Source of the DNA: Desulfosporosinus sp. FKB
GTDB lineage: Bacteria > Bacillota > Desulfitobacteriia > Desulfitobacteriales > Desulfitobacteriaceae
DNA length: 64,000 nt
Direction of reading: 5' to 3'
NCBI RefSeq assembly: GCF_002196705.1
Contig: NZ_NADJ01000014.1
Coordinates: forward strand, 1 to 64,000
A program made the position numbers and the translations under genes. Positions 1 to 64,000 of the stretch are shown piece after piece. Under the pieces are notes generated by a model, which was given only the letters and a program-made list of their open reading frames with translations, made no database searches and was not told where the DNA came from. The first letter of the stretch is position 1; each line of letters begins with the position of its first letter.

Positions 1-2
1 AC

Positions 3-113
3 CTCAATTTTGGTAGATTTGTACGCAATCAAATTATACCAAAACCCTGTGTTCATGCGGAATTTTTATATCTGTTTGACCCAATTAAGCCGGAATTAGA
101 GCTGATTTATTAG
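3..113 (+). CDS. possible 3' tail of a gene entering from the left edge
   Basis: One plus-strand frame is open from the first bases to a TAG at 111-113 and would encode 36 residues with protein-like composition (ending ELELIY). A second frame is also open for about 32 codons, so the choice rests only on composition. The start and most of the gene would lie outside the window and no family can be named. From 114 to 253 there is AT-rich sequence with no gene I can support. Confidence 0.3.
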   Translation, partial: LNFGRFVRNQIIPKPCVHAEFLYLFDPIKPELELIY

Positions 114-253
114 GTGCGAAACTTCAGGTTCAAAAAGCAACAAAGCATTTTTAGAAATTTAATTTTAATTAATTGTTTACTATTTTTTTAAGCAGACTTT
201 TACTCACAATTAATTGGATATACTCATCTCAATTTGGCATCCATTTGCAGCAG

Positions 254-1051
254 TTAGCTAACCTTACTCATCACTCTTAATTTGTCGGCTAAGAGAGCAA
301 TGAACTCTGAGTTTGTTGGTTTCTGACGTTCTATGTTCATCGAATAACCAAATATTCGTTTTAGGGTATCCGTATGTCCTCGTTCCCAAGCTAATTCAAT
401 CGCATGACGAATTCCGCGTTCCACTCTACTCGGCGCCGTATCAAACTTTTTAGCTATTCCTGGGTAGAGTTCTTTAGTAACTGCCCCTAACAGAGAAACA
501 TCTTCAACCACCATAAGAATAGCATCACGTATATATTGATATCCTTTGACATGAGCAGGAATACCAATTTGATGCATCATTGTGGTGACTTCCACACTTA
601 AATTTACTCCATTGCCAACTGTTGTGACTGTTGAAGCAGATGTTGTAAACTGAGTTGGGGCAGTTGCCGGCAAATCTTGCGTTAAGGAGCGAATTCGTTT
701 ATTTAATATTTCCAAATCAAAAGGTTTGAGAATGAAATAATCCACTCCCAGCAACATTGCCTGATGAGTGAGAGACTCCTGTCCAAAAGCAGTAAGCATT
801 ATTACCTTTGGACGCGGCATCGTAGTACGACTATTAACACGTTCTAAGACCCCTAATCCATCTAAATTCGGCATAACCAAGTCAAGAATAATTAAATCCG
901 GTTCTTGAGTTTGAATGAGTTCCCAAGCTTCCAAACCATTATTAGCTACGCCAACAACGATTAAATCTTCTTGTCCCTGGAGGTAGTTCTGTAGCATTTG
1001 ACATAAATTACGATTGTCATCCGCCACAATTATTTTGATTTTCTTACCCAT
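254..1051 (-). CDS. spo0A: Spo0A, sporulation master response regulator
   Basis: Master transcription factor for entry into sporulation, activated by phosphorelay and acting at 0A boxes. The 265 aa match the usual length (267 in Bacillus subtilis). Residues 1-120 are a receiver domain with the acidic pair D11/D12, phosphoacceptor D57 (LIILDLVMP), T87 and K109. A linker of variable sequence follows, then the Spo0A C-terminal DNA-binding domain with the SRVERGIRHAIE helix. The ATG start has an AAGGCGGG ribosome site. spoIVB, the common upstream neighbour, is not adjacent. An orphan sporulation-type kinase lies at the other end of the window. Identity is secure. Confidence 0.98.
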   Translation of the reverse strand: MGKKIKIIVADDNRNLCQMLQNYLQGQEDLIVVGVANNGLEAWELIQTQEPDLIILDLVMPNLDGLGVLERVNSRTTMPRPKVIMLTAFGQESLTHQAMLLGVDYFILKPFDLEILNKRIRSLTQDLPATAPTQFTTSASTVTTVGNGVNLSVEVTTMMHQIGIPAHVKGYQYIRDAILMVVEDVSLLGAVTKELYPGIAKKFDTAPSRVERGIRHAIELAWERGHTDTLKRIFGYSMNIERQKPTNSEFIALLADKLRVMSKVS

Positions 1052-1118
1052 TCGACCATCATCCCGCCTTAATCGTATTCCGGTAGACCATTTCTCGTTT
1101 TGAAACTCCGGTGCCCTT

Positions 1119-1143
1119 ATTATACGTTAAGGGCAATGTCGAA
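1119..1143 (-). promoter_or_regulatory. putative spo0A promoter -10 and 0A box
   Basis: Upstream of spo0A the minus strand carries TATAAT (1119-1124). Next to it, on the plus strand, is TGTCGAA (1137-1143), an exact match to the 0A-box core. This placement fits autoregulation of spo0A by Spo0A~P, as known in Bacillus. No convincing -35 hexamer is seen at 17 nt. The sites are seen; the function is inferred. Confidence 0.45.
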
Positions 1144-1317
1144 ATCGCAAATAATAAGGAAACTAGGTAAAGCTGTTTAAAGAGCTGTAAGGCTGATGGG
1201 TTAAGGGTTATGGATAAAATTGGAAATAGTTTTTGACGCAAAATCTTCCTGTATTTTCCATTTGGGTGAGAGAACTTTCTATTGAGAATGAAATAATGAG
1301 AACAAAATCGAGATTAA

Positions 1318-1842
1318 TCAAAAAGAATTATCCGAAATCCCGCTAATATTACAAATCATCTTTTGAACCACGATAACATCGAGCCATTGACCAAATTTAA
1401 TACCAACTTCACGATAATGGCCCACCCGTTCGAAGCCATTTTTTTCCGCTAACCTTAAACTGGCTACGTTCGTACCTGTTATCAGACCGATTAACGAGTG
1501 ATAAACTAAGGCTTCAGCGCGGCCACAAAGATGTTTAAGAAGCCTATCTCCCACATTCTTTCCCTGATATTCTGGAGCAATATAAATTGAGAATTCACCA
1601 GTCGGGCGATAGGCTGCTCTGGGATGAAAAGGAGATATACTCCCCCAGCCAATGACCCGGTTTTGAGTAACAGCAACATATAAGGGATACCTTCCCTGAT
1701 GTTCCTTAAACCAATGTTCATTTTGTTCAATTGAACGTTCCTCCAGGTCAAAGGTTGCAACAGAGTTCAGTACTGCCCAGTTATAAATCTCCCGTATTCG
1801 TTCCATATCGTCCTTTTCTGCTTTACGAATAACAACATTCAT
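1318..1842 (-). CDS. GNAT acetyltransferase, phosphinothricin/methionine sulfoximine type
   Basis: Predicted acetyl-CoA-dependent N-acetyltransferase of the YncA/MnaT-like group, whose known members acetylate methionine sulfoximine, phosphinothricin or related amino-acid analogues. It begins MNVVIRKAEKDD and has the family signature around NSVATFD, GEFSIYIAPEYQGKNVG (the acetyl-CoA loop) and the late LAEKNGFERVGHYREVG motif. An in-frame ATG lies 24 nt further upstream (1864-1866). I prefer the ATG at 1840-1842 because GGAAGAGG sits directly before it. The gene is alone and divergent from the ferredoxin gene. The true substrate cannot be told from sequence. Confidence 0.85.
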   Translation of the reverse strand: MNVVIRKAEKDDMERIREIYNWAVLNSVATFDLEERSIEQNEHWFKEHQGRYPLYVAVTQNRVIGWGSISPFHPRAAYRPTGEFSIYIAPEYQGKNVGDRLLKHLCGRAEALVYHSLIGLITGTNVASLRLAEKNGFERVGHYREVGIKFGQWLDVIVVQKMICNISGISDNSF

Positions 1843-1972
1843 AGCCTCTTCCGCCTCACTCATCAAAAACTAACTTATTAGCTCAGAAAAATTCTATTTA
1901 TATAACAGTAATATGAATAGACTACTTTGACAAGGGAAGAATATAATTAGATTTGGTGAAGGAGGGTACATA

Positions 1973-2161
1973 ATGATTGCCGAAGTTGACAAAGATACGT
2001 GCATAGGGTGTGGAGCCTGCCCTGAATTTTGCCCTGAAGTCTTCAAGATGGACGACGATGGCTTAGCAACGGCTTATACCAACCCTGTTCCCAGCGATGT
2101 AGAAGACACTGCCAAAGAAGCAGAAGAAGGCTGCCCTGTTGATGCTATTACTGTAAACTAA
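1973..2161 (+). CDS. small [4Fe-4S] ferredoxin
   Basis: A 62-aa soluble electron carrier. Cysteines C10, C13 and C16 (CIGCGAC) plus C54 in GCPVDAI give the Cx2Cx2C...CP pattern of single-cluster [4Fe-4S] ferredoxins such as those of Desulfovibrio. C20 is an extra cysteine beside the cluster motif. The protein is acidic, as is usual for these carriers. The ribosome site GAAGGAGGG is strong. It is monocistronic, followed by a good terminator at 2241-2282. Its redox partner is not evident from neighbours, although a siroheme-type reductase gene is convergent with it. Confidence 0.95.
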   Translation: MIAEVDKDTCIGCGACPEFCPEVFKMDDDGLATAYTNPVPSDVEDTAKEAEEGCPVDAITVN

Positions 2162-2240
2162 TACTAAATAACCCTTATATTCAAAGGAACCTCCTGAGAA
2201 GCTGAACAACTAAAGCCGTTTAGCAGCTTCAACCCTGGAA

Positions 2241-2282
2241 AAGGTAGCAGGCGCGGATATAAACATCCGTGCCTGCTACCTT
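2241..2282 (+). terminator. terminator after the ferredoxin gene
   Basis: An 18-bp inverted repeat with one mismatch (2241-2258 and 2265-2282) starts AAGGTAGCAGGC and closes GCCTGCTACCTT over a 6-nt loop, followed by a weak T-rich stretch. It is well placed to end ferredoxin transcription. Confidence 0.75.
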
Positions 2283-2283
2283 A

Positions 2284-2402
2284 ATTTATCTAGTTTTTAA
2301 AACCCCCACTTCTATAAGTGGGGGTGGGTCCTTCGTTAACTTCAGGTGGGGTAGAGTCCCCATCTGAAGCCCCGATGTTCAGCCTTAGCTGAACGAGTTC
2401 AC
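2284..2402 (-). repeat. dispersed hairpin repeat R1 (short type A)
   Basis: Copy of the dispersed repeat family. Read on the minus strand it starts GTGAACTCGTTCAGCTAA at 2402, directly after the TGA stop of the neighbouring gene. It has a CTTCAG...CTGAAG stem enclosing a GGGG/CCCC stem, then the CCCCCACTT/AAGTGGGGG hairpin, and ends in TAGATAAAT. It lacks the 60-nt-plus middle block found in R4 and R6. Confidence 0.85.
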
Positions 2403-3284
2403 TCACTGGATTTGTTTTTCCGCAAAATCATGAAGACCTTCAAGACCTATGCGGTCAATAAGCCGACCTATTCGTTCCTGAGGTTTTGCATTCTCTTTAT
2501 AGTAGGTAATTACCGCATCCACAACAGGCAGTACTTGATCCTTCTGGAGGTTTTCAAAAAGAATGTTGCCTTGTCTGGGCTTAACTCCGCCATTCCCTCC
2601 GACATATAGATGATACCCTTTACTGGTTCCCATTAAGCCAAGATCCACCGAAGCGGCATCAGTACATTTATTCGGACAGCCGGAAACACCAATTTTAAAT
2701 TTTGAAGGTAATTCTAAACCGTGATATCGTTTGTCAATCTCCATACCTAACGCCAATGTTTCTTGAAGTCCGCGTTTGCAGAAGGTATCGCCTGGACAGA
2801 CCTTGACGCTTCGTACGCACAGACCAACGGCATGCCCTGGATCCATTCCTAATTCTTCCCATATTTTAGGCACATCTTCCGGTTGTAACCCAACAATAGC
2901 GATTCGCTGAGCTGAAGTTACTTTCAGAGCTTGAGCCTTATACTTCTCCGCAACATCAGCGATCTTGCGTAAGATCTCCGGGGTTACGACACCAGCCGGA
3001 ATATGGGGGGCAATAGAATAGGTTTTCTTATCCATCTGGAGTATAGAACCTGGAGGCTGTGCCTTTGCTGCTGCTTCGGGAGATAGTTCACCTTGTTCAA
3101 CCGCATTTACTTTTTCCAGTAAAAGGTTGGGGTCTAAATGGTGCATTTGAGCCGCATTGGCTAAGGTTTCATTTACCGAAAATGCACACCCGAGACAATG
3201 TAATCCTAATTCCTGCATTGCCTCTGCTGTCTTCGGGTTTGCCGCCATAATATCTTTTAACTTCATATCAAGTGTAAAGCGCAT
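2403..3284 (-). CDS. siroheme/[4Fe-4S] reductase-like protein with N-terminal DUF1858 domain
   Basis: Residues 1-60 form a DUF1858/ScdA-N-like domain with C30-x2-C33 (HCLGC). Residues 90-290 resemble the nitrite/sulfite reductase ferredoxin-like and siroheme-binding halves. The cluster ligands follow the classic pattern C163-x5-C169 and C203-x3-C207 (CPGDTFC, SGCPNKC). The length (293 aa) suits the small low-spin assimilatory-type sulfite reductases of sulfate reducers, here fused to DUF1858. The protein is probably cytoplasmic; sulfite or nitrite is the expected substrate but is not proven. It follows a 48-aa zinc-ribbon gene with a 9-nt gap, so the two likely form one operon. Confidence 0.85.
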   Translation of the reverse strand: MRFTLDMKLKDIMAANPKTAEAMQELGLHCLGCAFSVNETLANAAQMHHLDPNLLLEKVNAVEQGELSPEAAAKAQPPGSILQMDKKTYSIAPHIPAGVVTPEILRKIADVAEKYKAQALKVTSAQRIAIVGLQPEDVPKIWEELGMDPGHAVGLCVRSVKVCPGDTFCKRGLQETLALGMEIDKRYHGLELPSKFKIGVSGCPNKCTDAASVDLGLMGTSKGYHLYVGGNGGVKPRQGNILFENLQKDQVLPVVDAVITYYKENAKPQERIGRLIDRIGLEGLHDFAEKQIQ

Positions 3285-3293
3285 ATCAGTCTC

Positions 3294-3440
3294 CTATCCA
3301 TGAATGAGCATTGGCAGACAATGCGTACATACATGCTTTTCTTCACCTTGGTGAACATATGTCAAAATAGGTGTCAATTCGCTAGTTGTTCCACATTGAT
3401 CACACTCAAGTTCTGGGGCTTCTTTTTTAACATTTGCCAT
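3294..3440 (-). CDS. 48-aa zinc-ribbon/rubredoxin-like small protein
   Basis: An unannotated small gene: ATG at 3438-3440, stop at 3294-3296, with the near-perfect ribosome site AAGGAGGT. The product has two CxxC knuckles, C13-x2-C16 (ECDQCG) and C38-x2-C41 (VCTHC), so a single Zn or Fe site is likely. It lies 9 nt upstream of the siroheme-reductase-like gene and is presumably co-transcribed. A role in metal or electron supply to that enzyme is my inference. I recognise no family name. Spacing, start signal and cysteine pattern make it a real gene. Confidence 0.8.
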   Translation of the reverse strand: MANVKKEAPELECDQCGTTSELTPILTYVHQGEEKHVCTHCLPMLIHG

Positions 3441-3494
3441 AGTAGTTTACCTCCTTCTTTATAGTCGTAGTCTAGCACGTTAACTTTTGGCAAA

Positions 3495-3556
3495 GTGTGA
3501 CTTAACACACATTTTTCTGTGCTTTTACGCACCCTTCTTAGATTAGTCAATCTAAG
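3495..3556. promoter_or_regulatory. two palindromes upstream of the reductase operon
   Basis: The region ahead of the zinc-ribbon gene holds an imperfect palindrome at 3495-3510 (GTGTGACTTAACACAC) and a perfect 8-bp-arm palindrome at 3537-3556 (CTTAGATT, 4-nt centre, AATCTAAG). The first resembles Crp/Fnr-family operators in its TGTGA/ACACA halves. The second could instead be a weak terminator for the peptide-binding gene. The regulator is not identified. Confidence 0.35.
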
Positions 3557-3591
3557 TTTAAACGATTCATTATGAAACTATACCACACAAG

Positions 3592-5178
3592 TTATTGCAC
3601 TGCAGCGTACTTAAAGTCGAAGAAGTCCAAGGGGGAAACTATGACCCCTTTAATGTTATCTTTAAGGATATAGTTCTGAACATAGTAATAAACAGGTATA
3701 ATCGGCATCTCTTTCATAAGTATTTTTTCGGCTTCATGCATAGCTTCCATACGGACCCTTTGATCGGAGCTTTTTTGAGCCGTTTCAATATCTTTGTCAT
3801 ATATTCCGTTCGTCCAACCGGTTTCGTTATTACCGCTGTTTGAATGAAATATTGCCAAAAAGGTCATGGGATCAACATAATCACCAATCCAACAAGCTCG
3901 AGCGATGTCATAGCCCAATCCTTGTTGATTTTGTTGATAATCATCCCATCCTTGGCCTTGCAGCTTCACATTGATACCCAAGTTTCTTTTCCAGCAATCT
4001 TGGATTGCTTGAACAGGTAATTGTTGTTTACCATTAGTATTATAGAGAATCGTTAAAACGGGAAAATCTCTGCCCTCAGGATAACCGGCCTCAGCCAGAA
4101 GTTGTTTAGCCTTGGCAATGTCTTCATTGATTAAATTCCCACCCATTTTACGGAAGTCCTTGTCTGGAACGGCATCCGGAATTGTTCCGGGAACGAAAGC
4201 ATAGGCTGGAATTTCACCCCCTATTACATTCCCCAGAAGATCTTGACGATTTAGGGCAATGGATAAAGCTTGACGAACCCTTAGATCATTGAGTGGCTTC
4301 TTCGTCGTATTTATGCGATAAAAATCCGTCCCTAACATCGGAGCCGCCTTTAAATTGCCATCCCTTTTTAAACGAAAGATATCCTCCTGTACGAGGTTAT
4401 TAAGTCCATCTAATTTTCCTGCTTCAAAGGCTGTTGTCGCTTTCTTTCCATCTTGCACTAGATAAAAGTCGATTTCTTTCAATTTAACATTAGCAGCATC
4501 ATAATAATTAGGGTTTTTCACGAGGATCATTTTATCATTATGACTCCATCTCTTAATCATAAAGGGGCCGTTGCCAACAAATACTGTACCATCTGCATAC
4601 CAATTCTTATGTGCTTGAGCGTTCTGTTGATCCACGGGAAAATACGTGGGGAGCGCTAAGAGAGATTTGAAGAAAGGGCAAGGAGTTCCTAAGGTTACTT
4701 CCAGAGTTCTGTCATCCATCACCTTAATACCGACATCCTCTGCTTTAGCACTGCGTGAGTAGTAAGCTTCAGCATTCTTAATATAGAATAATGGGTAGGC
4801 ATACGCTGCTTTGGCCTCGGAATTAAGGGCATGCATCCAGGATGCTTTAAAATCGTATGCAGTTAGAGGGTCTCCATCGCTAAATTTAGTACTCTTTAAT
4901 ATAATCCTATAGTTCAACCCGTCAGGAGAAACTTCAACGCTGTTGGCAACTGCCAATTGCGGGACGTTGTTCTTGTCCAGGCGCGTAATACCTTCAAACA
5001 AAGCCATTTCAATTATAGCTTCGGGAATACCGCTATACAGCTGTGGATCAAGAGTCTTTGGTTCACCGCCCGGGGCAAAACGTATTTTCATTTCCATTGA
5101 AGTACTACAGACTGTTAGAAGAAATCCAAAGATAAGCGTAACAACAATGACTGCCAAAAGACGATTATTTCTCTTCAC
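3592..5178 (-). CDS. oligopeptide ABC transporter substrate-binding lipoprotein
   Basis: Extracytoplasmic solute-binding protein of the OppA/SBP_bac_5 family, 528 aa, the usual length. A lipoprotein signal peptide is visible: basic start, hydrophobic core, then LTVC with C24 as the likely lipidated cysteine (valine before the cysteine is not the most common lipobox). The family signature runs from GGEPKTLDPQLYSG through DGLNYRIILK to GNGPFMIKRW. It binds oligopeptides or similar ligands at the outer face. No permease or ATPase genes lie beside it, so it is an orphan receptor or shares a transporter encoded elsewhere. Confidence 0.92.
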   Translation of the reverse strand: MKRNNRLLAVIVVTLIFGFLLTVCSTSMEMKIRFAPGGEPKTLDPQLYSGIPEAIIEMALFEGITRLDKNNVPQLAVANSVEVSPDGLNYRIILKSTKFSDGDPLTAYDFKASWMHALNSEAKAAYAYPLFYIKNAEAYYSRSAKAEDVGIKVMDDRTLEVTLGTPCPFFKSLLALPTYFPVDQQNAQAHKNWYADGTVFVGNGPFMIKRWSHNDKMILVKNPNYYDAANVKLKEIDFYLVQDGKKATTAFEAGKLDGLNNLVQEDIFRLKRDGNLKAAPMLGTDFYRINTTKKPLNDLRVRQALSIALNRQDLLGNVIGGEIPAYAFVPGTIPDAVPDKDFRKMGGNLINEDIAKAKQLLAEAGYPEGRDFPVLTILYNTNGKQQLPVQAIQDCWKRNLGINVKLQGQGWDDYQQNQQGLGYDIARACWIGDYVDPMTFLAIFHSNSGNNETGWTNGIYDKDIETAQKSSDQRVRMEAMHEAEKILMKEMPIIPVYYYVQNYILKDNIKGVIVSPLDFFDFKYAAVQ

Positions 5179-5243
5179 GTTTCATTGCCCTCCTTTGTTA
5201 TGCTCAATGACGACCGTGAACCTTCAATATTAACAGTTTGTAT

Positions 5244-5284
5244 AAAAAAAGAGAACGCAGTTTTGTGGTTTCAAGGCTGCGTTC
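5244..5284 (-). terminator. terminator after the 149-aa membrane-anchored gene
   Basis: Eight-bp stem GAACGCAG (5253-5260) / CTGCGTTC (5277-5284) followed on the minus strand by a T tract (5244-5250). It ends transcription from 5827 and separates it from the peptide-binding gene. Confidence 0.7.
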
Positions 5285-5340
5285 TTATATTCGTTCTTAT
5301 ATTCGTTCTTATATTCGTTCTTATATTCGTTTTTATAATC
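5281..5340. repeat. 12-bp tandem repeat, 4 perfect plus 1 degenerate copy
   Basis: The unit GTTCTTATATTC is repeated four times without change (5281-5328) and once with three changes (5329-5340). It overlaps the terminator foot and lies wholly between two genes. Perfect identity suggests recent slippage; it could vary among strains. Confidence 0.9.
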
Positions 5341-5377
5341 TTTGTCCCAAATTTCCTTAGTCAGGAAATGAGAACTA

Positions 5378-5827
5378 TTATGAAAGAGCCTTTATCCGCT
5401 TAAATTGTTGGATTCGCCAACCACTTACAGTCTGTCTTAAACCCATTGAAAAGGTAGCACTTTCAACGTTTTGGATTGGTGACAACCAGGAAACCCGAAC
5501 AACGACCCCCTGAGTATTGTTTGGCTCAGAATTCAAAAACTCAATCTTTTGCAGTGATACTAGCGGATCTTTATTGAGTAATGCCACCCATGCTTTAAAG
5601 TCTTGTTCATCCATAGATCCTTCCGGCAAAAGTAAAAGTTCTTGGGCCAAGTCAGTTTGACGCCTATCCATGAGAGACCAGAAATGTTGAATAGTTGTTT
5701 TGGGATCACTTTGATAATGAGGATCTGCCATTGTTGAAATTACTGTTTGAGGTGTTTGAAACATAAAAATGGTAACTAAACAAACGATAGATAAACCTAA
5801 AATCCATACATAGCGACTCTGCCGCAT
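5378..5827 (-). CDS. membrane-anchored protein of unknown function
   Basis: A 149-aa protein with one N-terminal transmembrane or signal segment (YVWILGLSIVCLVTIFMF) and an outside domain of about 120 residues. The order of elements (TIQHFWSLMDRRQTDLAQELL, then a beta-rich half ending GWRIQQFKRI) recalls NTF2-like or DUF4878-type folds, in which a short helix pair precedes a curved sheet. That is a structural guess only. No catalytic residues stand out. It is transcribed alone, with spoVM and a 116-aa gene upstream in the same direction. Confidence 0.65.
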   Translation of the reverse strand: MRQSRYVWILGLSIVCLVTIFMFQTPQTVISTMADPHYQSDPKTTIQHFWSLMDRRQTDLAQELLLLPEGSMDEQDFKAWVALLNKDPLVSLQKIEFLNSEPNNTQGVVVRVSWLSPIQNVESATFSMGLRQTVSGWRIQQFKRIKALS

Positions 5828-5890
5828 TGTTTTCCCCCCTTGCTTGTCTCTATTATCATTTTAGGAGGGAAATGTGATTTTCATTCCACT

Positions 5891-5956
5891 TTAGCCAAAA
5901 ACTTTTCGTAAAACATTAAGTACGAACTCAGGTAATCGTACATAATAGATACGCAT
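5891..5956 (-). CDS. spoVM: SpoVM-like 21-aa spore morphogenetic microprotein
   Basis: ATG at 5954-5956 and TAA at 5891-5893 encode 21 residues preceded by the strong ribosome site AAAGGAGG. The peptide starts MRIYYVRLPEF and ends LRKVFG. It aligns without gaps to the first 21 residues of B. subtilis SpoVM (26 aa, MKFYTIKLPKF...): Y4, L8, P9, F11, R17 and G21 match, and basic residues are kept at 2 and 7. SpoVM is an amphipathic helix that marks the convex forespore membrane and recruits SpoIVA for coat assembly; Pro9 is known to matter for that localisation. The peptide is five residues shorter at the C terminus. Confidence 0.85.
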   Translation of the reverse strand: MRIYYVRLPEFVLNVLRKVFG

Positions 5957-6030
5957 CGAAATTCCTCCTTTGCCTCGGATTAATTAACCCCCTAGAGGTA
6001 ATGTATGCTTTCGAAGTTCTGAATTCCAAA

Positions 6031-6381
6031 TTACACAGCCTGGTAATTTTTAACTGCTTGCTCAAGCTGGGCAACTAGCTGACGTTCCTCTTCTGAATTG
6101 GCGGTAAAGTATAGGCGGCCGATAATACCTGTAATTATCTTAATAACATCTTCCAAAACTAATGACTCTTTCATCGCTAATTGGGCACTTGTTTCGATAA
6201 GGGCAATCCCAAACTGATGACCTACTCCCTCTTTAACCATTCGTGTACAGCTTTTTCCTAACAATCGCATAACCAGAGAAGCTTCTTGAACATCAAGCTG
6301 GCGTACGACATCAATTGTTGTCGTCAGACCTTGAACCATCCTTAATCCTACGTTATTCCAACTAACTTGCTGATTATCCAT
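6031..6381 (-). CDS. hypothetical 116-aa helical protein
   Basis: A soluble, mostly helical protein starting MDNQQVSWNNVG, with a strong ribosome site (TAAGGAGG). I recognise no domain. It has two hydrophobic helical stretches (EASLVMRLLGKSC, LVLEDVIKIITGIIG) and an acidic, glutamate-rich C terminus. It sits between pssA and spoVM, all on the minus strand, but terminators separate it from pssA. Position next to spoVM is the only hint of function. Confidence 0.6.
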   Translation of the reverse strand: MDNQQVSWNNVGLRMVQGLTTTIDVVRQLDVQEASLVMRLLGKSCTRMVKEGVGHQFGIALIETSAQLAMKESLVLEDVIKIITGIIGRLYFTANSEEERQLVAQLEQAVKNYQAV

Positions 6382-6447
6382 AAAATGCTTCCTCCTTAGT
6401 GTTCACAGTCTTGTGCCATACTATATGCCGGAGCTCCTTCAAGGGTG

Positions 6448-6480
6448 AAAAAACGAGCAGGAATCTATTATTCCTGCTCG
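6448..6480 (-). terminator. terminator downstream of pssA
   Basis: Stem CGAGCAGGAAT (6454-6464) / ATTCCTGCTCG (6470-6480) with a six-T run on the minus strand at 6448-6453. Confidence 0.85.
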
Positions 6481-6532
6481 TTACAGAAGACAATTCATAG
6501 TAAATTATAAAATAATTCCGATCAGCATTTTC

Positions 6533-7072
6533 CTATTTACCAAGCTTCGGAACCTTAAAAGTTGAAACCATTAAAAATGCGAGGATAACCATACTGAAAG
6601 GATAAATATACCAAGGCAACATGTGTCGTATAAACATTAATAAAGCCATCAGACCACCGGCGAAAGTAATGGGTACTCCTACGAAATAAGTTGTGATATT
6701 CAGCATATTAAAACGTGCCAGACGAACCGCACCACACAAGGCAAAAACTACAGCGATCCCTAAACCAATATATCTGGTATAGCCAAATTGAAGGGGTTGG
6801 AGAATGCCCTGATAGGTCAATATAGCAGGTGCAACACCAAAGGACACTAAATCACTCAGTGAATCAAGCTCTTTTCCAAAATCCGAACTAACCGAAAGTC
6901 GGCGAGCTACTTTACCGTCCAAACTATCCATAAGCACTGAGAGCAGAATCATTGTCGATGCTAAATCAAAATTCGCTTCTAGTACCCACACCAACGCAAG
7001 GAAACCAAATAGAAGATTTGCAAGAGTAAATATGCTCGGAATCATTCGAGCCGGGATTGGTCTTCCACTCAT
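6533..7072 (-). CDS. pssA: CDP-diacylglycerol-serine O-phosphatidyltransferase
   Basis: Membrane enzyme that joins CDP-diacylglycerol and L-serine to make phosphatidylserine, precursor of phosphatidylethanolamine. At 179 aa it fits the Gram-positive (subclass II) PssA proteins. The CDP-alcohol phosphotransferase signature DGKVAR, eight residues to G, then EXDSxSD is complete (DSLDGKVARR ... GKELDSLSD). About six hydrophobic segments follow. Its ATG overlaps the TAA stop of a 46-aa ORF (TAATG), so translation is probably coupled. No psd gene is adjacent. Confidence 0.95.
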   Translation of the reverse strand: MSGRPIPARMIPSIFTLANLLFGFLALVWVLEANFDLASTMILLSVLMDSLDGKVARRLSVSSDFGKELDSLSDLVSFGVAPAILTYQGILQPLQFGYTRYIGLGIAVVFALCGAVRLARFNMLNITTYFVGVPITFAGGLMALLMFIRHMLPWYIYPFSMVILAFLMVSTFKVPKLGK

Positions 7073-7212
7073 TATCTAACACTCTCCCTATTCCATTGAT
7101 TCCGAATCACCTTATAGTCTTTACGAACGCGTACATGGAAATTTACGGGCAAAAAGAGTTCTTCTCCAGCAAGATGAACCCAATCATTACACGATAGGGG
7201 ATATTGTTTCAC
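7072..7212 (-). CDS. 46-aa ORF translationally coupled to pssA
   Basis: GTG start at 7210-7212 preceded by AGGAGG with an 11-nt spacer, stop TAA at 7072-7074 sharing its last base with the pssA ATG. The product starts (V/M)KQYPLSCNDW and ends NRESVR; it is basic at the C terminus and has no transmembrane segment. It may be a regulator or helper of PssA, or a leader ORF whose translation opens the pssA start. I know no homologue. The ribosome site and the TAATG overlap support real translation. Confidence 0.6.
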   Translation of the reverse strand: MKQYPLSCNDWVHLAGEELFLPVNFHVRVRKDYKVIRNQWNRESVR

Positions 7213-7282
7213 CTAAAAAGTAACCTCCTCTCGATTTTCTTTAGTTTACCATTTTTGTGATGATTATTAAAGCTCCTCCTGG

Positions 7283-10015
7283 TTAAATACCTAAAAGCCA
7301 TTCGTCAATTTTCTCATAAAGCAGATTGTCATCTCCTCTAAAATGAGTCTTAATGGGTAAAGAGTTCAAAAAATATCTCCCGTAATATTTATTTATTACA
7401 CGATCGTCTAGCAATATTACGAAGCCTCGATCTTCTTTGGAGCGTATTAAACGGCCAAACCCCTGCTTGAACCGAATCACTGCTTCCGGGAGAAGCAGTT
7501 CGCGAAAGGGATCTTGGCCTTGTGCTTTTAAGAATTCCGACCTTGCTTCGATTAAGGGCAGTGAAGGAGGCCAAAAAGGTAATTTAACTAAAATCACACA
7601 GGATAACGTCTCTCCCGGAATATCAATTCCCTCCCAGAAACTATTAGCCCCCAATAAAACGTTTTTAGAATTTCTCTTAAACGTTTCCAGTAGTGTTGTC
7701 CGTTCGCCGTGAACACCCTGCGCTAAAGTGTCGATTTTAATTCGCTTTAATCTTGGTTGTAATAGTTCATACGTTTCTTGAAGCAATTTGTGAGCTGTGA
7801 ACAAGACTAAGGTACGTCCCTGCATTCGTTTAGCAACTTCAAGGATTATCTCCGAGAGTCTTGCCAGTTTTTCTTGATCGGAAGCTTGGGACGTCAAGGA
7901 GTTTTTTAGTACATAAAAATTCATTTGTTTATCAAAATCGAAGGGGGAATCAACTACAGCAGTTTTTGTCGTTAACGATAAGCCAACATCTTGCAAAAAA
8001 TGATTAAAAGAATTGGCAATGCTTAAAGTAGCTGACGTTAAAATGACAGTATCAAGGCGATCAAATATTTTTTCCTTGAGAATTTCGTCCACTCTAATGG
8101 GAGAGGTTTTTAAATATAGCCTTGAACTTCGTTCCAGCCAGGTCACTTGTTCCGGATCACGGACATTGATTGCCAAAGCCAGGGTCTCCTGAATTTCTTG
8201 CAGTTCCCGCAAATGAGTGGCGAGTACATATCTCAGTTCCTCAATTTCATCAGACTCTTCACCATTTAAGATACTCGTAAGATTTTGAAAAACTGTCGCT
8301 AAAGATTTAATTCGTCCTGATAAATTTTCTATTTGAATTAAGAGCAATTCCCACCACGAAAGGTTTGTATGATTAGGGACAAACCGGAAAGTGCGGTTGG
8401 GTCCTAAAATATCTTCAAACAATTGGAATAATTCTTTAGCTTGTTCTGTAATTCTAAGGCTTAACTCGGGGATATTATCCAAATGTTTCTCAAAGCTATC
8501 CCAAGCCACAATAGGTACTCTTTCAGTGAGTGACAGCCAACGTTGTTTAATAGATACGTAAAAATTCGGACCCGACTTACGGAAAATGGCCTCCGCCGTC
8601 CGAAAAATCGTCTCCTGACTTAGTTCAGAGCCCAAATTTTGCAGGGCGGTTTGATAAATTTGATGAGCCTCATCAATGACTAACTGATGATATTCCGGTA
8701 AAACATTATAATCAGTCTTTAGATCGGAAAATAGCAAAGAATGGTTTACGATCAATACATCAGCTTCTTCGGCCTTTTTTCTTGCCCGAAGTAAAAAACA
8801 AACCCCTGCTTTAGAACATTTGCTTGGGTTGCACATTTCATGATCAGCATTTAAAGTCGGCCAGAGGGCAATCAGACCCGGGACCTTAGCAAGTTCCTGG
8901 ATATCCCCTGTCAGCGTTTCTCGCAGCCAAACCAGCGTGCTCAATATCGCTAATTTTTGATCCCGACCTGTGATTTCATTTGGATTGCTCAGACAACTTA
9001 ACCATTTCTTAAGGCAACAATAATTTCCTTTTCCTTTTAATACTGAGGTTCGAAAGGAAAAAGGCAGAACCTTTTCTAGCATGGGGATATCTTTTTTCTG
9101 AAGCTGCTCCTGAAGAGGTATTGTGTGAGTCGCTATGACAACTTTACGGCCTGTCTTTCTTGCGAACCATAAACTTGGAAGCAAATAGGCGAAGGACTTA
9201 CCCGTTCCGGTACCAGCTTCAACAACGACGTGATGAGCTGAAGAGAGTCCTTCTGCAATAAGTTTTGCCATTTTCCTTTGACCAAGGCGACATTCATAAC
9301 CGGGCAAGGATTGTTCAAGAATTCCATTCTGGGAGAAGCACTCTATAATCCAATTCATTGAATCCGGTATTTTCTGATTATGGCTTTGATTTTGAGAAAA
9401 TAGCCCTTCAGGCATGGGAGCCAGAACCAGATCAGTCTGAATCCGGCGATCAGAAAATCGAGCCGTAATCTCTCGCCTTAAATCATCGAAAAAGCTCTTT
9501 CCTGACCATCCTTCTAAAAAAAATCGCGCTTGATCAAAGAAACTCAGATCGTATTCCCGACCTTTTTCCCAGCAAGCCTCGAAAAGTTTCCACGTTAAAA
9601 AAGCCTTCCTTTCAGCCAAAGAAGTGCTTAGCTCCTCTTCTTTGGCAAGCCGAAGTATTTCCGCCAGATAGAACAACTGGTAATCCTGCAGGATCGGGAA
9701 AAAAATCCGGGCCAAGTCGAGGGTATCCCAATAAACTTGTTCAAAATATACGTTTAATATTCTCTCTAAATTCCGCAAGCAAGATGTTCCCTGATGGCTG
9801 ACTAAAACCGTATCTGCAAAGAATTCTATGATTTCTTGACGATGGTCAGACAACGAAGCTGTACCAAAGGGACCTTCTTCAACCGATTGTCCAAATAACA
9901 ACGATTTCCGAACCCGTCCATCATGAATTCGCAGGGCTGCAAACTCGAGAATTTCTTCGTTCATGCCCTCTTGAAACGCCGTCTCTATATAAAAAACAAC
10001 GATGTCGTAATGCAC
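7283..10015 (-). CDS. dinG: DinG/XPD-family helicase with degenerate exonuclease domain
   Basis: A 910-aa superfamily 2 DNA helicase. The C-terminal 650 residues carry Walker A (EAGTGTGKS, near residue 270), the DEAH box (LVIDEAH), the late HELICc motif GRLIRS, and a cysteine cluster between motifs I and II (NYCC ... CNPSKCSKAGVC) expected to hold the [4Fe-4S] cluster of XPD/DinG helicases. The N-terminal 170 residues match the DnaQ-like exonuclease of Gram-positive DinG in layout. However, the first motif reads FYIETA where DxET is expected, and the later Asp motifs are also poor, so nuclease activity is doubtful. Probable role: repair or resolution of R-loops and damaged forks. Confidence 0.92.
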   Translation of the reverse strand: MHYDIVVFYIETAFQEGMNEEILEFAALRIHDGRVRKSLLFGQSVEEGPFGTASLSDHRQEIIEFFADTVLVSHQGTSCLRNLERILNVYFEQVYWDTLDLARIFFPILQDYQLFYLAEILRLAKEEELSTSLAERKAFLTWKLFEACWEKGREYDLSFFDQARFFLEGWSGKSFFDDLRREITARFSDRRIQTDLVLAPMPEGLFSQNQSHNQKIPDSMNWIIECFSQNGILEQSLPGYECRLGQRKMAKLIAEGLSSAHHVVVEAGTGTGKSFAYLLPSLWFARKTGRKVVIATHTIPLQEQLQKKDIPMLEKVLPFSFRTSVLKGKGNYCCLKKWLSCLSNPNEITGRDQKLAILSTLVWLRETLTGDIQELAKVPGLIALWPTLNADHEMCNPSKCSKAGVCFLLRARKKAEEADVLIVNHSLLFSDLKTDYNVLPEYHQLVIDEAHQIYQTALQNLGSELSQETIFRTAEAIFRKSGPNFYVSIKQRWLSLTERVPIVAWDSFEKHLDNIPELSLRITEQAKELFQLFEDILGPNRTFRFVPNHTNLSWWELLLIQIENLSGRIKSLATVFQNLTSILNGEESDEIEELRYVLATHLRELQEIQETLALAINVRDPEQVTWLERSSRLYLKTSPIRVDEILKEKIFDRLDTVILTSATLSIANSFNHFLQDVGLSLTTKTAVVDSPFDFDKQMNFYVLKNSLTSQASDQEKLARLSEIILEVAKRMQGRTLVLFTAHKLLQETYELLQPRLKRIKIDTLAQGVHGERTTLLETFKRNSKNVLLGANSFWEGIDIPGETLSCVILVKLPFWPPSLPLIEARSEFLKAQGQDPFRELLLPEAVIRFKQGFGRLIRSKEDRGFVILLDDRVINKYYGRYFLNSLPIKTHFRGDDNLLYEKIDEWLLGI

Positions 10016-10169
10016 ACTCTTGACCCCTCTCTTGAGCCATTGTACCCAATCTTTCCTTAGGAAGCAATGAAAAAGCAGGATTTGAAGTTTAGGTATCGAA
10101 TATACACTATTGAAAAATTGAAAAGGCGATTAATGTAAACAATCTTGTTTAAGGAAGAAGGCTAACCCA

Positions 10170-10676
10170 TTGTTGTTGAGACAAAAATTTTCAGCATTGG
10201 CACTGAGCATAATTGTTTTATTCTCAATACTATTCCTGGGCGGTTGCTCTGAAAAACCTTATTTAACACAAGACGGCTCCTACGTTATTCTTACCGTTTC
10301 TCCCTCTGGAATGACCCAATCAGAAGTCATTCAATTACCTTGGAACGCTAATATGGCAGTTATGCAAAAATTGCTTGTAGAATGCTCTTTTGTTTTAAGT
10401 GATTTACATACCCCAAGCTCCCAAGAATTGGCAAAATCCGATCCGACGACAACTGTTAGTTTACAAGCCACTTATCCCCAGCCAAAGCGAATGTCTTTTG
10501 TCGTGGATAAGCGCCCCGTTGCCTTAGATGTCGAATCTCTCCAGATTGAGGTTGAGGGAGCAAATGTCGGCCGCGTAACCATTAATCGTACTCTGGTCCT
10601 CCAAGGAATTGATAATCCTAACCTCCTGCCGGCCTTTGAAGACCTGGAAACAATGCTGCATGATCAGAACAGTTAA
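10170..10676 (+). CDS. predicted lipoprotein, unknown function
   Basis: 168 aa with a clear lipoprotein signal: basic start, hydrophobic core (LSIIVLFSILF) and LGGC lipobox. The start is TTG at 10170 with an AAGAAGG site upstream. The mature part is beta-rich (YVILTVSPSG, RMSFVVDKRP) and has no motif I recognise. It precedes pabAB by 58 nt on the same strand; co-transcription is possible but no shared function is evident. Confidence 0.75.
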   Translation: MLLRQKFSALALSIIVLFSILFLGGCSEKPYLTQDGSYVILTVSPSGMTQSEVIQLPWNANMAVMQKLLVECSFVLSDLHTPSSQELAKSDPTTTVSLQATYPQPKRMSFVVDKRPVALDVESLQIEVEGANVGRVTINRTLVLQGIDNPNLLPAFEDLETMLHDQNS

Positions 10677-10734
10677 CTATAATTCATAGATAGTTCAGAG
10701 CCACGCAAGGCAAATCTTTAAGGGGAATTATGCC

Positions 10735-12753
10735 ATGATATTTATGTTGGACAACTTCGATTCTTTCACCTACAACCTTTATCAATACTTTGGTGAGCTA
10801 GGGGAAGAAATTGTTGTTAAGCGCCAAGATACCTGTACCTTATCAGAAATTGAAATTTTAAAACCCGACCTTATTGTGATCTCTCCCGGTCCTTGTACTC
10901 CCTCCGAATCCCCATATTCCTTAACCCTAATTGATTATTTCAAGGGGAAAATCCCCATCTTAGGTGTGTGCCTTGGCCATCAAGCAATTGGGCAGTTTTT
11001 TGGCGGGAAAGTAGTAAGGGCCAGACAGCCAATTCACGGTAAAACAGATTCTATTCATCATGACGGCAGCGGCTTATTTACAGGATTGCCTAATCCTTTA
11101 GAAGTAACCCGTTACCATTCCCTGATCATTGAACGATCTTCACTTCCGGAGGAATTGACAATTAGTGCGGAAACTAAAGATGGGGAAATTATGGGACTAC
11201 GTCATATACACCTTCCTATCGAAGGAATTCAATTTCATCCTGAAGCGATCCTTACCCAAGCGGGCCGCCAACTTTTGCAAAATGCCCTGGAAAATGCTTT
11301 GAGATGGAAAACCTTGCATCAACCTTCGGAGTGGACGATTAAACCTTTTGCTTGTCAGTTCCCCCCTCATATCATGTTTCAAGCACTCAAAGATGAGCCT
11401 TTTCCCTTTTTTCTTGACAGCGGCGACGGTTACCAAAAACTTGGCTGCTATTCTTTCCTAGGTGCAGCCCCTTTTTTAGAAGCAACTGCCTTTCCTGAAA
11501 AACTTGAAATTACTAGGCCTAATCGTTTGCAGAAAACAACAACTCCAGCACAATCGCCTGGCAGTTTTGACTTTCTCGACAATACCATCCGTAAATATCA
11601 TATTTCTAATTCCCCCTTTCCCTTTTCCGGAGGCGCAGTAGGCTTTATCAGCTATGACCTGAAAGACGAAATCGAACATCTTCCGCGGCTCTCAATCAAT
11701 GACTTGGAGCTGCCTCTCTGGAGATTCGCCTGGTACGATGGAATTATCGTCTACGATCATGCTCGGAAAAGCTATTGGTTGGTCGCCTGCGGGATAGATG
11801 AGGATGGAATTTGCCGACTTGACATAGCCGAGGCTCGTATCCGGTATTTGGAACACCTTTTAAATTCTTATAGCCCTTCGACATCGAGTCCTGCGGAATC
11901 TCCTCAAAATTTAGCCAAAATCGAGCCAACGGTTACTAAAGAAAACTATCTCCGGGATTTGAGACACGTTATTGAATATATTTATGCTGGAGATATCTAC
12001 CAAGCCAACCTGACCCAGCGTTTTTCTCTGCCTTGGTCCGGGGATCCTTGGTCATTATATTCCGAACTACATCTGCAAAATCCTGCACCATTTGCTGCTT
12101 TTCTTCCTTATCCCGATTTTCAAATCCTTTGCAGTTCGCCTGAGCGATTTATACGCATTACAAAAAACGGCCAAATCGAAACTCGTCCCATTAAGGGAAC
12201 ACGACCGCGACACGAATCACCACCTGAGGATGAAGCTCAGGCCCAATCACTGCTGTCAAGTCAGAAAGACCGTGCAGAGTTAACCATGATCATTGATCTG
12301 GAACGTAACGACTTGGGCCGAATCTGTCAATTCGGCAGTGTGAAAGTTGCTGACCTGATCTCCCTGGAAAAATATCCGACCGTTTGGCATCTCGTTTCTA
12401 CTATAACCGGACAACTCCAAAAAGGCCTCCAGCCTAGTGAGATTTTTCAAGCAATTTTTCCCGGCGGCTCGATTACTGGAGCTCCGAAGATACGGGCTAT
12501 GGAAATTATCGATGAATTAGAACCCTATCAGCGAGGGATTTACACTGGAAGTATTGGATATATTGGTTTTGATGGCGCTTGGGACCTGAATATCGTTATT
12601 CGCACGATTCTTTTGAAAAACGGAAAGGCCTATATTCATGCCGGAGGAGGTATTGTTGCTGATTCTATACCCGCCGATGAATACCAAGAGACCCTTGATA
12701 AAGCAAAAGCCCTGTTCAGGGTTTTGAAAGGACAACTCCATGATTCCCACTAA
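10735..12753 (+). CDS. pabAB: aminodeoxychorismate synthase, fused PabA-PabB
   Basis: Makes 4-amino-4-deoxychorismate from chorismate and glutamine for p-aminobenzoate and folate. Residues 1-195 are a class I glutamine amidotransferase with nucleophile C79 (GVCLGHQ) and the H168/E170 pair (FHPE). Residues 215-672 are the chorismate-binding domain with the KGTRPR, GSITGAPKI and HAGGGIVADS motifs. In many relatives these are two genes; here they are one 672-aa chain. An anthranilate synthase would look similar, but the overlapping pabC gene settles the assignment. Its 3' end overlaps pabC by 14 nt. Confidence 0.93.
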   Translation: MIFMLDNFDSFTYNLYQYFGELGEEIVVKRQDTCTLSEIEILKPDLIVISPGPCTPSESPYSLTLIDYFKGKIPILGVCLGHQAIGQFFGGKVVRARQPIHGKTDSIHHDGSGLFTGLPNPLEVTRYHSLIIERSSLPEELTISAETKDGEIMGLRHIHLPIEGIQFHPEAILTQAGRQLLQNALENALRWKTLHQPSEWTIKPFACQFPPHIMFQALKDEPFPFFLDSGDGYQKLGCYSFLGAAPFLEATAFPEKLEITRPNRLQKTTTPAQSPGSFDFLDNTIRKYHISNSPFPFSGGAVGFISYDLKDEIEHLPRLSINDLELPLWRFAWYDGIIVYDHARKSYWLVACGIDEDGICRLDIAEARIRYLEHLLNSYSPSTSSPAESPQNLAKIEPTVTKENYLRDLRHVIEYIYAGDIYQANLTQRFSLPWSGDPWSLYSELHLQNPAPFAAFLPYPDFQILCSSPERFIRITKNGQIETRPIKGTRPRHESPPEDEAQAQSLLSSQKDRAELTMIIDLERNDLGRICQFGSVKVADLISLEKYPTVWHLVSTITGQLQKGLQPSEIFQAIFPGGSITGAPKIRAMEIIDELEPYQRGIYTGSIGYIGFDGAWDLNIVIRTILLKNGKAYIHAGGGIVADSIPADEYQETLDKAKALFRVLKGQLHDSH

Positions 12754-13552
12754 TGTTATTTCTTCTCAAGATCGGTTAGTCTTATTTGGTCTTGGGCTTT
12801 TCGAAACCCTTCTCATCTCTGAATCAGGCCCTCTTTTTTCAGACCTGCACTGGAATCGTATGAAAAAAGGGGCTTCATTTCTTAACCTTAAGTTTCTGGA
12901 TCAAAGTGAATGGACAAGATTAATACAGGAATTTATCCGTCTTAATCCCGCCTCTTTTCCTTTTGCCTTGCGCATAACTCTTAGCGGCGGATCACCAGGG
13001 ACTGATCTTCCAGCACAACTCTTCTTTAATGTAAGACCCCTGCCCTATAGACCAGAGCAATATCTTAGAGGAATAAAACTCCACCTTTTATCTGCACCGC
13101 GTAACGAACATTCACCCTTAGTATCCATTAAATCGACGAATTATTTAGAAAACTTATTGGCTAAAGAAACCGCAGTGCGCTATGGTGCTGACGAAGGCAT
13201 ATGGCTCAACACCAATGGGTACCTTTGTGAAGGCACCATGAGCAATTTATTCTTTATCAAAGATAATAAACTTTTCACCCCATCGCTGGCCAGCGGGTGT
13301 TTACCTGGTACACGGCGTTATACAATTTTAAAGCTGGCTGATATCCTCAATATCCCAACAGAAGAAGGTTTATATACAGTTGAAGAGCTATTGGCGTCGG
13401 ACGAACTATTCGTAACAAATGCTCTGATGGGACTGATGCCAGTCTGTTGCGTGAATGATGTATTATTTACTGTCTCACCGCCAGCCGCCAGAAATTCCCT
13501 TCTGCGACGTCTGGAATCAGCTTATAAACAAAAAATGTCAGGTTATCCCTGA
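12740..13552 (+). CDS. pabC: aminodeoxychorismate lyase
   Basis: PLP-dependent class IV aminotransferase-fold enzyme that releases pyruvate from aminodeoxychorismate to give p-aminobenzoate. At 270 aa it has the predicted PLP lysine K131 (SIKSTNYLENLLAK), the EGTMSNLFF phosphate-binding segment and the SGCLPGTRR loop. It starts inside the end of pabAB (overlap 14 nt), a sign of coupled translation. A branched-chain or D-amino acid aminotransferase is the alternative, made unlikely by context. Confidence 0.92.
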   Translation: MIPTNVISSQDRLVLFGLGLFETLLISESGPLFSDLHWNRMKKGASFLNLKFLDQSEWTRLIQEFIRLNPASFPFALRITLSGGSPGTDLPAQLFFNVRPLPYRPEQYLRGIKLHLLSAPRNEHSPLVSIKSTNYLENLLAKETAVRYGADEGIWLNTNGYLCEGTMSNLFFIKDNKLFTPSLASGCLPGTRRYTILKLADILNIPTEEGLYTVEELLASDELFVTNALMGLMPVCCVNDVLFTVSPPAARNSLLRRLESAYKQKMSGYP

Positions 13553-13577
13553 CATTCTATGTCAATATTTACCCATA

Positions 13578-13841
13578 TTAATATTTCTCTTCGATAACTT
13601 CAAATATTTGCGGTGTTGAGGACTTAAAGGCATTGTTTTCTCCAATAGTGCTGGCCCAATTTTCGAAGGCGCGGCGGTCTTCCCATTTTGAAAAGAGCAT
13701 AATTTCCGAGGTGTCCTGCTGTTGATTTACTGAGGCAAATTTGAAACCATCGATGTTTTCGCAAGTACGAATTCCGGTTTTAACTTGTCCTAATAAGCGA
13801 TCGAGATCTGGACCATCAAAGGTATGAATTACAGTAAGCAT
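13578..13841 (-). CDS. antibiotic-biosynthesis-monooxygenase-like (ABM) protein
   Basis: An 87-aa dimeric alpha/beta-barrel type protein, recognised by the MLTVIHTFDG start and the LFSKWEDRRAFENWAST block typical of ABM domains. Members include quinol monooxygenases, haem-degrading IsdG-type enzymes and proteins of unknown role. The His/Asn pattern needed to call it a haem oxygenase is not evident. Convergent with pabC, transcribed alone. Confidence 0.8.
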   Translation of the reverse strand: MLTVIHTFDGPDLDRLLGQVKTGIRTCENIDGFKFASVNQQQDTSEIMLFSKWEDRRAFENWASTIGENNAFKSSTPQIFEVIEEKY

Positions 13842-14021
13842 TGACTATACCTCCAACATTAAACTTCTATTTCCAGATTAGTTTACCCGGAACTATCGTC
13901 CTGCATACTTAATCCCATGAACCTTCAACCCGGCATTAGCATACTTTAAAATGCATAGTTTTAAATCAATGATAAGAATTTCTTAGTTTTGAGCTTTGAC
14001 GTGTAAATATTTTGAATTTCA

Positions 14022-14030
14022 TGCTATACT
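14022..14030 (+). promoter_or_regulatory. extended -10 promoter for the 105-aa gene
   Basis: TGCTATACT gives a TGn extended -10 element about 50 nt before the start at 14080. A TTGACG lies further upstream but at poor spacing. Confidence 0.45.
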
Positions 14031-14079
14031 TAATTTAGTAAAAGGCTCAACTGGAAGTGCACAAAGGGGGATTAAATGG

Positions 14080-14397
14080 ATGAAGCTTACTTATGTACGT
14101 ACAGATTTCCCTAATGGCCGTTCACACATATTAATGCGTGATTCCGAATCGCCAAATCCTGAGCTTGTACATTTTTTGCTTGTTCTAAGTAATAAAGGTA
14201 CTGTATGGGTCGATGTTTTCTGGCCTTTTGATGAAGAATCTGAAGGATTTACCCGAAGAATCCCGGAGCAACAGTTTTGGCAAACTTTCCGCGAATGGAG
14301 ATTACAGGGAATTAAGCTCGGCGACAATGGTAAGGTCGCGGATATGTTAGCCCGAAAACAGCTATTAACCAAAAAACGACGGGAAAAAGATGCCTAA
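14080..14397 (+). CDS. hypothetical 105-aa protein
   Basis: I place the start at the ATG at 14080 (MKLTYVRTDF), because an AAAGGGGG ribosome site precedes it; the open frame extends 28 codons further upstream. The product looks soluble with a beta-rich half (GTVWVDVFWPF) and a very basic C terminus (KKRREKD). No family recognised. It has its own promoter-like sequence and a strong terminator, so it is a monocistronic gene. Confidence 0.6.
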   Translation: MKLTYVRTDFPNGRSHILMRDSESPNPELVHFLLVLSNKGTVWVDVFWPFDEESEGFTRRIPEQQFWQTFREWRLQGIKLGDNGKVADMLARKQLLTKKRREKDA

Positions 14398-14416
14398 TAA
14401 TCTAACCTAATAATCT

Positions 14417-14443
14417 AAAAAGCGGATTTAAACCGCTTTTTTT
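14417..14443 (+). terminator. terminator of the 105-aa gene
   Basis: AAAAGCGG (14417-14424) / CCGCTTTT (14433-14440) followed by further T residues. On the minus strand the paired A run gives a T tract as well, so it may also serve the convergent ferritin-like gene. Confidence 0.88.
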
Positions 14444-14455
14444 ATTGCTCTATTT

Positions 14456-14896
14456 TTACTGATAGAATAAGCCTTCTTTAAGCTTTTGCAATTGTTTTAA
14501 ATGATCATGCTCGTCAGCAAATATAGGCTGTAGTAGTTCTTTTTCGGCGCCGCTTAAATTTCGTTCCGAATACTGAACTGCTCGGGCTAGTCCTTTGTCC
14601 TCACCGGAGTAAAGGTGATCCAGCATTTGTTCAGATTTGACCTTCCCCAAATTACGAATTCGATTTTTCCAATTTTCAATATTCCCAACCAGTCCAACAC
14701 CTTCCCTGACTTTTCCTCCGTTCATTTGAATATAATAGGCCAGCCTTGTAGCATGATTTTTATGATCCGTAAGGATACTTGTAAGATGGTTTCTGAGCGG
14801 TCCATCAGAAAGTGCATCAACACATGATTGATATTCTTCAATTGCCATATGTTCGCCTTCCAAAATTGAATTCAATACTTCGAAGGATCTATCCAT
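14456..14896 (-). CDS. ferritin-like four-helix protein (DUF2383 type)
   Basis: 146 aa, helical, with carboxylate/histidine residues spaced as in ferritin-like bundles: E14-H16 and EEYQ near the first helices, DHKNH mid-protein and DEHDHL near the end. The layout resembles PA2169/DUF2383 proteins, linked in other bacteria to stress. Iron or other dimetal binding is inferred from the residues. Transcribed alone, convergent with the 105-aa gene. Confidence 0.75.
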   Translation of the reverse strand: MDRSFEVLNSILEGEHMAIEEYQSCVDALSDGPLRNHLTSILTDHKNHATRLAYYIQMNGGKVREGVGLVGNIENWKNRIRNLGKVKSEQMLDHLYSGEDKGLARAVQYSERNLSGAEKELLQPIFADEHDHLKQLQKLKEGLFYQ

Positions 14897-14954
14897 AATG
14901 TATACCTCCTATTCTTGATAATAGTTTGTTTCATAGATTCCAAATTATGTGACA

Positions 14955-15239
14955 CTAAGATGAAATTCTAGATTGTTTAGCCTTTTCCAGACGATAAACA
15001 AAGGCCAATATCTCGGCAACAGCACGATAAAGCTGCGGCGGTATTTCTTTAGTCAGTTCAATTTGGATTAATGCCTCAACCAGAGCTTCGTTTTTCTGGA
15101 TCAATATCCCTTCCGCCTCAGCGACTTCAATCATTTTACGTGCCATCTCACCTCGTCCCTTGGCAACGACACGTGGTGCTCCCGTCTGATCGTACCGTAA
15201 GGCAGCAGCGATTTCAGATTTATTTTGCTTCATAGTCAT
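14955..15239 (-). CDS. FlhB C-terminal-domain homologue (YlqH-like)
   Basis: A 94-aa protein equal to the cytoplasmic C-terminal domain of the flagellar export gate FlhB/EscU without its membrane part. It has AAALRYDQTGAPRVVAKG, the IPPQLYRAVAEILAFVY ending and the IEVAEAEGI helix. In true FlhB an NPTH autocleavage site precedes this part; here it is missing. B. subtilis YlqH is the closest known analogue. Its start overlaps the previous gene by 4 nt (ATGA type), as ylqG-ylqH do. Confidence 0.88.
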   Translation of the reverse strand: MTMKQNKSEIAAALRYDQTGAPRVVAKGRGEMARKMIEVAEAEGILIQKNEALVEALIQIELTKEIPPQLYRAVAEILAFVYRLEKAKQSRISS

Positions 15240-16336
15240 CCTTCAACATCAACTCCACGTCTTCTCTGTCCGAGAAGAAAGTCTTTAAACTCCAAATTCT
15301 GTTCTAAATCCTCTGTGTCAACCTTCGAAATCTGAAATCCCAGCTTTGCGAACTGGGCTTTTGTTTCCGGCAAAACCTCTTCAACTAATTCAGGTAGTTC
15401 CGGATCACTTCCTAAAACATCCAGAGTCAAAGAATCTTGACTAAAATAGGCATCGACACCTATAAGGCCCAACGTTTCAGTTTCCATTTGAATTGCTATA
15501 CGGCAATGATTTTCATCCATCTTCGATCCTTTTCGAGCGCTTTCAATTCCAATTTTTACGGGTATACATTGTTCTTGGTTCATTATGGGAAGATGAAGCA
15601 AGACATACCCATTATTCAACGTTCCCGTTTTAAGCCACAATTGCTGTCCGGTTATGGTATCTAAAAGGTCAGTGAGGGACTTCTCAGAGTGGCCTTCCTC
15701 CATTTGGTCATTAATCTCCTTAAGGATGGCATACTTCAAGGTGCTTTTTAAACCTCTTTTTTCCAGTTCCTTAGCTCTGGGATCAAGTTTAAGCATTTGC
15801 CAAAGACGTTGTTCATAATCGATCCCCAGCTTTCGCAGACAGTTAATAATTTGCTCTGTGCCATTGTCTTCTAAGAGAGTTTCCCATTGGGGGAAGGATT
15901 TTTTAATCGTATCCAGAAATTCCTGTGAAAAAAGTCCCTGCAGGTTATCCAAGAAAGGAACTCCGCTAGTAAAGGTCGTAAAATTTCTTATTAGGTTGAC
16001 AAAATCTTGTCTCAACGGCATTCCCCTTTCCATCAACTCCATAAATTCCTGGGAATTGACCGGAATGTCCTGAGGATTTTCCTGATAAGGCTCTCTAAGT
16101 AAGAGGCAAACTCCATCTTCCACATCTCCGACATTCACCCAAAATTTATCGCCTACTTCAGCAGAGGTCTCAAGAATTGCACGCAGGACTTGCCCTTTCA
16201 CCCGGATAATTCCATAATCCTCCCCGTCTTTTTGAAGAACTTCTACCAAAATGTGTTCCCCAGGTTGCCCTACCTCTAATTTCTGTTTCTCGATCGACTG
16301 CACGGCAGACAAAGGATTTACTTCCATCTTCTCCAC
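15236..16336 (-). CDS. YlqG-like protein preceding the FlhB-C homologue
   Basis: 366 aa, acidic, no signal peptide or membrane segment. Residues 25-90 form a beta-rich, small-barrel-like section (ILVEVLQKDGEDYGIIRVKG). The C-terminal third (VLLHLPIMNQEQCIPVKIGIE onward) resembles the hook-length-control/FliK-like C-terminal fold, which agrees with its pairing with a FlhB-C homologue. Other flagellar genes are absent here. The name rests on gene order and weak resemblance, so function remains open. Confidence 0.65.
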   Translation of the reverse strand: MEKMEVNPLSAVQSIEKQKLEVGQPGEHILVEVLQKDGEDYGIIRVKGQVLRAILETSAEVGDKFWVNVGDVEDGVCLLLREPYQENPQDIPVNSQEFMELMERGMPLRQDFVNLIRNFTTFTSGVPFLDNLQGLFSQEFLDTIKKSFPQWETLLEDNGTEQIINCLRKLGIDYEQRLWQMLKLDPRAKELEKRGLKSTLKYAILKEINDQMEEGHSEKSLTDLLDTITGQQLWLKTGTLNNGYVLLHLPIMNQEQCIPVKIGIESARKGSKMDENHCRIAIQMETETLGLIGVDAYFSQDSLTLDVLGSDPELPELVEEVLPETKAQFAKLGFQISKVDTEDLEQNLEFKDFLLGQRRRGVDVEG

Positions 16337-16370
16337 CTCTTAAGAACAATATGGCTTACTTTTTCAACTT

Positions 16371-16404
16371 GTTAAAACAGCTTAGGATACTTCCTAAGCT
16401 GTTT
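16371..16404 (-). terminator. terminator adjoining repeat R2
   Basis: Perfect 12-bp stem AAACAGCTTAGG (16375-16386) / CCTAAGCTGTTT (16393-16404) with TTTTAAC after it on the minus strand. R2 appears to have been inserted between this terminator and the phosphoesterase gene it serves. Confidence 0.75.
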
Positions 16405-16519
16405 ATCCGGTTTTTAAGACCCCCACTTCTATAAGTGGGGGTGGGTCCTTCGTTAACTTCAGGTGGGGTAGAGCCCCCATCTGAAGCCCCGATGTTCAGC
16501 TTTAGCTGAACGAGTTCAC
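16405..16519 (-). repeat. dispersed hairpin repeat R2 (short type A)
   Basis: About 95% identical by eye to R1 and in the same orientation. It contains the GTGAACTCG start, the AGCTAAAGCT stem-loop, the CTTCAG/CTGAAG stem and the terminal CCCCCACTT/AAGTGGGGG hairpin, and ends CCGGATAAA. Confidence 0.88.
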
Positions 16520-16558
16520 TTAAGAATTTTGTAACGGACTAAAACATTTTATCTTACT

Positions 16559-17041
16559 TTAAAAAAAGATATGTTTCGCATTAATATGGCCTTCTTGTAA
16601 TACCATCCAGCCAAAAGAATATTGAGGTTCACGACGTTTATCCGTTGGTGAACCAGGATTAAACATAAGTACCCCAAGTTGCCACTTCAGAGTGGGAGTA
16701 TGGCTATGTCCAAAAACGACAATATCAACAGGATTTGACACAAAAGCATTATAAGCACGTTCCATAGTTGTTTGACCCTTGCCTTGGTGTCCATGTACTA
16801 TGCCGATTTTTAAGGAATCACACTCAACCCATTCTTGACTGGGAAGATTTACATCCCAGTCATCGCAATTCCCACATACTGCCTTAACAGGAGCTAAGAG
16901 ATTTAGTTCGTCAAGGATTTCCTTGTGAACTAAATCTCCGGCATGAATAATAAGATCCGCCTCAGCTAAATGCTCCCATACAAAACGTGGTAATGTTTTC
17001 CCTAATCTTAAATGGGTATCAGACAAAACAGCAATTTTCAT
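16559..17041 (-). CDS. YfcE/MJ0936-type metallophosphoesterase
   Basis: 160-aa calcineurin-like phosphodiesterase with the full set of metal ligands: D8 and H10 (SDTHL), GD in HAGDLVH, GNCDD, GHQ and the GHSHTP motif. Small stand-alone members are soluble, Mn- or Ni-dependent phosphodiesterases of uncertain natural substrate. The gene is single; R2 and a terminator follow it. Confidence 0.92.
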   Translation of the reverse strand: MKIAVLSDTHLRLGKTLPRFVWEHLAEADLIIHAGDLVHKEILDELNLLAPVKAVCGNCDDWDVNLPSQEWVECDSLKIGIVHGHQGKGQTTMERAYNAFVSNPVDIVVFGHSHTPTLKWQLGVLMFNPGSPTDKRREPQYSFGWMVLQEGHINAKHIFF

Positions 17042-17101
17042 CAGATTTACCTCATTTATTTTTGAAATTTATGCAAAAAGAACCTCGAACTTCCCTTATA
17101 A

Positions 17102-17146
17102 GTGAACTCGTTCAGCTAAAGCTGAACATCAAAGCTTAGATAAATC
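17102..17146 (+). repeat. repeat fragment R3
   Basis: Carries the first 28 nt of the family (GTGAACTCGTTCAGCTAAAG..., ending GAACATC) followed directly by AAGCTTAGATAAAT, which looks like the 3' tail. All of the middle is missing. It could be a deletion product or a minimal unit. Confidence 0.75.
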
Positions 17147-17207
17147 TTGTTTTATGTTGATACATTATAACATAATTCTTGAATTTGGAGAAAAGCTAAG
17201 AGTAAGA

Positions 17208-17237
17208 AAGGATTGCTAGGTTTTCCCTGCAATCCTT
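17208..17237 (-). terminator. terminator of the 123-aa gene
   Basis: AAGGATTGC (17208-17216) / GCAATCCTT (17229-17237) with TTTCTT following on the minus strand. Confidence 0.6.
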
Positions 17238-17243
17238 CAGGAA

Positions 17244-17615
17244 TCAATGAAAATAGTTTAAAGAATGACGTTGCCTTTTCATGGCTTTCCTAACTTCATT
17301 GGCAACGCGCCAGGTCTCTGGCAGGTGAGGCGTGATTAACTCTAATTTCCCAGTTCGTTTGTCTATTAAAATATCGACAGTTGGTTTTCGGCCTTGTTCT
17401 TTCTCTCCTGGATGTAAAATATCAATTCCTATTTTATGTTCATCATATTGAGGAGGAACAAGGTAATTTAAAACCTCTTCAGTTGCATCCATCAACTCTA
17501 CAACTTGATCTTGTGGGTATCCTTCTCGCAAGAGAATATCCCGTACTTGGGTTAGAGGATGGTCAAGGGTCAATAACATCTGGGCGCGTTGAATCAAATT
17601 ATAATCGATATCCAT
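17244..17615 (-). CDS. hypothetical 123-aa protein
   Basis: Soluble protein starting MDIDYNLIQRAQ. The first half is helical and the second carries PTVDILIDKRTGKLELITPHL, a beta segment of the kind seen in small regulatory or tRNA-contact domains. No motif gives a function. The gene stands alone between R3 and a transporter gene and has its own terminator. Codon use is like its neighbours. Confidence 0.6.
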   Translation of the reverse strand: MDIDYNLIQRAQMLLTLDHPLTQVRDILLREGYPQDQVVELMDATEEVLNYLVPPQYDEHKIGIDILHPGEKEQGRKPTVDILIDKRTGKLELITPHLPETWRVANEVRKAMKRQRHSLNYFH

Positions 17616-17729
17616 GACGCACCTCCACTTTATTTTGATATCTTCATTTTTCCCTTAACCCATGTAATGAATACTGATTAGATGTTTACGAATCTGGCGA
17701 TATCTTACAGTCATATTAAGGAGGTAACA

Positions 17730-18173
17730 ATGTTAAAATTTCTGTCATTACCTTTTGTTATAGCCGGAATTTCGGGAATTACTATGGCTGTTCAAGGCAC
17801 ATTAAATTCTTTATTAAGCGAAAAGACCTCTTTGTTATCTGCGACCTTTATCGTTCATATTATTGGAACAGTTATTGCGTTGTTTGCTCTTTTAGTCTGT
17901 AAAATACCAATTTTCAAACATGATTGGGCATCAATTCCTTGGTTTCTTTACCTTGGCGGCTTATTAAGTGTCCTTATTGTCGGACTTGTTGCGGTCAGTA
18001 TTCCTAAGATTGGTGTCTGCAATGCAACGACAGCCATTATTATTGGACAGGTGAGCACAGCCGTTCTGATCGACCATTTTGGATGGTTTGGCATTCAGCG
18101 GTTTCCCTGGAATCCATGGCAGTTTCTTGGCATTGTTTTATTTGCGGCGGGTGCAAAGCTTCTTTTCCGATGA
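17730..18173 (+). CDS. DUF606/YdcZ-type small multidrug-like transporter
   Basis: 147 aa, with four or five transmembrane helices, matching the half-size DMT-superfamily DUF606 (YdcZ) proteins: FVIAGISGITMAVQGTLNS at the N terminus and TTAIIIGQVSTAVLIDHFGWFG near the end. I choose ATG 17730 because AAGGAGG lies right before it; the open frame runs 16 codons further upstream. Members often come as tandem pairs; only one copy is here. Substrate unknown. Confidence 0.85.
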   Translation: MLKFLSLPFVIAGISGITMAVQGTLNSLLSEKTSLLSATFIVHIIGTVIALFALLVCKIPIFKHDWASIPWFLYLGGLLSVLIVGLVAVSIPKIGVCNATTAIIIGQVSTAVLIDHFGWFGIQRFPWNPWQFLGIVLFAAGAKLLFR

Positions 18174-18178
18174 TTAAC

Positions 18179-18703
18179 TTAAGTATTAGTACGTGCACCA
18201 ATAATGCCCAAATTCTTGATTATAAAATAGATTTCATCGCTTATGACAAATTTCTGAATTTGTCCGTTAGAGGCAAGAATAACCGAAGTTTTTCCCGTTG
18301 TTTTTTGATCACTTTCAATCAGTCTAAACAAGAAGGCATACGCATCACTGCTTACAGGAAGTTGATTAAATTCTCCATCAGCAACAAATATAATCCAATA
18401 ACCCGAGGAAATCTCACTTTTGCCATTATAAAGGGCATTAGAAATATCAGAGTAATCTTGGCCTAAGACGTTTTGCGAGTTCGCAGCAGCGCTATAACTT
18501 TTATTTGCAGCGCTATTTAAGGTGTAATTGTCATTAAGAGTACTAGTTTGAGTGAGGGGGTCTGATAAACGAGTATAGATATCTTTGAAAAAATTAGGAA
18601 AGAGTACATACCCTACTACTCCTATGATAAGAATCCAAAGGGCCAAGGCCTGTAAATCCTGCCATAACTCACTGCGTGGCGGTCTACCCCAGGTATTTGG
18701 CAT
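18179..18703 (-). CDS. membrane-anchored hypothetical protein
   Basis: 174 aa from ATG 18701-18703, chosen because GGGGGAGAGG precedes it; the frame extends seven codons upstream. One transmembrane segment near the N terminus (ALALWILIIGVVGYVLFP) is followed by a Ser/Asn-rich linker and a C-terminal domain (GYWIIFVADGEFNQLP ... SVILASNGQIQKFVISD) with a thioredoxin-fold-like rhythm but no CxxC. Function unknown. Divergent from uvrC and convergent, with 5 nt between, with the transporter gene. Confidence 0.65.
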   Translation of the reverse strand: MPNTWGRPPRSELWQDLQALALWILIIGVVGYVLFPNFFKDIYTRLSDPLTQTSTLNDNYTLNSAANKSYSAAANSQNVLGQDYSDISNALYNGKSEISSGYWIIFVADGEFNQLPVSSDAYAFLFRLIESDQKTTGKTSVILASNGQIQKFVISDEIYFIIKNLGIIGARTNT

Positions 18704-18830
18704 AACCTCTCCCCCATTTATCATAATTGAGTATACTTACAGCATATATACGTTTGAATATGCGCAGATATGTGCGAAGCACTTGCATCTTGCTGACCCG
18801 AGTTCTAAAATAAGAGCAGAGGTGGTAAAA

Positions 18831-20624
18831 GTGGATCTGCTTCGACAAAAACTGAGCCTGTTGCCTCCCAAACCGGGCGTCTACCTTATGAAAGACTACC
18901 GGGGACAAATTATTTATGTCGGCAAAGCAAAACAATTAAAAAATAGAGTTAAATCTTATTTTACTGGGTCTCATGATGGGAAAACAGCTCGTTTAGTGAG
19001 CCATATCATAGATTTTGAATATATCCTAACGGATTCAGAAGTCGAAGCCCTCGTGTTGGAATGCAATTTAATCAAAAAATATAATCCCAAGTACAATATC
19101 CTCTTACGTGACGACAAAACTTACCCTTATCTAATGATCACACATGAAAGGCACCCGCGTATTATTGTCACGCGTCAAATTAAAAAGGGCTCTGGGAAAT
19201 ATTTTGGTCCCTATCCTAATGCCACAGCCGCACAAGAAGCCGCCCGACTGCTAAACCGGCTTTTCCCTTTTAGAAAATGCCGCCAGATTCCAACCCGTTC
19301 TTGTCTATACTTTCATCTAGATCAATGCCTGGCACCCTGTACTCGTGATGTTTCTCCCAATGACTATGAAGAAATATCCAAGAACGCCTCAACATTTCTT
19401 AATGGTGACCAAAGTGAAGTTTTGAATCTCCTAAGCGCTAAAATGCAAACAGCAGCAGAATCTCTCCAATTCGAAAGAGCCAAAGAATACCGGGACCTTA
19501 TCGAGGATTTAAAACGACTTGGAGAAAAACAAAACATAACCCTCAATGATTTTATTGACAGGGATGTTATTGGCTATGCCAAAACCACAGATCAATTATG
19601 TATTCAGGTCTTTTATCTGCGGCAGGGAAAGTTACTGGCAAGGGATAATTTTATTTTTCCTTATTACGACGATCCGGAAGAAGCATTTATTTCCTTCATT
19701 GCTCAATTCTACCTGGAGCGTAAGATCTGGCCAAAGGAAATTTTAATTCCTTCCCTGGAATCGCAGGCCTTATTGAGTTTATTTCCTATTTCAATTCCCC
19801 AAAAAGGGAAGAAAAGAGATCTGGTTCTGATGGCCATGTCAAATGCCCAAACAACGCTCCACGATCAGATTACTCTTGAAATACGCCAACAATCGGATAA
19901 TAACCAAGCTCTGTCAACTCTTGGAGAACTCTTGAAGATACCTTGTCCTCACCGAATTGAGGCCTTTGATATATCCAATACGGCTGGAACCCATTCTGTT
20001 GCAGGTATGGTTCAATTTATTGATGGTAAACCACAACGCAAGGGGTATCGTAAATATAAAATACAACCAATGGAGACGTCTGATGATACAGCTTCTATGA
20101 GTCAGGTTATACGCCGCCGGTACCTTCGTCTTGTTTCCGAAAATGAACCTTTGCCTGACTTAATACTGGTTGACGGAGGCAAAGGCCAAATCAACGCAGC
20201 CTTAAAAGAGTTAGAGGAACTTCGACTCAAGATTCCTGTGGCAGGCATGGTAAAAAACGATCACCATCAAACGAATGAGCTGATGGATTGGGAGGGAAAG
20301 TCCATCTCTTTAGCGAGGAATCATCCAACATTTTTATTATTGGGGCGAATTCAAAATGAAGTCCATCGTTTTGCCATCACATTTCACCGTCAACAGCGCA
20401 CCAAGAATATGACCTTGTCTGCTCTTGACGGAATAACAGGAATAGGCCCTAAACGCAAGCAGCATCTCTTACAGCATTTTTCTTCCCTTGCTGAAATACA
20501 ACAGGCTTCTGTGGAAGAACTTCAATCTACAGGGCTCCCCGAAGGAATTGCCCTCTCTATTTTTAATTACTTTCACCCTACAAGTGACCATGACCTTTTA
20601 CCGAAGGAGAAATCTATTCCATGA
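18831..20624 (+). CDS. uvrC: UvrC, excinuclease ABC subunit C
   Basis: Dual-incision nuclease of nucleotide excision repair. I set the start at GTG 18831 (V/M-DLLRQKLSLLPPKPGVYLMKD), 597 aa, with AGAGGTGG before it; the longer open frame overlaps the divergent gene. The GIY-YIG 3'-incision domain (PGVYLM ... IIYVGKAK) comes first, then the UvrB-interacting UVR motif near residue 210, the RNase H-like 5'-incision domain (ILVDGGKGQ) and tandem helix-hairpin-helix at the end (ITGIGPKRKQHLL). No uvrA or uvrB nearby. Confidence 0.96.
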   Translation: MDLLRQKLSLLPPKPGVYLMKDYRGQIIYVGKAKQLKNRVKSYFTGSHDGKTARLVSHIIDFEYILTDSEVEALVLECNLIKKYNPKYNILLRDDKTYPYLMITHERHPRIIVTRQIKKGSGKYFGPYPNATAAQEAARLLNRLFPFRKCRQIPTRSCLYFHLDQCLAPCTRDVSPNDYEEISKNASTFLNGDQSEVLNLLSAKMQTAAESLQFERAKEYRDLIEDLKRLGEKQNITLNDFIDRDVIGYAKTTDQLCIQVFYLRQGKLLARDNFIFPYYDDPEEAFISFIAQFYLERKIWPKEILIPSLESQALLSLFPISIPQKGKKRDLVLMAMSNAQTTLHDQITLEIRQQSDNNQALSTLGELLKIPCPHRIEAFDISNTAGTHSVAGMVQFIDGKPQRKGYRKYKIQPMETSDDTASMSQVIRRRYLRLVSENEPLPDLILVDGGKGQINAALKELEELRLKIPVAGMVKNDHHQTNELMDWEGKSISLARNHPTFLLLGRIQNEVHRFAITFHRQQRTKNMTLSALDGITGIGPKRKQHLLQHFSSLAEIQQASVEELQSTGLPEGIALSIFNYFHPTSDHDLLPKEKSIP

Positions 20625-20791
20625 TTTTGAATTACAGAGTAGAATTATGCCGAAAATGTTACTACAAACGCACACATCAATGTAACATATCTGATAACTA
20701 TATAAGCAATATTAATGCTTCTTTGACAAAATCAAGCGGGGAGTGTCTCCAATACAGGCCCGTTCCCTGGATTCCCCGTTGTTAAATTGGT

Positions 20792-20829
20792 CATAAAAAC
20801 AACAGCGATCTCTCGCTGTTGTTTTTATG
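20792..20829. terminator. bidirectional terminator between uvrC and the NlpC/P60 gene
   Basis: Perfect 17-bp stem CATAAAAACAACAGCGA (20792-20808) / 20813-20829 with a 4-nt loop, A tract on one side and T tract on the other, between two convergent genes. Confidence 0.92.
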
Positions 20830-20846
20830 AATCCTTAATGCATAGT

Positions 20847-21572
20847 CTAATTGACTCGACGGGCACCCAAATAACGGTTTGCGTAATAGTTATCACTCAG
20901 ACTTGTAACACGAATCCCTTTATTCGAAGCATGAACAAAGCGTCCCCCTCCAATATAAATACCTACGTGAGAAGCTCCTGAAGCGTAGGTGGAGAAAAAT
21001 ACTAAGTCACCTGCCTGTAGCTGTCCTCGACTGATAACGGTTCCAATTCTAAATTGCTCTCCTGCAGTTCTCGGCAATGAAGTATTCGAGGCTCGATAAA
21101 CATATTGAGTAAACCCTGAACAATCAAAGCCGTTTCGACTTGTTCCCCCAAAACGATAGGGAACACCCTGCAAGCTTAGAGCATTATTGATTAATTGAGA
21201 GGTAACCGAACGCGATACTTGTTTCTGAGACTCAGCAGCGACTTGAATTGATTTTGATCGTGCTGCTGGCTCCGGGACAACTCCTGATTGCAGTTTATCT
21301 GCTGATTCTGTTACGTTATTTGGTGTACTTGAAGCCGATGAAACGGGTTTCGAAACAGGTGTTGAATCCTTACCCTCTTGGAAGGTAAGAGAAGCAGTTT
21401 GCCACTGCAACTGAGTGCGGACGATGTTAGTATAGGGCCCAGTCGGAATGGAAATTAACGTTGTCTTGGCTGCAATTTTACCCGCTGCTGGAACTGATAA
21501 ACTACTCGCCAACATTAAACCAGCCAGAACTGTGCTTCCTAACCACATCCGTCCGGATGAGGAAATTAGCAA
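20847..21572 (-). CDS. secreted NlpC/P60 peptidoglycan endopeptidase
   Basis: Cell-wall hydrolase cleaving stem peptides. A signal peptide (VLAGLMLASSLSVPAAG) precedes a low-complexity Ser/Thr/Val linker of about 70 residues and a C-terminal NlpC/P60 domain of about 120 residues. The catalytic Cys lies in NGFDCSGF, His in ASHVGIYIG and the third polar residue in RFVHAS. An ATG is present at 21588-21590, but GAAAGGTGG right after it favours TTG 21570-21572 as the true start. The ydaO riboswitch ahead makes it c-di-AMP regulated, a known pairing in Firmicutes. Confidence 0.92.
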   Translation of the reverse strand: MLISSSGRMWLGSTVLAGLMLASSLSVPAAGKIAAKTTLISIPTGPYTNIVRTQLQWQTASLTFQEGKDSTPVSKPVSSASSTPNNVTESADKLQSGVVPEPAARSKSIQVAAESQKQVSRSVTSQLINNALSLQGVPYRFGGTSRNGFDCSGFTQYVYRASNTSLPRTAGEQFRIGTVISRGQLQAGDLVFFSTYASGASHVGIYIGGGRFVHASNKGIRVTSLSDNYYANRYLGARRVN

Positions 21573-21592
21573 TGAGAGTCCACCTTTCATTT

Positions 21593-21715
21593 GCTTACGA
21601 GGTTAGTTGACGGATTCGGGCTAAAGGTGTAAGCCCTACACGAGAATTCGTGATTCACCCCAATAAAATCCCCCGCTCCCAACATAAGTTCGGATTCAGC
21701 ATTTTATATTTAGTC
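21593..21715 (-). promoter_or_regulatory. ydaO/yuaA c-di-AMP riboswitch
   Basis: Minus-strand leader of the NlpC/P60 gene. The conserved blocks of the ydaO class appear in order: GCTGAATCCGAAC, GGGAGCGGGGGA, TTGGGGTGAATC, AGGGC, CCCGAATCCGTCA and CTAACCTCGTAAGC. Known ydaO switches sense c-di-AMP and turn off wall-hydrolase or transporter genes. The switch ends only about 20 nt before the proposed TTG start, so control may act on translation. Confidence 0.93.
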
Positions 21716-21795
21716 TATTCGCCTATATTAGGCTATTCGCCAGTATGTCTAAAAATCCCTGCAATAATTCATGGAAATATGCACCATAATAACCA

Positions 21796-21980
21796 GTGAA
21801 CTCGCTTACGCAAAAGCTGAACATCGGGGCTTCAGATACAATAATGTCCGGTGGACATTATTGCCGAGCCGCCTTTCCCAATAGGAATACTTAGCGGCGA
21901 AGGAGGACTCTACCCCACCTGAAGTTCACGAAGGACCCACCCCCACTTATAGAAGTGGGGGTCTTAAAAACTGGATAAAT
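21796..21980 (+). repeat. dispersed hairpin repeat R4 (long type A)
   Basis: Full-length copy with a middle block absent from R1 and R2: a perfect AATAATGTCC/GGACATTATT hairpin and a GCCGC/GCGGC hairpin, inside the CTTCAG/CTGAAG frame. It ends with the CCCCCACTT/AAGTGGGGG hairpin and CTGGATAAA. Near-identical to R6, 13 kb away. The AGCTAAAGCT loop region differs here (CTTACGCAAAAGCTG). Confidence 0.88.
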
Positions 21981-21989
21981 TTTATAGTA

Positions 21990-22086
21990 TGAGGACACTT
22001 TCACCGAAAACGCCTTAGCCCATAACAAATGCTATCGCGTTGAAGGATGGACTCTACTCCCACGTGTAGAAGTGGTTAGATAAATA
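21990..22086 (+). repeat. repeat fragment R4b (type B), next to the structured RNA
   Basis: Matches internal and 3' parts of the type B copies R7 and R9: GACACTTTCACCGA, CATAACAAATGCTATCGCG, GAAGGATGGACTC and a CCCAC...TAGAAGTGG end, closing TTAGATAAAT. It begins 10 nt after R4 and ends at the terminator of the large RNA, so two insertions lie back to back. Confidence 0.75.
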
Positions 22087-22707
22087 AAAACCGCCTCTCA
22101 AATTGAGAGACGGACTTTATTTGGACAATAGGAGGCTAAAGAGTCAATATTGAGGCTTAGGTCAAGTAGGTTTTCCCGCTGAGTTCCTTCGGTTTCCCTA
22201 AAGGCGATTTCTCCTTTTCCCCAGCCTGGGATGTCGCCATCACCAGAACTTGATCACCACTTAGTCCTCACTTCAATCCTCTTTAGTTAACGTTCTAGAA
22301 GTTTCCTTAACACTCCTAGACAATCTAGCCTCTTTTGCAGAAAAGCATTTCCGGCAGTTTGAAAAGCATCGGCCAACGCCCTCCAAACCTCTTAAAGCCT
22401 TCCCAACTTTTCCACCTCAAGGCAGGCTACACTGCACTAAGTTCCTTCCTAATGCAGGTTCTACCCTAAGCCGTAGCTATAAAAGCCACGCACTTAGGCC
22501 TCCACGGAAAAGGGTAGCGCCCGCATGCCATTGCGGATCCCCCTCATTCCTTAACTCCCAGCAACAACCCTCGACTGGGCGTCGAAAGCCACCACCAGGA
22601 ACTTCATCGGTATGCCCTCGGCGGATTATTAGGCCCGCCTTCGATTGCCAATCGTGCACTAGAATAACGCTCCATAGCCCAAAGCAAAATTAGTTGTTGT
22701 GATTACA
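22082..22707 (-). ncRNA. ~620-nt structured noncoding RNA (OLE-class candidate)
   Basis: No convincing ORF covers this stretch, yet it has its own sigma-A promoter, a strong terminator (stem 22091-22113, T tract 22082-22090) and dense self-complementarity. The two ends pair: GGCUAUGGAG near the 5' end with CUCUUUAGCC near the 3' end, extended by CGUUAUU/AAUAUUG. Internal hairpins include GGCGG/CCGCC, UCGAC/GUCGA, CCGCA/UGCGG, CCUAAG/CUUAGG, CUGCA/UGCAG, GCGU/AUGC and GGCGA/UCGCC. It lacks hallmarks of RNase P, tmRNA, SRP RNA and group II introns. Size and host type fit OLE RNA, but the usual partner gene oapA is not adjacent, so the class is inference. Confidence 0.8.
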
Positions 22708-22713
22708 TTGCCT

Positions 22714-22742
22714 ATTGTACCTGATTATCATAACTTTGTAAA
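22714..22742 (-). promoter_or_regulatory. sigma-A promoter of the large ncRNA
   Basis: TTTACA (22737-22742), 17-nt spacer, TACAAT (22714-22719) on the minus strand; expected start near 22707. One of the best promoter matches in the window. Confidence 0.85.
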
Positions 22743-22865
22743 AAACCTTTTAGCCATTTATACCTTCGATTAATAAAGTATAAAGATAATTACGGATTCT
22801 TTTTGTCATCTAAGCTAAGTTTTTTAGATAAAATCAGTTATTTAGACACTAAAAAAGCAAAACTA

Positions 22866-24233
22866 TTAGTTGGATAAACTTGTAATTGGAGCAGGAATCC
22901 GACCGCCGCGATTAATAAATGTTTTCGAGGAAAATGGATGAACATTCATGACCGGAGCTCCGCCCAATAGGCCTCCAAATTCCACACGTTCCCCAGCCTT
23001 TTTACCGATAGCAGGAATGATTCTGACAGCAGTTGTTTTTTTATTAATCATTCCAATAGCAGCTTCGTCAGCGATTATTGCCGAGATGGTTTCAGAACTC
23101 ACATCCCCTGGCACGGCAATCATATCTAGTCCAACAGAGCAGACACAGGTCATGGCTTCCAATTTATCAAGATCCAGAGCCCCAACCTCCACAGCCTTAA
23201 CCATTCCGGCATCCTCTGAGACAGGGATAAATGCACCACTTAAGCCTCCCACATGAGAAGAAGCCATGGCGCCGCCCTTTTTAACCGCATCATTTAACAA
23301 GGCTAAAGCAGCCGTCGTACCATGCGTTCCACAACGTTCAAGGCCCATATTTTCCAGAATCTCAGCCACACTATCCCCAATAGCCGGTGTTGGAGCCAAG
23401 GACAAATCGACAATTCCAAAGGGAACTTGTAAAGCCTTCGATGCTGCTCGGCCAATCAGTTCACCCATTCGTGTAATTTTAAAGGCAGTCTGTTTTATAA
23501 GATTGGAGAGTTCCCCAAAATCTGCATCAGGAAATTCTTTCACAACTTTTGCTACAACCCCCGGACCGCTTACCCCAACATTAATCACACAATCTGGTTC
23601 TCCAACACCATGGAATGCACCCGCCATGAAAGGATTATCTTCTGGAGCATTACAGAAAACAACAAGTTTAGCTGCACCAATTCCATCTTGAGCAGAAGTT
23701 TTTTGAGCGCAATTTAAGATAACTTCTCCCATTCGTTTGACTGCATCCATATTTATTCCAGCTTTAGTCGTTCCGATATTTACTGATGAACAAACAAAAT
23801 TTGTTTCACTCAGGGCCTGAGGAATAGCATCAATTAAAGCTAAGTCTCCCTCCGTAAATCCCTTCTGCACTAGAGCAGAAAACCCGCCAATGAAATTTAT
23901 GCCCAACTCATTAGCAGCTCGATCTAAGGCTTTTGCAATTCTTACCATTCCTTCTGAAGATAAATGAGCTGCTGCGATAGCAATCGGTGTGACTGAAACA
24001 CGTTTGTTGATTATGGGAATTCCATAACGAGATGAAATTTGTTCTCCTACCGTCACTAAGTGACTTGCTTTTTTTACGACCTTATCATATATTTTTCGTT
24101 CTAAACTATTTATATCCTCTGTGACACAATCCAATAAACTGATTCCCATAGTAATGGTTCTAATATCAAGATTTTCTTCATGAATCATCTTAATAGTTTG
24201 TTGAATTTCCTCACGGGCAAATGTAATCGTCAT
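22866..24233 (-). CDS. UPF0210/DUF711 family protein
   Basis: 455 aa from ATG 24231-24233, selected for the GGAGGG site nine nt before it; the open frame continues 26 codons upstream and would overlap the spacer and the end of the ACT gene. UPF0210 proteins are widespread in Firmicutes and have a PFL-like fold by family annotation, but no radical glycine segment is seen here. Conserved features are Gly-rich loops ([37 protein letters not shown]). It is paired with an ACT-domain gene 43 nt upstream, the usual partner, which suggests ligand regulation. No enzymatic function is established. Confidence 0.92.
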
Positions 24234-24276
24234 AAACGATTTCCCTCCACAATTACCTTCTTTAAATTCTTTTGTT

Positions 24277-24570
24277 CTAAATGCGATGCATATAGGTAAA
24301 TATATCCTCATGCTGAACTTTTACTTGTAACCCTTTATTGAGCCCCTCTTGTTCAAGAGTATTGGCTAATTCCACCAATTCCAACGTTGACGATTTCAAA
24401 TCGACCACCATGATCATTGTAAAAAATTCCTTGAGGATTGTCTGACTGATATCTAAAATATTTACGTTATATTCGGCAAGTTTCGTCGCAACCCAAGCGA
24501 TGATACCAATCTGATCCCTACCGATAACCGTAATTATGGCACGTCCAGACTCTTCGCGAATCATTGTCAT
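24277..24570 (-). CDS. ACT-domain protein, UPF0237 family
   Basis: 97-aa stand-alone ACT domain, starting near [22 protein letters not shown] with the ILDISQTIL and FTMIMVVDL strands typical of the family. ACT domains bind amino acids or similar small effectors. It stands just ahead of the UPF0210 gene, an association kept across many bacteria, so the two probably act together. Confidence 0.92.
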
Positions 24571-24653
24571 AAGTTTTCCTCCTTAGCTTACTTATATAAA
24601 CAATCGTTCATCAATATCCAGAATAATTTTACGCTGGGAACCAATAATGCTAA

Positions 24654-24677
24654 AAGAGAGCCCCCGAGAGCTCTCTT
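24654..24677 (-). terminator. terminator of the HesB-like gene
   Basis: AAGAGAG (24654-24660) / CTCTCTT (24671-24677), GC-rich at its top, followed by TTTTA on the minus strand. Confidence 0.75.
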
Positions 24678-24690
24678 TGAAAACTACTTA

Positions 24691-25017
24691 TCAGGAACAA
24701 CCGCCACCGCAGCTTCCACAACCGTCACTGCTAGGGTTCGCTGTGCGGATTTCGAATCCTCCGCCTTGCTTAGAATCAATAAAATCAATTGTAGCACCCT
24801 CTAAATAAGAGGAAAGCTTCTTATCGGTGAGTATTGATACGCCGTAACCTTCATCAAGTATGTCATCTGTTGTCTTTGACTCATCCAGAGTCATGCCGAA
24901 ATTCGGCCCACCTCAACCAACGCCCACTAAATAAAGTCTAAGAAATGCATTTTCTTTATTTTGACTTTTAAGCACTTCTTTAACTTTTTGAGCTGCGAGT
25001 TCTGTAATCTCTACCAT
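24691..25017 (-). CDS. HesB/IscA-like selenoprotein (in-frame TGA = Sec35)
   Basis: ATG at 25015-25017 with AAAGGAGTGAG before it opens a frame of 108 codons plus stop that is interrupted once, by TGA at 24913-24915. Before the TGA the product is MVEITELAAQKVKEV ... RLYLVGVG; after it GGPNFGMTLDE ... and the CGSCGGGCS tail. In HesB/IscA proteins this position (GVGCGGPxFG) is the first conserved cysteine, so TGA most simply encodes selenocysteine. HesB-like selenoproteins are a known prokaryotic family. A SECIS-like hairpin follows at the right distance. Calling only the part after the stop would give a false 67-aa protein. Role: probably iron-sulfur or redox chemistry. Confidence 0.88.
24878..24892 (-). 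promoter_or_regulatory. putative bacterial SECIS hairpin
   Basis: GACUC-UGGAU-GAGUC, a 5-bp stem with a 5-nt loop bearing G at its second position, starting 20 nt after the UGA. Bacterial SECIS elements need an apical-loop G roughly 16-37 nt after the UGA, which fits. A second hairpin (GCCGA/UCGGC) lies between them and is the alternative. Confidence 0.65.
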
Positions 25018-25123
25018 AAATCTCACTCCTTTTTTTCTCGCTAGTCCTAAATATACCATATTTTTAGAGTTTGACCAAGGGAAATTAAAATAAAACCAAA
25101 AAGCTTAAGCTGCAATCTAAAAG

Positions 25124-25360
25124 CTAGACTTCTTCCCCGCTTCCTGACGCACGAAAATCTTTTAAAAATTGTCGAACTTCGACTTCCAAACTTTCTGGAA
25201 GGTCCTGCGTAATAGTTTGCCAATGTTTTACTTCAAAGTTTATTTTCTGAGCCCAATCTCCTTCAGGCCAAGAAATAAATGTTTTTGGTTCTGAGAACGT
25301 GTAAGTTTTCAGAAAAACTATAAACCCTATGAGAAGTAAAACACGCCAAAACCAACGCAT
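25124..25360 (-). CDS. small membrane-anchored hypothetical protein
   Basis: 78 aa with a single N-terminal transmembrane or uncleaved signal segment (WRVLLLIGFIVFLKTY) and a short acidic extracytoplasmic part ending GSGEEV. No family recognised. It lies downstream of the HD-domain gene on the same strand with a 56-nt gap. Confidence 0.55.
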   Translation of the reverse strand: MRWFWRVLLLIGFIVFLKTYTFSEPKTFISWPEGDWAQKINFEVKHWQTITQDLPESLEVEVRQFLKDFRASGSGEEV

Positions 25361-25416
25361 TTCAAATCAATCCTTCCAAATAAGCTAATAACTATAGCTT
25401 ACCCAAAAGAAATGAT

Positions 25417-26013
25417 TTAAATCATTTCTCCATGTAATTTATGCCAAAATTCTTCCATATATGAGAATAACGGTTTGAAATAATTTAGAGCCGACTTGGT
25501 AAACAAATGCTCATGATAACTTCGAATTTTCTCTTGATAGAAGGATTCGCAGGAATTTTCTCCCACAAGGGGCCAACCTTGTACTCCACCTAAGGTAAAT
25601 AGGCGACCCAAACCAATTGTGCCTACAAAATCCAATTTATCCGCATCATATAATATTTTGGCCTCAAGGGTTTTGGGCTCATACCCTTCTTCGCGAGAAT
25701 GAGCAATAATAGCTTCTTTTACTCTTAAAATAACATTCTCAGGATATCCTGCTTTGTGAAGAATGTTAACTGCAAGTCCTGCGCTGCTCTGGGCATGGGT
25801 TTTTTCTACAGCACCTGATCTTCCAATATCATGTAATAGAGCCGCAAGTTCTATTACTGTTACATCTGCGCCTTCTGCTAGGGCTAACTTTTTACCCCAC
25901 TCTCTGACTCTTAAGGCATGGTCTAAGTCATGGGCCCGATCTTTGCGCGCATAGAAACCTTTGGCAATTTGGACAACCTGTTCAAAATTTCCTTGACTTG
26001 TTTGAAAATCCAT
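25417..26013 (-). CDS. HD-domain phosphohydrolase
   Basis: 198 aa from ATG 26011-26013 (MDFQTSQGNF), with GGGGGTGG before it; an ATG five codons earlier is the alternative. The metal-binding set is present: H in DHALRV, the HD pair in LLHDIGRS, H in IIAHSREEGY and D in ILYDADKLD. This pattern matches YedJ-type stand-alone HD hydrolases, probably acting on nucleotides. It follows pepF in the same direction, 79 nt downstream of the pepF start region in gene order reversed on this strand; no pathway is implied. Confidence 0.88.
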   Translation of the reverse strand: MDFQTSQGNFEQVVQIAKGFYARKDRAHDLDHALRVREWGKKLALAEGADVTVIELAALLHDIGRSGAVEKTHAQSSAGLAVNILHKAGYPENVILRVKEAIIAHSREEGYEPKTLEAKILYDADKLDFVGTIGLGRLFTLGGVQGWPLVGENSCESFYQEKIRSYHEHLFTKSALNYFKPLFSYMEEFWHKLHGEMI

Positions 26014-26092
26014 GTTGTCCACCCCCATTCAGCGTTCAATACCTCTGCTGTGTACTATTGCCAATAATATTACTCCTCAAAATCTTGCCTTG

Positions 26093-27895
26093 TCAAGTAA
26101 GGAGACCTTCTAAACGGCCAATGAGTTCTTCAAAAACTAACAGGGCTTCGCGAACCGGTTGCGGCGTCTCCATATCAACACCGGCTCCACGCAGCAATTC
26201 TATGGGATAGTCTGAACCACCGCTGCTTAAAAACTTAAGATATTTAGCTACAGCTGATTCACCTTCCTTTAAAATTGCCCGTGCAAAGGCTATTGCTGCT
26301 GAAAAACCAGTAGCGTATTTATATACGTAAAAGGAATTATAGAAATGGGGAATGCGGGCCCACTCAAGGGCAATTTCCTCGTCTAAAATTATATCTTCGC
26401 CATAATAAGCCGCATTTAAGTCACGATAGATTTCAGAAAACTGATCTGCGGTCAAAGCTCCTCCTCCTTCGACAATTGCATGAGTCTTCTTTTCGAATTC
26501 GGCGAACATAGTTTGTCGGAAAATTGTACCTCTGAATTGCTCAAGATAATGGTTTACTAAATAGGCAAGAAGTTTTGTGTCTTTAGTCGTATCCAGAAGA
26601 TGCTCCATTACGAGAGCCTCATTCAACGTCGAGGCCACCTCGGCAACGAATATTTTATAACCTGCATAGAGATGAGATTGAGCATGATTGGATAAATAGG
26701 TATGCAAGGAATGTCCCATTTCGTGAGCTATAGTGAACATAGAATCGAGAGTATCCTGATGATTCAATAAAACATAGGGATGCGAACGATAGGTGCCCCA
26801 AGAATATGCTCCACTCGTCTTACCTTCATTCTCATAAACATCAATCCACCGATTGTCAAATCCCTCTTGCAAAACCTTGAGATAATCTTCTCCCAGAGGT
26901 TTTAAACCCTTAAAAACCATAGATTTAGCCTCTTCGTAGGAAATCTTCATGGTAGTTTCAGGTACGATAGGAACATAAATATCGTACATATGTAATTCTG
27001 TGAGATTCAAGGCTTTCTTGCGCAGGCGAATATATCTATGCATTTGGGGAAGAAAATCATGGACAGTCTCAATTAGAGAATCGTAGACCTTTAAAGGGAC
27101 ACGATCATCGTCTAAGGATGCCTCTATTGCCGAGGGATATTTACGCGCTTTGGCAAAAAATGCATCAGACTTAATGTTGGAATTTAGAGTTGCTGCCCAA
27201 GTATTACGCTGCTTTCCGTAGGTTTTATAGAGAGTTTCAAAAGCAGCTTTACGTACACTTCTCTTTGAGCTCTCCATAAAATGAATGAAATTTCCCTTCG
27301 TCAACTCAACCATTTGACCTGTTTCGTCTTCTATTGAAGGAAATTTCAGATCTGCATTATTAGCCATTGTAAATATTGCACCCGGTGCTTCGGCTAATTC
27401 GCCGACACCAGCCAATAATTTCTCTTCAATTGAACTCAGTATATGGTCTTTCTTACGCAGGATATCTTCAAGAGCGTGATTATAGAGTTTTAACGTTTCC
27501 GATTCTGAGCGAAATTCATTCAGCCTTCCCTCGGGCATTGCTAACAATTCAGGAACAACAAAAGCAGTTGCACTGCTCACCTTTACGGCAAGCGCTCCTG
27601 CACGGTCCGTCATTGCTTGATAATTTGCCTGGCGATTATCCTCATCTCTGCGCATTCGGGCATACGAGTAGACCTCTTCAATTCGCAAACTGAGATCATC
27701 CATCCACTCAAAACAAGAAACTAAAACACTTGAAGAATCTCCGAGTTGACCTTCGAATTTTTTACCTACATCTAACAGCCTCTCGATATTGGCATACTCC
27801 TGTTCCCATAAGTCATTCGTCTTGAATATATCTTCCAATCGCCATTTCGAGGTCTCAGGAAGTTCTTCTCTGAGCTTAAGTCGTTGATGTTCCAC
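26093..27895 (-). CDS. pepF: oligoendopeptidase F (M3B family)
   Basis: Cytoplasmic zinc metallopeptidase that trims short peptides. At 600 aa it is the normal length; the active site HEMGHSLHTYLS holds the HExxH zinc motif, and the downstream Glu ligand lies in VASTLNEALVMEHLL. The N-terminal PepF domain starts about residue 110, and GVDMETPQP near the end is typical. A single gene. It may serve general peptide turnover rather than any peptide uptake system here. Confidence 0.95.
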   Translation of the reverse strand: MEHQRLKLREELPETSKWRLEDIFKTNDLWEQEYANIERLLDVGKKFEGQLGDSSSVLVSCFEWMDDLSLRIEEVYSYARMRRDEDNRQANYQAMTDRAGALAVKVSSATAFVVPELLAMPEGRLNEFRSESETLKLYNHALEDILRKKDHILSSIEEKLLAGVGELAEAPGAIFTMANNADLKFPSIEDETGQMVELTKGNFIHFMESSKRSVRKAAFETLYKTYGKQRNTWAATLNSNIKSDAFFAKARKYPSAIEASLDDDRVPLKVYDSLIETVHDFLPQMHRYIRLRKKALNLTELHMYDIYVPIVPETTMKISYEEAKSMVFKGLKPLGEDYLKVLQEGFDNRWIDVYENEGKTSGAYSWGTYRSHPYVLLNHQDTLDSMFTIAHEMGHSLHTYLSNHAQSHLYAGYKIFVAEVASTLNEALVMEHLLDTTKDTKLLAYLVNHYLEQFRGTIFRQTMFAEFEKKTHAIVEGGGALTADQFSEIYRDLNAAYYGEDIILDEEIALEWARIPHFYNSFYVYKYATGFSAAIAFARAILKEGESAVAKYLKFLSSGGSDYPIELLRGAGVDMETPQPVREALLVFEELIGRLEGLLT

Positions 27896-27998
27896 AAAAT
27901 TCCCTCCTTGTTGTTCGTCACACTTATTATATACATACCCAACAGAAATACCATTTTTCTATTAAGTTTATATAAAAAGGCTGTAGCCGCTATCTGAA

Positions 27999-28478
27999 TT
28001 ATCTAATCTGCCACGTCGTATATGGCCTTCTAGCCAAGTTAATGTTAAAGTATGCTGAATCATGGGTAATGTCCCGTTCCCAGTTAACCCACTTTGGAAA
28101 CGTCAGGAAATATCCTACTTCCGGTATTTCAACGTCAACCGTTATTAAGCCCCGGTTTTCCATTTGATATACATCAACTTCCCAGATCAGGCCCCCATAA
28201 GGCAGCTCATACCTGATTTTTTCTATAGGAGGTGCAAGAGATATCCGCTTGAGAGCATCTTGTTCCTCTTGAGTTGAAGAGGGATTGAATGTTTCAATCT
28301 CCTGACGGCTGCCATCAGGCCGTAATTCTTTAACGGTTATTTTGATTGAATCCCCAAGGAGGCGGTAGCGTATTGACGGCACTTCTAATAAATATCCTTG
28401 TATTATGTATTGACCTCCGTGTAATTCCGGCAAGTTCTCTTGTTTCACCAAAAACTTCCGTTCAATTTCCAAAGCCAA
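27999..28478 (-). CDS. CYTH-domain (triphosphate tunnel) protein
   Basis: 159 aa starting MALEIERKFLV, which contains the ExExK signature (E4, E6, K8) of CYTH/TTM enzymes. Charged strands (RYRLLGDSIKITVKEL, KIRYELP, VDVEIPEV) line the expected tunnel. Family members hydrolyse tripolyphosphate or thiamine triphosphate, or make cAMP; short bacterial forms are usually triphosphatases. Single gene. Confidence 0.9.
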   Translation of the reverse strand: MALEIERKFLVKQENLPELHGGQYIIQGYLLEVPSIRYRLLGDSIKITVKELRPDGSRQEIETFNPSSTQEEQDALKRISLAPPIEKIRYELPYGGLIWEVDVYQMENRGLITVDVEIPEVGYFLTFPKWVNWERDITHDSAYFNINLARRPYTTWQIR

Positions 28479-28526
28479 CGTTGCATCTCTCCATATTCCT
28501 AGAATAATTTATTCAGCATTACCTGA

Positions 28527-28583
28527 GTTAACTCGTTCAGCTAAGAACACTTGTAGAAGCGGGAATCTAATGATCGAATAAAA
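28527..28583 (+). repeat. repeat fragment R5 (type B ends)
   Basis: GTTAACTCGTTCAGCTAAG at the 5' side joins directly to AACACTTGTAGAAGCGGGAATCTAATGATCGAATAAA, which matches the 3' end of type B copies. The middle is deleted and the sequence has drifted. Confidence 0.65.
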
Positions 28584-28859
28584 GTGAAGCAGGCAGCGTA
28601 CGTTCCACTGCCTGCTTCTTCACCTTGTCCACTGATCCCCTAGAAGGTTCCCCAACCTTCTAATTCAATTTTACTAAATTCTTTCTCACTGCGCAAGTAT
28701 CTTCTTAAGCAAAGTGAATATTAAAATACTTTTATTGAACGACTTGCTGGCATGGTATATCTGTATTATGATAAGAGATAATTAGGATATTCTCGAAGTC
28801 TGTTTCATCTGCTAGAGAGAGGGGACAGATCATTTTTTATAGTGGAAGGAGACAACATC
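28584..28859. other. intergenic hairpins ahead of pheA
   Basis: After R5 come an 11-bp stem GAAGCAGGCAG (28586-28596) / CTGCCTGCTTC (28608-28618) and a 9-bp stem TAGAAGGTT/AACCTTCTA at about 28638-28659. The first has no T run on either strand. They may be terminator remnants or parts of a pheA leader; no T-box motif is seen. The rest of the gap holds no gene I can support. Confidence 0.5.
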
Positions 28860-29723
28860 ATGTCTACGATGGGTTATCTGGGCCCAAAAGGAAGTTTTTC
28901 TGAAGAGGCAATCCATCTTTTTTTAATGGACCATTCTGAATTTAACCTATCCCCGCCGCAGTTGATCCCCTTTCCCACCATACCACGCCTGCTTCTGGCT
29001 TGTGATGAAAAAAAGATTGACTGGGCTTTTATTCCTTTAGAAAATTCCACAGAAGGACAAGTTGGCGTAACCATGGATATCCTTGGCCAAACAGAACATC
29101 TCTTTATCAGCTATGAATTTGTCCAACCCATTGACCAATGCCTATTAACGCACGAGCCGATGCCTTTGCAACAAATTGAACGCATTTACTCTCACGAACA
29201 AGCAATTGGCCAATGTCGGGATTTTTTGGAAACGCATCTTCCTCAGGTTGAACAAGTTACTTGTCTTAGCACAGCGGAAGCTGCGCAAAGAATCTCTTCA
29301 ATTCGGGAAAATTGGGCTGCTATCGGTCCGCGGCGAGCTGCCAGCCTCTATAACCTCCATATTCTCGCGGAGCGTATTCAGGATGTCGTACTTAATCCTA
29401 CCAGATTCGTTCTCGTAGGCCACCGTCTGGCAGATATGTCTGATGGCAACAATAAAACTTCCTTGCTCATTGTTGCCAATAATACCCCGGGATCCTTATA
29501 TTCAATCCTGGGTGAATTCTCCAAGCGCCACATTAACCTTACTAGAATCGAGTCTCGACCTTCTAAACGAAAACTTGGTGAGTATGTCTTCTTTATTGAT
29601 GTGGATGGCTATGTGTTTGCTCCCCCCATCCAAGAAGTTCTCTGGGCCCTGCGGGAAGAAAATATCTCTGTAAAATTGCTGGGTTCCTATCCCAAAGCCC
29701 TTCCTGAGGAAACCATTTTTTAG
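28860..29723 (+). CDS. pheA: prephenate dehydratase
   Basis: Converts prephenate to phenylpyruvate in phenylalanine synthesis. I start it at ATG 28860 (MSTMGYLGPKGSFSEEA), because GGAAGGAG lies eight nt before; a start six codons earlier is possible. 287 aa: catalytic PDT domain to about residue 190 (PLENSTEGQVGVTMD and TRFVLVGH are diagnostic), then a C-terminal ACT domain with GSLYSILGEF and ESRPSK, the phenylalanine-binding feedback part. No chorismate mutase is fused. Confidence 0.95.
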   Translation: MSTMGYLGPKGSFSEEAIHLFLMDHSEFNLSPPQLIPFPTIPRLLLACDEKKIDWAFIPLENSTEGQVGVTMDILGQTEHLFISYEFVQPIDQCLLTHEPMPLQQIERIYSHEQAIGQCRDFLETHLPQVEQVTCLSTAEAAQRISSIRENWAAIGPRRAASLYNLHILAERIQDVVLNPTRFVLVGHRLADMSDGNNKTSLLIVANNTPGSLYSILGEFSKRHINLTRIESRPSKRKLGEYVFFIDVDGYVFAPPIQEVLWALREENISVKLLGSYPKALPEETIF

Positions 29724-29749
29724 ATATCCTAGCTTTTTTAACCTGCAAT

Positions 29750-29784
29750 GAGCCTTTTAGCATGATAATGATACTAAAAGGCTC
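29750..29784. terminator. terminator between pheA and thrC
   Basis: GAGCCTTTTAG (29750-29760) / CTAAAAGGCTC (29774-29784), followed by TTTATT; it can serve both convergent genes. Confidence 0.85.
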
Positions 29785-29804
29785 TTTATTCACTCTTCAA
29801 ATCT

Positions 29805-31280
29805 TCACTCCACAAATAATCCTTGTAACATTTCTTCAATCTTCTCCGGTTGACAGGAATCAACGATCTTAGCTTCCTTTTTATCCAAACCTTGTAATCC
29901 TTGAGGAATTTCCCAATTTGTTAATTGACTCAAATCTCTCAAGGCCTGCCATTCATCACTCTTCTTCCCTTGAGTTTTCTCTAAAGCAATTAGAACATTA
30001 GATGCAAATTTAAACGGACTGGCAGTTGAGGCGATGACAGTGAAGGTCGAGTCATGACTCGAAGCGCAATAGTCTTCATAGACTTTCATACCCACGGCAG
30101 TATGAGGATCAAAAACATATTGATAAGCTTTAAAACTCTGGGAAATCGTGGCTAACGTTTCATCTTCATCTGCCCAGCCGGCAAAGACAATTTCCTGGCA
30201 ATTTTTGAGAGTTTGGGGATCAACCTTAAAGGATCCCTGGTTTTTCTGATCATACCAGCTGCTGATCAAGTCAGCGTTTCGCCCGTTCATCTCATACAAG
30301 AAACGTTCAAAATTACTGGAAATTAAAATATCCATAGACGGAGAAATTGTTTGATAAAATTGACGTTGGCTTTGATATTCGCCCGTTGCAAAAAAATTAG
30401 TTAAAACGTTATTTTTATTGGATGCACAAATAATTTTGGCAATAGGCAAACCCATCCGCCGAGCATAGTACGCTGCCAGGAGGTTCCCAAAGTTTCCGGT
30501 TGGTACAACTACATTGATTACTCCGCCGGGAGCGACTTTTTGCTGTTCAACCGCCTGTAAATAGGCCCAAAAATAATAAACAATCTGTGGCAAGAGCCTC
30601 CCCCAGTTAATGGAGTTAGCCGAAGAAAACACTAATTTGTTTTCCCAAAGCCGGGCTTTCAGAGTTTCCGAGGCGAACATTAGTTTAACCGCAGTCTGGC
30701 ATTGATCGAAATTACCCTTGACAGCTATTACATGGGTATTAGATCCTTCAGTAGTGGTCATCTGCCGCTCCTGCACCGGACTTACTCCGCCTTGAGGATA
30801 AAATACGGCAATATGCATACCTTCACGGTTTTTAAAACCTTCCAAGGCTGCTTTTCCCGTGTCTCCCGAAGTCGCAACTAATATTAATACTTCCGCATCA
30901 AGGCCAATATGTTTTAGACTAACGTTCAATAAGTCAGGCAATACTTGTAAAGCCATATCCTTGAAAGCTGAAGTCGGACCATGCCAAAGCTCAAGCACTC
31001 CAAAATTGCCCACTGAAGCGAGAGGGGCTGGATTTTGCCCGTCAAAGGTCCCGTCACTGTAAACATTAACGATTTTATCGAGAGTATCTTCAGGAAAATC
31101 CGGTAAATAATCTGCCATGACTCGTTTGGCCACTTCACGATAGGATAATCCCTGAAGTTCTTGCCATTTTAAGGCGGGAAACGTCGAAGGAACAAATAGA
31201 CCTCCTTTGGGTACCATACCTAATGCTATTGCCTGGGAAGCACTTTGCCCCGATAAATTACCCCGAGTGCTTTCATACAT
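29805..31280 (-). CDS. thrC: threonine synthase
   Basis: PLP enzyme converting O-phosphohomoserine to threonine. 491 aa from ATG 31278-31280 (MYESTRGNLSG), which has AAGGAGGG at good spacing; the frame extends 25 codons further. It belongs to the long (E. coli/yeast-like) class, shown by the N-terminal 80-residue extension and by the PLP lysine in TSAFKDMALQ with VATSGDTGKAALEG downstream. No other threonine genes are adjacent. Confidence 0.95.
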   Translation of the reverse strand: MYESTRGNLSGQSASQAIALGMVPKGGLFVPSTFPALKWQELQGLSYREVAKRVMADYLPDFPEDTLDKIVNVYSDGTFDGQNPAPLASVGNFGVLELWHGPTSAFKDMALQVLPDLLNVSLKHIGLDAEVLILVATSGDTGKAALEGFKNREGMHIAVFYPQGGVSPVQERQMTTTEGSNTHVIAVKGNFDQCQTAVKLMFASETLKARLWENKLVFSSANSINWGRLLPQIVYYFWAYLQAVEQQKVAPGGVINVVVPTGNFGNLLAAYYARRMGLPIAKIICASNKNNVLTNFFATGEYQSQRQFYQTISPSMDILISSNFERFLYEMNGRNADLISSWYDQKNQGSFKVDPQTLKNCQEIVFAGWADEDETLATISQSFKAYQYVFDPHTAVGMKVYEDYCASSHDSTFTVIASTASPFKFASNVLIALEKTQGKKSDEWQALRDLSQLTNWEIPQGLQGLDKKEAKIVDSCQPEKIEEMLQGLFVE

Positions 31281-31501
31281 TTCATTTCCCTCCTTGGCTT
31301 TAATTTTGTTATTTATGTACCATCTATTCGCTGTATATTCGCGGTAAGTGGCCAAATTCCTTCTGAATTGACAAGTCCAGCCGGGTTACTATAATTAAAG
31401 GAAATTCTCTGCTTATTTCCTAAAGGAAAGTTGAGATAATATGTTGAATATTATGTGGGATATCAGAATGACAACTTCATCACTTGAAAGGCGGTGCCAG
31501 A

Positions 31502-32890
31502 ATGTCTGATTACTCAATGCGCAGATATCGCCAGAGTTTGATCCTTGGCCTTATCGGAGTTACAAAAAAGCTCTTTCCGGGTGAGCAGCTTAAAATCTCT
31601 CACTCTATCCTTGATGGAGTCTATTGTGAACTTGAAGAATCATTAATGTCAGCAAGGGAAGTCATTAAACTTGAGGAAGCTTTAAAAAGCTGGGTTTTAG
31701 CGGATCAGCCCATCTCTTTTGAGTCAAATCAAGATCACTCATATCATTGCCGCTTGGACGATCTTGAAATTAAAACCCTTTATCCTCCTCTTAATCGTTC
31801 AGGTTCCTTAGAGTACTTCCAATTGATTCATTTCTCTCCGGGTTTTATTTTGCTCTTTCCCAATGCTAACCATCCAGAAACCCTGGCTCCCTTTGTGCCA
31901 CCGGAAAAGTTATCATCGACCTTTTCAGAAAGTCAGCGTTGGCTGGAAAATTTACATCTCACCAAAGTTGACGATGTCAACTCTATTATATCTGCAGATG
32001 GTTCTAATGATCTCATATGCTTAGCGGAAGCCCTGCATGAAAAGAAGATATCGTCCATTGCCGACCGAATTTATGAGCATCGGAATAATGTCCGTATCAT
32101 TCTCATATCCGGTCCTTCTTCTTCCGGAAAAACAACGTTTGCTCAACGATTGTCAACTCAACTGCGAGTCAGCGGCTTACGGCCAATCGCTCTCTCTTTA
32201 GATAATTACTTTCTTTCGCGAGAAGAAACTCCTCGTGACGCTAATGGACAATATGATTTCGAATCGTTAAGAGCTTTAGATTTACCTCTCCTTGCAGCCC
32301 ATATTAATGCTCTGATTCATGGCGAACATGTCGAAACCCCCATCTTTGATTTTGTCAGCGGTCATAGGTCTCCGGTGGGCAAGCCAATGCACCTTAGTCC
32401 TGACGAAATTCTCGTAATCGAAGGAATTCATGCTCTCAATCCAAGTTTAATACCCTCGCTGGACAGAAACCAAATGTTTAAGATCTATGTCAGTGCCTTA
32501 TTCCAGTTAAATATTGATGACTATACCAGAGTCCCTACGACAGAAGTAAGACTTATCCGCCGTATCGTGCGAGACAATCAGTTTCGCGCTATTAATCCTG
32601 AACGAACATTAGCACAATGGGAGAGTGTTCGGCGCGGGGAAAACCATAATATTTTCCCCTATCAGGAAGAGGCAGATGTTATGTTTAACTCCAGCCTTCT
32701 CTATGAATTAAATGCCCTTCGTCCCTATGCGGAACAACTTCTGCATTCGATAGCTTCCAATTCTCCCTACTACCGAACGGCAGCCCATCTCTTGACCTTG
32801 CTTTCTTTTTTTAGCCCCCTGGATGTTTCTTCAATTCCTTTTATCTCGATTCTCCGGGAATTTTTAGGTGGAAGTATATATAACGTCTAA
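31502..32890 (+). CDS. uridine kinase-like P-loop protein with N-terminal extension
   Basis: 462 aa from ATG 31502 (AAAGGCGG before it). The C-terminal 270 residues are a phosphoribulokinase/uridine kinase-type domain with P-loop GPSSSGKTTFAQ, the LDNYF segment and VIEGIHALNP. The first 190 residues form an extra domain that resembles the TGS/threonyl-tRNA-synthetase-like N-terminal half of the same proteins in Clostridia (HFSPGFILLFPN). Family annotation as uridine kinase is formal; the real substrate may differ. Confidence 0.85.
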   Translation: MSDYSMRRYRQSLILGLIGVTKKLFPGEQLKISHSILDGVYCELEESLMSAREVIKLEEALKSWVLADQPISFESNQDHSYHCRLDDLEIKTLYPPLNRSGSLEYFQLIHFSPGFILLFPNANHPETLAPFVPPEKLSSTFSESQRWLENLHLTKVDDVNSIISADGSNDLICLAEALHEKKISSIADRIYEHRNNVRIILISGPSSSGKTTFAQRLSTQLRVSGLRPIALSLDNYFLSREETPRDANGQYDFESLRALDLPLLAAHINALIHGEHVETPIFDFVSGHRSPVGKPMHLSPDEILVIEGIHALNPSLIPSLDRNQMFKIYVSALFQLNIDDYTRVPTTEVRLIRRIVRDNQFRAINPERTLAQWESVRRGENHNIFPYQEEADVMFNSSLLYELNALRPYAEQLLHSIASNSPYYRTAAHLLTLLSFFSPLDVSSIPFISILREFLGGSIYNV

Positions 32891-32955
32891 CCCATATTCT
32901 AAAACAACAGGTCGACTCTCATTATTTCTTAAATAAGCTTTTACACATCCCGGCA

Positions 32956-32988
32956 AGAAAACTCCGCACACATTCTGGCGGAGTTTCT
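32956..32988. terminator. terminator between uridine-kinase-like gene and mgsA
   Basis: AAACTCCGC/GCGGAGTTT arms within 32956-32988 with T-rich ends on both strands; the two genes converge on it. Confidence 0.75.
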
Positions 32989-33013
32989 TAATGACACAAC
33001 CCAATTCGTTTCT

Positions 33014-33427
33014 TCAAAGGGTTTGACTAGATTTAACCTGCTGTTCTTCTAAACAAAGTTTTACATAAGCCATTAATATTTCCGCACTTTTTCGATTCGT
33101 CGCCAAGGGAACATTGTGTACATCACATACTCTTAACAAAGCCGCAATGTCCGGCTCGTGGGCCTGAGCCGTTAAAGGATCACGCAAGAAAATAATCATA
33201 TCCAGATTTTGAGTCGCAACGAGACTGCCAATCTGCTGGTCTCCTCCGATCGGACCTGACAGCAGCGCTTGCACAGGCAATCCCACATGCTGTTGAATTA
33301 ATTTACCCGTTGTCCCGGTACCTGTTAATTGACATTGAGCCAAAAGATCCTTATACGTTTTGGTGAATTCTATCATTTCTGCTTTCTTTTCATCATGGGC
33401 GATTAAGGCAATTTTCAAAATGTCCAC
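33014..33427 (-). CDS. mgsA: methylglyoxal synthase
   Basis: Converts dihydroxyacetone phosphate to methylglyoxal and phosphate, a phosphate-starvation bypass of glycolysis. 137 aa, the usual size. Diagnostic segments are [10 protein letters not shown], the phosphate-binding TGTTGKLI and [11 protein letters not shown], and catalytic Asp in [31 protein letters not shown] is standard for the family. Downstream of a GIY-YIG gene on the same strand. Confidence 0.96.
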
Positions 33428-33472
33428 CTCATTCTTGGTAAATAGGTTTAAACCCCTATTCTTTAGTCAGCG

Positions 33473-33814
33473 CTAACCATTGATTTGATGTAGTTCTTTT
33501 GTCGCGGCTGAAATGCAGAAGGTCAACTTTCGCCTTTCAGCAATACGACAAATTTCCCAAGGTTCTTTAATTAGGCGAAGTTTTTCCGCTCGATCACACC
33601 GTTTAATTGCATACTCCAAACGCAGAGCATTCCCCCAGGAGTTAACTTCCCAAGCCTGAACCAAGGATACCGGGCCATGAGACGCAGTATATTTTGCCCC
33701 TTGCCTCCCAGAGCCCTCCCGGTTATGTTCGCGCGCTCTCCGTTTGAGATCCGTCGTTGCACCAGTATAGATTGTATCATCTCCACATCGAGCAAGATAC
33801 ACCCAGTACCCCAT
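33473..33814 (-). CDS. GIY-YIG endonuclease domain protein (YhbQ-like)
   Basis: 113 aa from ATG 33812-33814, preferred for its GGAGG site; an upstream start would overlap the mqnA stop at 33820. GIY-YIG signature: YWVYLARCGDDTIYTGATTDLKRRAREHN, with the family Arg (R in LKRRAREH) and Glu in LRLEYAIKR. Small stand-alone members such as YhbQ have DNA-nicking activity. Probably co-transcribed with mqnA above it. Confidence 0.9.
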   Translation of the reverse strand: MGYWVYLARCGDDTIYTGATTDLKRRAREHNREGSGRQGAKYTASHGPVSLVQAWEVNSWGNALRLEYAIKRCDRAEKLRLIKEPWEICRIAERRKLTFCISAATKELHQING

Positions 33815-33819
33815 ATACA

Positions 33820-34638
33820 CTATTCCTCCGGCCAACGCTCAATAATTGGACGGCTGGGCAGTAATTCTTCCTCGTAACAGAGATTCAAATATTGATGCAG
33901 GCCGGACAATAATCCAGGGTCTAAATCATAATGAAACTGAGTAAAGTAATCCTTCCAAAAATCACCAGATCCACCGAGCATCACCTGACAAGCCTGAACG
34001 ATATCCTCCATTCGATGCAAGGCTTTAGATTTTGCCTCCAAGAGCAGATGATAAACATTCTTGATTTCTTCAGCCTGCTGAGGCAGCAACTTTTTAGGAA
34101 AAGCCCAGACAGCATAAGTCATAGAATGACCTGTTTGTTTTAACCATTCAGCCCCCAAATCATAAATCAAACAATTCGGCTTCGCTTGTGCTGCCCGAAT
34201 AGCAGAATCGGCTATCAAGAGAGCTGCGTCTGCATGCCGGAACATATCGTCTAAATTCGAAGGCAAGGTTACATACTTGGGAAAGACCCCATAAAAGCGA
34301 TGGAGTAAGATCTTCGTCAGATTAACTGAGGTTGCTGACATATCTGTTAGTGCAACGGTTAAGCCATCCAAATTCTCTAAAGGAACTTTAGAAAACAAAA
34401 GAATAGATCCAACTCGCCCCTTCGTGGAAACTGAAAGATTAGGCAGAATAAGATAATCTTGCCAATGCTCGCCATAAGAAAATGCACTGATCGGCGCCAT
34501 ATCGATTTGACCTTTGGCCAACATAGCATTATGCCCAGTAGGTTCTGCTGTTACTGAGGTCAGTAGAGGATGTTCCTTAGGCAAGAAATGAAACATCGGC
34601 AACATGTTTGTATTTGGGTTATGTCCAATTCGGATCAT
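33820..34638 (-). CDS. mqnA: chorismate dehydratase of the futalosine pathway
   Basis: MqnA, first step of the futalosine route to menaquinone (chorismate to 3-enolpyruvylbenzoate). 272 aa with a periplasmic-binding-protein-like fold: IGHNPNTNMLP, the SAFSYGEH block and LLIADSAIRA. mqnB, C and D are not in the window, but the last-step methyltransferase (menG) is 9 kb away. Anaerobic respiration with menaquinone is implied. Confidence 0.9.
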   Translation of the reverse strand: MIRIGHNPNTNMLPMFHFLPKEHPLLTSVTAEPTGHNAMLAKGQIDMAPISAFSYGEHWQDYLILPNLSVSTKGRVGSILLFSKVPLENLDGLTVALTDMSATSVNLTKILLHRFYGVFPKYVTLPSNLDDMFRHADAALLIADSAIRAAQAKPNCLIYDLGAEWLKQTGHSMTYAVWAFPKKLLPQQAEEIKNVYHLLLEAKSKALHRMEDIVQACQVMLGGSGDFWKDYFTQFHYDLDPGLLSGLHQYLNLCYEEELLPSRPIIERWPEE

Positions 34639-34694
34639 GAAATTACCCCCATATAGGTTCTACCTTTGAGCAATAAATACGTTCTTATTAGTGA

Positions 34695-34877
34695 GTGAAC
34701 TCGTTCAGCTAAAGCTGAACATCGTTGCTTCAGATACAATAATGTCCAGTGGACATTATTGCCGAGCCGCCTTTTCCAATAGGAATACTTAGCGGTGAAG
34801 GAGAACTCTACCCCACCTGAAGTTAACGAAGGACCCACCCCCACTTATAGAAGTGGGGGGCCTAAAAACCGGATAAA
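34695..34877 (+). repeat. dispersed hairpin repeat R6 (long type A)
   Basis: Full-length type A copy, close to R4 over its whole length, with the AATAATGTCC hairpin (here with CAGT in the loop), the GCCGC/GCGGT hairpin and the terminal CCCCCACTT/AAGTGGGGG hairpin. It ends CCGGATAAA, seven nt from the stop of the FAH-family gene. Confidence 0.88.
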
Positions 34878-34883
34878 AGATTT

Positions 34884-35678
34884 CTAACGTTCAGCAATTA
34901 CCCTATTATGTAATTCACCGATCGCAGGAATTTTAACGACAACCTCATCCCCGGGCTGCATCGGTCCAACACCTTCTGGAGTACCAGTAAGTACAACATC
35001 TCCTGGAAACAGGGTCATAACTTGGGATATAAAGCTTACAAGCTTAGGAACAGAGGCCATAAAATACTTTGTATTGGAAGATTGCTTGGTTTCTCCATTC
35101 AGGGAAAGCTGAATATCCAGGCTGCTTGGGTCAACATCTGTAACAACCCAAGGACCAAGGGGACAAAACGTGTCGAAGGATTTTCCGCGAGTCCATTGAC
35201 CATCCTTTTGCTGTAAATCCCTTGCCGTTACATCATTGGCGCAGGTATATCCCAAAATGGCGTCAAAGGCTTCTTCCTCTGTTACCCCTTTAATGGTTTT
35301 TCCAATTACTACAGCAAGCTCGGCTTCGAAATCTACTCTTTGACTGATTTGGGGATAAATAATATTGTCGTCGGGACCTATTACACAGGTTTGAGGTTTT
35401 AAAAAAATAACAGGATCGTTGGGTGCCGAAGAATCCTTTTCTTTAAGATGTAATGATTGCTTTATTTCTTCGACATGCAATGAATAATTTAAACCAACAC
35501 ATACTACTTTACTAGGTTCAACCGGCGTTAAGATGCGAACTTCGTTTAGTTCAGCCCACTGATCAGTCAATTGTCTTTGGGAATCCAGGAACGTTCGATC
35601 AAGTAATTGAATTCTTGTCCCTTCTATGATTCCAAATTTAATATCGTTCTTCTGATCCAAAAAGCGTACAAATTTCAT
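34884..35678 (-). CDS. fumarylacetoacetate hydrolase-family enzyme
   Basis: 264 aa. The C-terminal catalytic domain has the metal ligands in VDFEAELAVVIG and the CANDVTARDLQ segment, and ends with TGTPEGVGPMQPGDEV, all typical of the FAH superfamily. Bacterial members are 2-hydroxyhepta-2,4-diene-1,7-dioate isomerases, acylpyruvases or oxaloacetate decarboxylases; sequence does not decide. No aromatic-catabolism genes are nearby, so acylpyruvase or oxaloacetate decarboxylase is likelier. Confidence 0.9.
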   Translation of the reverse strand: MKFVRFLDQKNDIKFGIIEGTRIQLLDRTFLDSQRQLTDQWAELNEVRILTPVEPSKVVCVGLNYSLHVEEIKQSLHLKEKDSSAPNDPVIFLKPQTCVIGPDDNIIYPQISQRVDFEAELAVVIGKTIKGVTEEEAFDAILGYTCANDVTARDLQQKDGQWTRGKSFDTFCPLGPWVVTDVDPSSLDIQLSLNGETKQSSNTKYFMASVPKLVSFISQVMTLFPGDVVLTGTPEGVGPMQPGDEVVVKIPAIGELHNRVIAER

Positions 35679-35859
35679 GTTTTCAACCCTTTCTATGCTT
35701 AGATGGATTTACTTTCCTATTTCTTTCGCGCTGCAAACCACTTTTTGTTCCCTAATTCCTATCTAATAGTAAGTTTCCCTCCAAAACACCATCTTTGTGT
35801 TTAGAAATATATTCTAACATGAAAGGCCTTTAAAAAGAAGATTAAAGAATTTTGTCGTA

Positions 35860-36507
35860 TTAGAGTTTAATACTCTTGAACATTTTACAAACCGATGGGA
35901 GAGGACACTCTGGACAATTTGGTTTTCGAGCAATACAGATACGTCTCCCTAAGAAAATAAATAAATGATGCAGATCCGACCACCGTTCACGCGGAAATAC
36001 GTTCATTAATTCTTTTTCCACTTTTTCTGGAGTATTGCCTTCTGCTATACCTAACCGATGAGCTACTCTAAACACATGAGTATCCACCGCTAAGGCCGGA
36101 ACTCCATAGGCGTTACTTGCAACAACATTTGCCGTTTTACGTCCCACGCCAGGAAGCTTTCGCAATAAATCAATAGTTTCCGGAACTACTCCTGAGTATT
36201 TTTCAACTAATAGTTGTGAAGCGGCAAGAATGTTTTTAGCCTTATTGTGATATAAGCCCAAAGAACGAATTTCACGTTCAAGATTATTTAATCCTAACGC
36301 AAGAATGCCTTCAGGGGTATTGGCAGTCTGGAATAACGATGCTGTAACTTGATTCACCCTCTCATCTGTGCATTGAGCCGACAAAATCGTTGCGATCAGC
36401 AGTTCATAAGGTGTATGAAAGTCAAGCTCGCAGCGAGCATCAGGGAACTCTTTTTGCAGGGCAGTAAAAATAAACTCCAAATCAGAAGCTTCCATTATCT
36501 TATCCAT
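35860..36507 (-). CDS. nth: endonuclease III
   Basis: Base-excision-repair glycosylase/AP lyase for oxidised pyrimidines. 215 aa from ATG 36505-36507; AAAGGAAA precedes it, and an 11-codon extension is possible. Helix-hairpin-helix LPGVGRKTANVV with the catalytic Lys, catalytic Asp in AVDTHVFRV, and the [4Fe-4S] loop C-x6-C-x2-C-x5-C (CIARKPNCPECPLPSVC) at the end. Single gene. Confidence 0.96.
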   Translation of the reverse strand: MDKIMEASDLEFIFTALQKEFPDARCELDFHTPYELLIATILSAQCTDERVNQVTASLFQTANTPEGILALGLNNLEREIRSLGLYHNKAKNILAASQLLVEKYSGVVPETIDLLRKLPGVGRKTANVVASNAYGVPALAVDTHVFRVAHRLGIAEGNTPEKVEKELMNVFPRERWSDLHHLFIFLGRRICIARKPNCPECPLPSVCKMFKSIKL

Positions 36508-36772
36508 TATTTTTCCTTTCTTACCTCCACCCAGCGTCATGAGACAATTCCATAATCCGCAGAGTTATCTTCCTTATTAGCATTACAAGACTTCACATAC
36601 TCTCGTCAGTAAACCCACAGTGTGACAGCCCACTTGCCAAAAAGTGAGCCTCCCCTCCCTTCAACTCCAATTAATAGTGTTGGTAGGTAGTGGATAAAAT
36701 ATGATGACGAAAAGTCTCTCTAGCGGTATACTAAAGAAGCCTTCGGCAAATTGGTCAAAGAGAGGTATTTAT

Positions 36773-37525
36773 ATGTGGCTTAATCTTCTAATTATCAGCG
36801 TTCTGGGTTTTTTTGCTGCAGCAGTTGATGCTATCGCTGGGGGCGGAGGACTCATTAGCCTTCCCGCACTATTAGTAGTTGGAGTCCCTCCTCATCTTGC
36901 CCTCGGAACTAATAAATTTGCTGCCTGCACGGCTTCTTTGAACAGCTCCATAACCTTCGCACGTTCAGGAAAAGTACATGTTCCTTTGGTTAAATGGCAG
37001 ATCCCTTTTACCTTTATCGGGGCTTTACTGGGAGTCTGGGCCGTTCTCAGCGTCAGCTCTCAATTTCTTAATAAAGCTGTTTTAGTCTTAGTCCTGATTG
37101 TCGGTATTTATACGATACTCCATAAAAACCTAGGTATGGAGAACAAATTTCAACAATTAATACCCTCTAAACTTATAGCTGGTTGTTTCTTTGCTTTAGC
37201 TTTAGGTTTTTATGATGGTTTCTTCGGACCAGGAACCGGATCCTTCTTAATCTTCTCTTTCATTGCTCTCTTCGGCTTTGATTTTGTTGTTGCATCAGCA
37301 AACTCAAAGGTATTGAATTTTGTCAGTAATTTTGCCTCGCTGCTACTATTTGCTTGGAATGGAAAAATCCTCTTCCTCTACGGAATTCCAATGGCAATCT
37401 CCATGATTCTCGGTTCACTCTTAGGGACAAAACTTGCAATTCGTCGAGGTGCAGCTCTTGTAAAACCCATCTTTATCACAATGTCACTTTTAGTTGCTGT
37501 TAAATTAATAGCTCAATATCTCTGA
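36773..37525 (+). CDS. TSUP-family (TauE/SafE) anion transporter
   Basis: 250 aa, eight predicted hydrophobic segments, from ATG 36773 (MWLNLLI), with AGAGAGG before; the frame extends 24 codons upstream. The family repeat motif GGGGLISLPALLVVGVPPHLALGTNK-like region is present, as is GFYDGFFGPGTGSFL in the second half. TSUP proteins move sulfite, taurine-derived sulfonates, thiosulfate or organic acids; in a sulfur-metabolising anaerobe a sulfur anion is plausible but unproven. Confidence 0.88.
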   Translation: MWLNLLIISVLGFFAAAVDAIAGGGGLISLPALLVVGVPPHLALGTNKFAACTASLNSSITFARSGKVHVPLVKWQIPFTFIGALLGVWAVLSVSSQFLNKAVLVLVLIVGIYTILHKNLGMENKFQQLIPSKLIAGCFFALALGFYDGFFGPGTGSFLIFSFIALFGFDFVVASANSKVLNFVSNFASLLLFAWNGKILFLYGIPMAISMILGSLLGTKLAIRRGAALVKPIFITMSLLVAVKLIAQYL

Positions 37526-37584
37526 GAAAGTGAATAACGATCTGGATTTTCTTAACTTTACATAGTTCGAGGGTAAAAACAGAT

Positions 37585-37624
37585 GCTCCCTAGTCAAGGT
37601 CTTGACCTTCTATTGACTAGGGAG
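37585..37624. terminator. terminator between the transporter and vanW-like genes
   Basis: Perfect 13-bp stem GCTCCCTAGTCAA (37585-37597) / TTGACTAGGGAGC (37612-37624) between convergent genes. Confidence 0.88.
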
Positions 37625-37669
37625 CTTTCTATTATCCCTCAATTGTCTTGAAGGTATAAAGACTAAAGA

Positions 37670-38785
37670 CTATTTGAAATCTTCGTTGAAAACATCAGGA
37701 CGAACTGGATAGCCATCTGCTTGTTGAACAGGATGATTAGGGTCCGCCACACCAAACAGTCGTATTCTTAACCAGTTATTACCTGTAAGTGCGCTGACAA
37801 GAAGATAACCCTTCGTATCATTTTGAAAACGGAAATCAAGCAAACCATAGGCAACTGTTGCGTCTTGACCTTTAGCAACATAGGATACCGGCAAAGAATG
37901 ATTGTGCCTTTCCAGCACTTTTAGATTTGCCTCACGAACAGCTTGAAATAAGGTACTGGAGTCTTGACATACGCCTCCTCCGTCCCCCTTAATCTCTTCC
38001 TGACCCACAAAAATGTATGCCGGAAGATATCCTGCCGTCTCGGTACGTTCTCCAACAACTTTATTATAGGAAAAAACCTTGCCTGGAGCAATCAAGTAAT
38101 TATTTATGGCATTAGCCGCTAATCTTACATTTTGAGTTCGAGAAGCATCTTGAGGGCTGAAATAGGTAGTATAATCTCCTAAAACATCTCTGATCTTGTC
38201 GATTTCGGCTGAAGCAGGCTGGACCGGGATTTCTTCAACCACAGCATCAACTTGCTTGTTTATATGGTCGTTGGTAATTTTATTAAAAGTCGCATCAATA
38301 TTTAGAGCTCGACCATTTTGACCTGAAGCTTTTTCGAAATGATGATTCATATAAGATATAGTTGCCGGAATCATGGGTTTATTAATTTGAGCACCAATAG
38401 CTTTCAATTGAGAAACAATATCGGCTCGATCTAATTCAGGAACTGGATTCAAAACAGGTTTATGTATTAAGCTTTGTAATACATCCAAGTACCATACTCC
38501 AGAAACGGGCGGGAATATTTGGTTGAGCCAGTTGTCAATTTTAGCGTATGAACGTTCTAATTTTAAAGGAAAACTCTTTCCTTGATAGATTATAGCATTT
38601 GGCATATTCTTTTTTAATTCAGAAGCTATTTCAGCTCGATTCAAACCAGAAAAATTCCGGCCCCAAATTACTAAACCTGAGGGAGCGCGATCATGTGTAC
38701 TCGCGTAAGTTGCAACACTCCCCAAACTTAAAGTTACACATAATTGAACGAGTAATACGGTAAGAATGAACCCAGCCCTTTTCAT
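37670..38785 (-). CDS. VanW-family secreted protein
   Basis: 371 aa with an N-terminal signal or anchor (ILTVLLVQLCVTLSLG). Residues 35-175 resemble the peptidoglycan-binding-like (PG_binding_4) region. Residues 195-360 are the VanW domain: FSYNKVVGERTETAGY and GDGGGVCQDSSTLFQAVREA. VanW accompanies some vancomycin clusters but is common in Clostridia, where it is probably a cell-envelope protein with no known reaction. Last gene of an operon of three (gap 14 nt). Confidence 0.88.
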   Translation of the reverse strand: MKRAGFILTVLLVQLCVTLSLGSVATYASTHDRAPSGLVIWGRNFSGLNRAEIASELKKNMPNAIIYQGKSFPLKLERSYAKIDNWLNQIFPPVSGVWYLDVLQSLIHKPVLNPVPELDRADIVSQLKAIGAQINKPMIPATISYMNHHFEKASGQNGRALNIDATFNKITNDHINKQVDAVVEEIPVQPASAEIDKIRDVLGDYTTYFSPQDASRTQNVRLAANAINNYLIAPGKVFSYNKVVGERTETAGYLPAYIFVGQEEIKGDGGGVCQDSSTLFQAVREANLKVLERHNHSLPVSYVAKGQDATVAYGLLDFRFQNDTKGYLLVSALTGNNWLRIRLFGVADPNHPVQQADGYPVRPDVFNEDFK

Positions 38786-38799
38786 TGTTTTTCAGTTCC

Positions 38800-39555
38800 T
38801 TAATTTTTCTGTAAATGAGATGTAATTTCCATCAGGGTGCTGCGTGAAGTTATAAAAGATATCATCTCCGGAGTAATCCGTTCGCCCGCTTGCAAGACAT
38901 TTCCGTTATCCAAAGCAATATCTTTCTCTACCATTTTGCCGATAAAATATTGTAGTTGGCGTTGTTCAAAAAGGTTAAATCCCTTATCCTCTTCAACTGC
39001 AGGAGTCACCTCTTGTGCAGCTGTAGATTCAGTCACACTGTTGACTCTAGGATCAACGTTGCTGAGTTGTTGCTTTTCCTTCTCCACTTCTGCAGAAAAT
39101 CCTTCAATAATGAGTAACTCTTTTCCTAAAGTTATAACTTTCTCGGCTTCGATTTCATGGACCTGTCCATTAGACTCGAAGATACAAGCAGAAATCTGTC
39201 CTGTTTCTTCATCAAGGAGAATTTCCGTTACTTCTCCAATCAGCTGTCCCTTTTTGGTTAATACTTTTGTTCCTATAACCCTTGTGTCAAGATTTAATAG
39301 TTTTTGAGCCTCCGTATTTTGAGCAACATCTTGAATAACACCAGGGTTAGGAATTGTCATTGCAAATTCGCCTATGCCCAGAATATCTTTAAAGGCAATA
39401 ATTTTCGCTCCCAAATAATCTGTAGGCTGATCGACGATCACAAAGTCTAATGTTTTTTCTTGGGGATTAAGGACGATATCCTTTACGGCGCCTGCTTGAG
39501 TACCATCGGCAATACTGATAATCCTTAATCCAATAATTTCTTTCGTAGGTTTCAT
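38800..39555 (-). CDS. PRC-barrel domain protein
   Basis: About 251 aa. Two PRC-barrel modules: residues 1-75 (IIGLRIISIADGTQAGAVKDIVL) and 85-155 (VIGTKVLTKKGQLIGEVTEILLD). A Glu/Thr-rich linker and a helical C-terminal part (ITPEMISFITSRSTLMEITSHL) follow. Start ATG 39553-39555; TTG four codons earlier is also open. PRC barrels bind proteins or RNA or sit in photosynthetic and ribosome-maturation proteins; here the setting is a three-gene envelope-type operon. No catalytic role is seen. Confidence 0.85.
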   Translation of the reverse strand: MKPTKEIIGLRIISIADGTQAGAVKDIVLNPQEKTLDFVIVDQPTDYLGAKIIAFKDILGIGEFAMTIPNPGVIQDVAQNTEAQKLLNLDTRVIGTKVLTKKGQLIGEVTEILLDEETGQISACIFESNGQVHEIEAEKVITLGKELLIIEGFSAEVEKEKQQLSNVDPRVNSVTESTAAQEVTPAVEEDKGFNLFEQRQLQYFIGKMVEKDIALDNGNVLQAGERITPEMISFITSRSTLMEITSHLQKN

Positions 39556-39578
39556 TTTAAAAACCAACCCCCTATTAT

Positions 39579-40898
39579 TTATAAATATTTCTCGAGGTCT
39601 TCTTTCTTTAACCAGACCTCAAATTGAAATTGTAAATCCAGACTAAATTGTGGTCTATATTTTTGAGCATAACCCATGATCCTGGAAATTGCGTAATCAG
39701 ATTCCCCAATATTTTTCCAGAGCCAATAACAATCCAGGATTAAATAAAAAGCTATATCGGGCTTAGGTTCCAGAGATAAAGCTTGAAGAAAACAAACAGC
39801 TGCCTGAGCAAAATTTCCAGCAAATTTTTCGTTAAAACCCAAGTCAAGAAGCTCATCTAAAGTTGCTTCTATCATAACGGATTCTTCAGGTACCTCGGCT
39901 TTCTCTATCAGTTCGTCCGGTACCTCGGCTTCCATTAACGGTTCGTCCGGTACCTCGGCTTTCTCTATCGGTTCGTCCGGTACCTCGGTTTCCTCTATCG
40001 GTTCGTCCGGTATCTCGGTTTCCATTATCGGTTCGTCCGGTACCTCGGCTTCCTCTATCAGTTCGTCCGGTACCTCGGCTTCCTCTATCAGTTCGTCCGG
40101 TACCTCGGCTTCCTCTATCGGTTCGTCCGGTACCTCGGCTTCCATTATCGGTTCGTCCGGTACCTCGGCTTTCTCTATCGGTTCGTCCGGTACCTCGGTT
40201 TCCTCTATCGGTTCGTCCGGTATCTCGGTTTCCATTATCGGTTCGTCCGGTATCTCGGTTTCCATTATCGGTTCGTCCGGTATCTCGGCTTCCATTATCG
40301 GTTCGTCCGGTACCTCGGCTTCCATTATCGGTTCGTCCGGTACCTCGGTTTCCTCTGCCGATTTTCTTTCCTTCGACACATCGATCAATTCTATCCTAGA
40401 AATCTCTATACTATCGGTACTTCCAAAGGCGACAAATTCGGAAGGTTTTTGAGCTTGTTGAAAGCTTCTTTCCTCCCTATTACCTTCTGATTCGCTAAAA
40501 CCTTGATAATTAGAACAAGGTTCTTTATCATCGCGAGGCTCAGCGTTATTATTGATTTTAAGTCCTTTTAAATAAGTACTTTGGTCTAGTAAATTCATAG
40601 GATTGAGATTAATTTGTTCATTTCTGTTGTCTCTATTCACTGTTTCAGCATAGGTGTCTTCTTGGGAATTCGGATTCTGCTTTCTCATAACTTTCATAAT
40701 ACTCGGCCAAGCAGCGCCCGCGAATATGAGAATCATTGTTAAAATTAGCCATAACCCTGTTCCTCCGGACTGAAGAGCAAAAGGGAAAGCCATTACATCT
40801 CCACACAATAAGAAGGCTATTAGAATAGCACTCCTTTTAGTCAATCCCCAAGTATTTGCTCGTAAAGTGATAAAGGCTATAAATGGAACACTTCCCAA
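39579..40898 (-). CDS. membrane protein with 10-residue minisatellite and TPR-like end
   Basis: Three hydrophobic segments at the N terminus, a linker, then 16 copies of a ten-residue acidic repeat (E-x-E/A-E-V/I-P-D-E-P-I type) and a C-terminal 80-residue TPR-like part (FAQAAVCFLQALSLEP). TTG at 40898 is the first conventional start, but it lacks a ribosome site. GGAGGGGGG lies 14 codons further up, just before in-frame ATT (40923-40925) and CTG (40920-40922) codons, so the true start may be non-standard there, giving an earlier first membrane helix. First gene of an operon with the PRC-barrel and VanW genes (12 and 14 nt gaps). Confidence 0.7.
   Translation of the reverse strand: MGSVPFIAFITLRANTWGLTKRSAILIAFLLCGDVMAFPFALQSGGTGLWLILTMILIFAGAAWPSIMKVMRKQNPNSQEDTYAETVNRDNRNEQINLNPMNLLDQSTYLKGLKINNNAEPRDDKEPCSNYQGFSESEGNREERSFQQAQKPSEFVAFGSTDSIEISRIELIDVSKERKSAEETEVPDEPIMEAEVPDEPIMEAEIPDEPIMETEIPDEPIMETEIPDEPIEETEVPDEPIEKAEVPDEPIMEAEVPDEPIEEAEVPDELIEEAEVPDELIEEAEVPDEPIMETEIPDEPIEETEVPDEPIEKAEVPDEPLMEAEVPDELIEKAEVPEESVMIEATLDELLDLGFNEKFAGNFAQAAVCFLQALSLEPKPDIAFYLILDCYWLWKNIGESDYAISRIMGYAQKYRPQFSLDLQFQFEVWLKKEDLEKYL
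39876..40355. repeat. 30-bp minisatellite inside the membrane-protein gene
   Basis: Sixteen 30-bp units (10 residues each) with few changes, centred on CGGTTCGTCCGGTACCTCGG on the plus strand. Variants occur in the same order twice (units bearing MET-EI, EET-EV, EKA-EV), which shows a block duplication of several units on top of unit slippage. The 30-bp unit keeps the reading frame. Confidence 0.95.
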
Positions 40899-41057
40899 AA
40901 AAACAATAACTTCATATGCCAGAATACGGGTCCCCCCTCCATCTGTACAATCTTTAATTAGATTCGACAGAAAATTACTTTCTCCTTCTTCGATCAGCTA
41001 TAGTTTGCAAGCATTCCAAGATAATGGCGAATTAATGTATTTATTTAAGATTTAGAA

Positions 41058-41092
41058 AGAAAAAAACCCCGCTGCTTAAGAATGCGGAGTTT
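41058..41092 (-). terminator. terminator of the 48-aa membrane protein gene
   Basis: AAACCCCGC (41064-41072) / GCGGAGTTT (41084-41092) with one G-T pair, T run after it on the minus strand. Confidence 0.75.
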
Positions 41093-41143
41093 CGGATTCA
41101 TTCATCCTCTTATATTTTACTTTAAATGCCAAAATTACCTGTA

Positions 41144-41290
41144 TCAGGCTTCTTGAGTTCGTGACACAAAACCACCATCAATAGGAACTTTACGGATGGA
41201 TCTTAAAATTTGTACGCCAGATGTTACAATTACTGCAGTACAGCTTAAAAGAAAAGAACCGATCATTACTGTTCCTACCCAAGTTAACAT
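41144..41290 (-). CDS. 48-aa single-pass membrane protein
   Basis: ATG at 41288-41290, TGA at 41144-41146, ribosome site ATAGGAG. The product starts MLTWVGTVMIG and has one transmembrane segment (about residues 5-24), then a short basic and polar tail ending RTQEA. It sits alone and has its own terminator, which supports a real gene too short for default calling. No homologue known to me. Confidence 0.55.
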   Translation of the reverse strand: MLTWVGTVMIGSFLLSCTAVIVTSGVQILRSIRKVPIDGGFVSRTQEA

Positions 41291-41458
41291 ACACACACGC
41301 TCCTATAATTATGTTCGATAGTGCCATATTTCACTTTAATGATAACAGATTGCACAGAAAAAGGAAAGTGATTGTATTCACTTTCCCAAAGTTTAATTCT
41401 TTAAAATAGTTTTTCAAATTCAATTCTTCAAAATAGTCTATATTTAAAAAATGGTAAT

Positions 41459-42076
41459 CTATTCCCACACAAGTCCTTTATCTTGATATTTAACTTGATT
41501 TCTAGTGAAATCAGTTAACCATTTCAAGAATAAATCCGTCTGAGTTTCCGGAACGGAGATTATGAATTGAATGACCTCCAAGAATTCTTCATCGCGGATA
41601 CGCCAATTTCGTTGCTCAAATTGATACTTCAATGATGAATACCATTCATAGGTTAGAGACAATTGATATTGATGAAAAAGGGTCAATTGAACTAATTGAC
41701 CCCCCTCAAAAACCAGTTTAGCAGTGCTGCCGTATGCTCTTGTTAGACCTCCCGTACCGAGAAGTACTCCCCCAAAATACCTAACAACAACCAGTAAAAT
41801 GTTCCAAAGGTTCTGATGTTTAAGAATGTCTAATACTGGGCGCCCACCAGTTCCCTGTGGCTCTCCGTCATCAGACGCTTTCTCTAAATTACCCTCGTGT
41901 AAACGGTAAGCATAAACATAGTGCCGGGCATTTGGATAATCCTGGCGAATTTCTTCCATAGCCTGGTTAATTTGCTCAAGGGAATGAACGGGGGTTCCGA
42001 TACATATGAAACGCGATTTGTCGATAGTTTGCTCAGATATTGTCTTTTGGGAAAGTGTATAAAAACCTTCCATCAT
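41459..42076 (-). CDS. YigZ/IMPACT-family protein
   Basis: 205 aa, UPF0029. The N-terminal domain holds the signature DDGEPQGTGGRPVL and NARHYVYAYRL, then VVVRYFGGVLLGTGGL. The C-terminal part is the DUF1949 ferredoxin-like domain. Its ATG overlaps the TAA stop of the thioesterase-like gene (TAATG), so translation is coupled. YigZ proteins are linked to translation or ribosome stress, exact role unknown. Confidence 0.93.
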   Translation of the reverse strand: MMEGFYTLSQKTISEQTIDKSRFICIGTPVHSLEQINQAMEEIRQDYPNARHYVYAYRLHEGNLEKASDDGEPQGTGGRPVLDILKHQNLWNILLVVVRYFGGVLLGTGGLTRAYGSTAKLVFEGGQLVQLTLFHQYQLSLTYEWYSSLKYQFEQRNWRIRDEEFLEVIQFIISVPETQTDLFLKWLTDFTRNQVKYQDKGLVWE

Positions 42077-42465
42077 TATATCCTCTGATTTCGTTTTTGC
42101 GCCTTAATCAAAAAAGATTCTGCTTCAATGATAAAACGTTCATGTTTGCCAGAACCAATCTGTCCAGCTTCGTCACTGGCTTCCACTGTAAAAACTAACC
42201 GTCTGCGATCAATTTCAATCAGCTCGGCCGTTGCGGTAATTCTACCGCCTATAGGAGTGGCAGCAGAATGGGTGATCATTAAAGACGTCCCTACACTTGA
42301 TTGCCCTTCAGGCAATTCAAGGGCATTTACTGCAGCCTGCTCCATCAGGGCTACCATGGCAGGTGTGGCAAATACCTCCAGACCCCCGCTTCCCATTGTC
42401 TTCGCAGTATTTGCTAAGGTTACAGTTGTTTCTGCTTGTCCTCGTGCTCCGATATTAATTGTCAC
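42076..42465 (-). CDS. hotdog-fold thioesterase, FlK type
   Basis: 129 aa. Matches the fluoroacetyl-CoA thioesterase-like (FlK) subfamily: MGSGGLEVFATPAMVALMEQAAV has the helix with the catalytic Glu, and the GTSLMITHSAATPIGG segment carries the catalytic Thr/His pair. Most bacterial homologues have unknown acyl-CoA substrates. Overlaps yigZ by one base. Confidence 0.88.
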   Translation of the reverse strand: MTINIGARGQAETTVTLANTAKTMGSGGLEVFATPAMVALMEQAAVNALELPEGQSSVGTSLMITHSAATPIGGRITATAELIEIDRRRLVFTVEASDEAGQIGSGKHERFIIEAESFLIKAQKRNQRI

Positions 42466-42558
42466 TCGTCATAACATCCTTTCCTCGGCAATTTACGTTT
42501 ATTTTATCATAAAATAAAGTAGTGTGTGAACTTGTCACAACACTACTTTAGGCAGTGA

Positions 42559-42684
42559 TTACATTTTAGCTAACCAATAGCCAATGTATCCTACGACTAC
42601 AATTCCAACCACATGCAAAACCCACCAACCCGTACGAAACGCCCCCCATGTCCCTAAATCCATTCGATCACGCAAATCGGCCAT
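42559..42684 (-). CDS. 41-aa single-pass membrane protein
   Basis: ATG 42682-42684, TAA 42559-42561, weak-to-fair ribosome site AAAGGATG. The chain begins MADLRDRMDLGTWG, and residues 17-38 are hydrophobic and tryptophan-rich (GWWVLHVVGIVVVGYIGYWL). It starts 21 nt after the CBS-domain gene on the same strand and is probably co-transcribed with it. Too short for routine annotation; function unknown. Confidence 0.6.
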   Translation of the reverse strand: MADLRDRMDLGTWGAFRTGWWVLHVVGIVVVGYIGYWLAKM

Positions 42685-42704
42685 TTACGCTTCATCCTTT
42701 CCGT

Positions 42705-43136
42705 TTAGTTCAAATTCTGACGGGCGCCTTGAGAAATATCGCTTAGGGCATCTCCTGCTTCATTAATGTGGATTCTTTCAACAGCCAGGTCTCCAATAGC
42801 CAAAATACCTACTAATTTATCTTGATCCACAACTGGAAGTCTTCTAATTTGATATTGAGACATTAAATCAGCTGCTTCATGAACATCTTGATTGGAGGAA
42901 ACACTAACAACGTTCTTGCTCATAACATCTTGGGCTAGAGCGGTATTATAATCTTTGCCAACTGCTATTACATTCATAACGATATCCCGGTCTGTGATCA
43001 TACCAATTACCTTATTGTTATCACAAATTGGAATTGATCCAACATCATCTTTTTTCATTAGACGTGCAACTTCTGAAACCGTAGTTTTTGGTCCTACCCA
43101 ATCAACAGTGCTTGTCATAACGTCACGTACTTTCAT
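42705..43136 (-). CDS. two-CBS-domain protein
   Basis: 143 aa made of a Bateman pair: residues 1-60 (MKVRDVMTS...GSIPICDNNKVIGMITDRDI) and 70-130 (VMSKNVVSV...IRRLPVVDQDKLVGILAIGDL). CBS pairs bind adenine nucleotides. No enzyme or channel is fused, so it may be a free-standing sensor. The 41-aa membrane protein after it is a possible partner. Confidence 0.92.
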   Translation of the reverse strand: MKVRDVMTSTVDWVGPKTTVSEVARLMKKDDVGSIPICDNNKVIGMITDRDIVMNVIAVGKDYNTALAQDVMSKNVVSVSSNQDVHEAADLMSQYQIRRLPVVDQDKLVGILAIGDLAVERIHINEAGDALSDISQGARQNLN

Positions 43137-43240
43137 AGTTATGCCCCCCTAAAATTATTATTCAAACGCATTTAGTATGTTCATTCTCATTAAAACCATG
43201 CCCAATTATCAAAATTAATTTTATGTTTCTTTACTAAAAC

Positions 43241-43266
43241 AAAAAAGAGCCGCGAAACACAGCTCT
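43241..43266 (-). terminator. terminator downstream of menG
   Basis: AGAGC (43246-43250) / GCTCT (43262-43266) with a six-T run (43241-43246) on the minus strand; short stem. Confidence 0.6.
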
Positions 43267-43367
43267 GTTAAGCTCCCCTTGTTGTTCACTGAAGGAAGCA
43301 GATTTATTTCCAGGTATCTTTTTAAACTACCAAATAATTTTTTAAGCTTCAAAGTCCGAAGTACAGT

Positions 43368-44090
43368 TTACAATCGTGGTTTTGTTCCTGCTATAATTGC
43401 CACAACGCCGCCAACCAAATTGATGTACTTAGTATCTCTCAAACCACATTCGGAGAAAATTCCAGCAAGTTCTTGCTGGGCAGGAAATTCTACTGCGGAA
43501 TCATGCAAATATTGATAAGCACTTGCTTTCTTAGCCCAAATTTGCCCCATCAGCGGAACTAACTTATCAAAATATAGCCAATAAACTTGTTTAAAACCAG
43601 GGAATGTTGGCTTAGCCATATCTAAGGAAACAACCTTCCCGCCAGGCTTTACGACCCGGATCATTTCTTGGATGCCTTTTCTTAGATTTGGTAAATTTCG
43701 CAGCCCCCATCCTACCGTAACCCCATCGAAAGTACTTTCTGGAAAAGGAAGTTCCATGGCATCTCCCTGAATAAATTGAATTTGTCCTTTTTCTTTAGAT
43801 TGAGCAAGAGTCTGTTGGGCTACATCAAGCATTTTTTGCGAGAAATCTAAGCCAATCACCCTACCTTCTCTTCCAACTGCTTTACCCAATTCCAAAGAAA
43901 ATTGTCCAGTTCCACAACAAACATCAAGAATACTCATGCCTGGTTTAGCGCCGACTTGCTGAACAGCAATCCGCCGCCAACGTTTATCCATTCCCAAGCT
44001 CATTAAGCTATTCATCAAATCATAATGCCCGGCAATCGAATTAAATGTCTCTCGAACATAAGCAGCTTTATCTTTACCTGAAAAATCCAT
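43368..44090 (-). CDS. menG: demethylmenaquinone methyltransferase
   Basis: 240-aa UbiE/MenG-type SAM methyltransferase, last step of menaquinone synthesis. Start MDFSGKDKAAYVRETFNSIAGHYD is typical. The SAM loop ILDVCCGTGQFS and RNLPNLRKGIQEMIRVVKPGG are diagnostic. With mqnA (33.8-34.6 kb) it supports menaquinone-based anaerobic respiration. Single gene. Confidence 0.95.
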   Translation of the reverse strand: MDFSGKDKAAYVRETFNSIAGHYDLMNSLMSLGMDKRWRRIAVQQVGAKPGMSILDVCCGTGQFSLELGKAVGREGRVIGLDFSQKMLDVAQQTLAQSKEKGQIQFIQGDAMELPFPESTFDGVTVGWGLRNLPNLRKGIQEMIRVVKPGGKVVSLDMAKPTFPGFKQVYWLYFDKLVPLMGQIWAKKASAYQYLHDSAVEFPAQQELAGIFSECGLRDTKYINLVGGVVAIIAGTKPRL

Positions 44091-44210
44091 ACACTTACTC
44101 CCATTCTTAACTTCATACTCTCCATAGTATTAGATATTCCTATAAATAATACGCGATGGAAAAGTTGTTGTCTAGCTGTCCAGATTATAGCAGTGCAATT
44201 GGAGAACAAA

Positions 44211-44397
44211 GTGAACTCGTTCAGCTAAAGCTGAACATCGGGGCTTCGCTGGGGGTAGCGTCCATCCTTCAGCGCGATAGGATTTGTTATGGAATAGGCG
44301 CTTGCGGCGAAAGTGTCCGCAGGACACTTTCGTCACCGAAGAAGGTATGGGAACCGCTCCCACTTGTTGAAACGGGAGTCTGACGATTGGATCAAAA
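44211..44397 (+). repeat. dispersed hairpin repeat R7 (type B)
   Basis: Shares the type A 5' end (GTGAACTCGTTCAGCTAAAG, then CATCGGGGCTTC) but has a different interior, with GAAAGTGTCC/GGACACTTTC stem, GCGATAGGATTTGTTATGG, and a 3' end CTCCCACTTGTTGAAACGGGAGTCTG then GATTGGATCAAA. It defines the longest type B copy. Confidence 0.88.
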
Positions 44398-44481
44398 TCC
44401 GTTTTTGTACGAAAAAAGAAGGATTTGCTTAGGCATTTCCTTCTTGAAACTTCTAATGCATTTTTAGACAAAATAAACGCC

Positions 44482-45075
44482 TTAATTAACATCTCGGATT
44501 CTGAAAGCTCCGCATATAAGATGGAAAACAACGTCTTCCAAACCTTCCAAGGATCTTGGCTTTTTAGAGATGACCCAATCACTGACCATAGCATCCAGAG
44601 TCCCAAAAAGCATTTGGCGCCCGACCTTGATGTCAGGTAACATAAATTCACCATTATTAACTCCTTCAGTCAAAACCTGCTCGATACGCTGAAAATATTC
44701 GCGCAAGGGACCGGAAATTGCTTCTCTAATCTTAGGATTCGATTGCCTCAACTCAATTTGAGCAAACATAGCCAAGGATCGATTTTCCTGCATATATCGC
44801 AAATGGGTCTTGATAATACGTAATAATCGTTCCTTTGCGGAACGACACTCTTCAATTTCTTGACAGATCTCGTTTATAAATTGCCCCATTCGTTCTGTAA
44901 ATAGGCTAATAAGAATATCCTCTTTATTCTTGAAATAGAGGTAGATCGTTCCATCAGCAACTCCGGCCAGTTTAGCAATTTTAGATATCTGACTATTGAA
45001 AAAGCCATATTCCGCAAAAGCCTCAGTTGCAGCATCCAGAATGGCTTGATATTTTTCTTCACGGGGTCTACTCAT
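44482..45075 (-). CDS. TetR-family transcriptional regulator (FadR-like)
   Basis: 197 aa from ATG 45073-45075 (MSRPREEKYQ), with AAGGGAGC before it; an upstream in-frame ATG is possible. The TetR HTH lies at residues 10-55 (KYQAILDAATEAFAEYGF ... GVADGTIYLYFKNKEDIL). The C-terminal ligand domain resembles Bacillus YsiA/FadR, which senses long-chain acyl-CoA, judged from RLLRIIKTHLRYMQENRSL; ligand unproven. No target operon is adjacent. Confidence 0.88.
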   Translation of the reverse strand: MSRPREEKYQAILDAATEAFAEYGFFNSQISKIAKLAGVADGTIYLYFKNKEDILISLFTERMGQFINEICQEIEECRSAKERLLRIIKTHLRYMQENRSLAMFAQIELRQSNPKIREAISGPLREYFQRIEQVLTEGVNNGEFMLPDIKVGRQMLFGTLDAMVSDWVISKKPRSLEGLEDVVFHLICGAFRIRDVN

Positions 45076-45173
45076 CAGGAACATAGCTCCCTTCAATCAG
45101 TAGTAAACTCTCCAGCCAATAGTTAGATCATACCATATTTCTTAATATTCGTGAATAAATACTTCATGATAAC

Positions 45174-45452
45174 TTATCCTTGGCTTAAAGATTTACCCCG
45201 TTCAGTAAGTACCCAGAAGGAGTAAGTTTCAGGAGAAGCAAAGCCGCATCCTTCGCAATGACTGCTGCAGTCGTTGGAACTGCAGCCTGCACCGCAAGCC
45301 TGTCCATAGATTTCCTTGCGAATATAGCCCATATGTTCCATTTGTTCCAGGGCGCTTTCAAGTTCTCTCGGCGAAGAATTTAATTCTTGAGCCAGCTGCG
45401 TCATTGATAACGATTCTTTACGGGCTAAGATATTTAAAATTCCGGTTAGCAA
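45174..45452 (-). CDS. feoC: FeoC-like winged-helix regulator
   Basis: 92 aa, start chosen at TTG 45450-45452 because GGAGGTGG lies five nt before it; an upstream ATG (45485) falls in a repeat. The N terminus is a winged helix (MTQLAQELNSSPRELESALEQ). A cysteine cluster (ACGAGCSSNDCSSHCEGCGF) could bind an iron-sulfur centre or zinc, as in FeoC-type partners of FeoB. Third gene of feoABC. The cluster has more cysteines than typical enterobacterial FeoC. Confidence 0.85.
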   Translation of the reverse strand: MLTGILNILARKESLSMTQLAQELNSSPRELESALEQMEHMGYIRKEIYGQACGAGCSSNDCSSHCEGCGFASPETYSFWVLTERGKSLSQG

Positions 45453-45478
45453 CGAGACCACCTCCAGAGAGAAATAGT

Positions 45479-45536
45479 AAAGCAAGGTATGGGAACCACT
45501 CCCACTTGTAGAAGAGGGAGTCTGACGATTTGATCA
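45479..45536 (+). repeat. repeat fragment R8 (type B 3' end) inside the feo operon
   Basis: Only the last ~58 nt of a type B copy: AAGGTATGGGAACCACTCCCACTTGTAG ... GGGAGTCTGACGATTTGATCAA. It fills the feoB-feoC gap and runs against operon transcription, so the operon mRNA carries the complementary strand. Confidence 0.85.
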
Positions 45537-45537
45537 A

Positions 45538-47628
45538 TTATTGAAAACCCAACGCTTGACCTCCGTGAAAGATAATCCATCCTATAATAAAGCTTAATAT
45601 CAAATTATAGGCAATTCCGAAAGCAGTCCAGCGCAGACTACCCGATTCTTTATAGGTTGTCACTACTGAGGCTAAACAGGGAATATAAAGCATATAGACA
45701 ACTAGAAAAGTATAAGCCTTTAAAGGAGACATAGCCCCCGTCATTGCCTGAGCAATTGATTGTGAGGCATCAGCTGCCACCCCATATAAAATTCCGAGAG
45801 TCGATAAGGTCGTTTCTTTAGCCGTAAAGCCAAAAACAATAGCCACCATAATTTTCCAGTCAAAACCTAAAGGTTTGCCGATAAATTCCAGCCATTCTCC
45901 CATTTTTCCAGCCCAAGTTGAGTCCATAGGCACTCCTTGAGGGAAAGAACTTAACAGCCAGACTACTACGGAAGCAGCCAAAATAAACGTCCAAGCCCTC
46001 TTAAGGAAAGTATAGGTTTTATGCCAAGTCGGCCATAAAACATTCCGTAAGGTAGGAAGATGATATAAAGGCAATTCCATAACGAAGGCCGACCGTTCCC
46101 TCTGATCAACGACTCTTCTCATAAAGAGAGCGGAAATCATCACAAGGAGCATACTTATCAACAAGAGACTTAACATAATCATTGCCCCGCGGGTTCCTGG
46201 GAAAAACGCCGCAACTACAGCGCTCATAACCCCCAAACGCGGAACACATGGTATCAAAGGGTTGAGCAACATCGTAATCAATCGATCCTTAGGATCTTCA
46301 AGAGTTCTTGTGGCCATAATTCCTGGTACATTACATCCGAAACTGGATACTAAGGAGAAGAATGATTTACCATGTAAGCCCATCAATTGCATGAGACGGT
46401 CACCTAAAAAGGCTGCCCTCGCTAAATATCCACTGTCTTGCAAGAAGGAAAAGAAAGCAAAAAAGATTGCTATTTGCGGTACAAAAGCTAGAACCGCGCC
46501 AACTCCAGCAAAGATTCCATCTCTTACCAAGCTCATTAGGAAAGTCGGTGCATGAGACCACTGTAAAAGGTTCACTAAAAAATCAGCCGCCAAGGCCATA
46601 CCCTGAGAAACAGCCTCTCCTAAAGGAGCGCTGGCGATGAAAGAAGCCCAAAACACAAGGGCAAGTACTAGGATCATGATGGGGTAACCCCAAATAGGAG
46701 AAAGAATCCAACGATCTAAGGAATCTGTGAGAGAAGGTTTTCTGAGATCTTCTTGAGTTAAAAACCTCGGTAAAATTTGAGATATATAATTATATTTAGC
46801 ATCGGCAAAAGCCATTTCAAAGTGGTCCCTGGTCCACCCTTCTTCCTCATAAGATCGCAGCAAATCATTCCCTGGAAGCTCAATGATCTTCTTAAGTTTA
46901 TAGTTTAAAGCATCACCCGAATCGCAGCACGAGTCGCGTTTCTTATCTTTTGAAGATTCCGGAGCAGATACTGACTGCCATTCTTGTCCAATCTCAGGAT
47001 CTCTTTCCAGACGTTTAAGAGCTAACCATCGTAAGGGGTATAGAGAAGCCCAAGATGTATCCTTTAATAAATTTTCCATAGCTCGAATTTTTTCTTCGAG
47101 TTCAGAAGGATAGGGTACTTGGTGAACCAAAGGGTCCTTCTGCAAAAGTCCGACTCTAACAGCCTCTGATAAAAACTTGTCAATGCCTATCCCTTTAGCG
47201 GCTACAATCTCAACCACTGATACATTTAAGGCTTTTGCCAACTCAGTAGCATTTAAAATAATTCCTGAAGACTTTGCCAAGTCCATCATATTGAGTCCAA
47301 TAACAACCCGAGGCGCTAACTCAAGAATCTGTAGAACGAGATAGAGATTCCTTTCGATATTAGAAGCATCCACCATCGCCATCACTACATCCGGTTTTTC
47401 ACGAAGAATGTATTGACGTGTAACGATCTCTTCCTGTGTATAGGCCGTTAAACTATATGTCCCAGGTAGGTCAACCAATTCAATGTCCAGATTATCTCTG
47501 CGTATAATACCTGTCTTGCGTTCAACGGTTTTACCTGCCCAATTTCCGACCTGCTGATTGGAGCCTGTCAGGGCATTAAAAACCGTACTTTTCCCAACAT
47601 TGGGATTGCCAACAAGAGCAATCTTCAT
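45538..47628 (-). CDS. feoB: FeoB ferrous iron transporter
   Basis: GTP-dependent Fe(II) uptake protein of the inner membrane. 696 aa. N-terminal G domain with G1 at residues 7-15 (GNPNVGKST), G3 DLPGTYS, and G4 NMMDLAK. Then about eight transmembrane helices with two Gate motifs, including CVPRLGVMSA and CLASVVTTYK. Followed by feoC. Fe(II) uptake suits anaerobic life. Confidence 0.97.
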   Translation of the reverse strand: MKIALVGNPNVGKSTVFNALTGSNQQVGNWAGKTVERKTGIIRRDNLDIELVDLPGTYSLTAYTQEEIVTRQYILREKPDVVMAMVDASNIERNLYLVLQILELAPRVVIGLNMMDLAKSSGIILNATELAKALNVSVVEIVAAKGIGIDKFLSEAVRVGLLQKDPLVHQVPYPSELEEKIRAMENLLKDTSWASLYPLRWLALKRLERDPEIGQEWQSVSAPESSKDKKRDSCCDSGDALNYKLKKIIELPGNDLLRSYEEEGWTRDHFEMAFADAKYNYISQILPRFLTQEDLRKPSLTDSLDRWILSPIWGYPIMILVLALVFWASFIASAPLGEAVSQGMALAADFLVNLLQWSHAPTFLMSLVRDGIFAGVGAVLAFVPQIAIFFAFFSFLQDSGYLARAAFLGDRLMQLMGLHGKSFFSLVSSFGCNVPGIMATRTLEDPKDRLITMLLNPLIPCVPRLGVMSAVVAAFFPGTRGAMIMLSLLLISMLLVMISALFMRRVVDQRERSAFVMELPLYHLPTLRNVLWPTWHKTYTFLKRAWTFILAASVVVWLLSSFPQGVPMDSTWAGKMGEWLEFIGKPLGFDWKIMVAIVFGFTAKETTLSTLGILYGVAADASQSIAQAMTGAMSPLKAYTFLVVYMLYIPCLASVVTTYKESGSLRWTAFGIAYNLILSFIIGWIIFHGGQALGFQ

Positions 47629-47685
47629 GGCATAGCCGCCCTCCTTTAATAAGCATTGTTCACTATGTCAAAGCGGCAAAATCCA

Positions 47686-47952
47686 CTAGCGACTAGCTAA
47701 GGTATGTTTAATAGCTACACGTTGCTCCCCGGAGACGACTATTTTAGCACATTCTCCACGACGCATTGCCAGATAATAACCCTTAAGGCGTATCTGAAGG
47801 GGACCCCCCATAGGAGCACAACGAACAACCTCCAGTTCGACTCCTGGTACAATTCCCATATCCATCATCCGACGACGCAAAGCACCTCCACCATTGATAC
47901 GTGCGACACAAGCCCGTTCACCGGGTTTTAATTCCCCAAGACTGCGTTCCAT
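47686..47952 (-). CDS. feoA: FeoA
   Basis: 88-aa SH3-like accessory protein of Fe(II) transport, with the hallmark LGELKPGERACVARI, RRRMMDMGIVPGVELEV and LKGYYLAMRRGECAKI. First gene of feoABC, 57 nt before feoB. Two Fur-like boxes precede it. Role in vivo is to support FeoB. Confidence 0.95.
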   Translation of the reverse strand: MERSLGELKPGERACVARINGGGALRRRMMDMGIVPGVELEVVRCAPMGGPLQIRLKGYYLAMRRGECAKIVVSGEQRVAIKHTLASR

Positions 47953-47972
47953 TGTTGATCCCTCCTCCGCAA

Positions 47973-48026
47973 CTGATAATCATTCTCATTAAAAGACGAT
48001 ACCTCAATTGAGAATCCGTCTCATTT
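47973..48026 (-). promoter_or_regulatory. Fur-like boxes upstream of feoA
   Basis: TGATAATCATTCTCATTA (about 47974-47991) matches most of the Fur consensus of paired GATAAT hexamers, and TTGAGAATCCGTCTCATTT follows at 48008-48026. Fur-type iron repression of feoABC is the expected reading. Confidence 0.7.
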
Positions 48027-48098
48027 GTTAATAGCATACTCTTCTTTTTTAGCCTTGTCAATATGAATAGAGGTTGTAATCCATTCAACTAAACTATA

Positions 48099-49097
48099 TC
48101 ACTTATTCATAAAATTGATGGCCCCGGCTGCAAGCATTTCTTTTAAAGTCTTCAGCGCCACACCTTGCCCTAAGGCAATGCTTACGAACAAACGTACTTT
48201 TTCCGTCGATAAATCGTCCGCAAACCAGGCCCCGATGCGTTCCAGATCTGCTCCTCCGCCAGAATACCCGTAAACGGGAGAAGTCCGGCCAAACAAACAA
48301 CGTGAAGTTATCACAACAGGAATGCCGTTGTTGATAATCTCCGAGATTTCTGGAACGAGACGAGGCGGTAAATTGCCCCGTCCAAATGCTTCAATAACCA
48401 AAGCATCTGTTTCATCATGAGTCATCAAGCGCAAAATATCTTTGGGCATTCCTGTATAAATTTTACAAATGGCAACCTTCGCCAATTTTTCGGGAACACC
48501 TAGTTTTATGGTATGTTCCGGCTTACGGTGCCAGAGGACATCTCCGGTATCGATGGTCCCTAAGTCTCCCTTTTCCCCAGAATTAAAAGCATCAACATGA
48601 TTTGTATGAAGTTTTCTGACATCTCGGGCAGCGTGAATTTCTTCATTAAGTGCAATCAGGACTCCGCGATCCATGGCCCGAGAATCCAGTGCGATTCGCA
48701 TAGCATTCGTCAGATTACGAGGACCGTCCGAATCAGTTTCCGAAGCATCTCTCTGTGAAGCTGTTAAGATTACTGGGCGAGGATCTCTAATCGTAATATC
48801 CAAAAAATAAGCCGTCTCTTCGAGAGTATCTGTCCCATGAGTAACCACGATTCCTTTTAAGTCAGGATCGGTTAAAAAGCGTTGTTCTATTGCATAGGCC
48901 AGATTTCTCATTTGCTTTAAATCCATATTGCAGCTTGCCATATTGCTGAAGTCTAAAACATCCCATCTGGCATGCTTCGTCAATTCCGGGATACTTTCCA
49001 ACAGTTCATGTCCGCTGACAGCAGGCACTGCTTTCCCTGCCTTATCTTTGCGCATGGCAATAGTTCCGCCCGTAGCAATAAGAAGAACTTTATCCAA
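48099..49097 (-). CDS. ansA: type I asparaginase
   Basis: 332 aa. L-asparaginase to aspartate and ammonia, cytoplasmic type. Active site: first Thr in IATGGTIAMR, second Thr/Asp/Lys in VTHGTDTLEETAYF, and SQRDASETDSDGPRNL. No signal peptide, hence the intracellular type. It lies 3 nt downstream of an HD-domain gene, so they are co-transcribed. Confidence 0.94.
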   Translation of the reverse strand: MDKVLLIATGGTIAMRKDKAGKAVPAVSGHELLESIPELTKHARWDVLDFSNMASCNMDLKQMRNLAYAIEQRFLTDPDLKGIVVTHGTDTLEETAYFLDITIRDPRPVILTASQRDASETDSDGPRNLTNAMRIALDSRAMDRGVLIALNEEIHAARDVRKLHTNHVDAFNSGEKGDLGTIDTGDVLWHRKPEHTIKLGVPEKLAKVAICKIYTGMPKDILRLMTHDETDALVIEAFGRGNLPPRLVPEISEIINNGIPVVITSRCLFGRTSPVYGYSGGGADLERIGAWFADDLSTEKVRLFVSIALGQGVALKTLKEMLAAGAINFMNK

Positions 49098-49100
49098 GAC

Positions 49101-49592
49101 TTATCCCTCCTTAGATGGCTCAATATTCAGCTCACAGAGAGCTCGTTGAAGTCTGGCAACATGATATTCCTTGGATATATCGTCTCCATACCAATAGCAA
49201 TCCAAAATATCAGCATCTTTTACAAGTTCCTCCAGGGGAGATCCAACATCCTCCTTTTTCGAATGATTAATAATTGCTTGAACAATAGCCTCCTGAGTTA
49301 TTGAGGAAAGATTTTGTTCCCGAAGGAAACGGCGAGCAAGTTCTTCCCCTTGGGGGGCATGGTTCTCTTGACGTCCGGTAACCCAGCGCCCGCAATCATG
49401 TAAGGCACATGCTAAAGCAGCTTGTTCGCTGTCAACGTGACGTTTTTGAGCTAACAACCTGCCAATCTGAGCACAACTCGTGGAATGTATCCTCTCCCAA
49501 ATAATTGGATAATCCCTCTCCATTTTTCGAAGCTCCATCTGATCTAAGAGATTATAAATTTCTTGCAGCGCTTTAATGAATTCAATATTCAC
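49101..49592 (-). CDS. HD-domain hydrolase
   Basis: 163 aa with HD superfamily ligands: H in ERIHSTSCAQ, HD in ALHDCGRW, H in IINHSKKED, D in VKDADILDCY. This set fits small stand-alone HD phosphohydrolases. Co-transcribed with the asparaginase (3-nt gap), but a shared pathway is not obvious. Not the same as the HD protein at 25.4 kb. Confidence 0.85.
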   Translation of the reverse strand: MNIEFIKALQEIYNLLDQMELRKMERDYPIIWERIHSTSCAQIGRLLAQKRHVDSEQAALACALHDCGRWVTGRQENHAPQGEELARRFLREQNLSSITQEAIVQAIINHSKKEDVGSPLEELVKDADILDCYWYGDDISKEYHVARLQRALCELNIEPSKEG

Positions 49593-49697
49593 GGCAATTT
49601 TTCACCTTCCTTAAATTTACAGATAAAAAAGTAAGATTAATTTTCTAATTTCTCATATCTTATCCTAGGAGTGTGCATATAAAGGAGGAGGGTATCT

Positions 49698-50672
49698 TTG
49701 AATTGGACACCAACTGCACGGCGGCTCATGGATAATCGAATGTGGGTTCTTGGCTATGTTTCCGACGATTATCCGGGGGATTTACGAGCGATTGATTCCA
49801 TACGCCAACAAGGATCGCACATTGATGTATATGCTGATTTTGCCTTTCAGCTTCAGCAAAATGGTTACTTCTCAGGCCAGATTAATAATCTCGCCTTACA
49901 GGAAAGTTTGGCACGAAACATTGCTCCTCTTATACTTTTTCATAACTTTAATGGAAGCATTTTTGATCCAATGCCTATCCGTACAGTTCTTTCGTCAACA
50001 ACGACACAAAAGAATTGTATTCAGCAGATGCTCAATTTACTTCCGTCCTCCGCAGCGGGTGTACATGTTGATTTTGAGGGAATCGAAGCTTCCTACCGTA
50101 TTCCCTTTTTAACTTTTCTTGAATTTCTAAGAGCGGCGTTACATGATAGAGGCTTATTATTAACAATTGCTATTCCAGCTAAACGTTCAGAGTGGGAAGC
50201 CCCCGGGTATGACTTTGCCGGGATAGGAAAACAATGCGATGTAATTACCCTGATGACCTATGACGAGCACTACGCAGGAGGATCTCCCGGCCCTGTTGCC
50301 AGTTTACCATGGATGAACCAAGCTCTCGATTACGCGATTCGTTACCTTCCTCAGGAAAAAATATTATTAGGGATACCGATTTATGGTTACGATTGGTCCA
50401 ATGAAGCCACTCAGATGGTGCCGATGCGTGACATTCCAAATTTAGCTGCCAAAACCAATGCTCACATACTTTGGTCTGATACAGCTGTAGAACCATATTT
50501 CTACTATTGGCTGGGTAGAGCACGACATAGTGTTTGGTTCGAAAATGAAATCTCTGCAAAAATCCGACTTGGATTTGTTAAAAGTTATCGTTTAAGAGGT
50601 ATTGCCATTTGGCGCCTCGGGTATGAGACCAGTCGATTCTGGCAAGGAGTGACCAGTAAACTAAAAAAATAA
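49698..50672 (+). CDS. GH18-family glycosidase-like protein
   Basis: 324 aa from TTG 49698 with AAAGGAGGAGG before it. The TIM barrel of glycoside hydrolase family 18 is recognised by the catalytic segment GVHVDFEGIE, which keeps the D-x-E arrangement, and by LMTYDEHYAGGSPGPVASLPW and LLGIPIYGYDW. Relatives in sporeformers (YdhD, YaaH/SleL) cut spore-cortex or wall glycan. No LysM domain or signal peptide is attached here, so localisation is unclear. Confidence 0.9.
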   Translation: MNWTPTARRLMDNRMWVLGYVSDDYPGDLRAIDSIRQQGSHIDVYADFAFQLQQNGYFSGQINNLALQESLARNIAPLILFHNFNGSIFDPMPIRTVLSSTTTQKNCIQQMLNLLPSSAAGVHVDFEGIEASYRIPFLTFLEFLRAALHDRGLLLTIAIPAKRSEWEAPGYDFAGIGKQCDVITLMTYDEHYAGGSPGPVASLPWMNQALDYAIRYLPQEKILLGIPIYGYDWSNEATQMVPMRDIPNLAAKTNAHILWSDTAVEPYFYYWLGRARHSVWFENEISAKIRLGFVKSYRLRGIAIWRLGYETSRFWQGVTSKLKK

Positions 50673-50694
50673 AGAATTTTTCCCAATAGAATAG

Positions 50695-50717
50695 GCATCC
50701 TCGAAGGGATGCACTTT
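50695..50717 (+). terminator. terminator of the GH18 gene
   Basis: GCATCC (50695-50700) / GGATGC (50707-50712) then ACTTTTTC. Confidence 0.75.
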
Positions 50718-50787
50718 TTCTGCTTGTTCTTTTGTCGAATTGGCCTTATTATTGAAATAATTAATCAATAATAAGGAGATAACAGTA

Positions 50788-51060
50788 ATGTATGGAATAA
50801 AAAATCATCTCGAAGTCGTCGTCCAACAAATGCTTGAAGAATATTTGCACGATAATCCAATCAATTGTTCATGTGAAAAGTGTCAAGCAGATATTATGGC
50901 CTTAGCTTTAAACCAACTTCCCGCACGCTATTGCGTATCGCTGCGCGGGCAAATATTAACGGAATTTGAATCTCACACTCTTCCAGGACAAGCTCGTATC
51001 ATGGCCGAGATAGTCCGAGCAGCCCAACAAGTAAATGCTTCCCCTTCGCATGGGTTATAA
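50788..51060 (+). CDS. comFB: ComFB-like protein
   Basis: 90 aa of the late-competence ComFB family: MYGIKNHLEVVVQQMLEEY, the zinc cysteines in CSCEKCQADIMALALNQLPARY. In other bacteria ComFB-like proteins bind second messengers such as c-di-GMP or c-di-AMP and govern natural competence or motility. Single gene. No comFA or comFC is adjacent. Confidence 0.88.
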   Translation: MYGIKNHLEVVVQQMLEEYLHDNPINCSCEKCQADIMALALNQLPARYCVSLRGQILTEFESHTLPGQARIMAEIVRAAQQVNASPSHGL

Positions 51061-51120
51061 CTACGATACTACTTGATACCTATAGAACGGCGATTAAGTC
51101 CAGAATTACATAGAGAATGA

Positions 51121-51234
51121 TCAGACAGAATTAATGATAATGATTACGGCAATAAAGAAAACCATAAATATGGCGACAACTCTAAAAGGAGAATTGACCA
51201 CTGATTGAATACGAACTGATTCAATTCCGAGCAT
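51121..51234 (-). CDS. 37-aa single-pass membrane protein
   Basis: ATG 51232-51234, TGA 51121-51123, ribosome site AAAGGGGGTAAAGG. The product has a short soluble start (MLGIESVRIQ) and a hydrophobic C-terminal helix of about 18 residues, mostly Ile/Val/Phe. Small tail-anchored type. Alone, convergent with comFB. No known family. Confidence 0.5.
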   Translation of the reverse strand: MLGIESVRIQSVVNSPFRVVAIFMVFFIAVIIIINSV

Positions 51235-51324
51235 ACCTTTACCCCCTTTTAAATAGTATATGCCCTTACCTTGAAACAGTTTATTTCAAAGCTACAAGTA
51301 ATTATAACATTAAACTAGACTTAA

Positions 51325-51483
51325 GTGAACTCGTTCAGCTAAATCTGAACATCGGGTCTTCGGTGACGAAAGCGCCTAGCCCATAACAAATGCTATCGCG
51401 CTGAAGGATGAACTCTATCCCCACCGAAGCAAGGATGAAACTACTCCCACTTGTGGAAGAGGGAGTCTTACGATTTGATAAAA
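51325..51483 (+). repeat. dispersed hairpin repeat R9 (type B)
   Basis: Starts GTGAACTCGTTCAGCTAAATC, has CATAACAAATGCTATCGCGCTGAAGG and ends CCCACTTGTGGAAGAGGGAGTCTTACGATTTGATAAA. It lacks the GTGTCC hairpin of R7. It ends 32 nt before the Crp/Fnr gene start, upstream of its ribosome site. Confidence 0.88.
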
Positions 51484-51514
51484 TTATTGTCAAGGGGAGA
51501 TAGGGGGGCTTATC

Positions 51515-52189
51515 ATGCTAACAGCAAATGAACTTATTCGTTTTTCTTTGTTCTCATCCCTAACAGCCGAAGACGTTTTCCCACTTCTTCCCCATCTCCA
51601 AGAACGTCATTATCGGCGAGGCCAGCTGCTATTTGTTGAAGGGGAAATTGGTACCTGCGTGTATTTTGTACTTTCCGGACAAGTTAAACTCACCAAGAGG
51701 ACTCCGGAAGGCAATGAACAGATTTTTGACTGGTATGGCCCATATGATAGTTTTGCCGAGATTTTACTCTTAGAGGCCGGTCCATATCCTGCAACTGCTG
51801 AAGTTCTTCAAGATAGTGTCCTCTTTGTCCTAAATAATGAAATAATGCCTCAAGTTCTCGATATTAGTCCTTCTCTTTCCTTAGCCCTGATTCGAACGTT
51901 AAGCCGCAGATTAAGATTAGCTCAAGAGTTTATTCGTATCTTAACCAATCGATCTACCTCAGGAATTTTGGCTGCCCTTTTTATGCGACTGGCACAGCCT
52001 GCAACAACTCCCGGAAGCCCCATTTTTGTCGACGCTTCTATCACCCATCGTGATCTTGCCAACATGATTGGTACTAGTCGAGAATGTGTTAACCGAGCTA
52101 TCAACGGCTGGAAAAAGGCCGGAATACTTAAACTGGTTGACGATCGTTTGGAAATTATCAAGCCTCATGAATTAGCAGAATGGCCCTAA
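51515..52189 (+). CDS. Crp/Fnr-family transcriptional regulator
   Basis: 224 aa. Residues 15-125 are a cyclic-nucleotide-binding-like beta barrel (GQLLFVEGEIGTCVYFVLSGQVKL). Residues 150-215 carry a Crp-type HTH (THRDLANMIGTSRECVNRAINGWKKAG). No FNR-type N-terminal cysteine cluster is seen, so a haem, oxidised-sulfur or other small effector is likely. R9 sits immediately upstream and might affect its promoter. Targets unknown. Confidence 0.92.
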   Translation: MLTANELIRFSLFSSLTAEDVFPLLPHLQERHYRRGQLLFVEGEIGTCVYFVLSGQVKLTKRTPEGNEQIFDWYGPYDSFAEILLLEAGPYPATAEVLQDSVLFVLNNEIMPQVLDISPSLSLALIRTLSRRLRLAQEFIRILTNRSTSGILAALFMRLAQPATTPGSPIFVDASITHRDLANMIGTSRECVNRAINGWKKAGILKLVDDRLEIIKPHELAEWP

Positions 52190-53079
52190 TTGATTTCCAA
52201 ATTTTGGGCACTCTCGGACTCAAATTGACTAACAATATGCCAACATTCTGCCCAACTGATATTTAAATGACGACGCCAAAATATCATTGCTGCTCGTGTC
52301 TTTTCGCAGACGCGATCATTCAGCATCGTCTGATTGGGTATCTTCCCACCCCAGGCTTTAACCCATTCAAGATAACCATGAGCCAGTTCGGCTGACTCGC
52401 GTTTTAAATAGCGAATGGTATAAAGGATTGTAAGCCAGTTGGTAGCTTCCTCTTCAACTCCTCTGGCAAAAACTTGTCCGTCAAGGTCCTCACCAGCAAT
52501 AATCAAGAGCAGACAGAGAAAGTGAACCCGGACTGCCTGGCGCAATGACTCAGGATTAATCTGATTAATTTCGGCAAACCTTCCTAAAGGTTTGAGATAA
52601 AGTTTAACACTTGGATCCCGATAGGAACAGACTCCAAATGCTGATAACGAAATAGGAAAGATATCTTCCAATCCGCTCTCTTGCAATTGCCCTAATAAAT
52701 CCCGACCGGCTTGCACCAAGCGTTGTTCTTTAACCAGCAACTGATCGGTGGTTTCTTTCAAAAAGGCCTCAGCATCTTTCGGCCGTTCCGGAAGAGCATC
52801 CGACCATTCCCGTAACCGCGAGCGCCTGGGCATCAAGAGTTCAATCATCGAACCTGTTTCCTGATGCAATCGTTTGAACCCTTGCCGAACCCGCTCAGGA
52901 TCTCGGTACAACCCTCGCATCAATGCTTCAGCTGCACGGGGAATTTCCAAGGATTCCTCAAACTTAACCATCGCTGCTCCGTTTTTTTCGGGAAATTTGA
53001 GCCCCATAGACTGCTCTATCTCTAATCTCAGCGAAGACACTACCAAATCCCTCCTTAGCCTTGTCTCTTGTTTCATCAT
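52186..53079 (-). CDS. hypothetical 297-aa protein
   Basis: Soluble, mostly helical protein with no signal peptide. No family recognised. A charged N-terminal half is followed by a hydrophobic stretch (FLCLLLIIAGEDLDG) and a Trp-rich C terminus (MIFWRRHLNISWAECWHIVSQF). Its stop overlaps the end of the Crp/Fnr gene by four nt on the other strand (convergent). It is divergent from the Ski2-like helicase. Confidence 0.6.
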   Translation of the reverse strand: MMKQETRLRRDLVVSSLRLEIEQSMGLKFPEKNGAAMVKFEESLEIPRAAEALMRGLYRDPERVRQGFKRLHQETGSMIELLMPRRSRLREWSDALPERPKDAEAFLKETTDQLLVKEQRLVQAGRDLLGQLQESGLEDIFPISLSAFGVCSYRDPSVKLYLKPLGRFAEINQINPESLRQAVRVHFLCLLLIIAGEDLDGQVFARGVEEEATNWLTILYTIRYLKRESAELAHGYLEWVKAWGGKIPNQTMLNDRVCEKTRAAMIFWRRHLNISWAECWHIVSQFESESAQNLEIN

Positions 53080-53184
53080 ATGGATACAAACGCTGATTCA
53101 GACCAAAGCTTACTAAAGTTGACCATCATTAGCCCTTTTGTTAAAATAAGTAAACAAATTTACATCAGAAACGAGCTGACATAT

Positions 53185-55434
53185 ATGTCTGAGCGTAAAT
53201 ATCACGAATATAACCTCGACCCTTTTCAGGAACAGGCCTTAGAAGCTATTGACGCCGGAAAATCAGTCATTGTAGCTGCTCCGACCGGCACCGGTAAAAC
53301 GCTGGTAGCTGATTATTTAATCGAAAAAGCCATGAATGAACATTTGCGAGTTATCTACACGGCACCAATTAAGGCTTTAAGCAATCAAAAATATCGGGAT
53401 TTTAAAGAACAATTTGGTGAAAATGCTGTTGGTATTATGACTGGAGATGTTGTCCTAAACCCAACGGCTCCTCTTCTCATTATGACGACGGAGGTTTTCC
53501 GCAACCAAGTAATCACCGAAGATCCAAATCTAGAATTTGTGTCTCACATTGTCTTTGATGAAATTCACTGGCTCAACGATGAAGAACGAGGGACGGTCTG
53601 GGAAGAGTCAATCATTCTTGCTCCGGCTAAGATGAAACTTCTGGGGCTTAGCGCTACCATAGCCAATGCTCGGCAGCTTGTAAACTGGATTGAATCAATC
53701 CGCCATGAAGAGGTCGCCTTAATTGAAGAATCCAAACGGATTGTTCCTCTTGAATATTATTATTTCACCAAAGATACAGGACTCGTCGATTATAATCACC
53801 TTTGGAAATTTTATCGTCAAAAACTCAAACAAGACAAAAGCGAAGAAAATCCCTTCAGCCCGACAACTCATTTAGACCTAATTCGCACGATACAACGTGA
53901 CCACCTCCCTGCCCTTTTTTTCGTCTTTAGCCGAAAGCAATGTGCACTTAAAGCCATGGAATTAGCTGCCATTGCCAATTATCTTAAAGCTCCGGAGCGC
54001 AGAGTTGTCGAAGAAAAATTTTTTCAGTACTTTGGCCCGGAAAACGATTGGTCGTCATCGACGCGACAGTTAAAACGCTTGTGCTCTAAAGGGATTGCCT
54101 ATCATCATGCCGGATTGCTCCCTTCCCAGAAGGTAGTTGTCGAAGAACTCTTCTTAGAACGACTAATTAAGGTTCTTTATTGCACGGAAACATTTAGCGT
54201 CGGCATTAACTATCCCGTAAAATCGGTTTGTTTCGATTCCCTCAATAAATACGATGGCCGCAATTTCCGGCCTCTGGCTAACCATGAATTTTTTCAAATG
54301 TCAGGACGTGCCGGTCGGAGAGGAATCGATAAAAAAGGGTATTCTTTTGCCATGGTTGATTTAGCCTATATGGAAAAAAGCCCTCCTCCCAGATTTCAAT
54401 TAAATAAACTGGAGCCTTTAACAAGTCAATTCCGCTTAACCTATAATACTGTTCTGAATCTCACAGCAACTCTTACACCTGAACAAATTGGAACCTATTT
54501 TCAAAAGAGTTTCGCAGCCTTTAGTTACCGCTTGAACTCAGACCACTTTCATTGTGAGTTGACCAAAATAGAAAAAGAACTTGAAGAATCCAAGAGAAAC
54601 TTGTGTGAAGAGGTTGGATCCTTCAAGTGCCCGATAAAACATCGCCCGAAACAGAAGGAGTTAGAAAGGCTGCGCAAAGCCTATAAGGCACTTGGACCCC
54701 GAAAACAGAACCGTGCCTATGGACGGGAAATGGCCCGAAAGATTCGTTCCTGGGAAAAAATATTAGCACACCCTCCCCTAAATTGTCCTTCTGAGCAACG
54801 AGAAAGTTGTGAAAATCACAGTAAGTCCTTCCTTATGTTAAAACAAAAACAAAAAGAGCTTCTGAATGCTCTCGAAACTCTTCCGGAAGAGAACGCCTTT
54901 CTAAGGGAATATGAGTATAAAAAAAATCACCTCCGTCAAATTGGATATTTACGCGGCGATGAGCTGTTGCCTCGCGGAATTTGCGCTAGTAGAATTTATG
55001 TCCAAGAACTCCTGGTCACTGAATTAATTTATTCCGATATTTTTCACCAGCTTGATGATGACCAAATTAATGCTTTACTTTCGAGTATTGATTTTGAAGC
55101 TCGCAAAAATGATGTTTTTCAGCGGGGTATTGTCTTTGATTCAACACCTATTAAGGATATCATCACCTACATTCAGAGCATTTGCGGGCAAGAATCTGTA
55201 CGCTATGACCCCCGAGTAGCTGTCATAACGTATGCTTGGAGTCAAGGACAATCATTTAGTGAAGTACAAACCATGTGTAATCTCGATGAAGGGGATATCA
55301 TCAGTGTTTTTCGGCGGACCATTGATTTATTGCGTCAAATGCGTGATGCCGTAAATGATGCCAATTTAAGATCACGCTTTAAAGTTTGCATGGATAAACT
55401 TGATCGAGATGAGGCCGCAGTTATGGAACTATAG
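53185..55434 (+). CDS. Ski2/Mtr4-like DEAD/DEAH-box helicase
   Basis: 749 aa from ATG 53185 (MSERKYHEYNL); the frame extends further but overlaps the divergent gene, and the ribosome site here is weak (GAGCTG). Helicase motifs: Walker A APTGTGKT, DEIH box VFDEIHWL, SAT motif, and GRAGRRG in the second RecA domain. The C-terminal half is an Mtr4/HelY-like scaffold. Bacterial members act on RNA or structured nucleic acids. Similar proteins occur in actinobacteria and clostridia. Confidence 0.9.
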   Translation: MSERKYHEYNLDPFQEQALEAIDAGKSVIVAAPTGTGKTLVADYLIEKAMNEHLRVIYTAPIKALSNQKYRDFKEQFGENAVGIMTGDVVLNPTAPLLIMTTEVFRNQVITEDPNLEFVSHIVFDEIHWLNDEERGTVWEESIILAPAKMKLLGLSATIANARQLVNWIESIRHEEVALIEESKRIVPLEYYYFTKDTGLVDYNHLWKFYRQKLKQDKSEENPFSPTTHLDLIRTIQRDHLPALFFVFSRKQCALKAMELAAIANYLKAPERRVVEEKFFQYFGPENDWSSSTRQLKRLCSKGIAYHHAGLLPSQKVVVEELFLERLIKVLYCTETFSVGINYPVKSVCFDSLNKYDGRNFRPLANHEFFQMSGRAGRRGIDKKGYSFAMVDLAYMEKSPPPRFQLNKLEPLTSQFRLTYNTVLNLTATLTPEQIGTYFQKSFAAFSYRLNSDHFHCELTKIEKELEESKRNLCEEVGSFKCPIKHRPKQKELERLRKAYKALGPRKQNRAYGREMARKIRSWEKILAHPPLNCPSEQRESCENHSKSFLMLKQKQKELLNALETLPEENAFLREYEYKKNHLRQIGYLRGDELLPRGICASRIYVQELLVTELIYSDIFHQLDDDQINALLSSIDFEARKNDVFQRGIVFDSTPIKDIITYIQSICGQESVRYDPRVAVITYAWSQGQSFSEVQTMCNLDEGDIISVFRRTIDLLRQMRDAVNDANLRSRFKVCMDKLDRDEAAVMEL

Positions 55435-55479
55435 ATCGGCGGCAGTCAAACAAACTTAACGCTAAAATCGCACCATTAA

Positions 55480-55525
55480 AGTGGCTGTTGCAAAATGTAT
55501 AAATATTCATTATGCAACAGCCACT
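55480..55525. terminator. terminator of the helicase gene
   Basis: Stem of about 13 bp, AGTGGCTGTTGCA at 55480 / TGCAACAGCCACT ending near 55525, long 20-nt loop, ends T-poor. Confidence 0.7.
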
Positions 55526-55605
55526 AAATCTTTGCCGATCTCAAGGTTAATCTGCAGCTTCAAACTCACTTTTCTTAACACCGCAAGTGGACATGCTTTA
55601 AATTA

Positions 55606-56061
55606 TTAGCTTAGGATCTTGTTTAGAGAGATATTGTAAGTTCTTAACACGTAATCCATAAATTCCTCAGCACAATAACAAGGCTCCCGATGATCACAAA
55701 ACCCCACCTCAACTTTGCCAACTAAGTGATGCTGCAAAACATGTACGTTGACATATAAATGACTTACCTTTCGGTTAATAGTTATATAACATTTAACAGT
55801 TATGTAAAATAATAACAGCAAGCATAAACTTAAGGTCATTCCGATATTAGGTAATAACCACGGAATACTTAAGATACTTCCTCCCACAATCAGCAACAAA
55901 AGTATAATGATCATTTCCTTGAGTTGTGCACTTTTCCATTCATAATAACGTCTTAAAAACTCAGAAAATAATTCAGCAATGCGTGCAGATGTTACCGGAA
56001 GATCTATCGGGCCCGTTGTTTTGGGTAATATGAAAAGGTCATATATTCCCAAGATTATCAC
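55606..56061 (-). CDS. hypothetical membrane protein
   Basis: 151 aa. N-terminal soluble stretch (SARIAELFSEFLRRYYEW), two transmembrane segments (IIILLLLIVGGSILSI; LSLCLLLLFYITV), and a C-terminal domain with Cys/His residues (CDHREPCYCAEEF), which might bind a metal. No family recognised. The structured RNA candidate at 56.2-56.4 kb lies upstream in the same direction, 170 nt before the start. Confidence 0.6.
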   Translation of the reverse strand: MIILGIYDLFILPKTTGPIDLPVTSARIAELFSEFLRRYYEWKSAQLKEMIIILLLLIVGGSILSIPWLLPNIGMTLSLCLLLLFYITVKCYITINRKVSHLYVNVHVLQHHLVGKVEVGFCDHREPCYCAEEFMDYVLRTYNISLNKILS

Positions 56062-56231
56062 CCCTCTAATCTACTTATCTGTAGAAAAAATCGCTTACCT
56101 AACCTTATTATAACCCTTAATATTCTATCTTTTCCAAAGAAATTCCTTCAGGTAATAGTTATGTTCCTTCACTTACGATCATGATTTTAACTATTTCTAT
56201 TGAAGAAGTCAGCTGTTAGATCATGTATAAT

Positions 56232-56430
56232 GGGTAAAAGAAAGCCTCTGAGTTGTTTCTCAGAGGCTTCACCATTCTCAGCGCTTGCAACGAACCACTC
56301 CGCTTTACAGAGGTGCATTGACTGAGACATCCCTTCTTGGTGCTGCAGCACTTTTTAAGAAAAGGAACATTCTTTGGCAGCTAAGATAACGGGAACTTTC
56401 GTCTTCCTTGTCCTTTCGATTTCATTTTTT
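56232..56430 (-). ncRNA. candidate ~200-nt structured RNA
   Basis: The minus strand has a sigma-A-like promoter (TTGTCC at 56461-56466, 18-nt spacer, TATTAA at 56437-56442), about 190 nt with a nested arm (CACC, CTCAG, TGCA facing TGCA, CTGAG, GGTG) and a strong terminator, stem AAGCCTCTGAG (56242-56252) / 56259-56269 with T-rich tail 56232-56241. It does not match 6S, T-box or a riboswitch I know. Could instead be a leader for the membrane-protein gene. The rest of this 500-nt gap holds no gene. Confidence 0.45.
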
Positions 56431-56565
56431 TGAGGCTTAATATCCAGCCTACGTTATACCGGACAAAGAATTCATTTCCCTATATAACTATTCGAACTGA
56501 TGGTAAGAAAATCCTTGCACGAAAACAATCATCTTTTCACAAATTTTGTTAAAGGCAATAACATC

Positions 56566-58728
56566 TTAGCTCTTTTTTGAAGTTTTCTTACGCTTATCAA
56601 ATAAGAGTTCAGCTGTATGAACAACTTTTATATTGGGGTTTCTTTTATCTAAGCCCCCCGAAATTTGCATCAAACATCCCGGACAGTCCACAGCAACAAC
56701 CTTTGCCCCAGTTGCTTCAATATTATTAAGCTTGCGTTCCAAAATCGGTTCGGATAGCTCTGGGAATTTGATTGAATAGGAACCTGCAAATCCACAGCAG
56801 CGATCAGACTCTTTCATTTCTATAAGTTCTACTCCGGTTGTATCACTTAGAAGTTTTCTCTGCTCAGCATAAACTCCCATTTTTCGTTTTAAATGACAGG
56901 AATCATGATAAGTAACTTTAAGAGGCACCCCGTCTCCCCCCGGCTCTAAACCGCCAAGATCTGAGAGCAATTTAGAAAAGTCAAAGGATTTACGGCTTAA
57001 TTCTGCAGCACGGGCAGCTAGAGACGGATCATCCTTAACAAGATCCTGGAAACTGTCTTTAAGGGCATGAGTACAAGTAGGGCAAGCACTGACCACATAA
57101 TCAACGCTTTCTGCATTTAAAGCTTCTATATTCATGATGGCCAATTTTCGAGCATTATTGCGATCACCCATATAAGTCGCCGGAGCTCCGCAGCAAGATT
57201 GTCCCTCTGGGAATACGACTTCATATCCCTTTTCATTAAGAGCGCTGATAACGCCTTCGCCGATTCGCGGATAGACAAAGTCAATTAAACAGCCTGAGTA
57301 AAAGGCAATCTTTCCTTTTGGTCTCTTAACATCCTGTTTGATTGTTTTAAACACATCGCGAAATGGTATATCAGCAACTGCCGGTAAGCTCTTTTTCTCA
57401 GTCATTCCCGCTAGAAAGAGCGGCAAGTGACGGATAACAGGCTGTCCTTTCGTAAAAGGCTTTTGAGCCTTAGAAGCAACACGTAATAAGGAATGAAATA
57501 GCCGTCTATTGGAAACAACATCTAAAGCAAACTTTTGAGTGAAAGGAAGACCTTGCTTTTCTCCCATCCGGTTGCGCAACTCTAAAATCATCTCAGGAAT
57601 ATCTAAATTTCCCGGACATACTTCAGCGCATTTCCCGCATTGAAGACATAGATTCTGGGGATTTTTGGCATCGTTTTCCGAGTTTAAGAAATTCGTTAAA
57701 ATTGTTCCAATTCCACCCGTATAAATATGACCGTAAACATGTCCGCCTACAAGTTGGAAGGCAGGGCAAACATTCAGACAAGATGCACAGCGAATACATT
57801 GGAAAGTCTTTTTAAACTTAGGATCGTTATACATTTTACGCCGTCCATTATCCATTAGGATAATATGAAACTCCTTATCCTTTACGGAACCATCTTCATA
57901 ATAGGCAGGAGTTGGGCCGGTAACCATTGTTACATAGCTTGTTATCTGCTGGGCAGTCGCACTTCTGGGTAAGGCTTGCAAAATATGTGTAGCATCTTCA
58001 AAGTTAGGAACAAGTTTTTCGATTCCCACCAGAAAAACATGAACTCGAGGCAAAGTAGAGGTAAGTCGGGCGTTCCCTTCATTGGTAACGACCATCAAAG
58101 TGCCTGTTTCCGCAATGGCCATGTTCGCTCCCGAAATCCCCATGTCTGCTTCCAGGAATTTTTTGCGCAGTTCTGCACGAGCTGTTTTAACCAACTCTGT
58201 AATAACGGGTTGGCTCACTCTTTGCAGGTGTCCTGAAAAAATATCGGCAACTTCTTCCTTAGTCATATGGATCGCCGGCATAACCATATGCGATGGATGC
58301 TGTCCGGCGAGCTGAAGTATCCATTCACCCAAGTCTGTTTCTTGAACATCTATTCCTTCAGCCATTAAAGCTTTGTTGAGCAAAATTTCTTCTGAAGCCA
58401 TTGATTTTGATTTGACAATACGCTTTACACCTTGCTGTTTTGCTAACTCACTAATATATTTTTTGGCGTCCTCTCCTGTAGCTGCCCGGAAAACTTTTGC
58501 TCCTCTGGCAGTAGCTGTTTTTTCAAATTGATCAATCATCTCATCCAAATGACTCGCTGCATAGGACTTAACTTTAACAATATTTTCACGAATCGAGGGA
58601 AAATCATAGCCTTCATAAGCCTTTTCCCGTGCTGCAATATAAGTATCTCCAAAGCGTCCTAGTGCACCACGTAATACGTCATTATCCAACGCGTCTGAAA
58701 TTTTCTTTTTAAATTGTTTATCTGCCAT
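56566..58728 (-). CDS. LdhH/LutB-type lactate-oxidation iron-sulfur protein
   Basis: 720 aa. The first 300 residues are a LUD domain (IAETGTLMVVTNEGN, LTSTLPRVHVFLVG). Two [4Fe-4S] motifs follow (CIRCASCLNVC and CLQCGKCAEVC), then two CCG cysteine-rich domains (SCCGAPATYMGD; DRCCGFAGSYS) as in LutA/GlpC. This LutB+LutA fusion matches the LdhH subunits of sulfate reducers, which oxidise lactate with a LutC/LldG partner. The partner is the next gene upstream. No lactate permease or glycolate-oxidase-like gene in the window. Confidence 0.92.
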   Translation of the reverse strand: MADKQFKKKISDALDNDVLRGALGRFGDTYIAAREKAYEGYDFPSIRENIVKVKSYAASHLDEMIDQFEKTATARGAKVFRAATGEDAKKYISELAKQQGVKRIVKSKSMASEEILLNKALMAEGIDVQETDLGEWILQLAGQHPSHMVMPAIHMTKEEVADIFSGHLQRVSQPVITELVKTARAELRKKFLEADMGISGANMAIAETGTLMVVTNEGNARLTSTLPRVHVFLVGIEKLVPNFEDATHILQALPRSATAQQITSYVTMVTGPTPAYYEDGSVKDKEFHIILMDNGRRKMYNDPKFKKTFQCIRCASCLNVCPAFQLVGGHVYGHIYTGGIGTILTNFLNSENDAKNPQNLCLQCGKCAEVCPGNLDIPEMILELRNRMGEKQGLPFTQKFALDVVSNRRLFHSLLRVASKAQKPFTKGQPVIRHLPLFLAGMTEKKSLPAVADIPFRDVFKTIKQDVKRPKGKIAFYSGCLIDFVYPRIGEGVISALNEKGYEVVFPEGQSCCGAPATYMGDRNNARKLAIMNIEALNAESVDYVVSACPTCTHALKDSFQDLVKDDPSLAARAAELSRKSFDFSKLLSDLGGLEPGGDGVPLKVTYHDSCHLKRKMGVYAEQRKLLSDTTGVELIEMKESDRCCGFAGSYSIKFPELSEPILERKLNNIEATGAKVVAVDCPGCLMQISGGLDKRNPNIKVVHTAELLFDKRKKTSKKS

Positions 58729-58749
58729 TTAGGCCACTTCCTCTCCCTG

Positions 58750-59307
58750 TTAATCAACAAAGACAACAATAAGTTGTTTAGGACCATGGACTCCAATTGT
58801 TAAAACTCGTTCAATATCGGAAGTTCTGCTAGGTCCAGTGATAAAACCCACAAATCCAGGTATTCGAGGGAGTCGATGGATTGTTGACATCGTTTCTGCC
58901 AGATTCGGTAAGAGCGTTTCAGTCCTTACGACAGCAACGTGAATCGGAACGAGAGTTGAACATAACCGTTGGTCGACATTGGCATCATCATCAGCCTGGA
59001 CTAAAGTACCTAATTCGGCAATAGCGTAAGAAACCTGTGTAATCCCGGCTTGAGCGTCTGGGGTAACTTTTCGAAAGTTATCACTCATCACGTCTATGTT
59101 CATGGATTTTAACTGTTGAGCAAAATTTCCTTTTTTCGCTACTTCTCCTTCTAAAAGAGCAACATTCTGAACACCTTTGTCCTTGAGAACTGTTCCTATC
59201 AATTTCCCGGCTTCCTCTTCAGTGTCCACTCGATAACATTCCCCTGATACGGCTTCCAGTTTTGCTTTAAATCTTTCATATAATTCAGCAGAACGAGCAT
59301 TTGCCAT
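58750..59307 (-). CDS. LutC/LldG-type LUD protein
   Basis: 185 aa single LUD domain, partner of the LdhH/LutB-like protein, 21 nt upstream of it in the same operon. Signature near SYAIAELGTLVQADDDAN and STLVPIHVAVVRTETLLPNLAE. Together they probably pass electrons from lactate to menaquinone or another acceptor. It is the first gene of the operon. Confidence 0.92.
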   Translation of the reverse strand: MANARSAELYERFKAKLEAVSGECYRVDTEEEAGKLIGTVLKDKGVQNVALLEGEVAKKGNFAQQLKSMNIDVMSDNFRKVTPDAQAGITQVSYAIAELGTLVQADDDANVDQRLCSTLVPIHVAVVRTETLLPNLAETMSTIHRLPRIPGFVGFITGPSRTSDIERVLTIGVHGPKQLIVVFVD

Positions 59308-59767
59308 AGAGGCATCCTCCTCAAAGTAATATTCTCATACGATATTCTGGCTAGCTTCCAAGATTATCAGGATATGCTGGTCAGACCATCATACCATTTA
59401 ATTTTATTTTAAAATAGATTTCGCTAAAAAACAATACCTAGTTCGAAAATTTCAAATAATTATGATTAACTTCTTCAGAGTTAGGGTATGTATTTCTTCA
59501 CTAAATAAATAAAGAGCGAGTATAGATTACATACTGTTGGTATTTTGCCCCTTAATGAAGAAATTCGCCTATAATGATCCTCAAATAACAAAATCTACAA
59601 TAAATTACACATTGATTTTCGACAAAATATGCGTTATGTTAAGATGAGTAAGTCTAGTAGACTTCACTCTCTAGACCTTGCGCAAATGAGGGTTTCCGGA
59701 CGCGGAAATCCTCTGAGCCATTTCAATTGAAGCTGACTATTTTACCTAAATTGCATCGTTAAACTAC
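59308..59767. other. 460-nt gap with hairpins, no gene
   Basis: Upstream region of the lactate operon (minus) and of the tRNA gene (plus). An 11-bp stem GAGGGTTTCCG (59688-59698) / CGGAAATCCTC (59703-59713), GGTTT side with one G-T pair, and a AGTCTA/TAGACT palindrome at about 59650-59664 are the only structured parts. Otherwise AT-rich; no ORF or known riboswitch is visible. Confidence 0.5.
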
Positions 59768-59795
59768 TTGCAATTTTATTTTTTTGGCATATAAT
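59768..59795 (+). promoter_or_regulatory. promoter of the tRNA-Ala gene
   Basis: TTGCAA (59768-59773), 16-nt spacer, TATAAT (59790-59795), eleven nt before the tRNA 5' end. Confidence 0.8.
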
Positions 59796-59806
59796 TAAGT
59801 GTTGTT

Positions 59807-59882
59807 GGGGGTATAGCTCAGCTGGGAGAGCGCTAGATTCGCATTTTAGAGGCCAGCGGTTCGATCCCGCTTACCTCCACCA
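59807..59882 (+). tRNA. tRNA-Ala (anticodon CGC)
   Basis: 76 nt with encoded CCA. Acceptor GGGGGTA pairs with TACCTCC and includes G3:U70, the alanine identity pair. D arm GCTC/GAGC, anticodon stem CTAGA/TTTAG, loop TTCGCAT giving CGC, T arm AGCGG/CCGCT with TTCGATC loop. It reads GCG codons. The U-rich anticodon stem is weak (one G-U pair). Alone with its own promoter and terminator. Confidence 0.93.
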
Positions 59883-59883
59883 T

Positions 59884-59945
59884 AAAATTATGCAAAAAAA
59901 AGATTCCGAGGTTATGTCCTCGGAATCTTTTTTTTTGCATAATTT
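59884..59945 (+). terminator. terminator after tRNA-Ala, unusually long palindrome
   Basis: Left arm 59884-59911 (AAAATTATGCA..., A8, GATTCCGAGG), 6-nt loop, right arm 59918-59945 with T9. Nearly perfect 28-bp palindrome. GC-rich part GATTCCGAGG/CCTCGGAATC plus T tract acts as the terminator; the outer AT arms are extra. Confidence 0.88.
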
Positions 59946-60004
59946 TTTAAAAATCGGGGGTCTATTTGTCCACAATCCATCGTAGTATGTTATGGGGGGA
60001 TGGA

Positions 60005-60784
60005 ATGCAGGGAGTTCAAATTGATAGAGAAATACTATATGTACAAAAGATCTATTTCTTTATGTTTCTTGCAACGTTAACCTTATTTGTTTTTACTGCT
60101 GCGATAGGGATTTTCGGAGTTAACATTGGTCTAATAGTGCTGTCAAGCGGTCTGATTATATCCTACATTGCAATGGTTAAAAAAAGATACTTTTCTCCCC
60201 CTGAGAGAAAAGTCACAGCTCAACGTATGGCACATTCCATTGCCCAAGATACTAGTCCACTGTCCTTATCTCGTTTCGCCAGTCAGCTCTATTACTATTT
60301 TCATGAGCCAACTCAGGCAATCTCACTTTTAGAAAAATTTCTTAGTTCTCAGGACCCTCTATTATGTACTACTTTGTGCGATATTCTTCTTAAAGAAGGA
60401 AGACCTATTCCCGTCCTCTATATAATTCGAGATAACCCTAATGCGCTTTTCGACCCACTCTTGTTAGCTACTCAAGGCGTTGCCCTTCTCAAAATCGGCA
60501 AGATTCCCGAAGCGATTAAACTCTTTGAACGCAGTTTACACGCTGTCAGGACAAAAGGATTTCCCAATAACGGATCCCCTTGGCTGACACGAAAACTCCT
60601 ATCCAAAGGCTATATCGCTGGTGTTCATCACAATTTGGGGGATTGCTATTTTATGCTAAAAAATCTTAAAAAGGCAAAATATCATTATAAAGCAGGGAAT
60701 CTTTTATTATTTGATATTTCACTTTGGCGTTATTACCCGTCACAATCTGTTTATTCTACGCAAAACTGCAATATTTCTTGTTAG
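60005..60784 (+). CDS. membrane protein with TPR-like repeats
   Basis: 259 aa from ATG 60005, chosen because GGGGGGATGG precedes it; TTG 39 nt upstream is the first open start. Two transmembrane helices (FFMFLATLTLFVFTAAIGIFG; IGLIVLSSGLIISYIAMV), then a cytoplasmic or outside part with TPR-like helix pairs (ALLKIGKIPEAIKLFERSL; NLGDCYFMLKNLKKAKYHY). Role unknown; possibly an assembly or scaffold protein. Confidence 0.75.
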   Translation: MQGVQIDREILYVQKIYFFMFLATLTLFVFTAAIGIFGVNIGLIVLSSGLIISYIAMVKKRYFSPPERKVTAQRMAHSIAQDTSPLSLSRFASQLYYYFHEPTQAISLLEKFLSSQDPLLCTTLCDILLKEGRPIPVLYIIRDNPNALFDPLLLATQGVALLKIGKIPEAIKLFERSLHAVRTKGFPNNGSPWLTRKLLSKGYIAGVHHNLGDCYFMLKNLKKAKYHYKAGNLLLFDISLWRYYPSQSVYSTQNCNISC

Positions 60785-60928
60785 TTCTTCATTCTTTCTA
60801 TTTTAATTCATTTACCCAACTCCCAATTACAACAGAATTTTTAATGATATTTGTTTATAATAAATTTGAATAAAAGGATTATGCAAATTGAGACAATACT
60901 ACACTGTTTTCGAAATGGAGGGTGAAAA

Positions 60929-61111
60929 ATGCTGTCAACTCACAGGGATGAGATTCTAGGATTTATACGAGAATTTGAATTATCTTCGCGCGAATATCTT
61001 CAAGCCAAAGGCTTAAGTGAATATGAAATGACTAATGCTTACCTAGATCTTCAGTGGGATTTTCTTCATACCATTCTCCAACAACGATCACGAGGTTGGT
61101 TCCAATCGTAA
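60929..61111 (+). CDS. hypothetical 60-aa protein
   Basis: 60-aa helical, soluble, acidic protein starting MLSTHRDEILG, with the ribosome site GGAGGGTG. No cysteine or membrane segment. Its own terminator follows. I recognise no family. Small size and good start signals support a real gene. Confidence 0.65.
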   Translation: MLSTHRDEILGFIREFELSSREYLQAKGLSEYEMTNAYLDLQWDFLHTILQQRSRGWFQS

Positions 61112-61148
61112 TAATTTACGTTCTGCTATCAAGGAATAATGAGTTTAC

Positions 61149-61190
61149 AAAAATCCATCGTTCAGTTGATACTGATGCGATGGATTTTTT
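61149..61190. terminator. bidirectional terminator
   Basis: AAAAATCCATCG (61149-61160) / CGATGGATTTTT (61178-61189), between the 60-aa gene and the convergent acetyltransferase. Confidence 0.88.
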
Positions 61191-61239
61191 ACGTAATATG
61201 ATAATTATAACGATTTAATTTAATATTCGTTACTTACAA

Positions 61240-61692
61240 CTAAATTATTCGGCTTACAGCTATTTCATCACAATTTGGGAATTTTATACAATTTATGCAT
61301 TCTCTCCAAACTTTTTGCGGCATCTGATCTTTACTTACCTCTTCATAACCACAAAATTTGAAGAATTCGGGTTGATATGTGAGAGCAAATAGCCTGGAAC
61401 ATCCCAGGTCGCGGGCTTCCTCCTCGATTGCCTTAACAATTTTTGTGCCTATTCCCTGTCTTCTGTGATTATCGTCAACTGCCAGGGCACGTATTTCGGC
61501 TAAATCACTCCATAAAATATGAAGTGAGGCAACTCCTACTAATTGCCCATCTTCTTCAGCCAACATAAATTCTCGAATATTCTCATAGAGCATATTCCTC
61601 GAGCGTGGAAGCATTAGTCCCTGCTCAGCATTATTATTAATCAATGACATCATCTCTTCCACATCGGCTATTTTCGCCTTACGCAATTTCAT
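61240..61692 (-). CDS. GNAT acetyltransferase, ArgA-like
   Basis: 150 aa GNAT domain. The core acetyl-CoA site is RRQGIGTKIVKAIEEEA, with LAEIRALAVDD and the C-terminal FKFCGYEEVSKDQMPQKVWRECINC, the closing region of short N-acetylglutamate synthases found in Clostridia. It may therefore serve as the first enzyme of arginine synthesis. An ARG-box-like palindrome just upstream agrees. No other arginine genes are present here. Confidence 0.85.
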   Translation of the reverse strand: MKLRKAKIADVEEMMSLINNNAEQGLMLPRSRNMLYENIREFMLAEEDGQLVGVASLHILWSDLAEIRALAVDDNHRRQGIGTKIVKAIEEEARDLGCSRLFALTYQPEFFKFCGYEEVSKDQMPQKVWRECINCIKFPNCDEIAVSRII

Positions 61693-61711
61693 GGTCCTAT
61701 CTCCTTTCTTA

Positions 61712-61727
61712 TTGCATAATTATACAA
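61712..61727 (-). promoter_or_regulatory. ARG-box-like operator
   Basis: TTGCATAATTATACAA, resembling the ArgR/AhrC consensus (TGAATAATTATTCA), 20-35 nt upstream of the acetyltransferase start. A second palindrome AACATATGTT follows at about 61726-61735, which could be the paired half-site. Confidence 0.5.
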
Positions 61728-61847
61728 CATATGTTATATATTTTCACCTAAAAATTCTTTATCTCAAGCTCTCCTTTTTTTTACAATTTTCTACCTGAGC
61801 TTTGTGATACACTATTTCAGAGTTTATTGTTAATTCCGGAAGGAGTA

Positions 61848-63275
61848 ATGTCTGTGTTTTCCCGTAAGTACCGTACACTCCATCGCCATGGTATCTTATT
61901 AATATTGTCCCTTTTTCTGATCGTTAACGTTTTAGTTATTTCTTTTACTCACCTCAACATTATCTTTGAACTAATACTTGTTCTTCTTCCCTACACAGTT
62001 ATCATAATTTGGTTTGATCTTTTATCCAGTTCTTGGGGCAAAGCCTGGATCATAACCACAACTTTGCTTTTAGTTTTTTCATTAGGCTATAACAAATTTC
62101 CGTCAATTAAACTATATATTATTCATGTACTGTTTCTCATCTTATTACTGGTAACCCTGTTTTTCTTTGACCGAAGTCAGATCCGTCTCAAAACTCTCCA
62201 CCAACGGCATATGAAAGCAATTCATGTTTTACTTCATCAAAAAACCTCCATCATCCCGACCATTGACTATACACGAGAAGCAATCATGATTCTTGATAAT
62301 TCAGGAACAATTCTCGAATCGAATGACCTTTCCTGCCATCTTTTAATGTTACCGGAATCATCACTAATTGGCCGCAGAGTTGCCGAAATATTGGGAATTT
62401 CATCAAATATTAGGTCAATTAATTCTTCTGACTACGGGGAATTCACCTGGAAGGCCTCACAAGAAGGTATAAAATATTTGCGCTATCAAACACAACCATT
62501 GCTTGATAATCATAATAAGCCCTACGGAGTACTTCTAACACTTTACGACATCAGCGAAGAAAAGAAACGCTCGGAAGCATATGTTCAATTTGCCAAGCTT
62601 TCCGTAATCAATCAGGTATCCGCTGGATTAGCTCACGAAATCCGCAATCCACTGACAACGATCAAAGGATTTATGCAATTAATTAAACCCGAAGAATGGC
62701 CTGAATCCTTCCGCCCTTATCGAGAGCTATTCCTTGAAGAAATCCAGTCCATTGATCGGATTCTAAATAAATTTATTCTGGTTACAAACCCATCGGCTCC
62801 ACAAATGAGACAAATTAATCTTACCGAAACACTCAGGGCTATATTAAAATTCATTGAACCTCGCAGCAAAGATAGAGGGATTTCAATTTTTTTTGATTTC
62901 AATGCAGACCCTGTCTATGTGTTGGGAGACCAAGAACAGCTCTCAGAAGCCTTCCTCTCGTTGTTAAACAATGCCATTGAAGCATCGTCCCAAGATGGAA
63001 GGGTGATCATTCGTCTGACTATTACCGACCAATACGTTCGAATCAGCTTTATCGATTATGGTCATGGTATTCCAGAAGATCTCCGTCAGCGCGTACTTGA
63101 TCCCTTTTTCACAACTCAAATAGGCGGAACAGGCCTTGGCCTGACAATTGCTCAGAGAATAGTCCTTGCCCATCACGGTAAGCTGCACTTTAAAGATTCC
63201 TATCAACAGGCCGGAACAGAAGTAATGATTGATTTGCCTCGCTTGGAAAATTGTACGAATTCCTTAACAGCTTGA
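61848..63275 (+). CDS. membrane sensor histidine kinase, sporulation-kinase type
   Basis: About 475 aa. Four to five transmembrane helices occupy residues 10-110, a PAS domain follows (MILDNSGTILESND ... GVLLTLYDISEEKK), then HisKA with the phosphorylated His in GLAHEIRNPLTTIKGFMQL, and a HATPase with DPFFTTQIGGTGLGLTIAQ. The H box and GFMQLIKPE resemble KinB/KinE-like kinases that feed Spo0F. No response regulator is adjacent, in keeping with an orphan sporulation kinase. The start may be ATG 61848 or GTG 61854; GGAAGGAG is 2 and 8 nt before them, favouring the GTG. Confidence 0.9.
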   Translation: MSVFSRKYRTLHRHGILLILSLFLIVNVLVISFTHLNIIFELILVLLPYTVIIIWFDLLSSSWGKAWIITTTLLLVFSLGYNKFPSIKLYIIHVLFLILLLVTLFFFDRSQIRLKTLHQRHMKAIHVLLHQKTSIIPTIDYTREAIMILDNSGTILESNDLSCHLLMLPESSLIGRRVAEILGISSNIRSINSSDYGEFTWKASQEGIKYLRYQTQPLLDNHNKPYGVLLTLYDISEEKKRSEAYVQFAKLSVINQVSAGLAHEIRNPLTTIKGFMQLIKPEEWPESFRPYRELFLEEIQSIDRILNKFILVTNPSAPQMRQINLTETLRAILKFIEPRSKDRGISIFFDFNADPVYVLGDQEQLSEAFLSLLNNAIEASSQDGRVIIRLTITDQYVRISFIDYGHGIPEDLRQRVLDPFFTTQIGGTGLGLTIAQRIVLAHHGKLHFKDSYQQAGTEVMIDLPRLENCTNSLTA

Positions 63276-63276
63276 C

Positions 63277-64000
63277 TCATTCGTTAAAAAGAGGCGCACG
63301 GTTATTTAGCTCATAAATCCCCTTTTCTTTCCAATTGTCCGGCAGCGTCCAGATAGGGAAGTCATCAATATTTTTTATCCAGCAATACCAACGTCTTAGT
63401 TCATCCTCCATTCCGGGCGTTGTTAACCAATGGATACGACCATCCCATACCAACAAATTGCCCAGTTCATCCCTGGCGTTTTCGAGTAAACTGCTGCAAT
63501 CAAGTACACTGGACAAAATAACACTTTTAGAGGCTTTCATAAGCGGCTTTTCAAAAATTGGACAAACAACACTAAGCTGACCATTCCCTTGGAAGAAATA
63601 CCATTGCTCTAATTCCAAGACTGAATTTTCACTGCGTTCTTTTGGCAACCAGGGCCAAGGCCAAGGACTTCCCCAGAGGGATTTCAAAACGCCGTCACCT
63701 TGGTGAAGCCAGAGTGAAAGCAGATCCTGTGATCGGAGTTTTCTCTTAGACTCAAGATTTTCCAAGTAATCCAGGATACTATAAATCGAGCCGCTGAATT
63801 CGCTGTTAAGAGTACCGGAGACGTCCACCCAGCCTTGCTTTTGCCATTTTAAGGATAGATCTTGATCTTTAAGCCATTTAACCCTACTGCTTAATTCGAA
63901 TTTTTTACCGGTTCTTCGAACTTCAGCTATTTCATAATTCCCCCAGAGAAAAGCAATATGTTGCTGCTTAAATTCCGTACGGATTCTTCGACTGCTCAGC
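63277..64000 (-). CDS. hypothetical protein, 5' end beyond the window
   Basis: The minus-strand frame is open from the right edge (64000) to a stop at 63277-63279, about 241 codons, so the start lies outside. An internal GTG would give a shorter 183-aa protein, but open coding upstream (SSRRIRTEFK ... GWVDVSG) shows it is not the start. Tryptophan-rich (WGSPWPWPWLP), with no known domain. Only one base separates its stop from the end of the convergent kinase gene. Confidence 0.75.
   Translation of the reverse strand, partial: LSSRRIRTEFKQQHIAFLWGNYEIAEVRRTGKKFELSSRVKWLKDQDLSLKWQKQGWVDVSGTLNSEFSGSIYSILDYLENLESKRKLRSQDLLSLWLHQGDGVLKSLWGSPWPWPWLPKERSENSVLELEQWYFFQGNGQLSVVCPIFEKPLMKASKSVILSSVLDCSSLLENARDELGNLLVWDGRIHWLTTPGMEDELRRWYCWIKNIDDFPIWTLPDNWKEKGIYELNNRAPLFNE

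Follow-up and report, generated by a model that had tools for sequence, protein, structure and literature searches.

A predicted HesB/IscA-type selenoprotein encoded across an in-frame UGA codon in Desulfosporosinus sp. FKB

Results

The hesB locus

The window analysed here, a stretch of 64,000 nucleotides from Desulfosporosinus sp. FKB, carries at positions 24691-25017 of its minus strand a gene for a putative HesB-like selenoprotein of 108 residues, recognized from profile matches, homologues and pN/pS; the plus strand at these coordinates yields no such protein. An in-frame UGA (24913-24915, minus strand), the predicted selenocysteine codon 35, stands in the context GVG-U-GGP, and its two flanks share a single frame as the original prediction had held: the ATG at 25017 is followed by 34 codons, the UGA at 24915-24913, 73 further codons and a UGA stop at 24693-24691. 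The good ribosome site claimed for the start is likewise in place, an AGGAG (25026-25030, minus strand) being readable in the sequence 8 nt 5' of the ATG. Read through the UGA, the product runs GVG-U-GGPNFG...DGCGSCGGGCS, and alignment bears out that the UGA replaces the first conserved cysteine of a HesB/IscA-type protein. With the UGA taken as cysteine by the scoring program, the protein matches PF01521 at 39.9 bits (cut-off 26.3) and TIGR00049 at 74.1 bits (cut-off 58.8), and by this test it belongs to both families. The mechanical ORF list contains only a 67-residue piece (24691-24894), just as had been said of automatic calling, which makes the locus a clear example of a gene cut in half by standard-code calling. 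A PF01521 scan of the organism's own genome returned the Cys copy alone and missed the window gene, which other searches detect. An inverted repeat 3' of the stop codon (24653-24678, minus strand), read by eye, may be a terminator whose T tract is weak; a terminator scan did not call it.

The gene lies in a conserved order on one strand, namely a 78-residue gene, hesB, an ACT gene and a DUF711 gene. The first of these (25124-25360, minus strand) is directly 5' of hesB, and its product is hydrophobic at the N-terminus and matches no Pfam family; the ACT-domain gene (24277-24570, minus strand) is directly 3', and the DUF711 gene (22866-24239, minus strand) completes the group, both being conserved neighbours by neighbour comparison. 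No Fe-S Pfam match was obtained for any of the three. Within the fetched flanks, same-strand relatives of the 78-residue gene occur at 62 of 98 Sec loci versus 1 of 52 Cys loci and the ACT gene at 54 of 98 versus 2 of 52, in tblastn counts where species occur twice and flank lengths vary. Both ACT-bearing Cys loci, in genomes G029 (91% complete) and G037 (87% complete), also retain DUF711 and have cysteine at position 35; in neither genome was there a selA match or a selB above the cut-off. Just 3' of the DUF711 gene lies an OLE RNA, a large structured RNA (22116-22691, minus strand; RF01071, 409.9 bits), which was the one match in an Rfam scan of positions 22000-28000 at gathering thresholds; the same scan returned zero selenocysteine elements.

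Conservation of the UGA codon and its reading frame

The match search was positive in 82 of 150 genomes, the organism's own included, and the family set comprised 150 rows (82 genomes and 39 named loci, some loci fetched twice) with 112 distinct sequences. UGA stands at codon 35 in 68 of these 112, the window's counted. The other 44, a class that takes in any row without UGA, all have a cysteine in that stretch except L087, so that with one distinct exception the homologues carry Cys or Sec at position 35, the comparison that the original prediction had proposed. L087 (4001-4366) and L125 represent a HesB-like paralogue in which ESSDGP replaces the GxG-C/U-GGP motif and which therefore has neither Cys nor Sec at the first ligand position. 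The protein of D. acididurans M1 is 98% identical to that of the window. On a maximum-likelihood tree (112 kept columns) the Sec/Cys state needs eight changes, four of them forced by well-supported branches, with many forks open. Extra UGA codons in the tails of L083/L109, L142, L152 and L164 were considered as a second selenocysteine; each is better read as an ordinary stop.

Under the standard code only the short ORF is obtained, which would favour a genuine stop at the UGA, leaving either a pseudogene or a 67-residue protein started from the ATG at 24894. The selection pattern argues against this, for the upstream codons are under in-frame purifying selection: pooled pN/pS is 0.157 for codons 1-34 versus 1.195 when this DNA is read with a shift of one base, and it is 0.237 for codons 36-91 (29 Sec genes chosen by score, 28 comparisons with the window gene). 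The in-frame flanks are thus not a product of chance. The recurrence of UGA at the same codon in the 68 distinct sequences argues in the same direction, and relatives conserve the UGA together with the frame that precedes it, so that the contrary pattern which had been named in advance, a normal stop in relatives with no conservation upstream, is not what is found. With the covarying hairpin and the synonymous dip described below also speaking strongly against it, a genuine stop is highly improbable.

The hairpin downstream of the UGA

The predicted hairpin GACUC-UGGAU-GAGUC begins exactly 20 nt past the UGA, as had been stated, and is recovered by folding. As UGACUC-UGGAU-GAGUCA (24877-24893, minus strand) it is a candidate SECIS element, supported by covariation, a recoding test, synonymous rates and fold energy, with a stem of 6 bp, a 5-nt loop (UGGAU), G at loop position 2 and the loop 25 nt past the UGA. 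The available part of PMC13188914 gives as criteria for bacterial SECIS elements a loop of 3-9 nt, a stem of 4-16 bp, G in the first two loop positions, a UGA-to-loop distance of 16-37 nt and a minimum free energy of at most -7.5. The window hairpin falls within these printed ranges, the energy being reached by the 23-nt hairpin (-7.9 kcal/mol), while the 17-nt core at -7.1 is slightly short of -7.5. Folding the 46 nt counted from the UGA gives a z-score of -2.4; the 23-nt hairpin by itself gives -3.1.

From the 150 rows, the covariation analysis used 86 distinct 45-nt stretches (50 Sec and 36 Cys) and the recoding comparison 101 distinct 66-nt stretches; rows L089, L090, L148, L150, L158 and L159, where the position-35 pattern is absent, were left out of the hairpin comparisons. 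Standard pairs fill 98.0% of the 300 pair cells of the 50 Sec stretches, and the covariation score of 0.267 was equalled by none of 500 shuffles, with slid controls at or below 0.074. Both sides have changed at three of the six pairs (G-C to A-U or U-A, A-U to G-C, and C-G to U-A). Two of the five measures taken on the Sec rows lie within the shuffles, these being the both-side-changed pairs (103 of 500) and the further pair types (402 of 500). The 36 Cys stretches are 76.9% paired with a covariation score of 0.202, which 95 of 500 shuffles equalled.

The Sec rows (65 stretches) have on average 4.82 of 5 Watson-Crick pairs versus 2.30 under random synonymous recoding, and the Cys rows (36 stretches) 3.06 versus 2.00. 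Where the peptide is TLDES, all five pairs are present in 29 of 29 Sec rows and in 2 of 7 Cys rows; where it is ALDES, the two groups do not differ, all 6 Sec rows and all 3 Cys rows having four pairs. The small pairing excess of the Cys rows fits a remnant SECIS element. Synonymous change provides the sharpest contrast. In 29 Sec genes of the near clade its rate per site over codons 36-47 is 0.016, the median being 0.635, and by block it is 0.014 for codons 36-41, 0.018 for codons 42-47, 0.40 for codons 31-34 and 0.59-0.73 for the others. The 18 Cys copies give 0.746 for codons 36-41 and 0.533 for codons 42-47 with a median of 0.604 and so have no comparable dip, although their lowest 12-codon window likewise begins here, at codon 42, with a value of 0.478; the rows for this test (29 Sec and 18 Cys) were picked by score. 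Related sequences share history, so that the hairpin, synonymous-rate and pN/pS numbers are not independent trials, and kinship inflates the counts for Sec covariation, recoding, selA co-occurrence, pN/pS and synonymous rates.

A second small hairpin, GCCGA-AUU-UCGGC (24895-24907, minus strand), was seen by folding and alignment between the UGA and the candidate SECIS. It is kept in most near-clade Sec rows and missing from many distant ones, and in the near clade it is nearly frozen synonymously, lying in the block of codons 36-41 with its rate of 0.014 in the 29 Sec genes.

Selenocysteine machinery and other UGA-containing genes

All four genes to be looked for, selA, selB, selC and selD, were found in the genome, and the machinery whose absence would have spoken against the reading is complete. 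A tRNA-Sec with anticodon TCA is present, selB (SelB, 378 bits) lies on the same contig as the window gene, and SelA is matched at 571 bits. One selD (SelD, 408 bits) contains a UGA, at what we take to be the expected selenocysteine position, and a second selD in the same genome has Cys. Three FdhA matches exceed the cut-off, two with one UGA each and the third with none; the UGA-less fdhA has Cys at what is presumably the selenocysteine position.

In the near family (best family match about 93 bits or more), selA is absent from 3 of 42 genomes with the Sec form and from 6 of 7 with Cys forms only, in a comparison whose Fisher test treats related genomes as independent and in which partial selA matches in G009 and G038 were scored as present. 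The three Sec genomes without a selA match are G016 (85% complete), G035 (78%) and G036 (90%, selB present). Genome G070 has the Cys form only and is without selA, yet selB is present.

Readthrough of UGA occurs in bacteria, and the codon might accordingly be read as some other residue, by suppression or by a near-cognate tRNA. Such a reading leaves aside the tRNA-Sec, SelA and SelB of this genome, as well as a hairpin whose pairing and synonymous constraint are strong in UGA-bearing sequences and weak in the others. The other in-frame UGAs of the genome also stand against it, as they occur in SelD, presumably at the selenocysteine position, and in two FdhA matches over the cut-off. Insertion of another residue is hardly credible.

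Predicted structure and C-terminal tail

The AlphaFold model of the window protein (pLDDT 85, 33 sequences) has IscA, SufA, HI1723 and AQ_1857 as its closest structures, and the Foldseek comparison with IscA 1r94 (E 1.5e-7, TM 0.71 and 0.78) assigns it the A-type carrier fold. Sec35 is placed between strands 25-34 and 37-45. Residues 97-108 are disordered in the model (pLDDT <50), so that it does not place the tail relative to Sec35. The original prediction had the tail CGSCGGGCS add thiols beside the selenol. The tail is there, but its cysteines are not simply extra: C100 is nearly invariant among the Sec set, and the Cys-rich tail aligns with the C-terminal cysteines of the IscA-type rows.

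Surroundings of the Cys copies

The Cys hesB of the organism's own genome is 76% identical to the window gene and starts about 50 nt past the end of the Cys fdhA, with yedF and the Cys selD within 7.5 kb. In this region (G000:C4:95045-102479; L172 5043-12495) the Cys hesB, fdhA and selD are clustered with yedF, and UGA forms of all three genes lie elsewhere. We compared 19 Cys-hesB regions, the own genome's and 18 more that were drawn from 17 other genomes, for the most part around higher-scoring Cys copies. A Cys fdhA is directly 5' in six, a Cys selD with yedF is nearby in six, either feature is found in nine and both in three; one more region has a Cys fdhA about 5 kb away on the opposite strand. 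Nine of the 19, including all three of genus code g5, are without fdhA or selD/yedF. In fetched flanks of at most 4 kb, an fdhA match was found at 9 of 52 Cys loci, one at 25% only, and at none of 98 Sec loci; the Sec region L197 has a weak FdhA-like match (25%) about 5.6 kb away. These arrangements suggest that the Cys forms of hesB, fdhA and selD may make up a selenium-independent set of isoforms.

Discussion

The complete machinery, the conservation of the UGA, the synonymous dip and the covariation make it very probable that the UGA is read as selenocysteine via a bacterial SECIS element. In mechanistic terms, SelB carrying the Sec-tRNA would bind a hairpin some 20-36 nt 3' of the UGA, by virtue of which codon 35 would almost certainly be decoded by the ribosome as selenocysteine. 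Gene and decoding taken as one claim, we consider a complete 108-residue HesB/IscA-type selenoprotein to be highly likely on the comparative sequence data.

Published mention of HesB-like selenoproteins goes back to at least 2005, and they are named in the available parts of PMC1088965, PMC1242214, PMC1914089, PMC1794560 and PMC13188914, and the window protein is therefore a new example of an already known class. Its Sec-UGA replaces the first conserved Cys within the UxGP motif given in Table 1 of PMC13188914, and it is a HesB-like selenoprotein in the sense of the literature, outside both curated selenium models. With the proteins described by TIGR01911 and by the accessible text of PMC1794560 and PMC13188914 it shares Sec in U-G-G-P, a bacterial SECIS right after the UGA and the fold family. 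It nevertheless scores 47.6 bits against TIGR01911 (HesB_rel_seleno), where the cut-off is 66.35, in a match over residues 2-90 that stops before the Cys-rich tail, and 73.6 bits against NF038090 (IscA_HesB_Se), where the cut-off is 85, in a nearly whole-length match over residues 1-103. Among the 68 Sec proteins, one reaches each of these cut-offs, as judged by an approximate conversion of cut-off to E-value. The IscA/ErpA/SufA carriers resemble the window protein in fold, in the position of Cys35 and in their C-terminal cysteines, and differ in having Cys for Sec, in the CSGF of IscA-type rows against the UGGP of the window, and in the tail, which here is C-x2-C-x3-C. For Desulfitobacterium hafniense, the legend of Fig. 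4 in PMC1794560 describes a Cys HesB with a putative remnant SECIS; similarly, the Cys relatives studied here retain somewhat more of the hairpin than can be put down to codon choice, whereas the window gene retains the UGA and the full hairpin. The word Desulfosporosinus is absent from the main text of PMC1794560 and PMC13188914, and a literature search on Desulfosporosinus and selenoproteins gave no paper on this protein, judging by titles and the opening of abstracts.

The available part of PMC11097638 describes one archaeal HesB-like selenoprotein as identified by mutagenesis and 75Se labelling; it calls the function of the M. maripaludis protein unclear and records that a disruption mutant was unimpaired in nitrogen fixation. 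The literature searched, with subscription journals mostly outside its scope, gave no established function for a HesB-like selenoprotein and no Cys island. On fold and alignment, the leading reading of the role, at about even odds, is that the window protein acts as an A-type iron-sulfur carrier or an iron-binding scaffold, in which the Sec35 selenolate would replace the first conserved cluster-binding Cys and the C-terminal Cys cluster would supply the other ligands. The tail left unplaced by the model, the conserved neighbours without Fe-S Pfam matches and the M. maripaludis mutant count against this role. A selenoprotein engaged in thiol/selenol redox chemistry or in metal or selenium handling, and not in Fe-S delivery, is a serious possibility that falls somewhat short of even. 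The accessible text of a 2026 review (PMC13188914) deems most uncharacterized selenoproteins probably redox, and in 6 of 19 regions selD and yedF are found close to the Cys copy; set against this are a fold and Cys/Sec positions that match the A-type carriers, a motif that is UxGP and not UxxC, and the Cys copies that in 6 of 19 regions directly follow fdhA, the gene of an enzyme with several Fe-S domains.

Combining the Sec and Cys forms, one may speculate on a two-track selenium system in which dispersed Sec forms of HesB, FdhA and SelD are matched by a Cys island with yedF for selenium shortage. Either form of HesB would then serve formate dehydrogenase as well as selenium metabolism, and an Fe-S cluster with a selenolate ligand would be carried by the Sec form; we regard this scheme as doubtful. 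By the approximate conversion, hardly any of the 68 Sec relatives reaches either of the two NCBI selenium models, and members of the family may therefore be truncated in public annotation. A selenolate ligand on a delivered Fe-S cluster would, if true, be unusual chemistry, and genomes that contain a Sec and a Cys form side by side make the role of HesB-like selenoproteins testable.
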